The translations under genes and the position numbers were made by a program. From Candidatus Azobacteroides sp. (GTDB taxonomy: Bacteria; Bacteroidota; Bacteroidia; Bacteroidales; Azobacteroidaceae), in contig WRFY01000125.1 in the NCBI GenBank assembly GCA_009783445.1, positions 41,587-105,586 on the forward strand: a DNA stretch of 64,000 nucleotides, in the 5' to 3' direction. Positions 1 through 64,000 of the stretch are shown here, piece by piece (position 1 is the stretch's first letter; each line of letters begins with the position of its first letter). The notes under the pieces were generated by a model. That model was not told where the DNA came from. It ran no database searches and saw only the letters and a list, made by a program, of their open reading frames with translations.

Positions 1-90
1 AGGTTCAAAAGTACAAGATTTTTTATCTCCATGCAGAATTACTCTGCGTCCTGATTGAGTTATAATAATTCCACAACTTTTTTTTGACAT
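1..90 (-). CDS. Partial ORF running off the window start (MSKKSCGIIITQSGRRVILHGDKKSCTFEP...), unknown product
   Basis: Open frame of 30 codons from ATG (CAT at 88-90) to the window edge; a CAAAAATA (TATTTTTG on minus) -7-like box lies just upstream. Not in the ORF track. Confidence 0.3.
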   Translation of the reverse strand, partial: MSKKSCGIIITQSGRRVILHGDKKSCTFEP

Positions 91-292
91 TCAACAGATA
101 CGATTCGCAATTACTCACAAAAATAATAGGCTCGACTTTTCAAAAAATAAACTTCTGTCAAAAATAGCATATATTTTTCTAAATAAAAAGTAAGTTTGTC
201 GAAAATTTATTCTACAATTGTCAAAACAGTGTAAATTAATCGATATAGGTCTGAAAATGGAAAAAATAAGTTCATTTCAACTGCTGAAATTT

Positions 293-913
293 TCAAATTT
301 TCAAATTTTCAAACAGAAGTGCTGCTTCCGGTCCCATATTAAATAATAAATCAATAACGCTTAAATTGGCTTGAAAACCATATTTATGGTCAAACACTTG
401 ATAATAGGGTTTGAGGTTCTGAACAATTCCTGTTTTTTTAGGATGCAGCGCTTCGCGCAAATCCAGCATATCTGGCTGAGGTTTAAGCGCGTACTCAGAT
501 GAATAGAACACGACAGGCGATATATCCAATAACAAACAAATCAGCTCCCTCAATTGTTCATTGAAATCGAATAAAAAAACAGGCGTTTTTTCATAAAAAG
601 GATAAAAATCATCGGCATAATATTCAAAAAACGGCGTAGAATTATAGGCCGAAACAATCGCATTCCAATGCAAATGCTGCCACTGTCCATGGGCGGCGAT
701 GCGGATGTCGCGCGTCAAACATTTCGGCGAATCCGGCTTTACAATGGGGATGCTTAAAGTTTGCAAACCATTGGCTGAAGCAATGATACAACGATTGCGA
801 TAGGTTTGCTTGACATAGTAGTCGTGTTGTTCAATCACCACTCGTTCGGCTTGATATATTTGTCGGTAATAGGCGACTGGAGCCAGATAAGCGGTAGTCA
901 AAAGAACGCTCAC
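293..913 (-). CDS. WbqC family protein
   Basis: Translation VSVLLTTAYLAPVAYYRQIYQAERVVIEQHDYYVKQTYRNRC... is WbqC-like. The track ORF starts further upstream inside lepB; a GTG at 911-913 overlapping the lepB stop (GTGA) is the more likely start. Confidence 0.8.
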   Translation of the reverse strand: MSVLLTTAYLAPVAYYRQIYQAERVVIEQHDYYVKQTYRNRCIIASANGLQTLSIPIVKPDSPKCLTRDIRIAAHGQWQHLHWNAIVSAYNSTPFFEYYADDFYPFYEKTPVFLFDFNEQLRELICLLLDISPVVFYSSEYALKPQPDMLDLREALHPKKTGIVQNLKPYYQVFDHKYGFQANLSVIDLLFNMGPEAALLFENLKI

Positions 914-2370
914 TTGTTGCTCACTCTTGTAAAGATGCGGTTCCAGCGAATTTTTCCGTCCAACCAACCTCGATCTTGATCGATGGACAACCAAATTAAC
1001 AAAGGTTTGCCTACAACGTGATCTTCGGGAACAACCCCCCAGCAACGCGAATCCAGCGAATTGTGACGATTGTCGCCCATCATAAAATAATAGTCATATT
1101 TAAAGGTATAACTATTGGCCGGTATTCCATTGATAAAGATCTTGCTTCCGTCTCGCCGGAGCGTATTTCCTTCATAATTGACAATGCAACGCATATAAAG
1201 CGCTAAATTCTGTTCGTTCAACACGATGGTTTCTCCTTTTTTAGGAATCCACAAAGGACCAAAATCATCTCTTGTCCAACCGGTTACATATCCGTAAGGA
1301 TAAGTTGGGCCGCCAAATTCAGCCGGTTCTATCCGAACGGATTTAGCCCAACCGCTTTTTTCCAGAAAGCGCAAGGCTTCTTGCGTCAACGGAATCCGGT
1401 AAACGGGATTGAAATCTCCATTTTCGTTCCGTTCTATTCCCAAACGCTCAAATACAAATGGCGCGTCTCCCGACCGATTGTATAAAAATTGCTCGTCTTT
1501 ATTGACGTTTAATTTTCGAAATTGCTTTTCAGTCAAAAGATTTCCCTGTGTTTCCACAAAATAAGCGAATTGTACCTTTTGGGGAGCAGGCAGCTCCACT
1601 CCGTTGATATAGACTGTATTATTAATAATTTGCAAAGTATCGCCCGGCATTCCGATGCAACGCTTTACATAATTCTCTCTTCGATCGACCGGTCGGTAGA
1701 TCACCTCGCCGAAGGTATTTTTATCGCTATTCACTCGTTCCCAAGAAAAACGGTTGTATATTAAGTCGTAATAATCCGGATTTTGAATTTTTAATGCGAC
1801 CGTATCGCCTGCCGGAAAATTAAAGACTACAATATCTCCTCTTTGAATGTTGCCCAAACCTTTCAGACGTTTATAATCCCAATGCGGCCAATCGGAATAA
1901 GATTTGGTATTCAATACAGGCAAGGTATGATGCGTCAATGGAAAAGCCAAGGGCGTATTCGGCACTCTCGGCCCGTAACTGAATTTGCTGACAAAGAGGT
2001 AGTCGCCCACCAGCAAAGTTTTTTCCAAAGAAGAAGATGGAATTTTATAATTTTGAAAAATGAATATATTGATGATATAAACCGCGATCAAAGCGAAGAT
2101 AATTGCATCTGCCCAATCGGCTATCTTTTTGATTGCCACATTATTCGAATGTTTCCATGCACCCCATTGGATGATTTTTGAAATATAAATATCAAAAATA
2201 AGGAGGAGTCCTCCTACCAGCCAGAAATTATGATCCCAAATCACAAATAGCAAATAGAATATCGCAATAAGTATAAACTTTATCCATTGCCCTCGACTGG
2301 CAGACTTGATTCGTTCCTTAACCGTTGGTTTTAAATTTCTTTTTGTGTTGCTCATACTTTTATTATTCAT
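910..2370 (-). CDS. lepB: Signal peptidase I
   Basis: N-terminal TM segments, IPSSSLEKTLLVGDYLFVSKFSYGPR catalytic Ser region, YVKRCIGMPGD and MGDNRHNSLDSRCWG boxes; next to dapB. Start could also be the internal MSNTKRN Met. Confidence 0.93.
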   Translation of the reverse strand: MNNKSMSNTKRNLKPTVKERIKSASRGQWIKFILIAIFYLLFVIWDHNFWLVGGLLLIFDIYISKIIQWGAWKHSNNVAIKKIADWADAIIFALIAVYIINIFIFQNYKIPSSSLEKTLLVGDYLFVSKFSYGPRVPNTPLAFPLTHHTLPVLNTKSYSDWPHWDYKRLKGLGNIQRGDIVVFNFPAGDTVALKIQNPDYYDLIYNRFSWERVNSDKNTFGEVIYRPVDRRENYVKRCIGMPGDTLQIINNTVYINGVELPAPQKVQFAYFVETQGNLLTEKQFRKLNVNKDEQFLYNRSGDAPFVFERLGIERNENGDFNPVYRIPLTQEALRFLEKSGWAKSVRIEPAEFGGPTYPYGYVTGWTRDDFGPLWIPKKGETIVLNEQNLALYMRCIVNYEGNTLRRDGSKIFINGIPANSYTFKYDYYFMMGDNRHNSLDSRCWGVVPEDHVVGKPLLIWLSIDQDRGWLDGKIRWNRIFTRVSNK

Positions 2371-3086
2371 AATTTCAACATATTGTCCATTGTCAGAAAA
2401 CCGGTTTTTCCTTTAATAAATTCAGCGGCTAACACAGCTCCCCATGCAAAACCTTTGCGGTTTTTCGCCTCGTGCCGGATGTGGATGGTATCGGCATCGG
2501 ATTCGTAAACGACTTCATGGATGCCGGCTACTTCTCCTTCTCTTTTCGAGTAAATCAACAAATCGCTCTCATTTTCCCTTTCTCCTTCTTTCCATTGACT
2601 TTTCCTGTCAATGTTTTCCATAATTCCTTCCGCTAAGGTTATGGCTGTTCCGCTCGGCGAATCCAACTTATGGATGTGATGAATCTCTTCCATGTACACG
2701 TCATACCGCGGGAAGTTGTTCATGATCTTAGCCACGTATCGATTGATCGCAAAAAATAGGTGAACGCCGATACTGTAATTAGACGCATAAAAAAAGGTTT
2801 GCTTTTTTTCTTTACATTCTTTTTTTATTTCTTCCAATTCGTTCAGCCAACCAGTAGTTCCGGCTACGACTGGAATGTTTCGTTCAAAGCATTTCCGATA
2901 ATTAGACACGGCCGTTTCGGGTCTGGTAAATTCGATCGCTACTTCCGTCGAAAAAAGAAATTCCAGTGAATCAAAATCTTCCTGGTTATCAATATCAATA
3001 ATGGATACAATTTCATGCCCCCTTTCTAAGGCTACCTTTTCCACCTCCCGGCCCATTTTACCATAACCGATCAACGCAATTTTCAT
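2367..3086 (-). CDS. dapB: 4-hydroxy-tetrahydrodipicolinate reductase
   Basis: MKIALIGYGKMGREVEKVA nucleotide-binding N-terminus, EEIHHIHKLDSPSGTA motif, 239 aa. Confidence 0.93.
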   Translation of the reverse strand: MKIALIGYGKMGREVEKVALERGHEIVSIIDIDNQEDFDSLEFLFSTEVAIEFTRPETAVSNYRKCFERNIPVVAGTTGWLNELEEIKKECKEKKQTFFYASNYSIGVHLFFAINRYVAKIMNNFPRYDVYMEEIHHIHKLDSPSGTAITLAEGIMENIDRKSQWKEGERENESDLLIYSKREGEVAGIHEVVYESDADTIHIRHEAKNRKGFAWGAVLAAEFIKGKTGFLTMDNMLKL

Positions 3087-3103
3087 ATAATTTTTTTTGT
3101 ACG

Positions 3104-3111
3104 CAAATATA
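3104..3111 (-). promoter_or_regulatory. Candidate -7 box TATATTTG for the dapB-lepB-wbqC unit
   Basis: CAAATATA on + strand; matches the Bacteroidota TAnnTTTG consensus. No clear -33 TTTG. Confidence 0.45.
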
Positions 3112-3192
3112 GAAATAATCAGGCAGGAAATGCTCGTTATTTATCAATATTTTTTACCTCTTTTCAAAATGTCCCCAAAAAACGTCCAAATT

Positions 3193-3714
3193 CTATTCTC
3201 GGTCAAAATCTCGGTTCCCTTCCTTGTCCACCCAACCGATTTGTTTTCCCGGATTTCCCACAACCAGCGCGTAAGCGGGAACATCTTTCGTGAGTACGCA
3301 ACCGGCCCCAATCATGGCATATTCCCCAATCGTAATCCCGCAAAGGATAGTCGCATTAGCGCCGATACTGGCGCCTTTTTTGACAAGCGTTGGTTTGAAT
3401 TCCGCTTTCCGATCGATAAAACTTCTCGGATTAATCACATTAGTAAACACGCAACTCGGCCCCAAAAAAACATCGTCTTCGCAAACAACTCCCGTATAAA
3501 CCGATACATTGTTCTGTACTTTTACATTATTTCCCAACACAACTCGGGGAGCGATCACCACATTTTGCCCGATATTACAGTTTTTGCCCACAACGGCGCC
3601 GGACATGATATGCGAAAAATGCCAAATTCGGCTTCCTTCGCCAATCACAACTCCTTCGTCGATTATAGCCGTAGAATTCGCCTGATAATCAGGAATTGGT
3701 CTTTCCATAAGCAA
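3193..3714 (-). CDS. Left-handed beta-helix acyltransferase (WbpD/WlbB-like sugar N-acetyltransferase)
   Basis: Hexapeptide repeats ([49 protein letters not shown]...), [14 protein letters not shown]-terminus. Confidence 0.82.
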
Positions 3715-4828
3715 TCAGTTGACAAATAATATAATCGAGCTGCGCTTCCTCCAATTCGGTATGTATCGGCAGCGACAATACAGAAGTGCAGAGTTGATCG
3801 GTTACACTTAAATCGCCTCTCGTTTTCAATATGTTTCTGAAAGCCGGCTGACGCTGCAAAGGTCGAGGGTAATATACCATCGTTGGAATTCCTTTCTTTT
3901 TCAAGTAGTTCTGCAAATCGTCTCTTTTGCCATTGTTTACTTTGATGGTATATTGATGATATACAGGATTCGATTGAGGAATGCAATAGGGAATTTCAAA
4001 CAAGCCGTTTGCCGAAAGCAAGGCCGCGTCGTATTCTTTCGCCGCTTTTCTTCGTGCGTGAATGTAAGCCGGCAAATGCGGCAATTTTACCCGCAATACG
4101 GCCGCTTGCAATGTATCCAGGCGCGAATTGCACCCGATGCGTTCGTGTATATATTTCTGCGATTGACCGTGAGATGCAATTTGCCTGAGTTTTTCCGCCA
4201 AGTCGTCTCGGTTGGTCAACAAAGCGCCCCCGTCGCCATAACAGCCCAAGTTTTTACTGGGAAAAAACGACAAAGTTCCTATATCGCCCATCGTTCCAGT
4301 CTGTTTTCGACTTCCATCCGAAAAAGTATAGTCGGCGCAAATACTTTGAGCATTATCTTCGACTACATATAAACCCCATTTCCGCGCTATTTGCATGACC
4401 GGTTCCATATCAGCGCTTTGTCCGAAAAGATGAACCGGAAGAATCGCTTTTGTTCGAGGAGAAATCGCTTCTTCTATTTTGCGCACATCCATATTGAAAG
4501 TTAACGGATCGACATCGACCGCTACCGGAACCAGTCGCAACAAAGCAACCGCCTCGACTGTAGCCGCATACGTAAAAGCAGGGACAATAACTTCGTCGCC
4601 TTCCTGTAAATCCAAAGCCATCAAAGCGATCTGAAGGGCGTCCGTACCATTGGCGCAGGGAATAACTTGCTTAGCGCCAGTCAGTTTCGACAATTCGGAG
4701 GCAAACAATTGTACTTCTTCCCCGTTGATATATCTTCCCGAACGAATTACGCGCAGGACTGCATCATCAATTTCTTCCTGTATCCGCTCGTACTGCGAAA
4801 TCAGGTCGGTCATCTGTATGGATTTCAT
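3689..4828 (-). CDS. DegT/DnrJ/EryC1 family PLP-dependent aminotransferase (WbpE/WlbC-like)
   Basis: [60 protein letters not shown] (PLP Lys) motifs; overlaps the downstream acetyltransferase. Confidence 0.88.
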
Positions 4829-5280
4829 ATCTTATACGCTCTCTCCATTTCTCGTTTGTCGTCTTTTTCCTTCAAGGACTGGCGTTTATCGTACATTTTT
4901 TTTCCTTTTGCAACAGCTATTAACATTTTGGCCAAACCTTTTTCATTGATAAACAAGCGAACAGGAACAATGGTAAATCCTGTGTTCATGGAAAGTTGTT
5001 CGATTTTATTCAACTCTTTCCGATTCAAAAGGAGCTTCCGGTCTCTCCGAGCTTCATGATTGTTGTAGGTGCCATAAAAATATTCGGATACATTCATATT
5101 CTTCACCCACAATTCTTTACGGATAACTACGCCGTAACTGTCCACTAAGCTGGCTTTTCCCATGCGGATGGATTTTATTTCTGTTCCCGTCAGAACAATT
5201 CCGGCGATAAAGGTTTCAATAAATTCGTAATCAAACGAAGCTTTTTTATTTTTAATCACTATGTTGCTGGATTGCCTCAT
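4825..5280 (-). CDS. smpB: SsrA-binding protein
   Basis: [46 protein letters not shown] ... [18 protein letters not shown]; 151 aa, typical SmpB. Confidence 0.95.
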
Positions 5281-5288
5281 TTTTGCAC

Positions 5289-5858
5289 TTATATTTTCAT
5301 GTTCGGCATAAATATATTAATCAGTAATTTGATAAAATAAGGAGCGAGCATAATCAAAACGCTTGCAAAAATAGTAAATTTCATCCATAACTCTTCCTCC
5401 ATTTTAAAAAAACGACCGGCGCTCGTCCAAATCATATAAATGGTATAAAAAACAATGATTTCTAAAAAGAAAAAACTGGGAAACACGGCTTCTATCATGG
5501 CAACGATATAAATTAAAGCGGAAGAATAACCCGTAAACCGCTCCCCCAAAACTCTGTTTTTTTCCATGCCAAAGAACGGAAACAGCCATTCCGACACAAT
5601 GAAAGAAACCAAGTAAAAACTTCCTAAATAAATGACTACTTGCCGAATAACCACCTTCAAAGCCAGAGCCGTTGAAAAAGCTTTAGTCGAAATCACTACG
5701 CCGACAAAGGCCAAAAGAGCTATAAGTCCTATGATAGGAAACAAATAATCCTTGTAAAAATTCTCATTGTCTTTTTCCTGATCTTCAGATAAAAATTCCC
5801 AGCTGGAAGCCGTTTCCGCAATCAATCGGTAAAGAAGGACGAAAAGTCGTTTAAACAT
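5289..5858 (-). CDS. Integral membrane protein, Yip1-like
   Basis: 189 aa with several hydrophobic segments; weak family resemblance. Confidence 0.55.
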
Positions 5859-5863
5859 TTATT

Positions 5864-6613
5864 TTAATTGTAAATAGTCAATTCGATATTTCCATAATTT
5901 TTAAACGGCGTTTCTTCACTTTCCTGCGTGTAATATTTTAAATTGACTTTAAGATATTTCACTCTCACACTGTTGTTTATTGTTGTATCCCTTCCTAAAG
6001 TCATCACCATGTTGTTGATCACAAAAACTTGATTTTGATTGACTTCAACTGCATTTCCCTCGCCTTTGTCCTGTTTAGCGAGCAAATACATATTATACAC
6101 TCCGTTGTTGTCGACTTCTTTTTTGCTTGCTACCAGTCTGTAATCTATTCTGGGCGAAAGCGTCGTTTGGTGTTGCATTTGGAAAAAATATCTTCCTTTC
6201 AAAAACAAAGGATTATTATATGGCGAAATGTATACGTTGGCGATTGGCAAAGTATAATCGCCAACCGAAACGCTGTCTTCTTCAATCTCGGCGGTCGCAA
6301 CATTGATCACATCCGAATGATCGTCAATGCTCGTAGCCGTAAAATACGATGAAGAAGGTTGATTGTCATAATCAATTGTAAATGAAGTCATTAGGCAATC
6401 ACCCTGATTATACTCCGACAATTGAGGAGCCGCTATTTCACCCCATGCAGTCAACAAGGTAGTCCCTCCCATTTCCGTATTATAATTCACAACGCTCGGT
6501 ACTAATGGAAACGATTGATAGTTATTTCCTCCCTCATTCACACAACTTGTTAAGCCTACGGCCATTCCCCCTATTCCTAAAAGGATAAAAAATAATTTCT
6601 TCATATTCCTCAT
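5864..6613 (-). CDS. NigD-like lipoprotein
   Basis: Lipobox (MAVGLTSC), N-terminal signal and C-terminal beta-rich domain typical of Bacteroidales NigD-like proteins. Confidence 0.65.
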   Translation of the reverse strand: MRNMKKLFFILLGIGGMAVGLTSCVNEGGNNYQSFPLVPSVVNYNTEMGGTTLLTAWGEIAAPQLSEYNQGDCLMTSFTIDYDNQPSSSYFTATSIDDHSDVINVATAEIEEDSVSVGDYTLPIANVYISPYNNPLFLKGRYFFQMQHQTTLSPRIDYRLVASKKEVDNNGVYNMYLLAKQDKGEGNAVEVNQNQVFVINNMVMTLGRDTTINNSVRVKYLKVNLKYYTQESEETPFKNYGNIELTIYN

Positions 6614-6923
6614 TTTTATTTATTTTTTTATTGAATTTATTCCTGCTCATCTCTCCCCACACCCTGTTCAAAAAGCTTTTAAACATCTTCTCAGGAGATA
6701 ATCAATTCCGGAAAAGAAAGCCCTTGTTGCATTTATTGGGTTACCTCATTTGCTTACAACAAATTGTCCTTTTTCCCAATCCTAAGCTCAGCTAATTTCT
6801 ATCCAATCGAATATTTTATACAAATGTAACAAATATTCTCCATAAAAATCCCGAAATAATACAAAAAAAACTTACCTTTGCATACTTTTTACATGAAGTA
6901 CGTTCGGTTCATAAGAGAGATAT

Positions 6924-7847
6924 ATGTTAATAGATGAAAAAAATACAAAAATGTTGCAGGGACGTACAAAAAATAGCAACTCTATAAAAAGCGCTGATTA
7001 TTTCAGGGTGGATGTGCGCCAAATTCTTCAGACCAAATCTCCCAAATTATACAAAAAAATACCGGACTTTGCGATCACTTTATTATCCAAATTGATATAT
7101 CAGGATGAAATTAATCTTTTTCTCGAAAAAAATGCAGATTTAAGCGGTATTGATTTGATGGAACGTTTCATTCAATATTTCAATCTCATCATTCATATCT
7201 ATGGCAAGGATCATATCCCCGAATTCGATCACAAATGTATTTTTGCTTCCAATCATCCATTGGGCGGATTGGATGGCATTTGTTTAGCGGCAATATTGGG
7301 AGAAAAATACGAAAAACAAGTTCTTTTTATTGTAAATGATATTTTGCATTTCATTCAACCGGTTCAAAATGTATTTATTCCCATCAACAAACACGGGTTG
7401 CAAACGCGCCATTCAGTACAGGCAATCCATGACGCTTTTACTTCCGAAAATCAGATCATTACTTTTCCTGCGGGACTTTGTTCGCGAAAAACAAAAAAAG
7501 GAGTGGAAGATGTTGAATGGAAAAAAATGTTCATCACTAAATCGATTGAATACAAGAGAGATGTTGTACCCGTTTACTTTGAAGCCAAAAATTCTGGATT
7601 ATTTTACTTTCTTGCCAATATTCGTAAGTTTTTTTGTATAAAATTCAATATAGAAATGTTATTTTTGCCAAGAGAAATGTTCAAAGCTAAAAATGCAACA
7701 TTTACGATTTATTTTGGAACACCTATCCCTTGGCAGACGTTTGATTCGCTCAAAACTCCGCAACAATGGGCTGACGACGTGAGAAACCAAGTTTATGGTA
7801 TAAAAAACAGAACAGGCTCCTATAAAAGAATAACATGGAAGAAATAA
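6924..7847 (+). CDS. PlsC-type 1-acyl-glycerol-3-phosphate acyltransferase-like protein (glycine/ornithine lipid O-acyltransferase candidate)
   Basis: FASNHPLGGLDGICLAAILG (NHxxxxD) and ITFPAGLCSRK motifs; overlaps a GNAT/hemolysin-like acyltransferase downstream. Confidence 0.75.
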   Translation: MLIDEKNTKMLQGRTKNSNSIKSADYFRVDVRQILQTKSPKLYKKIPDFAITLLSKLIYQDEINLFLEKNADLSGIDLMERFIQYFNLIIHIYGKDHIPEFDHKCIFASNHPLGGLDGICLAAILGEKYEKQVLFIVNDILHFIQPVQNVFIPINKHGLQTRHSVQAIHDAFTSENQIITFPAGLCSRKTKKGVEDVEWKKMFITKSIEYKRDVVPVYFEAKNSGLFYFLANIRKFFCIKFNIEMLFLPREMFKAKNATFTIYFGTPIPWQTFDSLKTPQQWADDVRNQVYGIKNRTGSYKRITWKK

Positions 7848-8857
7848 TCCCTAAAATAGACCGGTCGATTCTTAAAACAGAATTGACAAAGGAAAAACTT
7901 TTTCGAAAAACAAATAAATCGGGAAATGAAATTTACCTGTTTACCGCACATAACGCTCCGAATTTAATGCTCGAAGTAGGCCGATTGCGCGAAATCGCTT
8001 TTCGGAATTATGGCGGAGGAACCGGGCAATCAACAGATATCGACGAGTTTGATGAAATGGAAACTCCTTACAGGCAATTGATTGTATGGGATCCTCAAGA
8101 AGAGGAAATATTAGGGGGATACCGTTTCCGCTATGGTAACGACGTTACTTTTGGCTCCAACGGTCAGCCGAATAACATCGCTACTTCTGAATTGTTCCAT
8201 TTTTCTGAAAAATTTATTGATCTCTACTTGCCCAAAATGGTCGAATTAGGCCGTTCGTTTGTTTCTCTCGATTACCAGTCTACTAAATTTGGAGCTAAGG
8301 GACTTTTTGCTTTAGACAATTTGTGGGATGGATTAGGCGCTTTATCGGTCATCGATCCAGACTTTCGCTATTTTTTTGGAAAGGTAACTATGTACAATAC
8401 GTACAATTCTGAAGCGCGTAACTTGATCCTATTTTTTTTGGACAAATATTTTAAAGACCAAGAGTGTTTGGTCGTTCCCATCTATCCTTTAGATACGCAC
8501 ATGAACAGGGAATATCTGGAGGGCTTATTCAATAAAAATACATACAAGGAAAATTACCATATCCTCAATCAGGAAGTAAGAAAACGCAACATCAATATAC
8601 CTCCTTTGATAAGCGCTTACATGAATCTTTCGCCCTCCATGCGCGTTTTTGGAACGGCACTCAACGAAAGTTTCGGCGAAGTAGAAGAAACCGGAATATT
8701 GATCGATTTTAATGATATTTTCGAAGATAAAAAGCAACGGCATATTGAATCTTTTTTGCGCGAAAATCCTACTCAAAAATTAAAGAACCATATCCGCAAG
8801 ATCATTAGCCATACGCATAGCCTCAGAAAGTCTAAACAAAAAACGAAACGAACTTAG
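7835..8857 (+). CDS. GNAT-fold N-acyltransferase, OlsB/GlsB-like (hemolysin-related)
   Basis: 340 aa; VGRLREIAFRNYGGGTGQSTDIDEFD and VELGRSFVSLDYQ resemble the OlsB/GlsB acyltransferase family; paired with a PlsC-type gene. Confidence 0.72.
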   Translation: MEEIIPKIDRSILKTELTKEKLFRKTNKSGNEIYLFTAHNAPNLMLEVGRLREIAFRNYGGGTGQSTDIDEFDEMETPYRQLIVWDPQEEEILGGYRFRYGNDVTFGSNGQPNNIATSELFHFSEKFIDLYLPKMVELGRSFVSLDYQSTKFGAKGLFALDNLWDGLGALSVIDPDFRYFFGKVTMYNTYNSEARNLILFFLDKYFKDQECLVVPIYPLDTHMNREYLEGLFNKNTYKENYHILNQEVRKRNINIPPLISAYMNLSPSMRVFGTALNESFGEVEETGILIDFNDIFEDKKQRHIESFLRENPTQKLKNHIRKIISHTHSLRKSKQKTKRT

Positions 8858-8859
8858 CC

Positions 8860-9825
8860 GTGAAAGAAGCTGTATTTATATATCAGAACAAGGAAAAATG
8901 GAAAGAGTATGAAACGCATCTGCGTAATATCCGGCAGGAAACGCCCGATCGGTTAGCCGATATATACATAGATGTCACCAACGACTTGTCGTATGCACAA
9001 ACGCATTACCCAGGATCGAAAATAACCTATTATCTCAACGGACTTTCTTCCAAACTCCACCAATTTATCCATGAGAAAAAAAAATGGAATTTTTCTCAAT
9101 TGTTCGATTTCTGGCTGAAAGAAGTTCCCTTGACTATGTACGAATGCAGAAAAGAACTGTTGTATTCTTTTTTAATATTTCTGACAGCCGCTTTTATCGG
9201 CGTTTTCTCCGCCGCCCACGACGACACTTATGTCCGGTTGATTTTGGGAGACGATTATGTGGATATGAGCTTGGAAAACATTAAGAATAACGATCCCATG
9301 GCGGTCTATAAAGATATAAACAAAAACAGTATGTTTGTAGGGATCACGTGGAATAATATCCGGGTTTCTTTTAACGTATTTATTGCAGGGATATTTACGT
9401 CCATTGCTTCTGCGTGGATACTGATCTACAATGCCATCATGATTGGCAGTTTTCAATATTTTTTCTATGAAAATGGTTTATTGTGGGAATCTTTTTTGGC
9501 TGTCTGGCTGCATGGAACGTTGGAAATTTCGGCGGTCATCGTTTCGGGATGCGCAGGCATCACCATGGGCAATGGCTGGCTTTTCCCGAAAACGTATTCC
9601 CGAAGAGAGTCATTTAAAAATTCAGCGAAAAAAGGCGTAAAAATCGTCATTGGCGCCATTCCTATTTTTATTTTGGCAGGATTCTTCGAATCGTATTTTA
9701 CACGACATACCGAATGGCCCAATGCAATCCGCCTAACAATTATACTTTTATCGCTTGCGTTTGTATTATTTTATTATGTAGTCTATCCGCAGAAATGGGG
9801 ACGTCTATTGGAATATCGCGCGTAA
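8860..9825 (+). CDS. SpoIIM family membrane protein (stage II sporulation protein M-like)
   Basis: GTG start; NNIRVSFNVFIAGIFTSIASAWILIYNAIMIGSF...VWLHGTLEISAVIVSGCAGITMGNGWLFP is characteristic of SpoIIM. Confidence 0.85.
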   Translation: MKEAVFIYQNKEKWKEYETHLRNIRQETPDRLADIYIDVTNDLSYAQTHYPGSKITYYLNGLSSKLHQFIHEKKKWNFSQLFDFWLKEVPLTMYECRKELLYSFLIFLTAAFIGVFSAAHDDTYVRLILGDDYVDMSLENIKNNDPMAVYKDINKNSMFVGITWNNIRVSFNVFIAGIFTSIASAWILIYNAIMIGSFQYFFYENGLLWESFLAVWLHGTLEISAVIVSGCAGITMGNGWLFPKTYSRRESFKNSAKKGVKIVIGAIPIFILAGFFESYFTRHTEWPNAIRLTIILLSLAFVLFYYVVYPQKWGRLLEYRA

Positions 9826-9928
9826 GTTGGCAACAACCAGTAAAGAGTAAGCGCTTTCATAAGAATGCAGGGGATGCACTGAAATATATCAAATAAAAAG
9901 CAATTAAATTTTTAAAATTATATTCAAC

Positions 9929-10843
9929 ATGGAACAAGAAACAAAAGTGGAATTTTTCAAAAATCGCACCATTGGAGAACGATTTGCGGCTTCTGGCGAT
10001 TTTATTCGCCAAAATTGGAAAGTATTGTTAAAAAACCTTGCATATATTGGAGTACCTTTGACTCTGATAGTGGGATTTTTTTCGCCTTATTATTTGCAAA
10101 ATATCTTGCAAATGGTTATTAGTCCTTATGCTCCGCTCCCCCCGCAGAATTATGGAATGACTCTTTTATTTATTTCTTTTTCCGGTCTTCTGCTCCTCTT
10201 CTTATATTCGATGACCGGTTCTATTTTGAACAGATATATCAAAGGATCGTTAACAGAAGAAACGGGCTGGTCGGATTTGAGCGGAAATATGTTTTCCTTT
10301 GCTGGAAAAATTCTGATTCAATGGCTTATCTTGATGCTCGGTTTTTTTGTATTGGGTATCATTCTGTCTGTTTTATTCGGATTTTCGATGTTAGGCGGCT
10401 CTCCTGCAATGGCTGGATTTGTAAGCTTATTAATCATTATTCTGGTGATTGTACTCATTCCTCCGCTTATACTCGTCATATTTCCTGTTTTTTTTGAAGG
10501 AGCTTCTGCTTTGGAAGGAATCAAAAAAGGTTTTCGATTGGGATTCAAATACTGGGGTTCCACCTTTTTAACGGTTTTCCTGGGATCGCTTTTGGCCATG
10601 GTTGTTTCTTATATTTTAGCCATGCCGTTTAGCTTTTATTTTATAACCCATTTGGGAACAGAAATCGGGTTGGGAACAGAAATCGGGTTGACAGGATTTC
10701 TCCTGATTTTGCTTCCCTGTTTATGTTCTCTTATTATTTATCCGGTTTTTATTGTATTTTGCGGCCTGCAATATACTTCGATTTTGGAAAACGAAGAGGG
10801 AGTCTCGCTCCAAAACAAGATGGAGGAATTTGATAATTTGTGA
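9929..10843 (+). CDS. Multi-pass membrane protein of unknown function
   Basis: 304 aa, about six hydrophobic segments; sits inside the SpoIIM-MoxR operon. Confidence 0.7.
   Translation: MEQETKVEFFKNRTIGERFAASGDFIRQNWKVLLKNLAYIGVPLTLIVGFFSPYYLQNILQMVISPYAPLPPQNYGMTLLFISFSGLLLLFLYSMTGSILNRYIKGSLTEETGWSDLSGNMFSFAGKILIQWLILMLGFFVLGIILSVLFGFSMLGGSPAMAGFVSLLIIILVIVLIPPLILVIFPVFFEGASALEGIKKGFRLGFKYWGSTFLTVFLGSLLAMVVSYILAMPFSFYFITHLGTEIGLGTEIGLTGFLLILLPCLCSLIIYPVFIVFCGLQYTSILENEEGVSLQNKMEEFDNL
10652..10687 (+). repeat. Exact in-frame 18-bp tandem duplication (2 x ttgggaacagaaatcggg)
   Basis: Two perfect copies encoding LGTEIG-LGTEIG within the membrane protein gene. Confidence 0.95.
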
Positions 10844-11541
10844 AAGGCGATCGTTACATATACCTATTGTTGGTTTGGTTCTGTATATTCCCCGCACACG
10901 CAAAAGAAGCGGCGCCGAACGATACATTCCAGATAGAAGCTTTTCCTTTTGATTCAACGATTTATGAAAAACTAAAGGAAGAAAAGGAATTCAATTATTA
11001 TCGGCAGCAAGATCCAAACGAAACCAATTCGTTGCTAAGCTGGAGGAATCAATTATATCGGTGGTTGGAAAAACACATGAATATGAAAATAACCGAAAAA
11101 CAGTTCAACAATATCATGCTTTTCTTTTTCCTATTGATGATAGTTGCGGCCGTTGTGTTGCTGTATTTCTATAAACCTTCCCTGTTTTATTTCAACCGAA
11201 AACAAAGAGGAGGGCATCCTTTGGAAGAAGAAAGTATTGAAGGACAGGATTTCGAATTCTTGATCCGACAAGCTTTGAAAAAAGGCGACTATACGGAAGC
11301 CATCCGGCTGAACTATTTGAAGGTATTGAAATTGTTGACCGAAAGGGGATTGATTTCTTTTAATCCGTATAAGACTGTCAACGAATATGTATATGAATTG
11401 AAACGAACCGACCTGAAACCGGATTTCAGAATGCTCTCGCAGCAATTTGTTTATTATCGGTATGGAAAAAGAAAAGCCTCGATGGAAACTTTCGAACATT
11501 TCAAGGAATTGAGCCGCACGATTATTCAACGCTTCCAATGA
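10840..11541 (+). CDS. DUF4129-domain protein
   Basis: N-terminal signal, central TM, C-terminal cytoplasmic DYTEAIRLNYLKVLKLLTERGLISFNPYKTVNEYVYEL...FRMLSQQFVYYRYG typical of DUF4129. GTG start overlapping the previous stop. Confidence 0.75.
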   Translation: MKGDRYIYLLLVWFCIFPAHAKEAAPNDTFQIEAFPFDSTIYEKLKEEKEFNYYRQQDPNETNSLLSWRNQLYRWLEKHMNMKITEKQFNNIMLFFFLLMIVAAVVLLYFYKPSLFYFNRKQRGGHPLEEESIEGQDFEFLIRQALKKGDYTEAIRLNYLKVLKLLTERGLISFNPYKTVNEYVYELKRTDLKPDFRMLSQQFVYYRYGKRKASMETFEHFKELSRTIIQRFQ

Positions 11542-12755
11542 AAAAAAATATTTTATTTTTTATCGTTATAGGCCTCCTGTTTATAATCCTATATGAGATA
11601 AACCGGAACAATCCAGAACAACAATATGTCTGGAATCCAACCTACGGCCAGAACGATAAGCAACCCTATGGCGCTTATGCGCTCGATAAAATATTGAAAG
11701 CTTCCTGGAAAAACGAATACATTCATTCGTACAAGAATTTTTTCGGCCTGTATACTTTTGATGCAGTATTGGACGATAAAAACCTTTTTATTGTATGCAA
11801 CCAATTGATTCTGACAGATTCCGATTGGAAATATTTCTGGAAATACATCGAAACAGGAGGAAACGTCCTGATTGCCGCCGAAAGTTTTCAGTCGGCTTTG
11901 GAAGATACTCTGCAATTTGAGACGACTACTCGTTATTCGAATTTTTCATTACCGCTCAATTTATCTTCGAAACAAAAAACGACTTCGCTTATTTTTGGGA
12001 AAAACCGCATTCAAGGCATTCCGCGATCCATGCTGCGGTATTTTTTTAATTTTCCCAAAGAAATCGACAGTATCCCTGTCAGTAAAAAATTCACATTGGC
12101 ATTCGACGACGAGAATCACCCGATTATGCTTCGTTATCCCATTGGAAAAGGCAACCTGATTGTATCGTGTACCCCCCTGCTTTTTACCAATTATGCCGTC
12201 TTGAACGACTCGATTCATCCTTTCATCTGGCAATCGCTGGCTTACCTGAAAGGAAAACCTTTAGTAAGAACAGAATATTATGAAAAAGGAGACTTCGGTG
12301 GAAATTCCGAATCGGTATTTCGTTACTTGTTGAGTCAACCTTCGTTGCGCTGGGCGTATTACATTACTTTGGCCACCCTAATCCTTATGATGTTTTTTAC
12401 TGCCAAACGGAAACAAAGTCCGATTCCTGTGGTGAATCCGCCGCCCAACAAAATGCTGGATTTCGTCCGATCCATTTCATCGCTTTACTTGATAAAAAAC
12501 AACAATACGGATATTATTTTGAAAAAATATATTTATTGGGGAGACTCTCTGAAGAAAGAATATGGAATAGACCCAATTAATGAAGAGCATACGCCGGATT
12601 TCATTCGGCAATTTGCAAATAAAATCGGAATGGATGAAAACGAAGCAAAACATTTATTTGCGGAATTAGACCGCATGCGGGAAAACAGCTGGGTAAGCGA
12701 TGAGAATATGATGGATTTAATAACAAAAATGAAAATAGATTCATGGAAGAATTGA
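11538..12755 (+). CDS. DUF4350-domain protein
   Basis: ILYEINRN...WNPTYGQNDKQPYGAYALDKIL...GGNVLIAAESF, C-terminal TM and cytoplasmic tail; position between DUF4129 and MoxR. Confidence 0.75.
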   Translation: MKKNILFFIVIGLLFIILYEINRNNPEQQYVWNPTYGQNDKQPYGAYALDKILKASWKNEYIHSYKNFFGLYTFDAVLDDKNLFIVCNQLILTDSDWKYFWKYIETGGNVLIAAESFQSALEDTLQFETTTRYSNFSLPLNLSSKQKTTSLIFGKNRIQGIPRSMLRYFFNFPKEIDSIPVSKKFTLAFDDENHPIMLRYPIGKGNLIVSCTPLLFTNYAVLNDSIHPFIWQSLAYLKGKPLVRTEYYEKGDFGGNSESVFRYLLSQPSLRWAYYITLATLILMMFFTAKRKQSPIPVVNPPPNKMLDFVRSISSLYLIKNNNTDIILKKYIYWGDSLKKEYGIDPINEEHTPDFIRQFANKIGMDENEAKHLFAELDRMRENSWVSDENMMDLITKMKIDSWKN

Positions 12756-13714
12756 AAAACAGAATAGATTTATCTGCATTTGCCGCCAAAGTGGAGGAGT
12801 TGCGGACAAAAATCGGAACGATCATTATCGGACAAGAAACAGCGGTCGATTTATTGCTGACCGCTTTAATGGCCGACGGGCATGTACTTTTGGAAGGTGT
12901 ACCCGGCGTGGCCAAAACCTTGTTGGCCAAATTGATGGCCAAGTTGATTCAGGCGGATTTTTCCCGCATACAGTTTACGCCCGACCTAATGCCTTCGGAT
13001 GTATTGGGAACATCGGTATTTAATCTCAAAACGAATGAGTTTGAATTTGTGAAAGGTCCGATTTTTTCGGAAATCGTATTGATCGACGAAATCAACCGAT
13101 CTCCAGCCAAAACGCAGGCGGCTCTTTTTGAAGTCATGGAAGAACGTCAGATAACGGTAGACGGATTTACCCGTTCCATGGGTGAAGTCTATATGGTTGT
13201 GGCTACTCAAAATCCAGTGGAACAGGAAGGCACTTACCGGCTTCCAGAAGCGCAGCTCGATCGTTTCCTAATGAAAATAAGCGTCAATTATCCCACCGCC
13301 AAAGAAGAATTGGCGATATTGAAACGCCACAACGAAAATAAACATTTGACTCAGCTGACAGATATTCAACCTATTTTAAGTAAAAAAGAACTATTGGCTT
13401 TCCGGCGGTTAGTCGAACAGGTGATTGTGGATGAAAGCCTGCTGAAATATATCGCCGACATTGTCGTTGCCAGCCGCAACAGCAAAGCGATCTACCTTGG
13501 GGCTTCTCCGCGGGCCGGCATCGCTCTATTGAACTCAGCCAAAGCATACGCTATTTTGCAAGGCCGGGATTTTGTCATTCCCGACGATATTAAATACATG
13601 GTTATTCCGGTGTTGCAGCATCGTCTGATACTTTCTTCCGAAACGGAAATGGAAGGCCGTTCAGCGGCAACGGTAATCAAATTGCTCATCGAAAAAATTG
13701 AAGTCCCGAAGTAA
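12743..13714 (+). CDS. MoxR family AAA+ ATPase
   Basis: GHVLLEGVPGVAKTLLA Walker A, IVLIDEINRSPAKTQAALFEVMEE Walker B, VVATQNPVEQEGTYRLPEAQLDRF. Confidence 0.95.
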   Translation: MEELKNRIDLSAFAAKVEELRTKIGTIIIGQETAVDLLLTALMADGHVLLEGVPGVAKTLLAKLMAKLIQADFSRIQFTPDLMPSDVLGTSVFNLKTNEFEFVKGPIFSEIVLIDEINRSPAKTQAALFEVMEERQITVDGFTRSMGEVYMVVATQNPVEQEGTYRLPEAQLDRFLMKISVNYPTAKEELAILKRHNENKHLTQLTDIQPILSKKELLAFRRLVEQVIVDESLLKYIADIVVASRNSKAIYLGASPRAGIALLNSAKAYAILQGRDFVIPDDIKYMVIPVLQHRLILSSETEMEGRSAATVIKLLIEKIEVPK

Positions 13715-15027
13715 TGTTTATAAAAAACCGGTTTTATATTGCCGTAATTATTGTGGTCCTTTGTTTTATAGGAGGCTACGCCAGCGTCTTTCTGTTCACG
13801 CTGGCTCAAGTCTTGCTATTGCTGCTGCTGGCGCTGTGCGCATACGAAATATTCCTTTTATATGTGACTAAAAGGAATGCCGTGAAAGCTCGGCGCGAAT
13901 GTGCGGAACGTTTCTCCAATGGCGATAAAAATGAGATAAAACTGTACTTGTCCAACCGGTATCCCTTTTCGATATCCTTGGAAATCATCGACGAAATCCC
14001 TGTTCAATTTCAGAAACGGGATTTACTTTTTCTCCTTTCGATGAAAAAAGGAGAAGAGAAAGTATTGAAATATTTCATTCGTCCGGTCAAACGGGGAGTA
14101 TATTCGTTCGGCGTTATTCATGTTTTTGTTTCTACAAAAATCGGATTCATCAGTCGTCGTTTCAAATCAGGAACTTCATGTCAAGTAAAAGTTTACCCTT
14201 CTTTTATTCATTTAAAGGAATATGAATTGCTGGCTTCGAGCAATAAACTGAATCTATACGGAAATAAGAAAATCCGCAAAATCGGCCAACAACTCGAACC
14301 CGATCAAATCAAAGATTATATCAAAGGAGACGATTACCGTTTCATCAACTGGAAAGCGACCGCTCGTCGAAGTAAATTGATGACCAACGTTTTTCGCGAC
14401 GAACGAGCGCAAAATCTATACTGCCTGATCGACAAGGGACGAACCATGCAATCGGCTTTCGAACAAATGACTCTATTGGATTATGCCATTAACGCCTCTT
14501 TGGCTTTATCGTATGTCTCCCTGTTGAAAGGAGATAAAGCAGGTTTGATTACTTTTGAACGGAAAATAGATACCATCGTTCCGGCAAGGCGCAATCCCAT
14601 ACAAATGCAAACCATTCATGAAGCTTTGTACCAGCAGGCAACGTCTTTCTACGAGTGCGATTTTCAAGCGCTTTATCAGGCGGTTAACCGATACATTAAG
14701 AACAGAAGCTTGCTGATCGTTTTTACCAATTTCGATTCTGTTCAAGCCATGCAACGCCAATTGCAATATTTGTCTTTATTGGCCAAAAAGCACAGCGTAT
14801 TGGTGGTTTTTTTCGAAAATATCGAATTGGAAGAAATCGCTTTGCGTCAGCCTTCGAATAAGACAGAAGTATACGAAACAGTCATCGCTGAAAAATTAGA
14901 ATATGAAAAAACGCTTATTATCAATAAGTTGAGACAGCACAACATTTTGTCTCTTCTGACGCATCCTCTCCATTTGACCGTCCAAACCATCAATCGCTAC
15001 TTAGATATCAAAGCGAAAGGAATATAA
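13714..15027 (+). CDS. DUF58 domain-containing protein
   Basis: Two N-terminal TMs, DYIKGDDYRFINWKATARRSKLMTNVFRDERAQNLYCLIDKGRTM signature; follows MoxR. Confidence 0.92.
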   Translation: MFIKNRFYIAVIIVVLCFIGGYASVFLFTLAQVLLLLLLALCAYEIFLLYVTKRNAVKARRECAERFSNGDKNEIKLYLSNRYPFSISLEIIDEIPVQFQKRDLLFLLSMKKGEEKVLKYFIRPVKRGVYSFGVIHVFVSTKIGFISRRFKSGTSCQVKVYPSFIHLKEYELLASSNKLNLYGNKKIRKIGQQLEPDQIKDYIKGDDYRFINWKATARRSKLMTNVFRDERAQNLYCLIDKGRTMQSAFEQMTLLDYAINASLALSYVSLLKGDKAGLITFERKIDTIVPARRNPIQMQTIHEALYQQATSFYECDFQALYQAVNRYIKNRSLLIVFTNFDSVQAMQRQLQYLSLLAKKHSVLVVFFENIELEEIALRQPSNKTEVYETVIAEKLEYEKTLIINKLRQHNILSLLTHPLHLTVQTINRYLDIKAKGI

Positions 15028-15036
15028 GCAAAAACG

Positions 15037-16305
15037 TCAACTGAACATCAATTGCGACAAGGCTTTTTCGTCAAAAATCTCATTGGCTATCTCCAGCAAG
15101 AGCGAAGGAGTGATTGCATCCAATTTTTTGTGAATTTCCGGCAAACTTTCGTATTTGTTGAAATGCAGAAAACTTTTACCCATTCCCAAAGACAGGGTTT
15201 CCTTGTTGTCGCTTGAAACGCCTAACTGCCCTTTCAACTGTTTTACGGCGGAATGCAAACGAGAAGCGCTTAGTTTGACTTCTCGAAATCGTTTCAATTC
15301 TTTGTGTATAAGTCGAATACATTTATCTCGGTCGTCTGGATCACAGCCAAAATAAATGTTGAACATTCCGGTATCGGTATACGAAGTAGTTTCAGATTCT
15401 ACGAGGTAGACCAAAGCGTGTTTTTCCCGCAAAGAAATGTTCAAACAGCTGTTCATACATGGACCGCCTAAAATATTATTCAACAGATATAATCCGTAGC
15501 GTTTCGGATGAAAATAATGATATCCTTTTCCTCCAATAATTGCATGCATCTGGTGCAAATTTTTATCAACTTCGATATTCGCAGGTAAAATGGCTTCGGG
15601 AGTTTGCCGATCTTTTTTAGAAAGATCAACCAGATTTTCAATTATGCAATATTTACGAAGAAAACGGAAAATCTGCATAGAAGACGTCTTTCCATAATAA
15701 AAGAAAATCATATTTTCCGGACGATAAAACGCATGGACAAACTCGTTGCAAGAAGCAGATGTAAAAGTATTCAGCGTGGCTTCTTCGCCTAAAATCGGAT
15801 GCCCCATTTCATTCCCTTTGAATAAAATATTTTCAAATTCGTCAAAAATCAATTCCGAAGGATTGTCCTGATACGAGCGAATTTCATCAATCACGACTCC
15901 CTTTTCCTTTTCCATTTCCGCTTGGGGAAAACAGGAATTAATTGCCATATCCGAAAGCAATTCAATCGCTCGTTCATCATTTTCCGAAAGACAAATCGAA
16001 TACAAAAAAGTTTCCTCCTTGGTCGTATAGGCATTCAATTCGCCTCCCACACTGTCTAAGCGGTTAAGGATATGCCACGCTTTTCTTTTTTTCGTTCCTT
16101 TGAAAAGCATGTGCTCAACAAAATGGGCTAATCCCCACTGATTTGGATTTTCGTCGCGCGTTCCTGCGTTGATCACAAAACCGCAGTAGGAAACCGGCGA
16201 CATAGAAGGATAACAAATGACGCGCAATCCATTGGGCAAGACTTCCGACACATACGGTCGAATAGATAAATCAGTTATCATTAAAAATTGGTTATTTTCA
16301 TTCAA
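15037..16305 (-). CDS. M16 family zinc metallopeptidase (insulinase-like)
   Basis: HFVEHMLFKGTKKR (HxxEH) and downstream E; M16-type C-terminal half. Confidence 0.93.
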   Translation of the reverse strand: MNENNQFLMITDLSIRPYVSEVLPNGLRVICYPSMSPVSYCGFVINAGTRDENPNQWGLAHFVEHMLFKGTKKRKAWHILNRLDSVGGELNAYTTKEETFLYSICLSENDERAIELLSDMAINSCFPQAEMEKEKGVVIDEIRSYQDNPSELIFDEFENILFKGNEMGHPILGEEATLNTFTSASCNEFVHAFYRPENMIFFYYGKTSSMQIFRFLRKYCIIENLVDLSKKDRQTPEAILPANIEVDKNLHQMHAIIGGKGYHYFHPKRYGLYLLNNILGGPCMNSCLNISLREKHALVYLVESETTSYTDTGMFNIYFGCDPDDRDKCIRLIHKELKRFREVKLSASRLHSAVKQLKGQLGVSSDNKETLSLGMGKSFLHFNKYESLPEIHKKLDAITPSLLLEIANEIFDEKALSQLMFS

Positions 16306-17598
16306 CTACAATAGAGGAATCGTTTTCTCCAATTGATTTCCTCTCGAACCTTTCATTAATATATGATATCCCGCTACCGAAACATTTTTCAGGTAGGTTA
16401 TTAAATCTTCTGTTTGGGAAAATAATTGCCATCCGCAATCTGTCGGAGCGCATTTTTGAAAAATCTCGCCTACCAAAAACACTTGGTCTATTTTTTGAGT
16501 CAGCAATTCGCCGATTAATTTCTTATGTTCTTCTTCTCCTGAATCGCCTAATTCTCGCATCTCTCCCAAAATCACCATTTTAGGAGAAACGTTCAAAGAA
16601 TCGAAGTACTGCAAGGCCGCCCGCATGCTGTCGGGATTGGCATTGTAAGCGTCGATGATCAACTCGTTTTTTCCGGTTGAATAGTTTTGCGAACGGTAAT
16701 TGGCTGGAATGTACTGGACAATAGCCCTATTGATTTTTTCTTTTTCTACTCCCAAGTAACTGGCTATGCAAATGGCAGCCAATACATTTTCAAAATTATA
16801 ATCTCCTGCCAAATGGGTAACGATTTCATTTCGTTCCTCTCCTTTTTGCCATTCCAACTGGAGCGTAGGAGCAGAAGCTACAATTTTTCCCCGAATAAAA
16901 GCGTCTGGAGAGGTTCCATAATAAACCATGGATAAATAATCGTAAAAAAACCTCAGGATCGGGTTATCCAGATTGCCAAAGACAATTCCGCCTTTCTCCC
17001 GAAGATATTCATACAATTCGGTCTTCGTGCGGACGACTCCTTCCAGAGAGCCGAATCCTTCCAAATGTGCTTTTCCTATATTGGTAATCAAACCGTAATC
17101 CGGATCGGCAATTTGGCAAAGGGCTTGAATTTCTCCCGGATGATTCGCTCCCATTTCAATGACAGCCCATTCGTGTTCGCGCTTCAATTGCAGCAAAGTA
17201 AGAGGAACGCCGATGTGGTTGTTCAGGTTTCCCTGCGTATAAAGCGTAGGGTACTTCGAAGATAAAGCGGCAGCCGTCAACTCTTTGGTGGTTGTTTTCC
17301 CATTGGTTCCGGTAATAGCGATCACTTGGACAGGCATTAGCTTCCGGTGGTAATTGGCCAGTAATTGCAAAGTTTGGAGCGCATCGTCTGTTGGAATGAT
17401 CCGTTTTTCATTCGGCAAACGATCAGAATCACCCACCGCGTAAGCCGCCCCCGACGCCAAAGCTTGTTCGATATAATCGTTCCCGTCGAACTGACCTCCT
17501 TTTAAAGCAAAAAAGATAGAACCGGCAGGACAATGACGCGAATCGGTAGTTATCACCGGATGACGCTGGAAAATTTCATATAATTGCGGAATATTCAT
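16306..17598 (-). CDS. murF: UDP-N-acetylmuramoyl-tripeptide--D-alanyl-D-alanine ligase
   Basis: ITGTNGKTTTKELTAA P-loop, EMGANHPGEIQ, DAYNANPDSMRAAL motifs. Confidence 0.94.
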   Translation of the reverse strand: MNIPQLYEIFQRHPVITTDSRHCPAGSIFFALKGGQFDGNDYIEQALASGAAYAVGDSDRLPNEKRIIPTDDALQTLQLLANYHRKLMPVQVIAITGTNGKTTTKELTAAALSSKYPTLYTQGNLNNHIGVPLTLLQLKREHEWAVIEMGANHPGEIQALCQIADPDYGLITNIGKAHLEGFGSLEGVVRTKTELYEYLREKGGIVFGNLDNPILRFFYDYLSMVYYGTSPDAFIRGKIVASAPTLQLEWQKGEERNEIVTHLAGDYNFENVLAAICIASYLGVEKEKINRAIVQYIPANYRSQNYSTGKNELIIDAYNANPDSMRAALQYFDSLNVSPKMVILGEMRELGDSGEEEHKKLIGELLTQKIDQVFLVGEIFQKCAPTDCGWQLFSQTEDLITYLKNVSVAGYHILMKGSRGNQLEKTIPLL

Positions 17599-17625
17599 TT
17601 GTATGAGTATTCATTTTTTAGAGTG

Positions 17626-17633
17626 CAAAGATA
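17626..17633 (-). promoter_or_regulatory. Candidate -7 box TATCTTTG for murF
   Basis: CAAAGATA on +; matches TAnnTTTG, 28 bp upstream of the murF ATG. Confidence 0.55.
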
Positions 17634-17717
17634 ATCACTGGCCGATGAAATTATTCTAATATCTTTCATAAAATTATTTTTTAAATAAAAAAAGGCATAC
17701 ATCCTGAGATAAAATCC

Positions 17718-17725
17718 TACATTTG
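17718..17725 (+). promoter_or_regulatory. Candidate -7 box TACATTTG for folP
   Basis: Matches TAnnTTTG, 26 bp upstream of the folP ATG; divergent from the murF box. Confidence 0.5.
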
Positions 17726-17750
17726 CGCCATAAAATCAAAGAGCCAATAG

Positions 17751-18608
17751 ATGACTGCAAATATAAAAGGCGAATTAATGGATTTAGATTCTCCCAAAGT
17801 AATGGGGATCCTGAATATTACGCCTGATTCTTTCTATGCGGGCAGCCGTCGGCAAAGCGAAAAGGATATTGCCTGCCGAACCGTTCAGATTTTGGAAGAA
17901 GGAGGCGATATCATCGACGTGGGCGCTTATTCGTCGCGTCCGCAGGCAGCCTACGTGAGCGAAGAAGAAGAAATAGAGCGTCTTCGTTTCGGTTTGGAAA
18001 TTCTTTTTAGGGAAGCTCCGCAAGCCGTCGTATCGATCGATACTTTCCGGGCAAATATCGCCCGCGAATGTGTGGAAAAATTCGGAGCGGCCATTATCAA
18101 CGATATTTCGGCAGGCGAATTAGATGCCCGCATGTGGGATACGGCGGCGGAATTGCAAGTCCCTTACATTGCCATGCACATGCGCGGAACGCCTCAAAAT
18201 AGCAGGGAACAAATCCAATACGAAAATCTGATGCAGGACATCCTCCTTTATTTTGCTGAAAAAGTGGGTAAACTGAATGAAAAAGGAGTAAACGACGTTT
18301 GGATCGATCCGGGATTTGGATTCAGTAAAACAACCGATCAAAATTACGAAATTTTGAGTAATTTAGAACAATTTGCCATTCTTGAACGACCTCTTTTGGT
18401 GGGATTCTCTCGAAAAACCATGATTCGGGAGGTAGCGGGAGTTTCTACGGAGAACGCTTTAACAGGAACCATTGCTCTAAACATGTTTGCCTTGACAAAA
18501 GGCGCTTGCATACTCCGCGTACACGATGTAAAGGAAGCCGTTCAAACGGTTTCAATCTTTTCTAAAATCATCCATTCCAGCCTTCCCGAAGGCTCAAAAA
18601 ATAATTAA
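17751..18608 (+). CDS. folP: Dihydropteroate synthase
   Basis: VMGILNITPDSFYAGSR, DVGAYSSRP, IINDISAG, IAMHMRGTPQ, DPGFGFSKT, GFSRKTMI motifs. Confidence 0.95.
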   Translation: MTANIKGELMDLDSPKVMGILNITPDSFYAGSRRQSEKDIACRTVQILEEGGDIIDVGAYSSRPQAAYVSEEEEIERLRFGLEILFREAPQAVVSIDTFRANIARECVEKFGAAIINDISAGELDARMWDTAAELQVPYIAMHMRGTPQNSREQIQYENLMQDILLYFAEKVGKLNEKGVNDVWIDPGFGFSKTTDQNYEILSNLEQFAILERPLLVGFSRKTMIREVAGVSTENALTGTIALNMFALTKGACILRVHDVKEAVQTVSIFSKIIHSSLPEGSKNN

Positions 18609-18612
18609 ACTC

Positions 18613-19380
18613 ATGATTCATTTTGGCATAAAAGACGCAATAGACATTCTGATTGTCGCTTTTTTTCTTTACGAGACTTATTTGTTAATGAAAAAAACGG
18701 GAACAATGGCCATTTTTTTAGGCGTACTCTCCTTCATCGGCTTGTGGATATTGTGTTCGAAAGTATTGGAAATGAGTTTGACGGGCGCTATTCTGGACAA
18801 ATTTGTCAGCGTGGGCTCTATCTTGATCGTCATTGTTTTTCAAAGGGAAATACGGGAATTTCTTCAGGCTTTGGGTTCCAACAAGGGTTTGCAAAAATTA
18901 TTGAAATGGTTGAAACCCCATGAAGAAGGCAATATCGAAGAAAACATTTCCTACATCATGCCGATTGTGTTGGCTGCCATGGATATGGCCAAAAGAAAAG
19001 AAGGCGCTTTGATTGCCGTTGAACAGGACGTTCCGCTGGATACGTTTATCGAAACCGGCGAAATATTAAACGCAGCGATTAGTACCCGTTTAATCGAAAA
19101 TGTTTTTTTCAAAAACAGTCCCTTACACGACGGAGCAATGATTATCGGAGGAAAAAAAATCAAAGCGGCGGCCTGTATCCTGCCTGTTTCGGGAAATCAA
19201 GAGATTCCAAAGGAATACGGTTTGCGTCATCGTTCGGCCTTGGGACTATCCGAAGAAACCGACGCCAAAATAATCATTGTTTCCGAAGAAACCGGAAAAA
19301 TATCGCTGGCGCACCGCGGCCGCTTATACACAAACATTTCCGGAGAGGAGCTTCAACAAATGCTGATTACGAAAAATTAG
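18613..19380 (+). CDS. Diadenylate cyclase (CdaA/DacA family)
   Basis: N-terminal TMs then DAC domain with SPLHDGAMII (DGA) and RHRSALGLSEETDA (RHR). Confidence 0.93.
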   Translation: MIHFGIKDAIDILIVAFFLYETYLLMKKTGTMAIFLGVLSFIGLWILCSKVLEMSLTGAILDKFVSVGSILIVIVFQREIREFLQALGSNKGLQKLLKWLKPHEEGNIEENISYIMPIVLAAMDMAKRKEGALIAVEQDVPLDTFIETGEILNAAISTRLIENVFFKNSPLHDGAMIIGGKKIKAAACILPVSGNQEIPKEYGLRHRSALGLSEETDAKIIIVSEETGKISLAHRGRLYTNISGEELQQMLITKN

Positions 19381-19506
19381 GGATGCCGTCGTAAGCCGAA
19401 GGTCCAGATCATCCCGTTAAGGTTGAAATTCTTCTAACTCAAGAGCGTATGAGAATGCCTTACAAGGCGCAAGAGAAAAATAATTTTTTTATCCGGCTAT
19501 TATGCG

Positions 19507-19514
19507 TATATTTG
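19507..19514 (+). promoter_or_regulatory. Candidate -7 box TATATTTG for the TlpA-like gene
   Basis: Matches TAnnTTTG, 29 bp before the ATG at 19543. Confidence 0.55.
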
Positions 19515-19542
19515 CCCTTCAATTTATTTTATATATAAACTT

Positions 19543-20682
19543 ATGAAAAAAATAATTTTGGTAATATTTAGCCTTGTTACGCTCGTTTCCTGCGCGCGAA
19601 CGACCGAAGATTCCTATCAAATTAAAGGTAAAATAGGAAATTATAACAGTCCGGCGGTAATTTATTTGCAATACATAAAAGGCAACGATTTTATTACAGA
19701 ATCATCTCCTTTGAGGAATGGAGAGTTTTCTTTTTCGGGGAAAGTAGACGAACCGTCTGATGCGCGCCTCGTCATTCTTCCGGAGGGAGGAGAATTCAGC
19801 AATGAACAGCCTTATCCAGAAGCTAAATTTTTGATTCTTTCCAACGAAAAAATGAAAGTCGACAGTCCCGATCGCTTGGAAAATGCCATCCTTACGGGTT
19901 CAAAATTGAACAGGGAGTGGGAACAACTTTCGAAAAATCTGGAAGGAGTGGATGCTAAAATAAAACAGCTCACGCAAGAATATCAAACTACCGTTGTTCA
20001 AGCAAAGAATAATCCGGATTATCTTGAGAATATTCAGGCGCGTTACGAAGCGCTTCAGCAAGAGAAGCGTGATATTTGCGTCGCTTTTGTGAAAAAAAAT
20101 CCAGATTCTTTTGTCAGTTTATTGATTCTGGCAAATTTTGGCCAACAAATCGGAGATGCAAATTTCATCAGCGAACTGTTGAAAAATTTAAATCCTACTC
20201 TCCAAAATACTTCAATGGCTATTGATCTGAATCAACGAATTAACGCCATGAAAGTGACCGCAGTCGGTTCAGTAGCTCCCGATTTTACATTAAACGACTC
20301 GAAAGAAAATCCAGTTCGTCTGTCGGATTTTAGAGGAAAATACCTGTTGATCGATTTTTGGGCAAGCTGGTGCGGTCCTTGCCGAAAAGAAAATCCCAAC
20401 ATCGTCAACACCTATCAATTGTATAAAGACAAAAATTTTGAGATTTTAGGCGTTTCATTGGATATGCCCGGCAAAAAACAGGATTGGCTCAATGCCATTA
20501 CGAAAGATCGCTTGACTTGGCCTCAAGTGTCGGATTTGAAGGGATGGCAAAGCAGCGTAGCCTTGCAATACAGCATCCAATCGATTCCCCAAAATCTTCT
20601 GTTGGACCCTCAAGGAGTGATTATCGCCAAAAATTTAAGAGGAGAAGCTTTGCCGAAAAAATTAGCCGAACTGTTAAATTGA
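19543..20682 (+). CDS. TlpA-family thiol:disulfide oxidoreductase lipoprotein with N-terminal DUF4369-like domain
   Basis: Lipobox LVSC, DFTLNDSKENPVRLSDFRGKYLLIDFWASWCGPCRKENP (CxxC). Confidence 0.9.
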   Translation: MKKIILVIFSLVTLVSCARTTEDSYQIKGKIGNYNSPAVIYLQYIKGNDFITESSPLRNGEFSFSGKVDEPSDARLVILPEGGEFSNEQPYPEAKFLILSNEKMKVDSPDRLENAILTGSKLNREWEQLSKNLEGVDAKIKQLTQEYQTTVVQAKNNPDYLENIQARYEALQQEKRDICVAFVKKNPDSFVSLLILANFGQQIGDANFISELLKNLNPTLQNTSMAIDLNQRINAMKVTAVGSVAPDFTLNDSKENPVRLSDFRGKYLLIDFWASWCGPCRKENPNIVNTYQLYKDKNFEILGVSLDMPGKKQDWLNAITKDRLTWPQVSDLKGWQSSVALQYSIQSIPQNLLLDPQGVIIAKNLRGEALPKKLAELLN

Positions 20683-20752
20683 ATAAATCCACTCTTTCTT
20701 TATTTTTAGATTCCTATTTATACGCATTTGGCATTTTCTCCGTTATTATAAT

Positions 20753-20817
20753 TACGTAGATGCGATAATACAAGTGGCGCTTCGGGTCAGCGCCGACGCT
20801 ATTATTTCATCTACGTA
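20753..20817. repeat. Long imperfect inverted repeat (hairpin or cruciform)
   Basis: TACGTAGATG...CATCTACGTA outer arms, GATAAT/ATTATT middle arms, GGCGCT(TCGGGTC)AGCGCC inner stem, between the TlpA-like gene and ruvA. Confidence 0.8.
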
Positions 20818-20836
20818 TTTTTATCGGATTTAGTCT

Positions 20837-21424
20837 ATGCTGGATTACATTAAAGGTGAAATTATTGAATTAACGCCGGCTTCAGTTGTTATAGAAGCGG
20901 GAAATTTGGGTTATTTCATCCATATCTCATTGAACACTTATTCAACCTTAGGCGGGCTAAAAAACTGCAAAATATATGTTTATGAAGTTATTCGCGAAGA
21001 TGCCCACCAACTTTTCGGTTTTATAGAGAAACGAGAGCGCGAACTTTTTCTGCTGCTGATTTCCGTGTCGGGCATAGGAGCGAATACCGCGCGGATGATT
21101 TTATCGTCCTTGGCTGTTTACGAATTGGAAAGTATTATTTCTGTAGGCAATGCATCGGCTTTGAAAACAATCAAGGGAATTGGAAGCAAAACAGCCGAAA
21201 GGATCATTATTGATTTGAAAGACAAGGTAAAACTAAGTGAAGAAACAACTGCAAAAACATCTTCTTCCCGTGTAGATTCGGAAACGGTTCATGAAGCGGT
21301 TTCCGCTCTGATGATGTTGGGCTTCAATCAGCCGGCTTCCCAAAAAGCGGTCGGCAAAATTATAAAGGAAAATTCCACGCTTTCGGTTGAACAAATAATC
21401 AAAAATGCGCTTAAAATACTTTAA
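20837..21424 (+). CDS. ruvA: Holliday junction branch migration protein RuvA
   Basis: MLDYIKGEIIELTPASVVIEAGNLGYFIHIS, LLISVSGIGANTARMILSS, IKGIGSKTAERIIIDLKDK (HhH motifs). Confidence 0.95.
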   Translation: MLDYIKGEIIELTPASVVIEAGNLGYFIHISLNTYSTLGGLKNCKIYVYEVIREDAHQLFGFIEKRERELFLLLISVSGIGANTARMILSSLAVYELESIISVGNASALKTIKGIGSKTAERIIIDLKDKVKLSEETTAKTSSSRVDSETVHEAVSALMMLGFNQPASQKAVGKIIKENSTLSVEQIIKNALKIL

Positions 21425-24400
21425 TGAAACAAAAGGGTAAAAACATGATTGTTGGCGCGATCGCCTTGATGACGGGAACGATCTACGGATTGAACACTAA
21501 TTGGACTGGCCTTCATTCGTTCGTTTCAGAAGAAACAGTCACAGAAGCGGATAGCGTTTCTCCCCCTCGTTTTCCAGTATCTCCTGTTGTTCCAGATACA
21601 TACGAAGATTTAAAGGAAGTTCATCCCATCGATTTGCAGAATCCGGAAAATTTGGACGAAGATTTCAAATACAATCCCGAAACCAACCGTTACGAATTGC
21701 ATACTCCAATCGGAAATACAGATTTGAACACTCCAATTTCGCTTACTCAAGACGAATATCTGAATTATACGCTTCAAAAAAGTATGTATTTGTATTTCAA
21801 GTCGCGGAACGAAGAAGAATTTTCAAGTCAAGGAGAAAAAAGGAAAGACGCCTTATCGATGTTTGATTTTAATTTTGATTTAGGTCCGGCAGAAAAAATT
21901 TTCGGCCCCGGCGGCGTACGCGTACAAGCGCAGGGAAGCGTGGAAACAAAAATGGGTCTTACCCGCACTTCTACCGGCAACCCGACCTTGACTGAACGGC
22001 AACGCAATCGCACGTCTTTCGATTTCGATCCGCAGGTTCAATTAAGCGCAAACGCTTCTGTGGGCGACAAAGTGAATTTCAATTTGAATTACAATACTTT
22101 ATCTACATTCGATTTTGATACTAAAAAATTAAAACTGGCTTATACCGGAAAAGAAGACGAGGTAATCAAAGTTTTGGAAGCGGGGAATGTCAGTATGAAT
22201 ACTACGAATTCCTTGATACGGGGAGGCACCGCTCTGTTTGGCATCAAAGCGGAATTGCAATTCGGTAAACTGACCGTAGGCGCTATTTTTTCTCAACAAG
22301 AATCACAATCCCGTTCGATCTCTTCGAAGGGAAATATTCAGACCACTCCTTTTGAAATCAAGGTAGATAATTACGACGAAAACATGCACTTTTTCCTCGG
22401 AAATTATTTTACAGATACTTACGATAAAGCCATGAGTACTCTCCCTTATATTCAATCGGGAGTCAGTATCGACCGGATTGAACTTTGGATCACCAATAAA
22501 CGTTCGAATTACAATCAAGCACGGAACATTGTGGCTTTTGCCGATTTGGGCGAAAATGTTCATATCAGCAATACCAGCGTAGTGCAGGTTACTCCCGGCG
22601 CAAGAGATTCGATTCCGTACAATCAAACAAACAATCTGTATTCCAAATTGGTACAGGAATATCCGGACGCGCGCAATATCAGCAACGTCAATCAGGCGTT
22701 GGATGGAAGCGGATTGACCGGCGGACGCGACTATGAAAAGATCGAAAATGCGCGCAGATTAGACCCGTCCGAATACAGGCTCAATAATCAGTTGGGCTAC
22801 ATCAGTTTGAGAATTCCCTTGCAGCCCGATGAAGTGTTGGCGGCGGCATACGAATATTCTTACAGGGGACAAGTATATCAGGTAGGCGAATTTTCGACCG
22901 ATAATCCGAATAACACTTTCGATAATCTGTATGTGAAAATGATCAAAAATACTGCCTTGTCGCCTGCTTCTCCTTGCTGGAACTTGATGATGAAGAATGT
23001 ATATACGATCAGTACGCGCGGCATAGAAAAAGATAAATTCCGCTTGGATATTAAATATCAAAACGATACGAGCGGCGTTTACCTCAATTACCTCACAGAG
23101 GGAGCTATTGCCAATAAACTTTTGTTGCGCGTGGAAAATCTCGACCGTCTCGATTCGAGAAATGAACCCTATTCCGACGGATTTTTCGATTATGTAGAAG
23201 GGTATACGGTCGTATCGCAGGATGGAAAAATTATTTTTCCGGTACTTCAACCTTTTGGCCAATATCTCAGAAAACAAATTAACGACGATGCCATTGCCAA
23301 TAAATATGTATTTCAAGAATTGTACGATTCTACTTTGACCGTAGCCCGTCAAAGCGCCGAAAAAAACAAGTTTATTCTGATAGGAGAATACAAGGGCGGC
23401 GGCAATTCGAATATCGAACTGGATGGATACAATATTGCCAAAGGTTCGGTGGTCGTTACAGCCAATGGCGTACGGTTGAAAGAAAATGTAGATTACAGCG
23501 TCAATAACGCTACTGGCGAAGTCACGATTTTGAATCCGGCCTACGAAAATGCAAATATTCAGACTTCTTACGAAAGCCAGTCCAATTTTGGAATGCAGCG
23601 GAAAACGATGATGGGACTCAATCTCAATTATGCGTTTTCTCCCAAATTCAACGTGGGGGCAACGATCATGAATCTGAGCGAGATGCCGTTGACCATGAAA
23701 ACCAATCCGGGCGAAGAATCTATCAACAATACTCTATTTGGCTTTAATCTCAATTATTCTAATCAATCGCAGTGGTTGACCAACTTGGTCGACAAGCTTC
23801 CGTTTGTAGAATTAACGGCGCCTTCGCAAATTACGCTCAGCGCAGAATACGCTCAGTTGATTCCCGGACACTACAAAAGCAAATGGGGCGGAAATTATTC
23901 GTATATTGATGATTTTGAGAGCGCTAAACGAACCATAGATTTGCGTTCTCCTTACTCCTGGTTTTTATCGGCCACGCCGTCCTTTTTTCCGGAATCCCGC
24001 AAGACAAACGATACAAGTTATGGAAAAAATCGATCCTTGCTGGCATGGTACTATATCGACGGATTGTTTACGCGAAAATCGTCGTTGACCCCTACGCATA
24101 TTAAGAACGATGAGAATCAATTGTCCAATCATTATGTAAGGGAAGTGAAGGAAGAAGAATTATTCCCGAACAAAGATATTCGTTACAACGAATCCTCGAC
24201 GGTTCCAGTGCTGAACTTGGCTTTTTATCCCAAAGAACGCGGTCCTTACAATGTGGATGCAGAGGGAATAAATGCCGATGGAACACTTTCGATTCCTCAA
24301 ACGCGCTGGGGAGGCATTTTTCGTAAAATCGACAGTAATCAAACAGATTTTGAAGCGGAAAACATCGAACATATCGAATTTTGGTTGTTAGACCCGTTTA

Positions 24401-27400
24401 TCTATGAACCTAATGCTGCGGGAGGCGATCTCTATTTCAATTTGGGCGAAATATCGGAAGATATTTTAAAAGACGGAAAAAAGTTTTTTGAAAATGGTTT
24501 GCCGATGGATGGCGATGCAAGCAAGATAGAAGAAACGGTATGGGGATATGTCCCGAAACAGCAATCGCTTGTTTATGCTTTTGATGCGGAAGGCGACCGG
24601 AAAAAACAGGATGTGGGGATAGACGGTTTGAGCAACGAACAGGAATTTACGCATTCTACGTATTCCAAGTACGTAACGGATTTTCAAACCCGTTTATCGC
24701 CGATAACCACTGAACAAATGAGACAAGATCCTTTTTCTCCACTTAACGATCCCGCCGGCGATAATTACCACTATTTCAGGGGATCGGATTTCGATCGGGA
24801 TGAAACGCCCATTTTGAGCCGCTACAAACATTACAACGGAACGGAAGGGAACTCGGCCAATGCAAGCGATTCGCCCGAAAGTTATGGAACGGCCGCCAAA
24901 ATAAGTCCAGACGTGGAAGATATCAATCAAGATAACACCCTGAACGAAATTGAAAAATATTTCCAATACCGCATATCCATTCGTCCGCAGGATTTGGTTG
25001 TGGGGAAAAATTTCATTGTAGACAAACGCACCACTTCGCCTCAACTTAAAAATGGCGCTTCCGAACAAGTGAACTGGTATCAATTCAAAATACCAATTCG
25101 TGAATATGAATCAATTGAAGGAGATATTCGCAATTTTCAGTCGATTCGATTTCTGCGGATGTTTTTGACAAATTTTGCCGATTCCGTCATTCTTCGCTTT
25201 GGAACTTTCGAATTGGTACGGGGCGATTGGAGAACTTATTCCAACGATTTGTCCAATCCGAATATGCCTCCGATGGGTAACGCCACGGTCAGCATATCAA
25301 CGGTGAATATCGAAGAAAATGGCGACAAACAGCCAGTCAATTACATCATGCCTCCGGGCGTAAACCGGATGACCGATCCGGGACAGCCTCAATTGATCTT
25401 GCAAAACGAACAGTCGCTGGCTGTTGCCATTCGGGATTTGTCTCCCGGAGACGCCCGCGCCATTTACAAAAACACGGGTTTAGATACCCGTCAATACCGG
25501 CGATTGCAAATGTTTATTCACGCGGAAAAATTGGGCGACAGTCCGCAGACAGTAAACGACAACGAACTTTCGGTCTTTCTCCGTTTGGGTTCGGATTATA
25601 AGAATAATTATTACGAATACGAAATTCCCTTAAAGATGACTCCGCCAGCTCCTGCTTCTGGTTACAGAGACAATTCTACAGATCAGGAAACGGTTTGGCC
25701 TCATTCCAATATGTTCGATTTTCCTTTCGAAATGTTAACCAATTTGAAATTAAACCGTAACAAGGAAAAAAGAAGGGAAGGTTCGGATGTCAATTATTAC
25801 ACCCCCTATTCGAATTTCGATCCCGAAAAACCAATGAATAAAACGACGGTTGTGGGAAATCCTTCCATATCCGACATCAAAGTGATTATGATTGGCGTTC
25901 GGAATAATTCGCGCGACAGTAAATCGACTGAAATCTGGGCTGATGAATTGCGTTTGACCGATTTCAACGAAGATGGAGGTTGGGCAGGCAATGCCAACTT
26001 GTATGTGGGACTTTCCGATTTGGGTTCGATCAATTTTTCCGGTCGAAAAGAGACAGCCGGATTTGGCAGCTTAGACCAGGGATTGATGGATCGAAACCTC
26101 GACGATATGCAAACCGTCAATGTGTCGACGCAAATCGAACTGGGGAAATTTTTCCCGGAAAAGGCCAAAGTAAGCATACCTCTTTATTATACCTACCGGG
26201 AAGAAGTGATCAGTCCGAAATATAATCCGCTGGATCAGGATATTTTGCTGAAAGACGCGCTGAATTCGGCAGAAACCAAAGCCGAAAAAGATTCCATCCG
26301 GAGTTTTGCCTTGAATAAAGTTACCAATCGTTCACTGGACATCAACAACATGCGGGTAAATATCGTCAGCGAAAAACCAATGCCTTACGATCCAGCCAAC
26401 TTTACGTTTGGCTATTCCTATTCGCAGAATAATATCCAGAATGCAACTACAGAATACGAACGGCAAATCGACCAGCGGCTGCTGTTTAGTTATTTGTATT
26501 CGCCGATGGTTAAACCATGGAGACCTTTTTATAAAAATAATAAACCTATTAGCAAGTATAAGTTTTTGAGTGAATTTCAAATTGGTTATTTGCCTAAAAG
26601 CATTGCCTTTAATTCAGATATGAACCGAAGTTATTTTGAATCGCAATTGCGCGATATTGGAAGTTTGGGCGAAAACATGATTCCTCCTTCGTTCCGGGAA
26701 GATTTTTACTGGAACAGAACTTCCGCCATCAGTTGGGATTTGACCAAAAACTTGCGTTTCAATTTGAATACCGGAACCAATGCCCGCATCGACGCTCCGC
26801 ACGTACAGGTAAATAAAAAATTCAATATGGACGATTATAACCTGTGGAAAGATTCCGTCATGCAAAGTATCCGCGATTGGGGTACTCCCATGGAATATGC
26901 TCAAAATTTTTCGGCTACTTACCAACTTCCGTTTAGCTTGATTCCAGCTTTGAATTTCATTTCCGGCAATTTATCCTACAATGCACAATATGAATGGAGA
27001 AGAGGCGCTCTCATTGATATAGAAGCCGTTGAAGTAGGAAATCTCATTTCTAATCAACGCACGGTGGGATTGGATAATATCTCTTTGAACCTGATCAATT
27101 TGTACAATAAGAACAAATTTTTGGAAAACGCTAACAAAAAATATGTTCTGAAAACTCCCAGTTCCCTTGCGCGGAATGCTCGACGCAACACGCAACAGAA
27201 TCCTCCCCGCAATCAGCGAACGGAAGAAAGGAGAAATAAAAAATACGAAGGAGAAGTTCAGTTAAACAAAGATTCGGCAACGGTTGTCCGGCACTCTTTA
27301 GACAACAAACGTTTGCGGGTGATGGCTCGCGGCGCCGATGGAAAAATATATCCAGTCCGTTATAAAGCAATAGATAACAATTCGATACGAATTAAAAACA

Positions 27401-28893
27401 AAGATTCGGTTTCCTTAAAATTGACCATTACTCAATTGCCGCCTTTAGACGATTTGAATTGGTATAAGATAACGCAGGGAGTCGCGCGGGGACTCATGAT
27501 GGTTCGTAATTTGGGATTCACTTACAGTCAAACGCAAGGAATGATGATTCCCAATTTTCGTCCGGATATCGGCAATTTTTTCGGTCAGGGTTATACCGAT
27601 TGGGGAAAAGCGCCCGGATGGGATTTTGCCTTTGGACTAACGGGTGAAGAATATCTCTACAAAGCCAATGCCAACGATTGGTTGGTTAAAAATGAAGACA
27701 ACGTGACGCCGGCCATGTTCAGCTCCACAGAAATGTTTAATTTTACGGCTTTGCTGGAACCCATTGTCGGAATGAAAATCAACCTGACTGCCAACCGGAT
27801 GGCTACGGACCAAGACCAGATTTATTTCATGTACAGCGATATGCCAAAGCGTTTTTCGGGTAACTTTTCTATGACGACAATCAGTTTGGCCACTGCATTT
27901 GAAAGAGGTAATGCAAACAACGGATATTATTCCAAAGCATTTCAAACTTTCCTCCACAACCGGGAAATCATTGCTCAGCGGATTGAAAAGAAATATCAAA
28001 ATACGGTTTACCCCGATGCTGGATTTCTGCAAGGAAGCGATTGGGCTAATCAAAAATACAATTCTGAGAACGGAGGAATAGATCAGAATGCCACCGATGT
28101 ATTGATCCCCGCTTTTTTGGCCGCTTATACCGGTCAAAATCCAAAGCGAATCGGGTTGAGTTTCTTCCCTGCGCTGCGCAGCGTGTTGCCGAATTGGCGT
28201 ATTTCTTACGAAGGACTTATTCAATTGCCGCTCATTCAGAAGTATTTCAAATCGTTTGTGCTCGAACATGGATACAAAAGCCAGTATGCGGTAGGTTCTT
28301 ACAATTCGTTCTTGAATTGGGTAGAAGCTTCCGACGGATTAGGTTTTATCCGCAACATTACCACCGACAATCCGACACCTTCTTCGGCCTACGATGTAGC
28401 GTCGGTCAGCATTATGGAAGCCTTCGATCCCTTGATTCGCTTAAATTCTCTGTTTCTCAATAATATGAGTTTTAAAATAGAATACAAAACGTCCAGAAAT
28501 GTCAGTTTGAATGTATCTTCCTATCAGATAGTGGAGATGAATACAACAGACGTAGGAATGGGTATGGGTTATCGAGTGGAAAATTTCAACCGATTCTTGC
28601 GATTGCCCAAAACAGGCGGAAACAACTTCAACAATGAATTGCGGGTTTCAGTGGATATTTCCTACCGGAGAATGCAAACGCTCATTCGGAAAATTCAAGA
28701 ATCGCTTACTCAGGCAACCAGTGGAGATGCGCAGACTATACTCAAACTAACGGCCGATTACAATATGAGTAAAATGCTGGTATTGCAAGTTTTCTTCGAT
28801 CGGCAAATCAGCAGGCCTTTAGTGACTTCGACCGCTTATCCGCTTACGAAAACAGCCTTTGGCATCAATGCAAAAATCAGTTTAAACCGGTAG
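21424..28893 (+). CDS. sprA: Cell-surface/outer-membrane protein SprA (type IX secretion translocon component)
   Basis: 2489-aa single ORF with SprA-like repeated beta-strand segments, immediately downstream of ruvA as in other Bacteroidota. Confidence 0.93.
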   Translation: MKQKGKNMIVGAIALMTGTIYGLNTNWTGLHSFVSEETVTEADSVSPPRFPVSPVVPDTYEDLKEVHPIDLQNPENLDEDFKYNPETNRYELHTPIGNTDLNTPISLTQDEYLNYTLQKSMYLYFKSRNEEEFSSQGEKRKDALSMFDFNFDLGPAEKIFGPGGVRVQAQGSVETKMGLTRTSTGNPTLTERQRNRTSFDFDPQVQLSANASVGDKVNFNLNYNTLSTFDFDTKKLKLAYTGKEDEVIKVLEAGNVSMNTTNSLIRGGTALFGIKAELQFGKLTVGAIFSQQESQSRSISSKGNIQTTPFEIKVDNYDENMHFFLGNYFTDTYDKAMSTLPYIQSGVSIDRIELWITNKRSNYNQARNIVAFADLGENVHISNTSVVQVTPGARDSIPYNQTNNLYSKLVQEYPDARNISNVNQALDGSGLTGGRDYEKIENARRLDPSEYRLNNQLGYISLRIPLQPDEVLAAAYEYSYRGQVYQVGEFSTDNPNNTFDNLYVKMIKNTALSPASPCWNLMMKNVYTISTRGIEKDKFRLDIKYQNDTSGVYLNYLTEGAIANKLLLRVENLDRLDSRNEPYSDGFFDYVEGYTVVSQDGKIIFPVLQPFGQYLRKQINDDAIANKYVFQELYDSTLTVARQSAEKNKFILIGEYKGGGNSNIELDGYNIAKGSVVVTANGVRLKENVDYSVNNATGEVTILNPAYENANIQTSYESQSNFGMQRKTMMGLNLNYAFSPKFNVGATIMNLSEMPLTMKTNPGEESINNTLFGFNLNYSNQSQWLTNLVDKLPFVELTAPSQITLSAEYAQLIPGHYKSKWGGNYSYIDDFESAKRTIDLRSPYSWFLSATPSFFPESRKTNDTSYGKNRSLLAWYYIDGLFTRKSSLTPTHIKNDENQLSNHYVREVKEEELFPNKDIRYNESSTVPVLNLAFYPKERGPYNVDAEGINADGTLSIPQTRWGGIFRKIDSNQTDFEAENIEHIEFWLLDPFIYEPNAAGGDLYFNLGEISEDILKDGKKFFENGLPMDGDASKIEETVWGYVPKQQSLVYAFDAEGDRKKQDVGIDGLSNEQEFTHSTYSKYVTDFQTRLSPITTEQMRQDPFSPLNDPAGDNYHYFRGSDFDRDETPILSRYKHYNGTEGNSANASDSPESYGTAAKISPDVEDINQDNTLNEIEKYFQYRISIRPQDLVVGKNFIVDKRTTSPQLKNGASEQVNWYQFKIPIREYESIEGDIRNFQSIRFLRMFLTNFADSVILRFGTFELVRGDWRTYSNDLSNPNMPPMGNATVSISTVNIEENGDKQPVNYIMPPGVNRMTDPGQPQLILQNEQSLAVAIRDLSPGDARAIYKNTGLDTRQYRRLQMFIHAEKLGDSPQTVNDNELSVFLRLGSDYKNNYYEYEIPLKMTPPAPASGYRDNSTDQETVWPHSNMFDFPFEMLTNLKLNRNKEKRREGSDVNYYTPYSNFDPEKPMNKTTVVGNPSISDIKVIMIGVRNNSRDSKSTEIWADELRLTDFNEDGGWAGNANLYVGLSDLGSINFSGRKETAGFGSLDQGLMDRNLDDMQTVNVSTQIELGKFFPEKAKVSIPLYYTYREEVISPKYNPLDQDILLKDALNSAETKAEKDSIRSFALNKVTNRSLDINNMRVNIVSEKPMPYDPANFTFGYSYSQNNIQNATTEYERQIDQRLLFSYLYSPMVKPWRPFYKNNKPISKYKFLSEFQIGYLPKSIAFNSDMNRSYFESQLRDIGSLGENMIPPSFREDFYWNRTSAISWDLTKNLRFNLNTGTNARIDAPHVQVNKKFNMDDYNLWKDSVMQSIRDWGTPMEYAQNFSATYQLPFSLIPALNFISGNLSYNAQYEWRRGALIDIEAVEVGNLISNQRTVGLDNISLNLINLYNKNKFLENANKKYVLKTPSSLARNARRNTQQNPPRNQRTEERRNKKYEGEVQLNKDSATVVRHSLDNKRLRVMARGADGKIYPVRYKAIDNNSIRIKNKDSVSLKLTITQLPPLDDLNWYKITQGVARGLMMVRNLGFTYSQTQGMMIPNFRPDIGNFFGQGYTDWGKAPGWDFAFGLTGEEYLYKANANDWLVKNEDNVTPAMFSSTEMFNFTALLEPIVGMKINLTANRMATDQDQIYFMYSDMPKRFSGNFSMTTISLATAFERGNANNGYYSKAFQTFLHNREIIAQRIEKKYQNTVYPDAGFLQGSDWANQKYNSENGGIDQNATDVLIPAFLAAYTGQNPKRIGLSFFPALRSVLPNWRISYEGLIQLPLIQKYFKSFVLEHGYKSQYAVGSYNSFLNWVEASDGLGFIRNITTDNPTPSSAYDVASVSIMEAFDPLIRLNSLFLNNMSFKIEYKTSRNVSLNVSSYQIVEMNTTDVGMGMGYRVENFNRFLRLPKTGGNNFNNELRVSVDISYRRMQTLIRKIQESLTQATSGDAQTILKLTADYNMSKMLVLQVFFDRQISRPLVTSTAYPLTKTAFGINAKISLNR

Positions 28894-29827
28894 TAGAGAC
28901 TTTTGCGGCCGTTCTTTGCCACTGATGCAGATATCCCAATTTATAGAGATCGAAAAAAAACATTTGAGGATGTTTTGAAAGCAAATTTTTATAAAGAGGA
29001 TAACGGAATATTTTGAAAATCAGAGAGATGAAATCAGACAAGCCTCGTTTTTGCATCCAAAGAGAATACTTCAGCAAATCATTGTCTTGCGCAAATTCGT
29101 TTTTTTCAGATTCAGAAATAGTTTGGTAGATCAGCCATAGATTTTTTACCGAATTTTCCGTTTTTTCGATAAAATCTTTCGAATTATCCAATGCGCTATG
29201 AATAAGTGGATTATCAATATGACAAATTCGTATGTTTTGTTTTTTCAATTTCCAGCCAAAGAGGGTATCTTCATGTCCATAACTCGACAGGTTTTCGTCA
29301 AACTGGATTCGGTCAAATATTTTTTTTTGAATCATAAAATTAAAGGCAGAAAAAGATTTATTCGGTTGTTTGTTCCGTTGCGAAGCGTTGCGTTGTTCCC
29401 TGCAAATACCATAGCGCCAACGCAGCAGATAGACCCTTTCCGGAGGAACAGAAGTGTATTGGCAGTTGCCAACCACGACATCCGCCGGAATTTCGTTCAG
29501 ATAATTTTGTAAATAAGAAGGATTGTTTATTTCCGTGTCGCAATCCATAAAAATGAGATAGGGATATTGGGCTGTTTTTGCCAATAAATTTCGTATGCGG
29601 GATCTTCCGATATTTTCTTTCAATTCGATGTAAGAGAGTTGGGTGAGTTGCTGCAATTGCCGGTTTTCTTCCTTAAAAGAGGCCGAACAATCGTCAATCA
29701 AAAGAATTTCAAACAAACAGTTTGTTAAAGAGGCCTGTCGATGCAATTCCAAAATTAATTTTCTTACATCCCAGTTATAAATGGGGATGCATATTGAAAA
29801 TGCGATAGAAAGCGATTTTTTATCCAT
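28877..29827 (-). CDS. Glycosyltransferase family 2 protein
   Basis: FSICIPIYNWDVRKLI...EILLIDDCSASF...YLIFMDCDTEINNP...GYGHEDTLFGWKL-like GT2 features. Start placed at MDKKSLSIAF; the track ORF extends upstream to 29917. Confidence 0.85.
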   Translation of the reverse strand: MDKKSLSIAFSICIPIYNWDVRKLILELHRQASLTNCLFEILLIDDCSASFKEENRQLQQLTQLSYIELKENIGRSRIRNLLAKTAQYPYLIFMDCDTEINNPSYLQNYLNEIPADVVVGNCQYTSVPPERVYLLRWRYGICREQRNASQRNKQPNKSFSAFNFMIQKKIFDRIQFDENLSSYGHEDTLFGWKLKKQNIRICHIDNPLIHSALDNSKDFIEKTENSVKNLWLIYQTISESEKNEFAQDNDLLKYSLWMQKRGLSDFISLIFKIFRYPLYKNLLSKHPQMFFFDLYKLGYLHQWQRTAAKVSTTGLN

Positions 29828-29929
29828 AAATGATATTAGGCAACGAAAAAACGGAGTAAATATATAAAAATTTACGGAACATTTACAAATAATATAGTCA
29901 ATAGTTCTTTCGATCATGCATAAAAATAG

Positions 29930-29937
29930 TATCTTTG
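29930..29937 (+). promoter_or_regulatory. Candidate -7 box TATCTTTG
   Basis: Matches TAnnTTTG, 25 bp upstream of the H1-like small gene. Confidence 0.55.
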
Positions 29938-29961
29938 TAAAATTTTTTTAATTATAGAGTC

Positions 29962-30138
29962 ATGAAAAATCTAGTAGAAGAACTAAATCAACATTTTGCA
30001 TCTTTCATCAAAGATGCTACTTTACATGTAGAAAACGGAAACAAAGCGGCAGGGACAAGGGCTCGAAAGACATCTCTGGCTATTGAAAAGGCATTAAAAG
30101 ATTTCCGTAAACAATCCATCGAAGCTTCCAAAATTTAA
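29962..30138 (+). CDS. Small basic histone H1-like protein
   Basis: 58 aa: MKNLVEELNQHFASFIKDATLHVENGNKAAGTRARKTSLAIEKALKDFRKQSIEASKI; resembles the short histone H1-like proteins of Bacteroidales. Missed by the 60-aa ORF cutoff. Confidence 0.82.
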   Translation: MKNLVEELNQHFASFIKDATLHVENGNKAAGTRARKTSLAIEKALKDFRKQSIEASKI

Positions 30139-30263
30139 GACGAAATCGTATGAAAGAGGGAGGAGAATTTTCGAACAAAAAGTGATCCTCCATGTTGCGC
30201 ATGACAATTGTTTCATTAGTTGTTTGTTATACAAATAGTTTAGATGATATTAATTTTAAAAAA

Positions 30264-30920
30264 ATGAAGCTAAAAATGAACACCATCTTGAGCATGTTTA
30301 CGCCTCGAGATGTAAAATTTCTCCCTTTGTTAAAAGAATTAACGGAGGTTATGGTACAAGCGGCTTCCCTTTTGTACGATTTATTTGCTTTCGCTGAAAA
30401 AGACAAACGCGACGAAATATGCAAGTTGATTAAAGCGGAAGAAGTCAAGGGGGACAAAATTTCGAGCAGAGTTCTTAAAGAACTGAACAATACGTTTATT
30501 ACTCCTTTCGACAGAGAAGACATCAATGAACTTTCTGATAAGATTGAAGAAATCATCGATGCCATCAACCGAGTGGCATTAAAAGTGATGTTGTTTTCTC
30601 CCAGCCAATTTACGGAACATACGGTTCAGATGGCGGAAATCATTCAAAACGGCAGTTTGGAAGTACAAGGAGGCGTTGATGGTTTGGATCATCTTACCAA
30701 ATCGGATGAAAGTTTTCGTAAACATTATAAAAAAATCAAGGCTTTGGAAGAAGAAGCCGATGGAGTTTATGAAAAGGGGATTACCGCCTTGTTCAGGGAA
30801 GAGATAGATACCCGCGAATTGGTCAAATTGAAAGATATTCTTCAAGAGTTGGAAAAAACGGCCAATAAAATCAACAGTGCAGGAAAAGTTTTAAAAACTA
30901 TTTTTGTCAAATACGCTTAA
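30264..30920 (+). CDS. DUF47 family (PhoU-like) phosphate transport regulator
   Basis: Helical PhoU-like protein directly upstream of a PiT transporter. Start at 30264 or 30276 more likely than 30192. Confidence 0.88.
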   Translation: MKLKMNTILSMFTPRDVKFLPLLKELTEVMVQAASLLYDLFAFAEKDKRDEICKLIKAEEVKGDKISSRVLKELNNTFITPFDREDINELSDKIEEIIDAINRVALKVMLFSPSQFTEHTVQMAEIIQNGSLEVQGGVDGLDHLTKSDESFRKHYKKIKALEEEADGVYEKGITALFREEIDTRELVKLKDILQELEKTANKINSAGKVLKTIFVKYA

Positions 30921-30938
30921 TGTAGACCCATAGATTAC

Positions 30939-31943
30939 ATGACTTTACTCATTATTGTTGTCGTACTGGCTATTATCTTTGATTTTATCAATGGATTTCA
31001 TGATGCGGCAAATTCTATCGCGACGATTGTGACCACCCGAGTTTTAACGCCTTTTCAGGCGGTACTCTGGGCTGCCTCTTTTAACTTTATCGCTTTTTTT
31101 GTTGCTAAATATTTTATTGGCGGCTTTGGAATTGCGGAGACGGTTTCCAAAGTGGTCTGGGAAGAATTTATTACGCTTCCTATCATCCTTTCGGGATTGT
31201 TGGCGGCCATTGCATGGAACTTGTTGACCTGGCGATTGGGTATTCCCTCCTCGTCCTCGCATACGCTCATCGGCGGATTTGGAGGGGCGGCTATTTGTGG
31301 AAGCGGATTCCAATCTATTCATGGAGGAGTGATTATAAAAATCATTTCATTCATTTTTTTGGCGCCCCTCATTGGGATGGTTATTTCGGCTCTTATTACG
31401 ATCGGCGTAGTATGGGCGTTTAGAAAATCCAATCCGCGAAAAGCCGACAATATTTTCAAAAAGTTGCAATTGGTATCTTCCGGTTTGTTCAGTTTGGGAC
31501 ATGGAATGAACGATTCGCAGAAAGTAATGGGAATTATTGCTACGGCGATGATTGCTGTAGGCAAAATGGAATCGGTAGATTCCATGCCGGATTGGATTCC
31601 TTTGACCTGTTTTGCCGCCATTGGAATGGGTACCATGATAGGAGGATGGCGCATCGTCAAGACGATGGGAAGCAAAATTACCAAGGTGACTCCGATAGAA
31701 GGCGTTTGCGCCGAAACAGCAGGAGCTATTACCCTGTTTATCACCGAAATACTGAAAATACCTGTAAGCACTACGCATACCATTACAGGCGCTATCATGG
31801 GAGTGGGCGCTGTGAAACGACTATCGGCCGTCCGGTGGGGCATCACGATTAATTTGCTTTGGGCTTGGATATTGACGATACCCGTGAGCGCTTTGCTCGC
31901 CGGGTTCATTTATCTGGTGGTACGTTTACTGGGAATTCAGTAA
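30939..31943 (+). CDS. Inorganic phosphate transporter, PiT family
   Basis: FDFINGFHDAANSIATIV and GHGMNDSQKVMGI signatures. Confidence 0.95.
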   Translation: MTLLIIVVVLAIIFDFINGFHDAANSIATIVTTRVLTPFQAVLWAASFNFIAFFVAKYFIGGFGIAETVSKVVWEEFITLPIILSGLLAAIAWNLLTWRLGIPSSSSHTLIGGFGGAAICGSGFQSIHGGVIIKIISFIFLAPLIGMVISALITIGVVWAFRKSNPRKADNIFKKLQLVSSGLFSLGHGMNDSQKVMGIIATAMIAVGKMESVDSMPDWIPLTCFAAIGMGTMIGGWRIVKTMGSKITKVTPIEGVCAETAGAITLFITEILKIPVSTTHTITGAIMGVGAVKRLSAVRWGITINLLWAWILTIPVSALLAGFIYLVVRLLGIQ

Positions 31944-33796
31944 GCAAGGGTATGATCCTTCTGTTGCGTCTCGCTTTCGGGCTCAGTCAAGCGGAACAGA
32001 AAGTCGCGTTCTTCTTCCGACAAGAAAGGACTTAAGCAGTCGTATACCTTTTGATGGTAATCGTTCAACCAGCGAATTTCCTCTGGACTCATCAGCGACC
32101 AGTCGATTAGTTTTTTGTCTATGGGACAGAGCGTTAAAATTTCAAAAGCGTAGTATTCTCCGAATTCGGTAATTCGGTAAGGAATGACGAGAAGAAGATT
32201 TTCTATGCGGATCCCATATTGGCCGGCTTTGTACAAACCCGGCTCGTTGGAAACAACCATCCCGGGTTGAAGCTCCGTAGGATTGTAATTCATGCGAATA
32301 CTTTGCGGCCCTTCGTGTACGTTCAGAAAATGGCCAACGCCATGTCCAGTACCATGCAGGAAGTTTTGTCCTTCTTTCCAAATAAATTGACGAGCCAAAA
32401 CATCCAATTGCGTTCCGACCGTTCCTTGAGGAAATGCAATGCAGGACAATTGGATATTCCCCTTCAACAGATGAGTAAAATCTTTTTTCATTTCATCCGT
32501 TACAGCGCCTGTGGCAAGAGAACGGGTAATATCGGTAGTGCCATCGAAATACTGTGCACCCGAATCGATCAATAAAATTCCTTCCGGTAAAACAGGAACA
32601 TTCGTTTCCTCTGTGGGCGAATAGTGAACAATTGCGCTGTGAGCTCCGTAAGCGGCAATCGTTTCGAAACTTTCGCTGAAAAAATAAACCTGTTCACTTC
32701 GAAATTTCTTCAGTTGACGACTGACATCTAATTCAGTAATCGTTTGTCTTTCGTCCATTTGTTTATTCAGCCCATAAAGAAATTTCATCCAAGCGACGCC
32801 GTCTCTTTGCATGGCGTTGCGAAATCCGGCTATTTCCGTTTCATTTTTAACGGATTTCAAACGATCTACCGGATGGGTCGACAATTCTTTGATTGTGCAA
32901 GATTTGGGAATGGCGGTATATAGGCGGTAATTGATTTTGTTTGGAGTAATCAGCACGCAAGTTTCCGAAGAAAGATTTTGGATATACGGGTAAACGGTTT
33001 CGTATTCGGCCAAAAGAATCCCTTCGTTCTGCAAATATTCGGTCGTTTCGGGAGTCAGTTTTTGAGGATCGATAAAAAGAACAATTTCTTTTTCCGAAAC
33101 CACGGCATAACACACGCTTACCGGATTGTACTCAATATCGTTTCCCCGCAAATTAAACAGCCAAGCAATGGAATCTAAAGAAGCCAACAGCGTGCAATCG
33201 CATGCGTTCGCCCGCATCTCATTGAGTAAACGGCTGATTTTACTGCGCGCATTTTCTCCAGAAAAATGATCGGAAAGGATAAAAGCTTTATGAAGAGGAA
33301 TCGCCGGACGATTTTTCCAGATTGCATCATAAGGAGCAAAATCGGATTGCACTTGAATGCGGTACTTTTCGAAATAAGCGCTTAACGACAAAGCGTCGGA
33401 AGCGGCATAGACAGAGCCTTCAAAAGCAACGCAATTACCGGAAGACAATTGATTTTTAATCCACTCTTCCGGAGTGGGAACGCCGGGCAGTCCCATTCGA
33501 AACAATTCGATGCCGCTGTGCCGGAGTTGATTTTCAGCTTGCAAAAAATAGCGGGAATCGGTCCACAATCCTGCTTTATCCAAAGTTACGGCCACAGTGC
33601 CAGCCGATCCGGTGAATCCAGAAATCCATTGGCGTGTTTTCCAATGATCGGGCGTATATTCCCCTATGTGTGGATCAGTCGTTGGAATCATGCACGCATG
33701 GACATTTTCCTTGTGCATGATTTCCCGCAAAGCCTCTAAAGGAGATGTCGAAATGCTGGAAATTTGCGTCCTGTTTTCCTGCCGTTTTCCGTTCAT
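31937..33796 (-). CDS. Aminopeptidase P family Xaa-Pro peptidase (M24)
   Basis: LLIDSGAQYFDGTTDITRSLA, HGTGHGVGHFLNVHEGP, PGMVVSNEPGLYKAGQYGIRIENL. Confidence 0.95.
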   Translation of the reverse strand: MNGKRQENRTQISSISTSPLEALREIMHKENVHACMIPTTDPHIGEYTPDHWKTRQWISGFTGSAGTVAVTLDKAGLWTDSRYFLQAENQLRHSGIELFRMGLPGVPTPEEWIKNQLSSGNCVAFEGSVYAASDALSLSAYFEKYRIQVQSDFAPYDAIWKNRPAIPLHKAFILSDHFSGENARSKISRLLNEMRANACDCTLLASLDSIAWLFNLRGNDIEYNPVSVCYAVVSEKEIVLFIDPQKLTPETTEYLQNEGILLAEYETVYPYIQNLSSETCVLITPNKINYRLYTAIPKSCTIKELSTHPVDRLKSVKNETEIAGFRNAMQRDGVAWMKFLYGLNKQMDERQTITELDVSRQLKKFRSEQVYFFSESFETIAAYGAHSAIVHYSPTEETNVPVLPEGILLIDSGAQYFDGTTDITRSLATGAVTDEMKKDFTHLLKGNIQLSCIAFPQGTVGTQLDVLARQFIWKEGQNFLHGTGHGVGHFLNVHEGPQSIRMNYNPTELQPGMVVSNEPGLYKAGQYGIRIENLLLVIPYRITEFGEYYAFEILTLCPIDKKLIDWSLMSPEEIRWLNDYHQKVYDCLSPFLSEEERDFLFRLTEPESETQQKDHTLAY

Positions 33797-33823
33797 TTTA
33801 TTCGATGATTGAGGTTATTATTA

Positions 33824-34477
33824 TTATTCGCTTTGAGTTGCTATCTGTTTCTCTTCCGCCTGTTTTTCTTCCAACAATTGTTTCTCCTCCTCTGCTCTTT
33901 TCACATACACCTCTTCCCAAACGACCCAAAAAATAAAAATGATTAGATAATAGATGTACCTGAAAATGCCATCGTGTAAGGAATCAAAACGTTCGCTATG
34001 TCCATTGGTCAACACGACGATTAAACCAATTCGAATAATGTTGTAAATAGTTAGTACAATACACCCCAAAGGGATATACCACAATTTGTTCCATTGAAAT
34101 TTTCCTTTGAGCGTCAACCGATAAAAAGTCATAATGCCGCAGAAAATAAACAACTGCTTAATGCCGATGCATCCCCAAATAATAAAGATATGAATGCCGC
34201 CATTGGGGAAAAATAAAGTAGTGTCGTCTACGATTAAGCTCTGCGTCTTGGGAAGCAAAAGGATAAACCAAGCAGTTGCTTGCGTCAGATAAAAACAGGC
34301 CGTATGAAACCACGCTGGAGTGACGTTCTTTCCCAAGAAGTACATGTATTCGCTGTCTCTATCTCCCTCAATCGTCAGTTTCCAACTCACATGAAAAAAG
34401 AAAAGAAGCCCCAAGAAATAAATTACGCCTTTATAGGGTGCAATTGTCCTCCACACTGAGGCAAATGACATACTCAT
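33824..34477 (-). CDS. Exosortase/archaeosortase family protein
   Basis: Multi-pass protein with Cys (WGCIGIKQLF), Arg (NIIRIGLIVV) and His (SLHDGIFRYIYY) positioned like the exosortase Cys-Arg-His triad. Confidence 0.82.
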   Translation of the reverse strand: MSMSFASVWRTIAPYKGVIYFLGLLFFFHVSWKLTIEGDRDSEYMYFLGKNVTPAWFHTACFYLTQATAWFILLLPKTQSLIVDDTTLFFPNGGIHIFIIWGCIGIKQLFIFCGIMTFYRLTLKGKFQWNKLWYIPLGCIVLTIYNIIRIGLIVVLTNGHSERFDSLHDGIFRYIYYLIIFIFWVVWEEVYVKRAEEEKQLLEEKQAEEKQIATQSE

Positions 34478-34524
34478 TTTGTAAGGTATTATAATGGTAA
34501 TTTAAATTGGTAATTCAAATTGAA

Positions 34525-34569
34525 TGTACAAAGTTAGTATTTTTCTGGGAAAAATATTAACTTTGTACA
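34525..34569. promoter_or_regulatory. 45-bp palindrome carrying two mirrored -7 boxes (TAACTTTG on each strand)
   Basis: TGTACAAAGTTAGTATTTTTC-TGG-GAAAAATATTAACTTTGTACA: 21-bp arms with one mismatch, between divergent genes. Confidence 0.8.
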
Positions 34570-34611
34570 AAATCAATGCGTGAAGGCGCTAATTAAGAGA
34601 GATTCATAATA

Positions 34612-35253
34612 ATGCAAATAAAAATATTTGAATTCAATCCGGTTTCTGTAAATACCTATTTGATTTACGATGAAACCAAAGAGGCAGCCCTTATTGATTG
34701 TGGGGCATCGTCTAAAAGAGAACAGGACGAACTAAAAGAATACATTCATTCTCAGGGTTTAAAAATAAAACGCCTGTTGAACACCCATCTTCATTTTGAT
34801 CATGTATTAGGTAATCGCTTTATTTTCGATACGTACGGAATAAAGCCTCAATACCACGAAGCGGACGATTCGATGCCGAATTTGCGAATGCAAGCCGGCA
34901 TGTTTGGATTTCCGATTCAATACGAATCGATAAGCGCCGAGCGTTTCATTGGCGACGCCGATATCATTTCGTTTGGAAATACCGCGCTATTAGCTTTACT
35001 GACTCCCGGACATTCGCCGGGAAGTCTTTCTTTTTATGATGAAAAAGACCATTGTGTATTTACGGGCGACGCCCTTTTCCAACACGACATCGGAAGAACC
35101 GATTTATGGGGAGGAAATGAAGAAATCTTGCTGCATTCGATCCGTACCAAATTGTTGACTTTGCCCGACGATACCATCTTGTATCCCGGACATGGGCCAT
35201 CGTCGACCATTGGAGAAGAAAAACAACACAATCCTTATTTACAACACCATTAA
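34612..35253 (+). CDS. MBL-fold metallo-hydrolase (glyoxalase II-like)
   Basis: LLNTHLHFDHVLGN (HxHxDH), TPGHSPGSLSFY, CVFTGDALF, LYPGHGPSSTIGEE. Confidence 0.93.
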   Translation: MQIKIFEFNPVSVNTYLIYDETKEAALIDCGASSKREQDELKEYIHSQGLKIKRLLNTHLHFDHVLGNRFIFDTYGIKPQYHEADDSMPNLRMQAGMFGFPIQYESISAERFIGDADIISFGNTALLALLTPGHSPGSLSFYDEKDHCVFTGDALFQHDIGRTDLWGGNEEILLHSIRTKLLTLPDDTILYPGHGPSSTIGEEKQHNPYLQHH

Positions 35254-35256
35254 GTT

Positions 35257-38172
35257 ATGAATAATCATAAGTGTATTTCAACATCTCTTTCAAAAGAATT
35301 GGGAAAAGGCGGATTTGTTTCCCGCCATTTGGGAGTGAACGAAAAAGAGATTGAAACCATGATGGCCAAAATCGGCGTCAATAGTTTGGAACAACTCATC
35401 GAAGAAACGATTCCGGAGAATATTCGTTTAAAAAATGAACTGGAACTTCCAGAAGCAATGACCGAACGAGAATACATGGAACATATAGCCGAAGTAGCTT
35501 CCAAAAATGAACTATTTACTTCGTATATTGGCATGGGTTGGTATGATACCTGTACGCCTCCGGCCATTATCCGCAATGTGTTTGAAAATCCGGTTTGGTA
35601 TACTTCCTATACGCCCTACCAGGCTGAAATTTCACAGGGACGCCTCGAAGCCTTATTGAATTTTCAAACCATGATCTGTGATTTGACGGCGCTTCCCCTG
35701 GCCAATTGTTCGCTTCTCGATGAAGCGACTGCCGCAGCCGAAGCCGCCCACATGCTTTTCCAAACTCGAAGTCGAGAACAAATCAAGCAGAATGCGAACC
35801 TATTGTTTGTCGACCAGAAAATATTCGATTCTACCTTAGCCGTCTTGCATACTCGGACACAACCGCAAGGCATTCGACTTGTTATAGGCGATTACCGGCA
35901 ATGGGATCAAATAGTCGAATCGCTGCAAGGGCAACTATTCGGAGCGCTGTTGCAATATCCCAACGCCGACGGATCAGTAGGAGATTACCAGACCTTGGTA
36001 GAAAAAGTTCATGCGCAAGGAGCTAAAGTAGCCGTCGCTGCCGATTTGTTGAGTTTGTGTTTGTTGACTCCTCCGGGAGAATGGGGCGCCGACGTGGTTT
36101 TCGGTTCTTCCCAGCGGTTTGGAATTCCGATGTATTACGGAGGACCTTCTGCCGCTTATTTTGCGGCAAAAGAAGAATACAAACGCTACTTGCCGGGAAG
36201 AATCATTGGCATTTCCAAAGACGTCTATGGAAAAAGAGCTTTGCGATTGGCCTTGCAGACCCGCGAACAGCATATCAAACGGGAAAAAGCCACCAGCAAC
36301 ATTTGCACGGCGCAAGCTTTGTTAGCCACCATGTCTTCATTTTATGCAATCTATCATGGTCCGGAAGGATTGAAAAAAATAGCTGAAAGAATTCATGCGT
36401 ATGCCGGTTTTCTTGCTGACGAATTATCGAAAATGGCTTATGTACAAGAAAATAAAAACTATTTCGATACTTTGAAAATAGATTTGCCTCTGGACGCTTC
36501 GATGGATATTTTGCGGGAAACTGCGTTAGAATGTAAAGTCAATCTCCGTTACTTTGAAGACGGAAAGATAGGGATCAGCATCGACGAAACGACATTGCCG
36601 GAAGATATAGGCGTTTTGCTGTACATCTTTTCGTCGGCAATCCAAAAAGAAATTTTGCTGGAAAGAGATATTCCAGAACAGATTTATCTGGATGCTTCCT
36701 TGCTGCGGACCTCTCCATATCTGACTCACGAAGTTTTCCATGCGTATCATACCGAAACGGAATTGATGCGTTACATTAAAAAATTAGAACGACGCGATAT
36801 TTCGTTGGCTCACTCCATGATTTCTTTAGGTTCTTGTACCATGAAGTTGAATGCGGCTGCGGAAATGTTGCCGTTAAACGATCCCCATTGGGCCAACATT
36901 CATCCATACGCTCCGGAAGATCAAGTAGAAGGATACAGCGAACTGATAGAAAATCTATCCTCGTATTTGGGCTGTATTACCGGTTTGCCGGGAGTCAGTT
37001 TCCAACCCAATTCAGGAGCCGCTGGAGAATACGCCGGTTTGATGACCATTCGCGAATACCTCAAGTCGACAGGACAGGGGCAGCGGAACATTGTTCTCAT
37101 TCCGGCCTCCGCGCACGGAACCAATCCGGCATCGGCTATTCAGGCCGGATTTCAAACTTTAACCATCCAGTGCGATCCCCACGGCAATACGGATATAAAC
37201 GATTTGAAAATAAAAGCGGAAGAGAACAAAGAAAACCTGGCGGCTTTTATGATTACGTATCCTTCTACGCATGGCATCTTTGAAGCCAACATTGTAGAGA
37301 TGTGCCGGATTGTCCATGTCAACGGCGGACAGGTATACATGGATGGCGCCAACATGAACGCCCAGGTAGGCCTCACCCACCCCGGATATATCGGAGCCGA
37401 CGTTTGCCATTTGAATCTTCACAAAACGTTTGCAATTCCCCATGGAGGAGGCGGCCCGGGCGAAGGTCCGATCTGCGTAGCTCCTCATCTGATCCCGTTT
37501 TTACCATCCCATCCCGAAAAAGACGGTTCCTGTCGAAATACGGTAGCTTCCTCTCCTTTCGGCAGCGCCGGAATTTTGCCGATTACTTATGGATACATCC
37601 GAATGATGGGCGCTTCCGGCTTGGTTTTGGCCACCCAGATAGCCATTTTGAACGCCAATTATTTGGCTTCCCAATTGGAAGACGCTTACGGAATCGTATA
37701 CAAAGGCGCGCAATCGCGCGTAGGACACGAATTAATTCTCGAATGCCGAAACATCAAATTGTATTCGGGAATCGACGAAACGGATATTGCAAAACGTTTG
37801 ATCGACTTTGGATTTCATGCGCCGACGCTTTCTTTTCCTGTGCACGGTACCTTGATGATCGAACCAACCGAAAGCGAAAGTTTGGCCGAATTGGATCGTT
37901 TTGTGGAAGCCATGATTACAATTCGGAAAGAAATCGAAGAAATAGCCCAAGGACTTTCTGCCAAAGACGACAATGTATTGATCAATGCGCCTCATCCGCA
38001 ATACGAAGTCTGCGGCAACGAATGGAAACATCCGTATTCGCGGACAAAAGCGGCTTTCCCGCTCCCGTGGCTTCAAGAAAACAAATTTTGGGTCAATGTA
38101 GCGCGTGTAGATAACGCTTTCGGCGACCGGAATCTAATAGCGACGCAATGTCCTGAAGCAATTTGCAGTTGA
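35257..38172 (+). CDS. gcvP: Glycine dehydrogenase (decarboxylating), P-protein
   Basis: 971 aa; N-terminal FVSRHLGVNEKEIETM, PLP region CHLNLHKTFAIPHGGGGPGEGPI. Confidence 0.96.
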   Translation: MNNHKCISTSLSKELGKGGFVSRHLGVNEKEIETMMAKIGVNSLEQLIEETIPENIRLKNELELPEAMTEREYMEHIAEVASKNELFTSYIGMGWYDTCTPPAIIRNVFENPVWYTSYTPYQAEISQGRLEALLNFQTMICDLTALPLANCSLLDEATAAAEAAHMLFQTRSREQIKQNANLLFVDQKIFDSTLAVLHTRTQPQGIRLVIGDYRQWDQIVESLQGQLFGALLQYPNADGSVGDYQTLVEKVHAQGAKVAVAADLLSLCLLTPPGEWGADVVFGSSQRFGIPMYYGGPSAAYFAAKEEYKRYLPGRIIGISKDVYGKRALRLALQTREQHIKREKATSNICTAQALLATMSSFYAIYHGPEGLKKIAERIHAYAGFLADELSKMAYVQENKNYFDTLKIDLPLDASMDILRETALECKVNLRYFEDGKIGISIDETTLPEDIGVLLYIFSSAIQKEILLERDIPEQIYLDASLLRTSPYLTHEVFHAYHTETELMRYIKKLERRDISLAHSMISLGSCTMKLNAAAEMLPLNDPHWANIHPYAPEDQVEGYSELIENLSSYLGCITGLPGVSFQPNSGAAGEYAGLMTIREYLKSTGQGQRNIVLIPASAHGTNPASAIQAGFQTLTIQCDPHGNTDINDLKIKAEENKENLAAFMITYPSTHGIFEANIVEMCRIVHVNGGQVYMDGANMNAQVGLTHPGYIGADVCHLNLHKTFAIPHGGGGPGEGPICVAPHLIPFLPSHPEKDGSCRNTVASSPFGSAGILPITYGYIRMMGASGLVLATQIAILNANYLASQLEDAYGIVYKGAQSRVGHELILECRNIKLYSGIDETDIAKRLIDFGFHAPTLSFPVHGTLMIEPTESESLAELDRFVEAMITIRKEIEEIAQGLSAKDDNVLINAPHPQYEVCGNEWKHPYSRTKAAFPLPWLQENKFWVNVARVDNAFGDRNLIATQCPEAICS

Positions 38173-38221
38173 TTCCATTTGATTTTGTAGAACGCCACTC
38201 AACCCTAAAATCCTTAAAATA

Positions 38222-38249
38222 AAAAAACTCGCTGATTTAGCGAGTTTTA
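38222..38249 (-). terminator. Intrinsic terminator of tRNA-Ser
   Basis: Minus strand AAAACTCGCT-AAATC-AGCGAGTTTTTTTATTTT: 10-bp stem followed by a T-tract. Confidence 0.75.
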
Positions 38250-38253
38250 GGGG

Positions 38254-38340
38254 CGGAAAGCGAGGGATTCGAACCCCCGGTACAGTTACCCGTACACCGC
38301 ATTTCGAGTGCGGCCCGATCGACCACTCCGGCAGCTTTCC
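38254..38340 (-). tRNA. tRNA-Ser (anticodon CGA)
   Basis: GGAAAGC...GCTTTCC acceptor stem, anticodon arm CCGCA-CTCGAAA-TGCGG, long variable arm, GGTTCGAATCC T-loop; CCA not encoded. Confidence 0.93.
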
Positions 38341-38462
38341 CTTTTTTCAAGATTTCAAAATTTTTCAAATTTTACGGTGCAAAAATACAATTTTATTGGT
38401 TACCAAAAAACGAAATCAAAATAAATATTGTTTTTCAAATCATAATAAATGAGTTTTATTTT

Positions 38463-39776
38463 TTATTTTTCCCGCATGAACACATTAATCGGCGTACCTC
38501 TCAGATTCCAATGTTTACGCAATTGGTTTTCCAAAAAGCGTTTGTAAGGTTCTTTTACCCATTGAGGCAAATTACAGAAAAACACAAAACTTGGAACTGC
38601 CGTATTCGGCAATTGAGTGATGTATTTAATTTTTACCACTTTTCCTTTATTCATAGGGGGAGGCGTTTTTTCAATGATCGGAAGCAAAACTTCATTTAGT
38701 TTATGAGTAGGTATTTTTGTTTTCCGTACCTCATAAACCTCTTTCGCTGTTTCCAAAACTTTGTATATCCGCTGTTTAGTAAGAGCCGAAGCAAAAATAA
38801 TCGGTACGTCGACCCATGGAGCTATTCGTTCGCGGACCGCATTTTCAAAAACGCTGATCACTTGCTGATTTTTGTTTTCAACCAAATCCCATTTGTTTAC
38901 TACAATTACCAGGCCTTTTTTATTCTTTTGAATCAATGAGAAAATATTAATGTCCTGCGATTCGATTCCGCGAGTGGCGTCGATCATCAAGATGCAGACG
39001 TCTGCATTTTCGATGGCGCGAATGGCGCGAATCACCGAATAGTATTCCAAATCTTCATTTACTTTCCCTTTTTTACGAATTCCTGCTGTATCGACTAAAT
39101 AAAATGTGAGTCCGAATTTATTATAAAGGGTATAAATAGAATCGCGCGTAGTACCTGCAATATCCGTTACAATATTTCGCTCTTCCCCTATAAAAGCATT
39201 GAGTAGGGAAGATTTACCAGAATTGGGACGGCCTACTATTGCTATTTTGGGAAAATCTTCTTCCCCGCTTTCTTCCGGTTTTTTAGTAAATTTGGCAACC
39301 AACGCATCCAATAAATCGCCTGTGCCGGAACCGTTGATAGCGGAAATATTGTAGGGGTCTCCCAATCCCAAGGCATAAAATTCGGCCGATTGAGGATATA
39401 ATTCAAATGTATCCGCTTTATTGGAAACGAGGATAACCGGTTTTTTCCCTTTGCGAAGCATGGCTGCCACTTGCTGATCCAAATCGGTTGTTCCATGCAA
39501 AACATCTACTAAAAATAAAATGACATCGGCCTCTTCAATGGCAATTTGAACTTGTTTGTTGATTTCTTCTTCAAAAATGTCTTCCGAATTTACCACCCAC
39601 CCGCCGGTATCAATGACCGAAAATTCCTGTCCTCCCCATTCCGCCTTACCATATTGGCGATCGCGGGTAGTACCGGAGGTTTCATCCACAATGGCTTGCC
39701 TACTTTGAGTCAAACGATTGAATAAGGCTGATTTGCCCACATTGGGACGACCTACTATGGCTACAATATTACTCAT
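38463..39776 (-). CDS. der: Ribosome biogenesis GTPase Der (EngA)
   Basis: Two G domains: [14 protein letters not shown] and [14 protein letters not shown]. Confidence 0.96.
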
Positions 39777-39789
39777 ATTTTTGTATGCT

Positions 39790-40671
39790 TCATTCTAATT
39801 TATATCCAAAACTTTTCAGCAATTGATCTCTGTTTCTCCAATCTTTTTCTACTTTGACGAATATTTCGAGAAAGATTTTTTTGTTGAAAAACTTTTCTAT
39901 CTCTTTTCGCGCCATAGAACCTACTTTTTTGATCGCTTTTCCTTTATCGCCGATAATTATTCCTTTCTGGGAATCTCGCTCCACCACAATCAGCGTTTTG
40001 ATCCGGATGATGTCTTTCGATTCTTCAAAAGCCTCTACCACTACTTCTACCGAATAGGGTATTTCTTTCTGGTAGTACAAAAAGATTTTTTCGCGTATGA
40101 TTTCGGTCACAAAAAAGCGAGCTGGACGGTCGGTCATAGCGTCTTTTTCAAAGTAGGGCGGCGATTCGGGAATCAACTCTTCAATCCTTTTTTTCAAGTA
40201 ATCGATATTAAATCGATGAATAGCCGATAAAGGGATAATTTCCGCTTGCGGAAGTATTTCTTTCCATTCGATTACTTTTTCTTCCAGTTCTTTCTGATTA
40301 GAAAGATCTATTTTATTAATAATCAACAAAATAGGAGAACTAACCGCTTTTACCTTCTGGAGAAAAAAATCATTTTTATCCGGTTTTTCAACGACGTCGC
40401 TTACATAAACCAATACATCTGCATCGTTCAAAGCCGATTCGGAAAAATTGAGCATATTTTCCTGGAGTTTGTAACTGGGACGGAGAACGCCCGGCGTATC
40501 GGAATACACGATTTGCATATCTTCCGTATTGACGATTCCCATAATCCGATGGCGGGTCGTTTGTGCCTTAGAAGTGATGATGGAGAGTTTTTCTCCTACC
40601 AAAAGATTCATCAAGGTAGACTTACCCACATTCGGATTTCCAACGATATTTACAAATCCTGATTTATGCAT
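39790..40671 (-). CDS. era: GTPase Era
   Basis: [33 protein letters not shown] and C-terminal KH domain ([25 protein letters not shown]). Confidence 0.96.
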
Positions 40672-40692
40672 ACAAAAAGAATGAAAAAGCCT

Positions 40693-41706
40693 TTACGCGC
40701 TTCCGTTTGTTAGATTATATCCCCATTTCAAATAAGTAGCGCCCCAGGTAAAACCTGCGCCAAAAGCCGTAAGAATGAGATTATCGCCTTTATGCAAGCG
40801 AGGTTCCCATTCCCATAAACAAATCGGGATCGTTCCAGCGCTGGTATTTCCGTATTTGTCGATATTGATCATCACTTTTTCGATAGGAATTTCCAAACGA
40901 TCTGCTACCAAGTCAATAATCCGCATATTGGCTTGATGCGGTACAATCCAGTGAATTTGATCCCTCGATAAATTGTTTCTTTTGATCAACTCTTCGCATG
41001 CACTGACCATGTTGGAAATGGCATGTTTGAATACCACTTTGCCATCTTGCCAGATGTAATGAAGCCGATTGTTGATCGTTTCGTGGGAGGAAGGATTGAC
41101 CGAACCGCCTCCGTACATGTGTAAATACTCCGGAGAACTTCCATCGGAATACAATACGGAATCCATTATTCCTATTGGCTCGGTAGTGGCTTCCAGCAAA
41201 GCGCAACCGCAACCATCTCCAAAAATAGGACAGGTGTTTCTGTCCTCATAATCGGTGACTGTAGAAAGTACATCTCCCGCAATCACCATTACTTTTTTAT
41301 ACTTTCCGGAAACAATAAAACTTTCCGCCACTTCTAAGGCGTAAATGAAACCGCTGCATGCAGCTTCCAAATCGAAACCGAAGGCTCGCGTCATTCCTGT
41401 TTGAGCTGCAGTCAAGGCCGCCGAGCAAGGCAGCAGGTAATCGGGGGTAGAGGTTGCAAAAACGACTGCGTCTACTGAAAGCGGATCGAAATTATGCCGG
41501 CTTTTCAAATCTTCTACGGCTTTTGTTGCCAACCACGAAACTCCTCGTCCCTCTTCCGCCTTCAAAATTCTTCTTTCCTTGATGCCAATCCTTTTGATAA
41601 TCCATTCGTCGGATGTTTCGACCATCGTGGACAGTTCTTCGTTGGTCAAGCGGTAATTAGGAACATAACTGCCTACGCCTGTAATAACAGCATAAATCTT
41701 ACTCAT
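40693..41706 (-). CDS. fabH: 3-oxoacyl-ACP synthase III
   Basis: TGVGSYVPNYRLTNEELS, DLEAACSGFIYAL (Cys), HQANMRII, GNTSAGTIP. Start at MSKIYAV; the track's 75-aa N-terminal extension is upstream leader. Confidence 0.95.
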   Translation of the reverse strand: MSKIYAVITGVGSYVPNYRLTNEELSTMVETSDEWIIKRIGIKERRILKAEEGRGVSWLATKAVEDLKSRHNFDPLSVDAVVFATSTPDYLLPCSAALTAAQTGMTRAFGFDLEAACSGFIYALEVAESFIVSGKYKKVMVIAGDVLSTVTDYEDRNTCPIFGDGCGCALLEATTEPIGIMDSVLYSDGSSPEYLHMYGGGSVNPSSHETINNRLHYIWQDGKVVFKHAISNMVSACEELIKRNNLSRDQIHWIVPHQANMRIIDLVADRLEIPIEKVMINIDKYGNTSAGTIPICLWEWEPRLHKGDNLILTAFGAGFTWGATYLKWGYNLTNGSA

Positions 41707-41734
41707 ATCATCCCTATAAAACGTTAATAGAAAT

Positions 41735-41775
41735 GCCCTAAAAAGGATCACGTTTATTTTATCCTTTTTTAGGGC
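41735..41775 (-). promoter_or_regulatory. Strong stem-loop between rpmF and fabH
   Basis: GCCCTAAAAAGGAT ... ATCCTTTTTTAGGGC with 12-nt loop; no long T-tract after it on the minus strand. Confidence 0.7.
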
Positions 41776-41815
41776 CTTCTTTCTTAATAGTATATCAGGG
41801 GGGTACATTAATGGC

Positions 41816-42016
41816 CTAAGCGTTTTTTGCTTCGGCAGCTTTGTCAATGATAACTTTACCCTTGTAATATAACCTTCCCTCATACCAATGCGCTCTGTGA
41901 TAGAGATGGTATTCGTTTGTTGTTGGGTCAAGAGCTATCTGAGGAAGGACTGCTTTATCGTGCGTTCTTCTTTTATCTCTTCTGGTCTTACCAATTCTTC
42001 GTTTAGGGTGTGCCAT
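41816..42016 (-). CDS. rpmF: 50S ribosomal protein L32
   Basis: [21 protein letters not shown]..., 66 aa. Confidence 0.95.
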
Positions 42017-42046
42017 TTTCTATTTCTATTATTTAAAAATGATTGA

Positions 42047-42628
42047 TTAATCTTCCTTGAAATCATTTAGTGCATCCCACCGAGGATCATTATTGTCATC
42101 CATATCGTCATCGTTGAGGATTATATCGTCGCCGTCGTCCATATCAAACGAACCGTCGTCATCCGTCGATTTAACCGTATGCTTTTTTAATTTGGAAGTC
42201 ATTTGTTTATTGCATTTTCCTGCCGCGTGAACGTGTTTAAGCGGAATCGCTAAAGCAACAAATTCGTACAGAAACCATGCCAGATTAATAACTCCTTCCG
42301 ATTCGGGAATAACGACAATATCGTCGCTTTCTTCCGAAAAATCTTTTCCGAATTTTACCGTTAAGCGCGCATTGGTCTCAATAGGGTAATCCATATCGTC
42401 CAAACACCTATCGCATGGAACAATTGCTATTCCTTTCAGATTAAACGCCAGATTAAAACTGCTTTTCGTTTTTGTTATAACGAGCTTTACATTGATTTTA
42501 CCCTTCCGGACGTCTTCTCCATCAATATTAGTGAAAAACTGATTATCCAACAGATATTCATATTCTTGAACATCCTGCTGCATGCTTTTCAAATCTACTT
42601 TATATAAATCAAACTTTCCCAAACACAA
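42047..42628 (-). CDS. DUF177 (YceD) family protein
   Basis: Precedes rpmF; IVPCDRCLDDMDYPIETNARLTVKF motif. Confidence 0.88.
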   Translation of the reverse strand: MCLGKFDLYKVDLKSMQQDVQEYEYLLDNQFFTNIDGEDVRKGKINVKLVITKTKSSFNLAFNLKGIAIVPCDRCLDDMDYPIETNARLTVKFGKDFSEESDDIVVIPESEGVINLAWFLYEFVALAIPLKHVHAAGKCNKQMTSKLKKHTVKSTDDDGSFDMDDGDDIILNDDDMDDNNDPRWDALNDFKED

Positions 42629-42645
42629 TGACTTTTAAAACGCTG

Positions 42646-42676
42646 CAAAGGTAAAAAATTTTCTTAAACAAACAAA
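42646..42676 (-). promoter_or_regulatory. Promoter TTTG-N19-TACCTTTG for DUF177-rpmF-fabH
   Basis: Minus strand boxes match the TTTG/TAnnTTTG consensus with 19-bp spacing, just upstream of the DUF177 ATG. Confidence 0.7.
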
Positions 42677-42909
42677 ACGAAAAAAAGAATATGCAAAATC
42701 TTTTTTCGGAACGATCGCGTCATTTCCGTAGACTGAAACATACAATAAACCAAGCGTCGTCTCCTGCGGGACGACTTAGTTTACAGTTCAGCTATTTCTT
42801 CTTCGTCGTTATTTTTATTTCTGCGCTTTGCAGGCCGTTCGACTATGCTTCTGTTTCATTTCCCCGCAGCAGCTTTCGATGCCTCTTCCTTATATTAGGA
42901 TAATTATAC

Positions 42910-42950
42910 AAAAAAGCCAAGAAAGAATTTTATTTCATTTCTTGACTTTT
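42910..42950 (-). terminator. Intrinsic terminator of surface-protein copy A
   Basis: Minus strand AAGTCAAGAAA...TTTCTTGGCTTTTTT, 11-bp stem plus T-tract; same element after copy B. Confidence 0.7.
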
Positions 42951-42990
42951 CTGAACTAAATTAATTAACTTCTTTTGGTTTTTTTATTTT

Positions 42991-45900
42991 TTATTCAGCA
43001 ATACAACGCACAGAAAGCATCATGGTGAAATACAGAGAATTTACCTGTCTACTGGACGAGGTGAATTCCAAAATGGAAGCCAATGCAACGGACTGGGAAG
43101 TACCATAATGGTCAAAGGAAGAACTCCAGTAACGTCCGGTTGCTCCGCGTAGATCCAAGTTTCCTCCATTTAAGCTGTGAGAACCCCCAGCCGGCAAGTA
43201 TAATCCGTCGCCAATGAATATTCCGCTGGAGAAATTTGCAGCATTGTTATTCCACGTGCCTATGTTGCGTATGGAATTGTTACTTAATGCGCCCTGCCAT
43301 TGAGCGGCTGTCGGAACCCGGTAACCCATAGGACAAGGGTCGTTCGCCGTTTTTTCATTGTTATTCCATGCGTCGACGGGTGCGTAAGCGCTGTTCCAAC
43401 CGGGAGCGCCAACGTCGCTTACCGTTGCAGCCGCTTGGCTGCGTCCAAATTGGTAGTAAGAACCATTCAGTCCGGACGCCGGAGAAAGCGGATTCAGCGA
43501 TTGATTCGCTCCTAAATTATAGCACATGAACGATTTCCATTCATTGGAACTGATCTTGGCTCCACAGCAAATACAATCTTGAATCGAAATAATCAACGGA
43601 ACCGAATAATTGGTAGAACCCACTGTATATACTGCATATAATCTTATTTTGGCAGCCTGCGCCCGCGTGCGTCCCACAATCAGCGGATTGCTGTCCGCCG
43701 AATTCAAATTCGTCTTGAAATTCAACACAATCGTTGCCGTATTTCCGGAAGCAATAGACGTGCCGCTATAATTAACCGTATAAGGAGAGGTTTCATCCAA
43801 TACATTTTCCGGATCAACTACCACAAAACGGAAGTTGTTTCCTGCCTCTTTTGCAGTAAAGGTATATAATTTATCGTTCAGGGATAGGGAAGCAAAAGAG
43901 GTTTTATTGGCTAATCGGCCGTCTCTGTTTCCGCAATCGCCTCCAAAATTCGATTCGACAATATCAAAGCAAATTTTACCCGCCAAAGTACCTTTTCCGG
44001 TGGCCATATTGGCTGGATCGTCGCTTACCGTTAAGGTAAAGAGTGGAGAATCAGCATGAGTACCGCAACCATTGGCTACTCGACACCAATAGCTTACGGT
44101 TCCCGTTTGAGTTGGGGTACAAACGAAGGAGGAAATACTTCCTACTTCTGCATCCATATCCCCTACGTTATTACCCTTGTACCATTTATAATTTGCTTGA
44201 TTGAGATTGTTTGCCGTCACGCTTAAAGTAACCGAATTGCCTACGATCGTTGCAATGTTTTTCGGACCCACCGGACTGGTGATTACCGGCGCTGGACAAA
44301 CATTTGACAGGTGTATCGTCTTCTGCAAAATGGGGACGCTTACATCTTGTCCGCAAGCATTGACGCCTCGAACTGTTATTTTTACGCTATCGCTATTTGC
44401 GTTAGCCGCGGTTGGATATACTACCGAAACGCGCGAGTTTCCCTGACCCACTGTGAGATAGGCCGCTGTAACGTCTATTCCGCCCATTTCGAGAGTCCAT
44501 GTATAAGTAACCGGTCCATTCGTACCCGCTACTTCAAGGGTTTTCTGGTCGCCGTAATAGGCGTCTTGCGGTTCTTCAACCCAAGTAAGGCGAGTAAAGT
44601 CGAACAGAGTAACCGTTTTTACGGCCGACATCTGGCTGACGCAGCCTCCATCGGATACCGTAGCAGTATAGTTGCCCGGTTGAGTCACCTGAATGCTGGG
44701 TCCCGTTACTCCCGTCATCACGGCGCCGTCCTTGTACCATACCACTATAGGCGAACTGGCTTGCGTGATGACGGAAAGAGAAGTGTTTCCTCCGCACAAC
44801 GAGGAAGAGCCGGTGATCAACGGAATAGCCGGCGCTGGAGTAGCGTCTATGGGTACATTCGCGCTGATTTCACTTGCACAACCGCTGCCGGTAGCCCGCA
44901 ACCGGATGACAACGCTGGACGCCGAGGGCAGCGGATAATAAATACCGGTACCCGTGCCGATTTGCGTATTGTCGGCATACCAGGTATAGGCATATTGAGG
45001 ATCGTAATTGTTTACTTCCAAATAGGCGGATCCGTAATTGCAAAAACGCCAATTGGAAGTCACTCCGTTAATTTTCATGCTGGGCGTTGGAACAGGAGAA
45101 CTGGAATTATCTACCCGCACCAGAACCGCTCCCGACAAAAGGGAAGAACAGTCTCCGTCTTCAATCGCCGCTTGCCATACTCCAGCGGCGGCCTGAATTT
45201 CCGTTTGGTTGTCAAACGAAGAACCTTGTTTTACTCCATCTTTGAACCAGACAATTTTGCCTGCTGGAGGATTCACAAGAGTCAGTTTGACGGTACCGCC
45301 CGCGCCGCAAGCAACTCCATTGTTGGCGCTGATGATTTGCTGAGGCGCTTCGGGAGCCGTAGTTTCAGATGCGGAGACTTGTACGGATTGTGAATTGGGA
45401 CATCCGATTTTGTCTCCATACACAATGTATTTACCGGCTTGGGTAGCCATATATTGTACACCGCGGGCCACTTCTTCTCCGTTCAATGTCCAAATATAAG
45501 TTCCGTTCGCTGGACGATTATCCAAATAGAGATAAACCGCTCCGCCCACGCAAAGACTCAACGAATTTTCCGTTTTGATATTCGGAACAGCGCTGGTTGT
45601 TCCGCAACCTGTATTATCGCCCGATTGCTCAAAAACAAAGGTATTCGTATCTCCACAAGGGGTCGTAACCAACAAAAGAGCGTTACGGGAAGATGCGCGG
45701 TCGTTCGGTTGGAATTTTACGGAAAATCTTCCCGCTCCGGCGTCTAAAATCGTTAGATGATCAATGTACTGTTCGCCCGAAATCCAAGTAAAGGAAAAAA
45801 CTCCGGGTTGAGTACAGGAAAGATCAGAAGCCGTATATTTGTTTTCTTTTGATCCATCGAAAGGGAAAGGACTGACATTTCCCGGATCTTCGGTCAATAC

Positions 45901-46242
45901 CAGCGAGCTGCCCGAATTGAGCCTCATCCAATTGTCGCCGTCCCAAATGTAAAGTCCAGCGCCCGTCGTTGCGTTAATATTATATACAATGGTACCTCTC
46001 AAGTCTTGGTTTATGTCCTGTGCTTGAGTAATTCCTACAAATCCAACATTTGGAATCTGTCCTAAATCAGGAAGATCGACATGCGAAAGCAATAATCCTC
46101 CTGTCGTAGTGCTGTTCAAGTCGAGAAGCGCTCCCGCTTGAGGGTCGGTTAATCCGCCAATGGTAACTTGAGATTGAGCATTGTTCATTGATAACACCAT
46201 TACTGCTATCAAGAAAAATAGGGAATAAAGTGTTGTTCTCAT
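42991..46242 (-). CDS. Large secreted/surface protein, copy A: signal peptide, adhesin-head-like N-terminus, Cys-rich Ig-like repeats, C-terminal FISUMP-like domain
   Basis: MRTTLYSLFFLIAVMVLSMNNAQSQVTIGGLTDPQAGALLDLNS...; SNEWKSFMCYNLGAN...GSYYQFGR...DPCPMGYRVPTAAQW...SVRCIAE. Start set at MRTTL (1083 codons) shared with copy B. Confidence 0.85.
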   Translation of the reverse strand: MRTTLYSLFFLIAVMVLSMNNAQSQVTIGGLTDPQAGALLDLNSTTTGGLLLSHVDLPDLGQIPNVGFVGITQAQDINQDLRGTIVYNINATTGAGLYIWDGDNWMRLNSGSSLVLTEDPGNVSPFPFDGSKENKYTASDLSCTQPGVFSFTWISGEQYIDHLTILDAGAGRFSVKFQPNDRASSRNALLLVTTPCGDTNTFVFEQSGDNTGCGTTSAVPNIKTENSLSLCVGGAVYLYLDNRPANGTYIWTLNGEEVARGVQYMATQAGKYIVYGDKIGCPNSQSVQVSASETTAPEAPQQIISANNGVACGAGGTVKLTLVNPPAGKIVWFKDGVKQGSSFDNQTEIQAAAGVWQAAIEDGDCSSLLSGAVLVRVDNSSSPVPTPSMKINGVTSNWRFCNYGSAYLEVNNYDPQYAYTWYADNTQIGTGTGIYYPLPSASSVVIRLRATGSGCASEISANVPIDATPAPAIPLITGSSSLCGGNTSLSVITQASSPIVVWYKDGAVMTGVTGPSIQVTQPGNYTATVSDGGCVSQMSAVKTVTLFDFTRLTWVEEPQDAYYGDQKTLEVAGTNGPVTYTWTLEMGGIDVTAAYLTVGQGNSRVSVVYPTAANANSDSVKITVRGVNACGQDVSVPILQKTIHLSNVCPAPVITSPVGPKNIATIVGNSVTLSVTANNLNQANYKWYKGNNVGDMDAEVGSISSFVCTPTQTGTVSYWCRVANGCGTHADSPLFTLTVSDDPANMATGKGTLAGKICFDIVESNFGGDCGNRDGRLANKTSFASLSLNDKLYTFTAKEAGNNFRFVVVDPENVLDETSPYTVNYSGTSIASGNTATIVLNFKTNLNSADSNPLIVGRTRAQAAKIRLYAVYTVGSTNYSVPLIISIQDCICCGAKISSNEWKSFMCYNLGANQSLNPLSPASGLNGSYYQFGRSQAAATVSDVGAPGWNSAYAPVDAWNNNEKTANDPCPMGYRVPTAAQWQGALSNNSIRNIGTWNNNAANFSSGIFIGDGLYLPAGGSHSLNGGNLDLRGATGRYWSSSFDHYGTSQSVALASILEFTSSSRQVNSLYFTMMLSVRCIAE

Positions 46243-46428
46243 TTTAATAACATGTTTTTTTGAATTTAAATACATTTCTTTGATTAATTATGTCCTTTAT
46301 CTGTCCGTTTTTCAACCAATGTGATGTGTGCGATTATTTAGTTTTGTTTCCCAATTTCTTTTTTATTCTGTTTCCGTCTTTGCGGTTATAAAGAAAACTA
46401 TATAAGACATAGTTTTAATAATGAGTTG

Positions 46429-46459
46429 CAAATATAGTGTAATATCTTATGCAGAACAA
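46429..46459 (-). promoter_or_regulatory. Promoter of copy A: TTG-N20-TATATTTG
   Basis: CAAATATA at 46429-46436 and CAA at 46457-46459 on +; same spacing and box as copy B; ~187 nt upstream of the ATG. Confidence 0.75.
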
Positions 46460-46684
46460 GGATTTTTGCAAAAGTTAAATTTAATTTTAGGAATCAAAAA
46501 AAAATTAAGATATGTACCTATACAAATAGACATTCAGAAAAAAACAATTGTAATTTTTTTCTGAATTTTAAGAAATATAATCTATATATCTGAAAAAAAT
46601 CGTAATTAAATGACTGAATAGTATCATAAAAATACTAAATGACACTTTTTATGTCATTATTTAATATTCGTCTTCCTGCCATTA

Positions 46685-46727
46685 TAAAAAAAGCCAAGAA
46701 AGAATTTTACTTTCTTTCTTGACTTTT
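46685..46727 (-). terminator. Intrinsic terminator of surface-protein copy B
   Basis: AAGTCAAGAAAG...TTTCTTGGCTTTTTTT on minus; near-identical to the copy A terminator. Confidence 0.7.
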
Positions 46728-46766
46728 GGACTATCGATGAATTAACTTTTCTCTATTTATCTATCT

Positions 46767-49700
46767 TTATTCAGCTATGCAGCGAACGGAAAGCATCATA
46801 CTGAAATACTCAGAATACACCGTTCTATTGGATGAACTGAATTCCAAAGTGAAAGCCAATGCAAATTTAGGATCTCCATATATATAATGGTCAAATGAAG
46901 AACTCCAATAGTGTCCGTCTGATCCGCGCAAACATAAGCCTCCGCCATTCAAACTGCGCCAACCTGCCGCCGGCAAGTATAATCCGTCGCCAATGAATAG
47001 GCCGCTGGTGAAATTTGTACTGCTATTATTCCACGAGCCTACGTTGCGTATGGAATTATTACTTAATACGCCCCTCCATTGATCCACTGTCGGAACGCGG
47101 TAACCCGTCGGACAAGGATCGTTTACCGTTTTTTCATTGTTATTCCATGCATCGATGGGCGCATATATGGGATTCCAGCCGGAAGGATAACCGTCGTTTT
47201 GCTCGTTTGCTTTTGCAGCCTCATTTTTGCGTCCAAATTGGTAATAAGAACCGTTAAGACCGGACGCCGGTACAAATGGGTTCAGCGCTTCATTCGCTCC
47301 CAAGTTATGACACATGAACGATTTCCATTCACTGGAACTGATCTTGGCGCCGCAGCAAATACAATCTTGAATTGAAATGGTCAACGGAACCGAATAATTA
47401 GTAGAACCAACCGTCCACGCTGCATATAATTTTACTTTGGCGGCTTGCGCTTGCATACGTCCCACAATCAGCGGATTACAATCCGGCAAATTCAAATTCG
47501 TCTTGAAGTTCAACACAATTGTTGCCGTATTTCCGGAAGCAATATTCGTACCGTTAAAATTATTCGTTGCGGTATAAGGATGGGTTTCATCCAAAACCCT
47601 TTCCGGATCGACTACCACAAAATGAAAGTTGCTTCCTGCGCTTTGTGCGGTAAAGGTGTATGTTTTATCCTTGATCGACATGGAAGCAAAAGAGGCTTTG
47701 TTGGCCAGTCGGCCGTCTCTGTTTCCACATTTGCCTCCAAAGTTCGACTCGACAATATCAAAACAAATCTTGCCAACCAAAGTTCCGCCGCCGGCGGGCA
47801 TATTGGCTGGATCTTCGCTGACGGTTAAGGTAAAGAGAGGAGAATCGACATAAGTACCGCAACTATTGGATATCCGACACCAATAACTTTCGATTCCCGT
47901 TTGAGTTGGGGTACAAACCATGGAAGAAGTGTTTCCTACCGGTTGAGTAGTAACCCCTGCGCCGCCTTTGTACCAGGTATAATATGCTTGATTGAGATTG
48001 TTTGCCGTAACGCTCAAAGTAACCGGATTGCCTACGATCGTTGCACTGTTTTGCGGGCCGATCGGACTGGTGATTACGGGCGTTGGACAAACATTTGACA
48101 GGGTTATCGTCTTCTGCAAAATGGGGTCGGTTACATCCTGTCCGCAAGCATTGACGCCTCGAACCGTTATTTCTATTTGGCTATTGCCTCCTATGGGATA
48201 TTCTACCGAAACGCGCGGACTTCCCTGACCGGCTATGAGATATCTTGAGGTAATATCCACTACGCCCTGCTTGAGAGTCCATGTATAAGTAACCGGTCCG
48301 TTCGTACCCGCTACTTCAAGGGTTTTTTGGTCGCCGTAATAGGCGTTTTGCGGCTCTTGAACCCAGGTAAGGCGGGTAAAGTCGAACAAAACAACCGTTT
48401 TTACAGCCGACATCTGACTGACGCAGCCTCCGTCGGATACCGTAGCGGTATAATTGCCCGGTTGAGTCACCTGAATGCTGACTCCCGTTTCTCCCGTCAT
48501 TACTTCGTTGTCTTTATACCATATTACTTTAGGAGCGCCGACTGGAGCGCTGACGGAAAGAGAGGTACTTCCTCCGCACAACGACGACGAGCCGGTGATC
48601 AACGGAATGGCCGGAGCAGAAGTTTCTTCTATCGGTATCTTGGAACTGACTTCTTTTGCGCAACCGCTTCCGGTAGCCCGCAACCGTATAATTATGCTGG
48701 ATGCCGCGGGCAGCGGATAATAAATACCAGTACCTGTGCCGATTTGCGTATTGTCGGCATACCAGGTATAGGCGTATTGAGGATCGTAGCCGTCTACTTC
48801 CAGATAGGCGGATCCGTAATTGCAAAAACGCCAATTAGAGGTCGCTCCGTTGATTTTCATTCTGGGTTCAGGAATATTACCGCCGGAAAGGTCTACACGT
48901 ACCAGAACCGATTCCGATAAAATAGAGGAACATTCGCCGTCTTCAATCGCCGCCTGCCATATTCCTTCGCCCGCAAGAATCTCCGACTTGTTGTCAAACG
49001 AAGAACCTTGTTTTATTTCATTTTTGAACCAGACAATTTTGCCTTGGGCCGGAGGATTCACAAGGGTCAGTTTGACGGTACCTCCCGCTCCGCAGGCAAC
49101 TCCATTGTTGGCGCTGATGATTTGTTGAGGCGCTTCGGGAGCCGTAGCCGTAGATGCGGAGACTTGTATGGATTTTGAAATGGGACATCCGATTTTATCT
49201 CCATACACAATGTATTTACCGGACTGGGTAGCCGCATATTGGGCGCCTCGACTCACTTCATGCCCATTCAACGTCCAGATGTAAGTTCCGCTCGTTGGAC
49301 GATTTTCCAAATAGAGATAAACCGCTCCGCCCACGCAAAGACTCAACGAATTTTCAGCCTTGATATTCGGAACAGAACCGGTCGTTCCGCAACCCGAATT
49401 ATCGCCCGCTTGCTCGAAAACGAAGGTATTGCTGTCTCCGCAGGGGGTGGTAACCAATAGAATGGCATTGCGGGAAGATGCGCGGTCGTTCGGTTGAAAT
49501 TTTACGGAAAATTTTCCCGCTCCTGCGTCTAAAATCGTTAGATGATCAATGTACTGTTCGCCCGAAATCCAAGTAAAGGAAAAAACTCCGGGTTGAGTAC
49601 AGGAAGGATCAGAAGCGGCGTAAGCGTTTTCTTTGGATCCGTCGAAAGGGAAAGGACTGACATTTCCCGGATCTTCGGTCAATACCAGCGAGCTGCCCGA

Positions 49701-50027
49701 ATTGAGCCTCATCCAATTGTCGCCATCCCAAATGTAAAGTCCGACGCCCGTCGCGACGTTCGTATTATACACAATGGCGCCTCTCAGCTCTTTGTTTATA
49801 TCCTGTACTTGAGTGATCCCTACGAATCCAACATTCGGAATCTGTCCTAAATCAGGAAGATCGACATGCGAAAGCAATAATCCCCCTGTCGCTGTACTGT
49901 TCAAATCGAGAAGCGCTCCCGCTTGAGGGTCGGTTAATCCGCCAATAGTAACTTGAGATTGGGCATCTTTCATAGACAGCGCCATCACGGCTGTCAAGAA
50001 AAATAGTGAATAAAGTGTTGTTCTCAT
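46767..50027 (-). CDS. Large secreted/surface protein, copy B (paralogue of copy A)
   Basis: MRTTLYSLFFLTAVMALSMKDAQSQVTIGGLTDPQAGALLDLNS...; same domain order and FISUMP-like C-terminus. Start set at MRTTL. Confidence 0.85.
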   Translation of the reverse strand: MRTTLYSLFFLTAVMALSMKDAQSQVTIGGLTDPQAGALLDLNSTATGGLLLSHVDLPDLGQIPNVGFVGITQVQDINKELRGAIVYNTNVATGVGLYIWDGDNWMRLNSGSSLVLTEDPGNVSPFPFDGSKENAYAASDPSCTQPGVFSFTWISGEQYIDHLTILDAGAGKFSVKFQPNDRASSRNAILLVTTPCGDSNTFVFEQAGDNSGCGTTGSVPNIKAENSLSLCVGGAVYLYLENRPTSGTYIWTLNGHEVSRGAQYAATQSGKYIVYGDKIGCPISKSIQVSASTATAPEAPQQIISANNGVACGAGGTVKLTLVNPPAQGKIVWFKNEIKQGSSFDNKSEILAGEGIWQAAIEDGECSSILSESVLVRVDLSGGNIPEPRMKINGATSNWRFCNYGSAYLEVDGYDPQYAYTWYADNTQIGTGTGIYYPLPAASSIIIRLRATGSGCAKEVSSKIPIEETSAPAIPLITGSSSLCGGSTSLSVSAPVGAPKVIWYKDNEVMTGETGVSIQVTQPGNYTATVSDGGCVSQMSAVKTVVLFDFTRLTWVQEPQNAYYGDQKTLEVAGTNGPVTYTWTLKQGVVDITSRYLIAGQGSPRVSVEYPIGGNSQIEITVRGVNACGQDVTDPILQKTITLSNVCPTPVITSPIGPQNSATIVGNPVTLSVTANNLNQAYYTWYKGGAGVTTQPVGNTSSMVCTPTQTGIESYWCRISNSCGTYVDSPLFTLTVSEDPANMPAGGGTLVGKICFDIVESNFGGKCGNRDGRLANKASFASMSIKDKTYTFTAQSAGSNFHFVVVDPERVLDETHPYTATNNFNGTNIASGNTATIVLNFKTNLNLPDCNPLIVGRMQAQAAKVKLYAAWTVGSTNYSVPLTISIQDCICCGAKISSSEWKSFMCHNLGANEALNPFVPASGLNGSYYQFGRKNEAAKANEQNDGYPSGWNPIYAPIDAWNNNEKTVNDPCPTGYRVPTVDQWRGVLSNNSIRNVGSWNNSSTNFTSGLFIGDGLYLPAAGWRSLNGGGLCLRGSDGHYWSSSFDHYIYGDPKFALAFTLEFSSSNRTVYSEYFSMMLSVRCIAE

Positions 50028-50221
50028 TTTAATAACATGTTTTTTGGGTTTAAATCTATTTCTATAGTTAATTTTGTTCTTTATTCGTCTATTTTTAGAA
50101 CAATACAGCATAGGCAATACTATTTTAGTTTTGCTTACTAATTAATGATTCTATTAATGTAATTAGGATATAAAAAAACTAAGTGGGAGAGATAGTTTTG
50201 ATAAAATTATGAAATACATTG

Positions 50222-50253
50222 CAAATATAGTGCAATCTATCGTATAAAACAAA
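50222..50253 (-). promoter_or_regulatory. Promoter of copy B: TTTG-N20-TATATTTG
   Basis: CAAATATA at 50222-50229 and CAAA at 50250-50253 on +; ~195 nt upstream of the ATG. Confidence 0.75.
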
Positions 50254-50428
50254 AATATTCACAAAAATTAAATATAATTTCAGAAATCAAACGAATGGAA
50301 GATAAAACTATTGAAGCGCAAAGTCGGTCGTTGCGAATGCAAAACTCTCATAATGAGCGGATTTAATGTATTGATCAGACCACAATAGTTAAACTTTATT
50401 AAAACGCAGAAAATATATGCCAAATAAT

Positions 50429-50444
50429 TATGTTATATAACATA
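50429..50444. promoter_or_regulatory. Perfect 16-bp palindrome TATGTTATATAACATA, operator candidate
   Basis: Exact reverse-complement symmetry; ends 7 bp before a TATCTTTG -7 box. Confidence 0.6.
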
Positions 50445-50451
50445 TTTCATT

Positions 50452-50459
50452 TATCTTTG
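50452..50459 (+). promoter_or_regulatory. -7 box TATCTTTG of the ncRNA candidate
   Basis: Matches TAnnTTTG. Confidence 0.6.
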
Positions 50460-50465
50460 CACTGT

Positions 50466-50535
50466 GTTTTTCATGGTATTAGATTTAAGGTTAACAATGA
50501 AGATTGGTTGTCGGGAAGACAACCTTTTCTTTTTT
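50466..50535 (+). ncRNA. Small RNA candidate of about 70 nt
   Basis: Promoter, then GTGTTTTTCATGGTATTAGATTTAAGGTTAACAATGAAGATT, then intrinsic terminator GGTTGTC-GGGAA-GACAACC-TTTTCTTTTTT; no convincing CDS. Confidence 0.6.
50506..50535 (+). terminator. Intrinsic terminator of the ncRNA candidate
   Basis: GGTTGTC GGGAA GACAACC TTTTCTTTTTT. Confidence 0.8.
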
Positions 50536-50586
50536 AAACCCTTTTGCAGAAAAATAAAGATGGAAGTAAAGCGGTAAAGCCTCAAA

Positions 50587-50877
50587 TCAGGTAAAAATAA
50601 TCTCATCAATCACCTTCCGGCCGGCCTGTTGGTTAAGGGTACCTATCAATTGTTCGCGGTGCATCATCAACTCGCTTTTCAACACGGCCGACTTTAGCTT
50701 TACATAAAGCGTCCGGTTTTTGATAAATAAACCGGAAGTATAACGGGTAACAGCGGGATTCATCGTATTCCAATAATCGATCAATCGCGTTTCGGCCAGT
50801 TTATCAGCCATTTGAGGATTATCCTCAAAAAACTGCGCTAAAATTTTTCCGATGGGTTGCGAATCCGTTTTCTTCAT
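50587..50877 (-). CDS. DUF721 (DciA-like) domain protein
   Basis: 96 aa following recF; LIDYWNTMNPAVTRYTSGLFIKNRTLYVKLKSAVLKSELMMHREQLI. Confidence 0.85.
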   Translation of the reverse strand: MKKTDSQPIGKILAQFFEDNPQMADKLAETRLIDYWNTMNPAVTRYTSGLFIKNRTLYVKLKSAVLKSELMMHREQLIGTLNQQAGRKVIDEIIFT

Positions 50878-51983
50878 TTTTTTTCGATGATGGCTCCTCT
50901 ATCTACCTGAAAAAGTTTGTAAGGATGCGACATTCCGGCCAGCGTTTCATCCAAATGTTTGCGGTTGGTATCGGTAATAAATATTTGTCCGAACTCGGGT
51001 TGAGCGACCAATCGGACAATTTGTTCAACCCTACCCGCATCTAATTTGTCAAATAAATCGTCCAGCAACAAAATGGGCGTAGGAGAACCCTTCTGAACCA
51101 AAAAACTAAACTGCGCCAGCTTTAAGGCAATCAGGTAGGTTTTGTTTTGTCCCTGCGAACCGGTCTTGCGAATTAAATATTTGTCTAACAAAAAATTAAA
51201 ATCGTCTTTATGAATGCCTGCACTCGTATAACCCAGCAGTTTGTCCCGTTCGCGTTTTTCAGACAGCAAAGAAGCAAAAGAAGCGCCGTCTAATTGCGAT
51301 TCGTATTGCAAATCTACCCTTTCGTGTTCGCTACTGATAATATTGTAATATTTTTTGAATACGGGTAAAAAATCCAGAATGAAATTTTTTCTTTTTTCAT
51401 AAATCCACTTTCCGTAATGAACCAATTGCTCTTCCCAGATTTCAAAAACGGATCTGTTTTCGGGAGTATCCGAAAGCAAGGCGTTTTTCAACAGAAAATT
51501 TCGCTGCAGCAGCGCTTTATTGTAGTGGATAAGCGCTTGCAAATAAATTTTATCATATTGACAAATAAGCATATCCACAAATTTTCTCCGTTCGTCGCTT
51601 CCGCCTTGAATCATCAAGGCATCAGCTGGAGAAATCATCACCAACGGAATCAGACCAATGTGTTCGGAAAGGCGCTCGTATTCTTTCTTGTTCCGTTTGA
51701 AAACTTTTCGCTGTTTCCGTTTGATTCCGCAATAAATTTCTTCTGTTTCTTGTCCCTCTTCATAACAGGCCTGCAAGATAAAAAAATCTTGTCCGTGCCT
51801 AATCAATTGCATATCGGGGAGATTGGTGTAATTTTTCGTAAAAGAAAGATAATACAAAGCATCCAAAAGGTTCGTTTTCCCCATTCCGTTGTCGCCGAAA
51901 AGGTAATTCATTTTAGGAGAAAAAGAAAGTTCAGTTGCTTCAATATTCTTGAAATTGAGTATCGATATTCTGTCAATAATCAT
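50874..51983 (-). CDS. recF: DNA replication/repair protein RecF
   Basis: MNYLFGDNGMGKTNLLDALYYL Walker A; RKFVDMLICQYD; LLLDDLFDKLDAGRVEQI. Confidence 0.94.
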   Translation of the reverse strand: MIIDRISILNFKNIEATELSFSPKMNYLFGDNGMGKTNLLDALYYLSFTKNYTNLPDMQLIRHGQDFFILQACYEEGQETEEIYCGIKRKQRKVFKRNKKEYERLSEHIGLIPLVMISPADALMIQGGSDERRKFVDMLICQYDKIYLQALIHYNKALLQRNFLLKNALLSDTPENRSVFEIWEEQLVHYGKWIYEKRKNFILDFLPVFKKYYNIISSEHERVDLQYESQLDGASFASLLSEKRERDKLLGYTSAGIHKDDFNFLLDKYLIRKTGSQGQNKTYLIALKLAQFSFLVQKGSPTPILLLDDLFDKLDAGRVEQIVRLVAQPEFGQIFITDTNRKHLDETLAGMSHPYKLFQVDRGAIIEKK

Positions 51984-51997
51984 TCAACCGTTCATCT

Positions 51998-53131
51998 TCA
52001 TTGAATAATTTGTTTGATTGCTCCTGTATTGGGGTAAAAATAAATCCGGATAAGCGCCTTTTTATTTTCTAATAACGAAGGACTTAATACTTGAGTGGAA
52101 CCAAATTGCGTAACAATAGCCGTTATGGAGTAAATTTTTTTTGTTCCGTCATAAATGTTTACTTCCGCTTGTCCCGGAAGATTATAAACAATACTCTCGG
52201 CTTCCTTCGGCTTCTTTTTTGTTCCCGATTCCTCTATTTCGCTCATTTCTTTTTCTCTCGTATTCAAATCCTTCAATTGAATATAAATAGGCCGTCCGCT
52301 CAAGTCATCGGCATCTACCGCTCCATAATAGGTTGAAAAACGAAAAAGAACTTTTTGTTTCCATTCTTCGCTGGGTTCGACAGTCAGTTGTTTCGTGCGT
52401 TTGATTGTTTCGCTCGATCCGGTAAACAATTCGGTCCATAACCTTTCCTGCAAATCCAAGTTACTTAGGATAATCTTCATGGCTTCTCCGTCTTTCGGTA
52501 CATTTTCGACATCTCCCGTCAGGATATCCTGACGGCTTTCTCTTATTTTGTATATATTTTTCGCAGCTACTTCAGCCATTTTACTGGCCGAACCGGCGCG
52601 GAGATATTCTTCCGTAAAAACAGACTGAGGATTTGCTGCCGGCGTATTGGACGTATTGGACGGAGAAACGGCTGGAGCCGTTTTTCGATATACCGGTTCA
52701 TCGGGATATTCCGCATTAATGCTGCAAATAACGCCATCTTCGGTGAGGTACGCAAAAGGAGCGAACGTTTTAGTTTTAAAAAAAATCAGGTACGTTTGAT
52801 CTTTGTTCGGAACGCCCGTTTCGGTCAATGAGATATCTCCCAGCGTATAATACGTCCGGTCTTCCATAATAATATTCGATTCGTCGATTCCCAAGTAACG
52901 GGAAGCGTATTTTGCATACGGGCCTGCTTTCTGCCGAATTTCGTTGTATTCAACCTCTATTTTAAAAATTGTTTTCGGCAGCATGTACTGAATTCCATAA
53001 TTATTCGCTTCCAAAGCGTTCACCTTTACTACTTTGGTTTGAGCAAACAGCGGATTCGCCAGCGAAAAAACGCCCGCAGCAAGCAGAAGAAATTTCTGCG
53101 TATTTGTCCTCATTTTAGTTATCCTATTCAT
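51998..53131 (-). CDS. DUF4831 family protein
   Basis: Signal peptide then NYGIQYMLPKTIFKIEVEYNEIRQKAGPYAKYASRYLG typical of DUF4831. Confidence 0.8.
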   Translation of the reverse strand: MNRITKMRTNTQKFLLLAAGVFSLANPLFAQTKVVKVNALEANNYGIQYMLPKTIFKIEVEYNEIRQKAGPYAKYASRYLGIDESNIIMEDRTYYTLGDISLTETGVPNKDQTYLIFFKTKTFAPFAYLTEDGVICSINAEYPDEPVYRKTAPAVSPSNTSNTPAANPQSVFTEEYLRAGSASKMAEVAAKNIYKIRESRQDILTGDVENVPKDGEAMKIILSNLDLQERLWTELFTGSSETIKRTKQLTVEPSEEWKQKVLFRFSTYYGAVDADDLSGRPIYIQLKDLNTREKEMSEIEESGTKKKPKEAESIVYNLPGQAEVNIYDGTKKIYSITAIVTQFGSTQVLSPSLLENKKALIRIYFYPNTGAIKQIIQ

Positions 53132-53221
53132 TAGGCTATAATTAACTTAACAATCAATATTGCATACAAAAATAAGAAATTTTGTTCCTATCTCATAAAA
53201 TTTGTGCGGAATTTTATTTGC

Positions 53222-55576
53222 TTAGAACGGATATCCGACTGCGATATGCCAAGCAAAATTTTCCTTGAAATTCGGATAAAAGATCGTCCACCGTTCTTTT
53301 CCCTGTTTTGCTGGATTATATGCTTTTTCCCCGCAATCGAAACGTACCAGAAAATAGTCGAAATCGAGGCGCAATCCCAATCCATAACCCAAAGCAATTT
53401 GTTCGAGAAACGTATTCAGTCTGAATTTGCCTCCTTCCTGTCCATCATAATTCTTGATAGTCCATATATTGCCGGCGTCGATAAAAGCGGCTGCTTCCAA
53501 TTTCCAGAAAAAGCGCGTACGGTATTCTATGTTGAGATCCAGTTTGATATCTCCAGATTGGTTGAAAAACGAAGTCGATTCATTGGGAACATAACTGCCG
53601 GGACCCAATTCCCGTACCGCCCAAGCTCTAATGCTGTTGGCTCCTCCCGAATAATACCTTTTTTCAAAAGGGAGCATTTGAGAATTAGCGTATGGGATGC
53701 CGATGCCTCCTCCTATCCGCCAAGCAATGGAATTTTGTCTGTCGATCACCATTGTTTTCGTATAATCAAAATCTCCTTTTACAAATTGGGCGAAAAGCGT
53801 TTCAAATAATTTATAGGAACCGTATTCGTTTTTTTTTCGTCCCAACAAGGAACTAATTCCATACAAGGTATTTCCAGCCAATTCCAGAGAAAAACGAAAC
53901 GAATGGGCGTCTTTGCTTTTTAGCAAGGGATCGAAAGTTGTTTGGAAAAACGAATAACTGGAACCCACAATAAATTGTTCGGTATATCCGAAATATTCGG
54001 CATTGCGGGGCAAATTTTGTTTGAAAACTTCGTCGATACGGGGAAGATATACATAATCGACGCTCAACAAATCGAATTGGTGATGCGCCGACGTATTGTT
54101 TCTCCCCTGCCATTGGTAACGAATTCCTCCCGACAGCAACGTGCGGTCGTATTCGGGTCGCGTTTGATAGTTGAAACTTAAAATAAATTCGGTGGACGTC
54201 CGCATTCTCCGCAAAAAAGAACTTTTCACAAAAGGAAAAAGAATTTTGGGAAGATGAATTGAGGTTTCTCCTCCCAATTCCAAATAGGGATTGGAAAAAT
54301 TGTTCATCGACTCATAAGCTCCGCGCACTTGCATATTGAATGCTTCGGCTCCTCTGAATAAATTTCGATGGGTATAACCGACGGAAGTAGCAACGCCTAA
54401 ATTGCCCGAAGTGTTGGTGCCTTCCACCGAAAATGAAACGGTCTGCTTCTTCGCCGGAATCGTAAAAATGTACGAATCAAGCCATAACGAATCATTGAAT
54501 TCTTTCTGGTTGTATTGTATGTGCGCATTGCTCAACGCGCGCAAATTGGAAAAAGAAGAATGCGTCAAATCTTCCCTCAATTGCGAATACTGTCTTCCCG
54601 GTACAATGAAGCAATTGTCTAACAAAGTTTTCGCCTTCAAAGAAGGCTTTTTCCCTTTGTAATAGAGGGTATAACGATCGCTTACAATGCTGTCGCTTTT
54701 GGGATAAGTATGAATGTCAATCATCTCCAATGGATTGTAATCCAAATAGATATAAACTTTGTCGTAATAAAATTTTTTGAAAGGAGCTATTGTATCGGCG
54801 GCTGCATTCGTTTTCAGCAGGGGTATTTTCAGGGTTAAATCGACAGCATGGCTGTTCAATGAACTATCGGCATCATACGTAATATTTTCTTTATAAAAGG
54901 CATAATATCCCCTGTTCCGTAAAATATTAGTCAACCGTCCTCTTTCGTCATTCAACAGATTTCGGTCAAACAACATTCCTTCTTTTACCAGAGAGGTCCG
55001 CATCGTAGAAGATTCTCCGCGAATCCGAGTAAAAGGTTCGCCTTCTCTTCCATACAATTCCTTGTAAATGGAAGAGTCTTCCACGGCGGTAGCATAGTGG
55101 CGGATATGGTAAGGTTCGTTTCCTTGAATTCGATAAACGACGTTGGCCTTTTTGTTTCGCAAAGAAGTTTTTGAAGCGACGTCCACATGAAGATAACCCT
55201 TGTTGACAAACAATTTTCTGAATTCAGATTCTGTTTTGTCTACCAAAGTCGAATCGAAGATAACCGGTTCTTCTCCAATTTTTTTGATAAACCGGTTGAT
55301 CCACTTTGTAGAATCTTTTCCCGACAGGTTATATACATTAAACATGGTTTTGTACACTCCAAACATTTTGTAATTCGGCAATTGCCTTACATACGGTTTC
55401 AATTCAAGGCTCTTGTATTCCGGAATATCGGATTCTATTTCGACTTTGTCCAAAAGATATTCTCCTTCCGGCACAAATTTAGTCGAACCACAGGCATACA
55501 AACCTATTGTAACCAAGACTATTATCCATTTCAAAAAGAGTTTAACCAACTTTATATCTGCAAATATTTTCCCCAT
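53222..55576 (-). CDS. BamA/TamA (Omp85) family outer-membrane protein
   Basis: Lipoprotein-like N-terminus (YACGSTKFVPEGEYLLDKV), POTRA-like region, C-terminal barrel with RYYSGGANSIRAWAVRELGPGSY and terminal ...HIAVGYPF. Confidence 0.9.
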   Translation of the reverse strand: MGKIFADIKLVKLFLKWIIVLVTIGLYACGSTKFVPEGEYLLDKVEIESDIPEYKSLELKPYVRQLPNYKMFGVYKTMFNVYNLSGKDSTKWINRFIKKIGEEPVIFDSTLVDKTESEFRKLFVNKGYLHVDVASKTSLRNKKANVVYRIQGNEPYHIRHYATAVEDSSIYKELYGREGEPFTRIRGESSTMRTSLVKEGMLFDRNLLNDERGRLTNILRNRGYYAFYKENITYDADSSLNSHAVDLTLKIPLLKTNAAADTIAPFKKFYYDKVYIYLDYNPLEMIDIHTYPKSDSIVSDRYTLYYKGKKPSLKAKTLLDNCFIVPGRQYSQLREDLTHSSFSNLRALSNAHIQYNQKEFNDSLWLDSYIFTIPAKKQTVSFSVEGTNTSGNLGVATSVGYTHRNLFRGAEAFNMQVRGAYESMNNFSNPYLELGGETSIHLPKILFPFVKSSFLRRMRTSTEFILSFNYQTRPEYDRTLLSGGIRYQWQGRNNTSAHHQFDLLSVDYVYLPRIDEVFKQNLPRNAEYFGYTEQFIVGSSYSFFQTTFDPLLKSKDAHSFRFSLELAGNTLYGISSLLGRKKNEYGSYKLFETLFAQFVKGDFDYTKTMVIDRQNSIAWRIGGGIGIPYANSQMLPFEKRYYSGGANSIRAWAVRELGPGSYVPNESTSFFNQSGDIKLDLNIEYRTRFFWKLEAAAFIDAGNIWTIKNYDGQEGGKFRLNTFLEQIALGYGLGLRLDFDYFLVRFDCGEKAYNPAKQGKERWTIFYPNFKENFAWHIAVGYPF

Positions 55577-55684
55577 TTACTAAAATTTCCACGCAAAGGT
55601 AATTACTCCCAGTGAATTCCCTTCAAGTTCGCGACATAATTTTTTACAAGAAACAGCCGTCATTGATTTTCCCGTGGGTTGAAA

Positions 55685-56455
55685 CTATCGAATCATCCCT
55701 GCCTGGGGTATCACATCGTCGATCGGGAGAACGCGTATTTTTTCCTGATAAATGGTGAAATTGGCTACTAAAACGGGCGTTTTGTTTTTGCTTGGCAAGT
55801 GCAGATTTCCATATACAGAGATTATCCGCCGATTTTTCGGCGCTGCATATTGCGTAGTAAACCATCCGTCGTGCATGATCGTATCTCGCCGAACCCAATT
55901 CGTATCGTTGTATTGAACACAAAAAGTGAGAACGGGTTTGATCGAATCGTTTATTCCGATAGTTAGCAGTTTCAATTGGTAGTTTTGCAGGGCATCGAGA
56001 CGAGTCGTATCCAATCGGAATGGCCGGATATTTTCACCCCTCCTCGAACAGAGCATGAAAACTGGCGAAGTTTGTAAAAAAATCGTATCTCGGACCGTTA
56101 ATTCGTCTTGGATTTTTTTCCGTTCTTTCTCCAAATCGCGAATCAGTAAAGCATATCTTTCGGCCACCTTATTGTTTACCTTGACGTATTTTTCCAAATT
56201 GGCATTGTACCAAACCAATGAAGTATCGAAGGTTTGTTCCGATATCCCATGCTTTTGAAATACGGAATGAAGCAATTGCTGTTTCCGTAAAGAATCGGAA
56301 AAAAAGACGGAATTATTTTCCCTGATCTCTATTTCGGCAATATACAGATCAAACAAAACATCTTCCATTTTTTTATCCGATAATACGTTTAGGGGACGAT
56401 TTCCGCAAGCTGAAAATAGCATAACGGGTAAAACAAAGAAAAAGATTTTTTTCAC
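55685..56455 (-). CDS. DUF4296 domain lipoprotein
   Basis: Lipobox LFSAC; KKMEDVLFDLYIAEIEIR; downstream of lspA as in Bacteroidales. Confidence 0.82.
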   Translation of the reverse strand: MKKIFFFVLPVMLFSACGNRPLNVLSDKKMEDVLFDLYIAEIEIRENNSVFFSDSLRKQQLLHSVFQKHGISEQTFDTSLVWYNANLEKYVKVNNKVAERYALLIRDLEKERKKIQDELTVRDTIFLQTSPVFMLCSRRGENIRPFRLDTTRLDALQNYQLKLLTIGINDSIKPVLTFCVQYNDTNWVRRDTIMHDGWFTTQYAAPKNRRIISVYGNLHLPSKNKTPVLVANFTIYQEKIRVLPIDDVIPQAGMIR

Positions 56456-56499
56456 TTTTGTTTACATGTTAAATGATAAATTCTGATTATCCGAAATTC

Positions 56500-57111
56500 T
56501 TAGAATTTGAAACTCTTAGAAAATGTGTTCCGGTAAAAAAGCGCTACAACAAAAATTCCCACGCTAATAAAGGCATCTGCTAAATTAAATATGTAACGAA
56601 AAAAAACAAATTCGGTTCCCCCCGCCCATGGAATCCACGAAGGCCAGATAAATTCAAATAAGGGAAAGAAAAACATATCGACTACTTTTCCATGCAACCA
56701 AGTGCCATATCCTCCTTCCGGCGGAAACAAAGCGGCTACAGAATAAGGCGTACTCTCGCTGAAAATCACTCCATAGAAAATGCTGTCGATAATATTTCCG
56801 ATGGCGCCGGCAAAAATCATGGAAACAGCCAAGATGTATCCCAAGCTAAAATCATTTTTTACCAACTGATAGAGATAGTAAACGATCCACAAAGAAGCGG
56901 CAATGCGAAAAATCGAAAGGAACAGTTTTCCTATTACCTCGATTCCCATGGCCATACCATTATTTTCTACAAACCGGATCAGAAACCAATTTGTAACTGT
57001 TATATCTTCATACAACATCATGTGGGTTTTTACCCATATTTTAACGATTTGATCTGTAAGAAGAATCAATATAATAAGAACAAGGGCGCAGAAACCTTTT
57101 GATAATTTCAT
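56500..57111 (-). CDS. lspA: Lipoprotein signal peptidase (signal peptidase II)
   Basis: TDQIVKIWVKT, GAIGNIIDS, FNLADAFISVG motifs. Confidence 0.94.
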   Translation of the reverse strand: MKLSKGFCALVLIILILLTDQIVKIWVKTHMMLYEDITVTNWFLIRFVENNGMAMGIEVIGKLFLSIFRIAASLWIVYYLYQLVKNDFSLGYILAVSMIFAGAIGNIIDSIFYGVIFSESTPYSVAALFPPEGGYGTWLHGKVVDMFFFPLFEFIWPSWIPWAGGTEFVFFRYIFNLADAFISVGIFVVALFYRNTFSKSFKF

Positions 57112-57489
57112 CTATTTTTGGCCTTGTTTAGCTTCTATACTCAAAGTAGCGTGCGGTACAGCGCGAAGTCGTTCTTTAGGAATCAATTTACCGGTTTCTC
57201 TGCATATACCATACGTTTTATTTTCGATGCGCACCAAAGCGGCTTGTAAACTCTGAATGAATTTCATTTGGCGTTGCGCCAAGCGGCCGGCTTCCTCTTT
57301 CGACAAAGTAGCGGCGCCTTCTTCCAAGACTTTAAATGTGGGAGAAGTATCCGTTACGTCGTTTCCATCGGTATTCATCAATGTCGCCTTCAATAAATCA
57401 TAATCCCGCTTCGCCGCTTCCAATTTGTCCAAAATAATGGAACGAAATTCTTCCAATTCCGCATCCGTATACCGTGTTTTTTCACTCAT
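57112..57489 (-). CDS. TraR/DksA family protein
   Basis: 125 aa; YGICRETGKLIPKERLRAVPHATLSIEAK; single Cys retained of the usual zinc finger. Confidence 0.88.
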   Translation of the reverse strand: MSEKTRYTDAELEEFRSIILDKLEAAKRDYDLLKATLMNTDGNDVTDTSPTFKVLEEGAATLSKEEAGRLAQRQMKFIQSLQAALVRIENKTYGICRETGKLIPKERLRAVPHATLSIEAKQGQK

Positions 57490-57586
57490 GATTTTAAAAT
57501 TTAATTTGTCAAAATTACTATTTTTATTTGAAAATACAAATTATCGAACTGAGAAAGAAGGCTTCAATTCAATTTGATTCAAGCAA

Positions 57587-60500
57587 TTATTCTGTTTTTT
57601 CTACTTTTACCCATAGTTTGAAATCGTCCATATCCAATTCGATTCCTTCTGTTAAGCGCTCCAAACTCACATTATTAGCAAGCACTTGATTGGCAATGTA
57701 TTGCCTATATTCTTCAACCGCTTCGTTGATGCGGGAATCCGATTGGAGGATGACATTGATTTTATCCACAATTTCGTAGCCTTTCGATTTACGGACATTT
57801 TGGATGCGGTTTACCAATTCGCGGGCGACGCCTTCTTTTTTCAACTCTTCGGTCAGAGTAATATCTAAAGCGACCGTCAGTTTTCCGTTGTTTGCAACCA
57901 ACCATCCCGGAATGTCTTCCGAAATAATTTCTACATCGTCAATGGTAATTTCCACTGTTTGACCGGCCACCGGAACTTGGAGGCTGCCGGTTTGTTCCAA
58001 TTTCAAAATGTCTTCCTGGTATATTTCAGTCAAAGCATTCGCCAAATTTTTCATTATCTTGCCGTAACGAGGACCTAATTTTTTGAAATCGGGCTTGATT
58101 TTCTTCACCAGCATGCCGGCTGTATTGTTCACATAATGGATTTCTTTGACATTTACTTCATTCAAAATCAACGCATGGACTGCTTCGATGGCTTCCTTTT
58201 GGCGTTCATCCACCACCGGAATCATCATCGAAGACAAGGGTTGTCGAACTTTGATATTCACTTTGCGGCGCAAGGCCAATACCATGGAAGAGATGTCCTG
58301 CGCCATTTGCATCCGTTCTTCCAAATCCTTATCAATCAAAGATTCATTTGCTACGGGAAAATCCGATAAATGTACAGAATGCTCCCTGTTCCCCGTCAAA
58401 TCCATGTAAAGTTTGTCGGCATAGAATGGAGCAATCGGCGCCATCAATTGGGCAACCGTTTTCAAGCAAACATACAATGTTTGATAAGCCGAAAGTTTAT
58501 CCGCGTCCATTTTGCCGCCCCAAAAACGTTTGCGATTCAAGCGGACATACCAGTTGCTCAGGTTGTCGTTGACAAAATCATTGATCAACCGCCCTGCCCG
58601 CGTAGGTTCGTAAGCCGCATATTGTTCGTCTACTTCTTTCACCACGGAATTCAACAAGGAAAGAATCCAGCGATCAATTTCAGGACGCTCTTTCCACGAA
58701 ACATCCGCTTCTGTCGTATCGAATCCGTCGACATTGGCATAGAGGGCAAAAAATGAATACGTATTATATAAAGTACCAAAAAATTTACGGCGCACTTCTT
58801 CAACGCCTTCTATATCGAATTTCAGGTTATCCCAAGGCGAAGCATTGGTAATCATGTACCAACGCAGAGGATCGGATCCATGAATGGCAATTGTCTGGAA
58901 AGGATCAACAGCGTTGCCCAAACGTTTAGACATCTTGTTGCCGTTTTTATCCAAAACCAATCCATTGGAAACGACCGTTTTGAAAGCTACGCTATCGAAT
59001 ACCATCGTTGCGATTGCATGCAAAGTAAAAAACCATCCACGCGTTTGATCCACGCCTTCCGCAATAAAATCGGCTGGGAATATTCCGTTCAAATCTTTTG
59101 TTTCGAAAGGATAATGCACTTGCGCGTACGGCATAGCGCCCGAATCGAACCAAACGTCGATGAGATCGGCTTCCCGCTTCATCGGTTTTCCGGAAGCGGA
59201 AACCAAAACAATCCGGTCGACATAGGGACGGTGTAAATCTAAGTTTTCCGGATGGAGCGTTAACGGATTTTCTGTCATGAATCCGGCCGCTACCGCTTGG
59301 TTGATTTCGTCGGTTAATTCTGCCAGCGAACCCATGCATTTTTCTTCCGTTCCATCGTCAGTACGCCAAATCGGAAGAGGCGTTCCCCAATAGCGAGAGC
59401 GGGATAAATTCCAGTCTTGAAGATTTTCCAACCATTTGCCAAAACGTCCCGAACCGGTGGACTGCGGTTTCCACTGGATTGTATTGTTTAATTCAATCAT
59501 GCGGTCTTTCATGACCGTTGTCCGGATAAACCAACTATCCAAAGGATAATATAATACCGGTTTATCGGTGCGCCAGCAATGCGGATAATTGTGCACTCGT
59601 TTTTCGATTTTGAAGACCCTGTTCTGCTGTTTCAGCATGACGCAAAGGTCTACATCCAAAGTAGCGTCGTTTTCCGTTAAATGGGGATCGTAGGAATTTT
59701 TCACAAAACGTCCGGCAAATTCGCTGTAAAGCGAAAGATTTATATGGGTTTTTACAAAATCTTCATCCAAATCGGCACAGTTGAAAAATTTTCCGGTCAG
59801 ATCGACCATGGGGCGGCGGTTGCCGTCTTTGTCGATCAACATCAGAGGCGGAACATCGTTCTGTTTGGCCACGCGGTCGTCGTCTGCGCCGAAAGTAGGC
59901 GCAATATGGACCATTCCGGTACCCTCGCTTGTCGTAACAAAATCGCCTAGTATGACGCGGAAAGCGCCTTTGCCCGGATCTACCCAGGGAATCAACTGCT
60001 CGTATTCCATCCCTGCCAATTCGACGCCTCTCCAGGAACCCGCGATTTGAAAAGGTATGAGTTTATCGCCCGGACGATAATCGTTCAGATTACGGTCGGC
60101 TGCTTTTTCGTTGAAATGAGCCGGTACCAAATCTTTGGCCAATATAGCTGTCATGGGTTTCCCACTGTAAGGATTGTAGGATTGAACCGCTACGTATTCA
60201 ATATTTGCCCCTACACAAAGGGCTGTATTCGAAGGCAATGTCCAAGGAGTGGTAGTCCATGCCAAAAAGAAAGCTTCCCCAAAACCGGACATTTCCGGCA
60301 AGGGATTGATTATTTTGAACTGAGCGACGCAGGTAGTATCTTTTACGTCGCGGTAACATCCCGGTTGGTTCAATTCGTGCGTACTCAATCCTGTTCCTGC
60401 GGCGGGCGAATAAGGCTGAATGGTATACCCTTTATATAATAAATCCTTTTTGTAAAGTTCTTTCAGCAACCACCACAAGGTCTCGATATACCGGTTATCG

Positions 60501-60958
60501 CAGGTGATGTAAGGATTTTCCATGTCGACCCAATATCCCATTTGATCGGTCAAATCCTCCCATTCCTTCGTATATTTCATTACATCCCTCCGGCAGGCGG
60601 CGTTGTATTCTTCTACGGAAATTTTTTTGCCAATATCTTCTTTGGTGATTCCCAGCGTTTTTTCCACACCCAATTCTACCGGCAGTCCATGCGTATCCCA
60701 GCCCGCTTTCCGTTGCACCAAAAAACCTTTCATGGTTTTATAGCGGCAAAATAGATCTTTAAGACTTCGGGCGATAACATGATGGATTCCCGGCATTCCA
60801 TTGGCCGAAGGAGGCCCTTCATAAAACACAAACGAAGGAGCATCTTTTCTGATTTCCAAGCTTTTATGGAAAACGTCGTCTTCTTTCCATTGTTTCAATA
60901 TCTCCCGATTGATTTCCGCTAAATCAAATCTGTTATATTCAGCAAATTTTTTATCCAT
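57587..60958 (-). CDS. ileS: Isoleucyl-tRNA synthetase
   Basis: FVFYEGPPSANGMPGIHHVIARSLKD (HIGH) and NKMSKRLGN (KMSKS). Start at MDKKFAEYNRFD; the track's 32-aa extension is the leader with a 21-bp duplication. Confidence 0.96.
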   Translation of the reverse strand: MDKKFAEYNRFDLAEINREILKQWKEDDVFHKSLEIRKDAPSFVFYEGPPSANGMPGIHHVIARSLKDLFCRYKTMKGFLVQRKAGWDTHGLPVELGVEKTLGITKEDIGKKISVEEYNAACRRDVMKYTKEWEDLTDQMGYWVDMENPYITCDNRYIETLWWLLKELYKKDLLYKGYTIQPYSPAAGTGLSTHELNQPGCYRDVKDTTCVAQFKIINPLPEMSGFGEAFFLAWTTTPWTLPSNTALCVGANIEYVAVQSYNPYSGKPMTAILAKDLVPAHFNEKAADRNLNDYRPGDKLIPFQIAGSWRGVELAGMEYEQLIPWVDPGKGAFRVILGDFVTTSEGTGMVHIAPTFGADDDRVAKQNDVPPLMLIDKDGNRRPMVDLTGKFFNCADLDEDFVKTHINLSLYSEFAGRFVKNSYDPHLTENDATLDVDLCVMLKQQNRVFKIEKRVHNYPHCWRTDKPVLYYPLDSWFIRTTVMKDRMIELNNTIQWKPQSTGSGRFGKWLENLQDWNLSRSRYWGTPLPIWRTDDGTEEKCMGSLAELTDEINQAVAAGFMTENPLTLHPENLDLHRPYVDRIVLVSASGKPMKREADLIDVWFDSGAMPYAQVHYPFETKDLNGIFPADFIAEGVDQTRGWFFTLHAIATMVFDSVAFKTVVSNGLVLDKNGNKMSKRLGNAVDPFQTIAIHGSDPLRWYMITNASPWDNLKFDIEGVEEVRRKFFGTLYNTYSFFALYANVDGFDTTEADVSWKERPEIDRWILSLLNSVVKEVDEQYAAYEPTRAGRLINDFVNDNLSNWYVRLNRKRFWGGKMDADKLSAYQTLYVCLKTVAQLMAPIAPFYADKLYMDLTGNREHSVHLSDFPVANESLIDKDLEERMQMAQDISSMVLALRRKVNIKVRQPLSSMMIPVVDERQKEAIEAVHALILNEVNVKEIHYVNNTAGMLVKKIKPDFKKLGPRYGKIMKNLANALTEIYQEDILKLEQTGSLQVPVAGQTVEITIDDVEIISEDIPGWLVANNGKLTVALDITLTEELKKEGVARELVNRIQNVRKSKGYEIVDKINVILQSDSRINEAVEEYRQYIANQVLANNVSLERLTEGIELDMDDFKLWVKVEKTE

Positions 60959-60974
60959 ATCGTCAACACTCAAC

Positions 60975-61016
60975 AATAACCAGCTTTCATAAATTAATAA
61001 CCAGCTTTCATAAATT
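60975..61016. repeat. Exact 21-bp tandem duplication (2 x aataaccagctttcataaatt) in the ileS leader
   Basis: Two perfect head-to-tail copies between the ileS ATG and its promoter. Confidence 0.95.
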
Positions 61017-61022
61017 GAGGTG

Positions 61023-61055
61023 CAAAGGTAATGATTTTTCTTCAAACCAAACAAA
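61023..61055 (-). promoter_or_regulatory. ileS promoter TTTG-N21-TACCTTTG
   Basis: CAAAGGTA at 61023-61030 and CAAA at 61052-61055 on + strand. Confidence 0.65.
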
Positions 61056-61058
61056 CAA

Positions 61059-61808
61059 TCAAAATTCCAGATAAGGAGCGATGCGAACCCAATCTTCAGG
61101 AGTAAATTCTTCCAACAGTTTCAATTCGTCGATTCCGGTTAATTTTCCTTTCTTTTTCCGCATTTCCAGAATGGCTTTTGCCTGATAAAAATTGATATAG
61201 GGATGCGCCTTCAGTTTATCCAAAGAAGAGGTATTTACTTGAATACGGATTATTTGATTTGGATCTACGCTCAAATACGGAATTATCCTGTCATACAATT
61301 CCTCGTACATTCCGTACACTTCTTGCAATTGTTCGATTCGGTGATAACCTCCCAGCAATTTACGGTAAGCAATGATTCGTTTGGCGAAGGAAGAACCGAT
61401 TCCGGGTATTTTCATCAAATCCAAGGAATCCGCCGTATTTAATTCGATCATGCTTCCTACCGGCAGTTTTTCCGTTTTAGGATAATTTTTAGGAACGGCC
61501 GGCGCCAGGCTGTCTTTTTCCCGAACATAGTACGTTTTTGGAGAAGGTTGCGAAGGCAAATGATAGTAAGTTTTACGGTTTTCCTTCGGTTTGGAACGAA
61601 ACAAAGGAGTATAGGCTTCTTCCCGCGTTTCGGGCGAAGCATTTTCTCCGTCCATTTTTTCTGCAAACGCTTCCTTTTCAACCGGTTGAAGATTCGATTT
61701 AGAGGAAGAAAAAAAGAATTTTCCCGCTAACACGCCTCCAATAAAGACTATTAAAAGGAGAATTCCCTGACGTTCGCGACGCGAAAAATAAAAAAAATCT
61801 TTCCACAT
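61059..61808 (-). CDS. ComEA-type helix-hairpin-helix protein
   Basis: IELNTADSLDLMKIPGIGSSFAKRIIAYRKLLGGY; second HhH-like repeat; one N-terminal TM. Confidence 0.88.
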   Translation of the reverse strand: MWKDFFYFSRRERQGILLLIVFIGGVLAGKFFFSSSKSNLQPVEKEAFAEKMDGENASPETREEAYTPLFRSKPKENRKTYYHLPSQPSPKTYYVREKDSLAPAVPKNYPKTEKLPVGSMIELNTADSLDLMKIPGIGSSFAKRIIAYRKLLGGYHRIEQLQEVYGMYEELYDRIIPYLSVDPNQIIRIQVNTSSLDKLKAHPYINFYQAKAILEMRKKKGKLTGIDELKLLEEFTPEDWVRIAPYLEF

Positions 61809-61899
61809 GATAATGTTTGGTTAAATTAAATAATTGGCTTAAAGCTGTTTCAAAGGAACGCAGATAACAGGAATTATCTGCGTTCCAAATTATCTGCGT

Positions 61900-63162
61900 T
61901 CAAAGTCCCAGTTCTTTTCTGATTTTCTCCACATAATCCAGTTTTTCCCACGTAAATAACTCTACTTCAAGCGATTTAATCGGTTCTTCGTTATATTTTG
62001 AAGTAAAAACTTTTCTGACGACTTCCGGTTGGCGTCCCATGTGTCCATAGGCAGCGGTTTCCAAATAAATTGGATGACGGAGTTTCAAGCGATTTTCGAT
62101 CGCTTTGGGACGCATGTCGAAAATGGCAGCCACTTTCTCCGCTATTTGACTGTCGGTCAAGGAAATTTTACTTTTTCCATACGTATTCACAAAAATACTC
62201 ATTGGTTCGGCAATTCCAATAGCATAAGCAACTTGTACCAAAATTTCGTCGGCGACTCCTGCAGCTACCAAATTTTTGGCAATATGACGGGCGGCATACG
62301 CAGCCGAACGATCGACCTTGGAGGGGTCTTTTCCCGAAAAAGCGCCGCCTCCATGCGCTCCTTTTCCGCCGTACGTATCCACGATGATTTTTCTTCCCGT
62401 TAATCCAGTGTCGCCATGAGGACCGCCAATCACAAACTTGCCGGTTGGATTGACATGGTATTTGATTTTATCATTAAACAAAGCCTGTACATGCAATGGA
62501 TATTTGGCTTTTACCCGTGGAATCAAAATTGTTTGAACATCTTTCGTGATTTTGATCTGCATCGCCTCGTCCGTATCAAATTCGTCATGTTGAGTAGAAA
62601 TGACAATGGTATCGATGCTTTCGGGCGTTCCGTTGTCGTTGTATCGAATCGTCACTTGTGATTTGGCATCGGGACGAAGATAAGGCATCAGCTCGATTTC
62701 GTTTTTGCGGATATGGGTCAATTCGATCAACAGTTGATGGGACAAATCCAAAGGCAAAGGCATATAGTTGGCCGTTTCATTGGTTGCATAACCAAACATC
62801 ATACCTTGGTCGCCCGCGCCTTGATTGAGCAAATCTTTCCGTTCCACTCCCCTATTAATATCGTCCGATTGTTCATGAATAGCGCTCAAAACGCCGCAAG
62901 ATTTTGCTTCAAACTGATATTCGCTTTTGGTATAGCCTATTTTTTCAATTACTTTCCGGGCTACGTCAGGAACATCTACATAAGATTTTGATTTTACTTC
63001 TCCAGCCAATATTACCTGGCCAGTGGTCACTAATGTTTCGCAAGCTACTTTGGAATCAGGATCGTATGCCAAAAACTGATCTAGTAGAGCATCTGAAATT
63101 TGGTCGGCCACTTTATCGGGATGACCTTCAGATACCGATTCGGATGTGAATAAATAACTCAT
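61900..63162 (-). CDS. metK: S-adenosylmethionine synthetase
   Basis: [55 protein letters not shown]. Confidence 0.97.
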
Positions 63163-63182
63163 AAATGTTGGTGTTTAAAAAT

Positions 63183-63209
63183 AAAAAAATCTGATAATTG
63201 TTTATCAGA
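63183..63209 (-). terminator. Terminator-like hairpin in the metK leader
   Basis: Minus strand TCTGATAA-ACAA-TTATCAGA-TTTTTTT. Confidence 0.65.
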
Positions 63210-63245
63210 AAGCGAAAGGAAATTGTTTGACCAGAACCGAATGAT

Positions 63246-63295
63246 GGTTTTTAGCATTTTTTTTCGTGGTTGCAAGCATACAAATCTTTCCACTT
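63246..63295 (-). promoter_or_regulatory. SAM-II (SAM-alpha)-like riboswitch aptamer upstream of metK
   Basis: Minus strand AAGTGGAAAGATTTGTATGCTTGCAACCACGAAAAAAAATGCTAAAAACC: GTGG/CCAC stem, GATTTG, GCTTGCAACCACG, A-rich linker, GCTAAA, in the order recalled for SAM-II. Confidence 0.75.
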
Positions 63296-63308
63296 TCTAA
63301 TTTGGGAA

Positions 63309-63316
63309 CAAAAGTA
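63309..63316 (-). promoter_or_regulatory. -7 box TACTTTTG for the metK leader
   Basis: CAAAAGTA on +; places the transcript start immediately before the aptamer. Confidence 0.5.
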
Positions 63317-63441
63317 ATAAAAAAAATGAAGAAAAAACCTTCGGATTCACTTTTTTTTCAATTAAATTTTCAAATATTCTTTTGCTTTGTAAGTCAATAG
63401 TTTTTATCTTTGTCTCGGTTATAATAGCTTTTAGATTTTCT

Positions 63442-63729
63442 ATGACACTGACTCCACTTGAAGATGCCATTGATTTTTATTGCGGGAAGTTGACTAAGCT
63501 CGATGAAAATCCGAACCCACACGACGACACGCGCTTGTATGCTATTGCCTATCATTCCTACAAAAGCAACGTTCCGGTAACGGTTGAAATGTTTTTTAAA
63601 TGTTTGAAAATCAATAAAAAACTCAATTACCATTCAGATGAAACTTTAATAACCTTTGCAGAAAACAAAATAAAGAGAATCAATTTTGCAAAATATATTT
63701 TGAGTCGAATGCCGGGATGGATCGTATAG
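63442..63729 (+). CDS. Hypothetical protein, 95 aa
   Basis: MTLTPLEDAIDFYCGKLTKLDENPNPHDDTRLYAIAYHSYKSNVPVTVEMFFKCLKINKKLNYHSDETLITFAENKIKRINFAKYILSRMPGWIV; preferred start internal to the track ORF. Confidence 0.6.
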   Translation: MTLTPLEDAIDFYCGKLTKLDENPNPHDDTRLYAIAYHSYKSNVPVTVEMFFKCLKINKKLNYHSDETLITFAENKIKRINFAKYILSRMPGWIV

Positions 63730-63811
63730 TCCTATTTTTTGTTTTCAGTTTTTCACCCAATCCCTAAAAAGTTATTGTTTTATTTTATACCTTTGCAGTC
63801 TGAATTTATTT

Positions 63812-63882
63812 TGTCCTGTGGTGTAATGGTAGCACATCGGATTCTGGTTCCGCTTGTCTGGGTTCGAATCCTAGCAGGACAA
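63812..63882 (+). tRNA. tRNA-Gln (anticodon CTG)
   Basis: TGTCCTG...CAGGACA acceptor stem, CGGA-TTCTGGT-TCCG anticodon arm, GGTTCGAATCC T-arm; TACCTTTG box upstream at 63788-63795. Confidence 0.92.
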
Positions 63883-64000
63883 CAAAATACGTTATCTCCC
63901 TTTATCTATACTAAGCGTCTCAAATAAATACACATTTATAAATTTAAAATACTTATAATCAAATGAATAAATATAAATATTAAAACTTATCAGTAAATAT

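Follow-up and report, generated by a model that had tools for sequence, protein, structure and literature searches.

A tandemly duplicated, Ig-stalked adhesin-like gene unit in a probable termite-gut Bacteroidales genome, diverged most in its FISUMP-like tip

Two adjacent genes in the 64,000-nucleotide stretch of Candidatus Azobacteroides sp. DNA analysed here (the window; contig WRFY01000125.1) are diverged tandem copies of one transcription-unit-sized segment of approximately 3.6 kb, made up of a coding sequence, a promoter-like block and a terminator. The reading we favour, at a probability of roughly 0.6, is that the whole unit of a secreted, Ig-stalked adhesin-like gene was duplicated within a single lineage, and that its two tips represent a fixed repertoire in place of one mutated by a retroelement. 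The elements of the two units are as follows:

42991..46242, minus strand: copy 1 coding sequence, 1083 aa, with signal peptide, head, Ig-like repeats and FISUMP-like tip
46767..50027, minus strand: copy 2 coding sequence, 1086 aa, architecture as copy 1 and 80% amino acid identity to it
42903..46498, minus strand: duplicated unit, copy 1 (approximate, limits of detectable homology)
46681..50291, minus strand: duplicated unit, copy 2 (approximate, limits of detectable homology)
46499..46680, no strand: inter-unit spacer of ~182 bp, homology between the units undetectable
46429..46459, minus strand: copy 1 promoter-like site TTG-N20-TATATTTG, from a motif scan
50222..50252, minus strand: copy 2 promoter-like site TTG-N20-TATATTTG, from a motif scan
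42910..42950, minus strand: copy 1 terminator hairpin with T tail, from folding and homology
46687..46727, minus strand: copy 2 terminator hairpin with T tail, from folding and homology

A preliminary description of this DNA had placed both genes on the same strand with about 1083 and 1086 codons from a shared MRTTL start, and exactly these lengths were found, both on the minus strand; they are the only long copies in this genome (2.7 Mb, 99.85% complete). Homology extends for ~250 nt upstream of each start codon, to the outer limits at 46498 and 50291, and local alignment of the 5' regions, excluding the 60 nt before the ATG, gave a score of 80 against a shuffle maximum of 35 (0/300), with the 3' terminator regions scoring 86, again against a maximum of 35 (0/300; dinucleotide-preserving shuffles, n = 300 for each). 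The earlier proposal that the duplication took in the whole unit, promoter-like and terminator elements included, is upheld by this result, since self-alignment, which had been named as its possible refutation, revealed homology in both segments and both beat 300 of 300 shuffles. Exactly one TTG-N20-TATATTTG site of the Bacteroidota type is present in each upstream region, against a chance expectation of 0.05-0.07, and the terminator hairpins are much more stable than their shuffles, with folding z-scores of -6.4 and -4.0. The promoter-like sites lie 3793 bp apart, as originally claimed, and the terminators 3777 bp rather than the 3775 bp given before, so that the earlier coordinates and spacings were right to within 2 bp. 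The motif and its conservation suggest that transcription of each copy could start at a promoter within its own unit.

On the strand opposite copy 2, and a short way upstream of it, lies a FopS sRNA (RF04319, 82 bits; 50464-50536, plus strand), which is preceded by a TATCTTTG motif and has its own terminator. This genome has three FopS matches, two of them above cut-off, and conservation of FopS has been described within the Bacteroidaceae (PMC11697453). We rejected FopS as a regulator of the two copies, its duplexes with their start regions (-13.8 and -9.4 kcal/mol) being no better than those with other genes of the window. A SAM-II riboswitch (61 bits) is also present, at 63241-63299 on the minus strand, upstream of the gene at 61900-63162.

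The two proteins share 80% amino acid identity (dN 0.12, dS 0.42) and are separated by several indels, so the pair is not a duplicated segment of the assembly, and with a dS of 0.42 the duplication is old rather than recent. Synonymous divergence is even along the gene (chi-square p 0.23). In contrast, dN is uneven (p 5e-8), rising from 0.04 in the head to 0.29 near the C-terminus, and identity, which is 90% in the head and 92% in the next domain, falls to 78% across the Ig region and to 70% at the FISUMP-like tip. Every one of the 24 cysteines in copy 1 has its counterpart in copy 2. The differences between the copies show no adenine bias, which indicates that they arose by ordinary substitution. 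The domains at either end of the proteins map to:

49692..49955, minus strand: copy 2 N-terminal head (residues 25-112), the module most widely shared in the genus
46770..47345, minus strand: copy 2 FISUMP-like C-terminal domain (residues 895-1086), AF2 pLDDT 90.4
42994..43557, minus strand: copy 1 FISUMP-like C-terminal domain

A Sec-type signal peptide was called by eye in the products, and residues 113-213 look BACON-like by eye, for which Pfam gave no confirmation. The Ig-like repeats of the preliminary description were recovered in both copies, where PF19081 (Ig_7) reached 42.4 and 47.0 bits (gathering cut-off 27.3) in three to four stretches and other Ig models also exceeded their cut-offs. 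Its FISUMP-like C-terminus stands as regards the pattern (CPxGYRVPTxxxW ... YLPAxG ... YWSSS ... VRCI), which is that of FISUMP/Fib_succ_major proteins, and as regards relatives above threshold, such as the sister member G018 copy A (36.5 vs 33.9 bits in Pfam), but both window copies fall below the curated cut-offs of PF09603 (Fib_succ_major; 20.4 bits for copy 1 and 12.2 for copy 2, cut-off 33.9) and TIGR02145 (FISUMP; 18.0 and 20.1 bits, cut-off 41.65). We keep the label FISUMP-like, in which the sub-threshold scores are backed by the family alignment and the above-threshold relatives. The window copies further differ from other FISUMP/Fib_succ_major proteins in their long Ig stalk and genus-shared head module. 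A literature text search for 'FISUMP' returned no papers.

In the full-length AF2 model the tip had a pLDDT of about 40-60, and a domain model of the tip (AF2, built from 37 FISUMP sequences) was used instead. Many of its best matches in the PDB were C-type-lectin folds, none of them significant (best E 0.21). For comparison, the C-terminal domain of the Legionella collagen-like adhesin Lcl (PF07603/DUF1566; PDB 8q4e; PMC11162425) ranks second among the fold matches and is recovered by sequence (E 0.16) as well as by fold (E 0.22), in neither case significantly; Lcl is trimeric with a collagen stalk, whereas the window proteins have an Ig stalk. A FISUMP protein encoded elsewhere in this genome (L115:6094-6762) passes the cut-offs of both Lcl_C (35.2 vs 34.9) and Fib_succ_major. 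Its gene and a second FISUMP gene are adjacent (L115 6094-6762 and 6864-7505), and two 250-aa genes that are near-identical to each other (MAEEELIREHAKHALQSL...) occur at 3200-3955 and 4271-5023 (G000:C96). In Foldseek, the full model matched Ig-stalk proteins with low TM-scores, the top match being Grappling hook protein A (GhpA) of Aureispira (E 2e-25), likewise from the Bacteroidota and with an Ig-like stalk; however, the TM-scores are only 0.11-0.13, as in a flexible multi-domain match, and the GhpA fragments belong to a protein of >5000 residues.

The organism encodes a T9SS, with SprA/Sov in the window directly after RuvA (21424-28893, plus strand; TIGR04189, 2684.6 bits) and type-A tails (TIGR04183) above cut-off at 32 loci elsewhere in the genome. 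Neither protein of the pair matches the type-A tail model at E up to 1, and no lipobox was found in the two products. Because neither a T9SS C-terminal tail nor a lipobox was detected, display of the pair at the surface, or in the surface layer proposed earlier, is only predicted. Ig-like proteins with Sec signals, predicted to be adhesins, are known from a related ecological setting, in the Bacteroidales species Synergitannerella mixotrichae that lives as an ectosymbiont on a termite flagellate, but 51 of its 56 Ig-like proteins carry the T9SS C-terminal motifs that the window pair lacks (PMC12483993).

By recF, the named relatives (identity up to 78%) comprise MAGs under the names 'Candidatus Symbiothrix' and Dysgonamonadaceae, the latter from termite guts, and sister genome G026 shares its recF coordinates exactly with the Symbiothrix record JAISKT010000166. 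The genus is that of termite-gut 'Candidatus Symbiothrix' and its relatives, and the lifestyle of our organism is predicted from it; 'Candidatus Symbiothrix dinenymphae' is described, in a title cited in PMC2717939, as a bristle-like ectosymbiont of termite-gut protists. Sampling one genome per species, the long family (E 1e-40 or better) is present in 13 of the 41 genomes of the genus and in 0/7 genomes from other genera of the Azobacteroidaceae; a scan of genome contigs with the single protein P0002 confirmed no relatives. The head of ~110 residues occurs in many different proteins of G026 and G036 (>10 matches listed in each) as the modular head of a large secreted-protein family.

In the phylogenetic tree the two window copies cluster together (100/100), as do the copies of the sister species G018 (100/100), and the two groups are mutual nearest neighbours. 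On one G018 contig (C69) two members are separated by 97 bp that include a hairpin, and another (C77) carries the 3' end of one member followed by a further member; both contigs break off at a near-identical stretch common to them, indicating an array of at least three copies. This bears out the suggestion of an amplifiable family, and the proposed comparison with related genomes finds that copy number varies between species, because the same subfamily forms an independent tandem array in one sister genome. Tandem amplification would thus have occurred on two or more occasions, unless homogenisation of an old array produced the pattern.

A conserved genomic position was rejected, because in the relatives examined the flanking pairs recF-dciA and DUF177-fabH are carried by separate contigs or lie a long way from each other; among these relatives, only G021 has a FISUMP-type gene (L233 2819-3295, G021:C404) directly upstream of DUF177-fabH-era, as copy 1 is. 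A secreted TlpA-like gene of the thioredoxin family lies directly downstream of an Ig-FISUMP gene in five other genomes, with a CxxC motif in four. It is possible that this protein is a dedicated disulfide helper for the Cys-rich adhesin. The loci are:

L103 11569-12816; L107 9646-10554; L109 845-1705; L110 645-1991; L113 2963-4216: TlpA-like neighbours in relatives
L226 6036-7289: TlpA-like relative in this genome, unlinked to the pair

Within the genus, 23 of the 41 genomes gave reverse transcriptase matches, some of which lie next to FISUMP C-termini, and in six sister genomes FISUMP-type C-termini are the targets of DGRs, each with a variable region, a template repeat and a reverse transcriptase:

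L255, L256, L257, L258, L259, L260, L263, L267, L271: nine FISUMP DGR loci, in genomes G013 (four loci), G005, G025, G026, G028 and G012

Variable regions and template repeats at these loci measure 86-201 nt, their mismatches fall at template adenines in 141 of 152 cases, and the reverse transcriptases of all nine contain IGNLTSQ, which we take to fit (I/V/L)GxxxSQ, the motif typical of DGR reverse transcriptases. Three more DGR-like pairs of variable region and template repeat with an adjacent reverse transcriptase have no FISUMP match (L261, G026:C374; L270, G012:C9; L273, G008:C134). This targeting of FISUMP-type C-termini appears to be new for the genus; a literature search combining DGR and termite found no report of DGRs in it. 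In human microbiomes, DGR targets with FISUMP/Fib_succ_major domains at their C-termini have been described, as have Ig-like targets (PMC4159848). The variable domains of such targets are C-type-lectin-like (DUF1566, Fib_succ_major; PMC4159848), and the tips homologous to those of the window are the variable regions in the six sister genomes, but the window genome itself has no detectable reverse transcriptase or template repeat. Alignment to the sister genes places the equivalent regions at:

46770..46982, minus strand: copy 2 equivalent of the sister-species DGR variable region (LYLPAAG to end)
42994..43203, minus strand: copy 1 equivalent of the DGR variable region

No reverse transcriptase (RVT_1) was detected in this genome, with control genomes giving matches, and the last 450 nt of copy 1 match only themselves and copy 2 (best other match 19 nt, E 0.57). 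None of the nine sister-species template repeats aligns to the window tips. A retroelement at the locus itself was rejected on these grounds together with the missing adenine bias. Nevertheless, the tip differences are modestly enriched at retroelement-variable positions: the copies differ at 10 of 19 template AAY columns (at least two targets) vs 8 of 44 elsewhere (OR 5.0, p 0.0076), and at OR 6.5 (p 0.0037) when columns are defined as changed in at least two, with uncorrected p-values of 0.0037-0.046 over six definitions (63 columns), although much of a lectin-like surface would tolerate change anyway.

The alternative that survives best, which we nonetheless regard as rather unlikely, is one of plain dosage or redundancy, where the same adhesin is encoded twice and the tip diverges as a structurally tolerant domain with its specificity unchanged. 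In its favour are an overall dN/dS of 0.29, which reaches 0.43 in the final complete block of 60 codons, with no sign of positive selection, and the fact that FISUMP tips are the most variable domain genus-wide; the enrichment at DGR-variable, presumably ligand-facing positions and the retention of separate promoter-like sites over a dS of 0.42 speak against it. An older tandem pair common to G018 and homogenised by gene conversion in each lineage appears quite improbable: tandem members of the same clade do occur in both species, and G018 copies B and C reach 96-100% identity at their shared end, yet we rejected gene conversion between the window copies on their even dS, with no sign of conversion tracts, and the gene neighbourhoods of the pair and the G018 array differ. 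We consider it likewise improbable that an ancestral DGR wrote the two tips and was later lost. DGRs are common in the genus and act on homologous tips, one DGR target is a short-form gene (G005:C415) that shares the head and pre-FISUMP domains, and several variable sites that differ between the copies have NNY codons in both (D/C, T/D, R/H, I/T); against this stand differences that are not adenine-biased, several variable sites with non-NNY codons (TGG, GAA, ATG) and sister templates of which 0/9 align. An assembly artefact or strain chimera is scarcely credible, since the genome is a draft of 125 contigs but its contamination estimate is 0.02, and the copies, which are 20% different in protein and set apart by several indels, sit together on a single contig of 105.6 kb, where the spacers flanking them are not the same.

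The duplication of the whole unit in one lineage thus remains the preferred explanation. In this presumably termite-gut member of the Bacteroidales, from the genus of 'Candidatus Symbiothrix', the transcription unit of a secreted, Ig-stalked adhesin with a lectin-like tip would have been duplicated in tandem, the head and following domain being held nearly constant in both copies and the FISUMP-like tips drifting or being selected apart at presumed ligand-facing positions. Because the tips diverged preferentially at positions that retroelements vary, the pair most likely offers two binding tips that are related but not alike and that may also differ in function. We hypothesize that tandem duplication here stands in for the retroelement; two partial reverse transcriptase matches in G018 weaken the idea of an array in place of a retroelement, and no clean rule emerges. 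More tentatively, the genus may have two routes to diversify one binding face, a retroelement in some species and whole-unit duplication in a species without one, in which case the pair would be a separately expressible two-member repertoire diverged at DGR-editable positions. Few of the molecules are known by which Bacteroidales ectosymbionts attach to particular hosts among the termite-gut flagellates. This family, found only in the genus, joins a head that stays constant and a stalk of Ig-like repeats to a type of tip that is a retroelement target in sister species; it offers concrete candidates for that specificity and lets two ways of varying an adhesin, duplication and targeted mutagenesis, be compared in nature.
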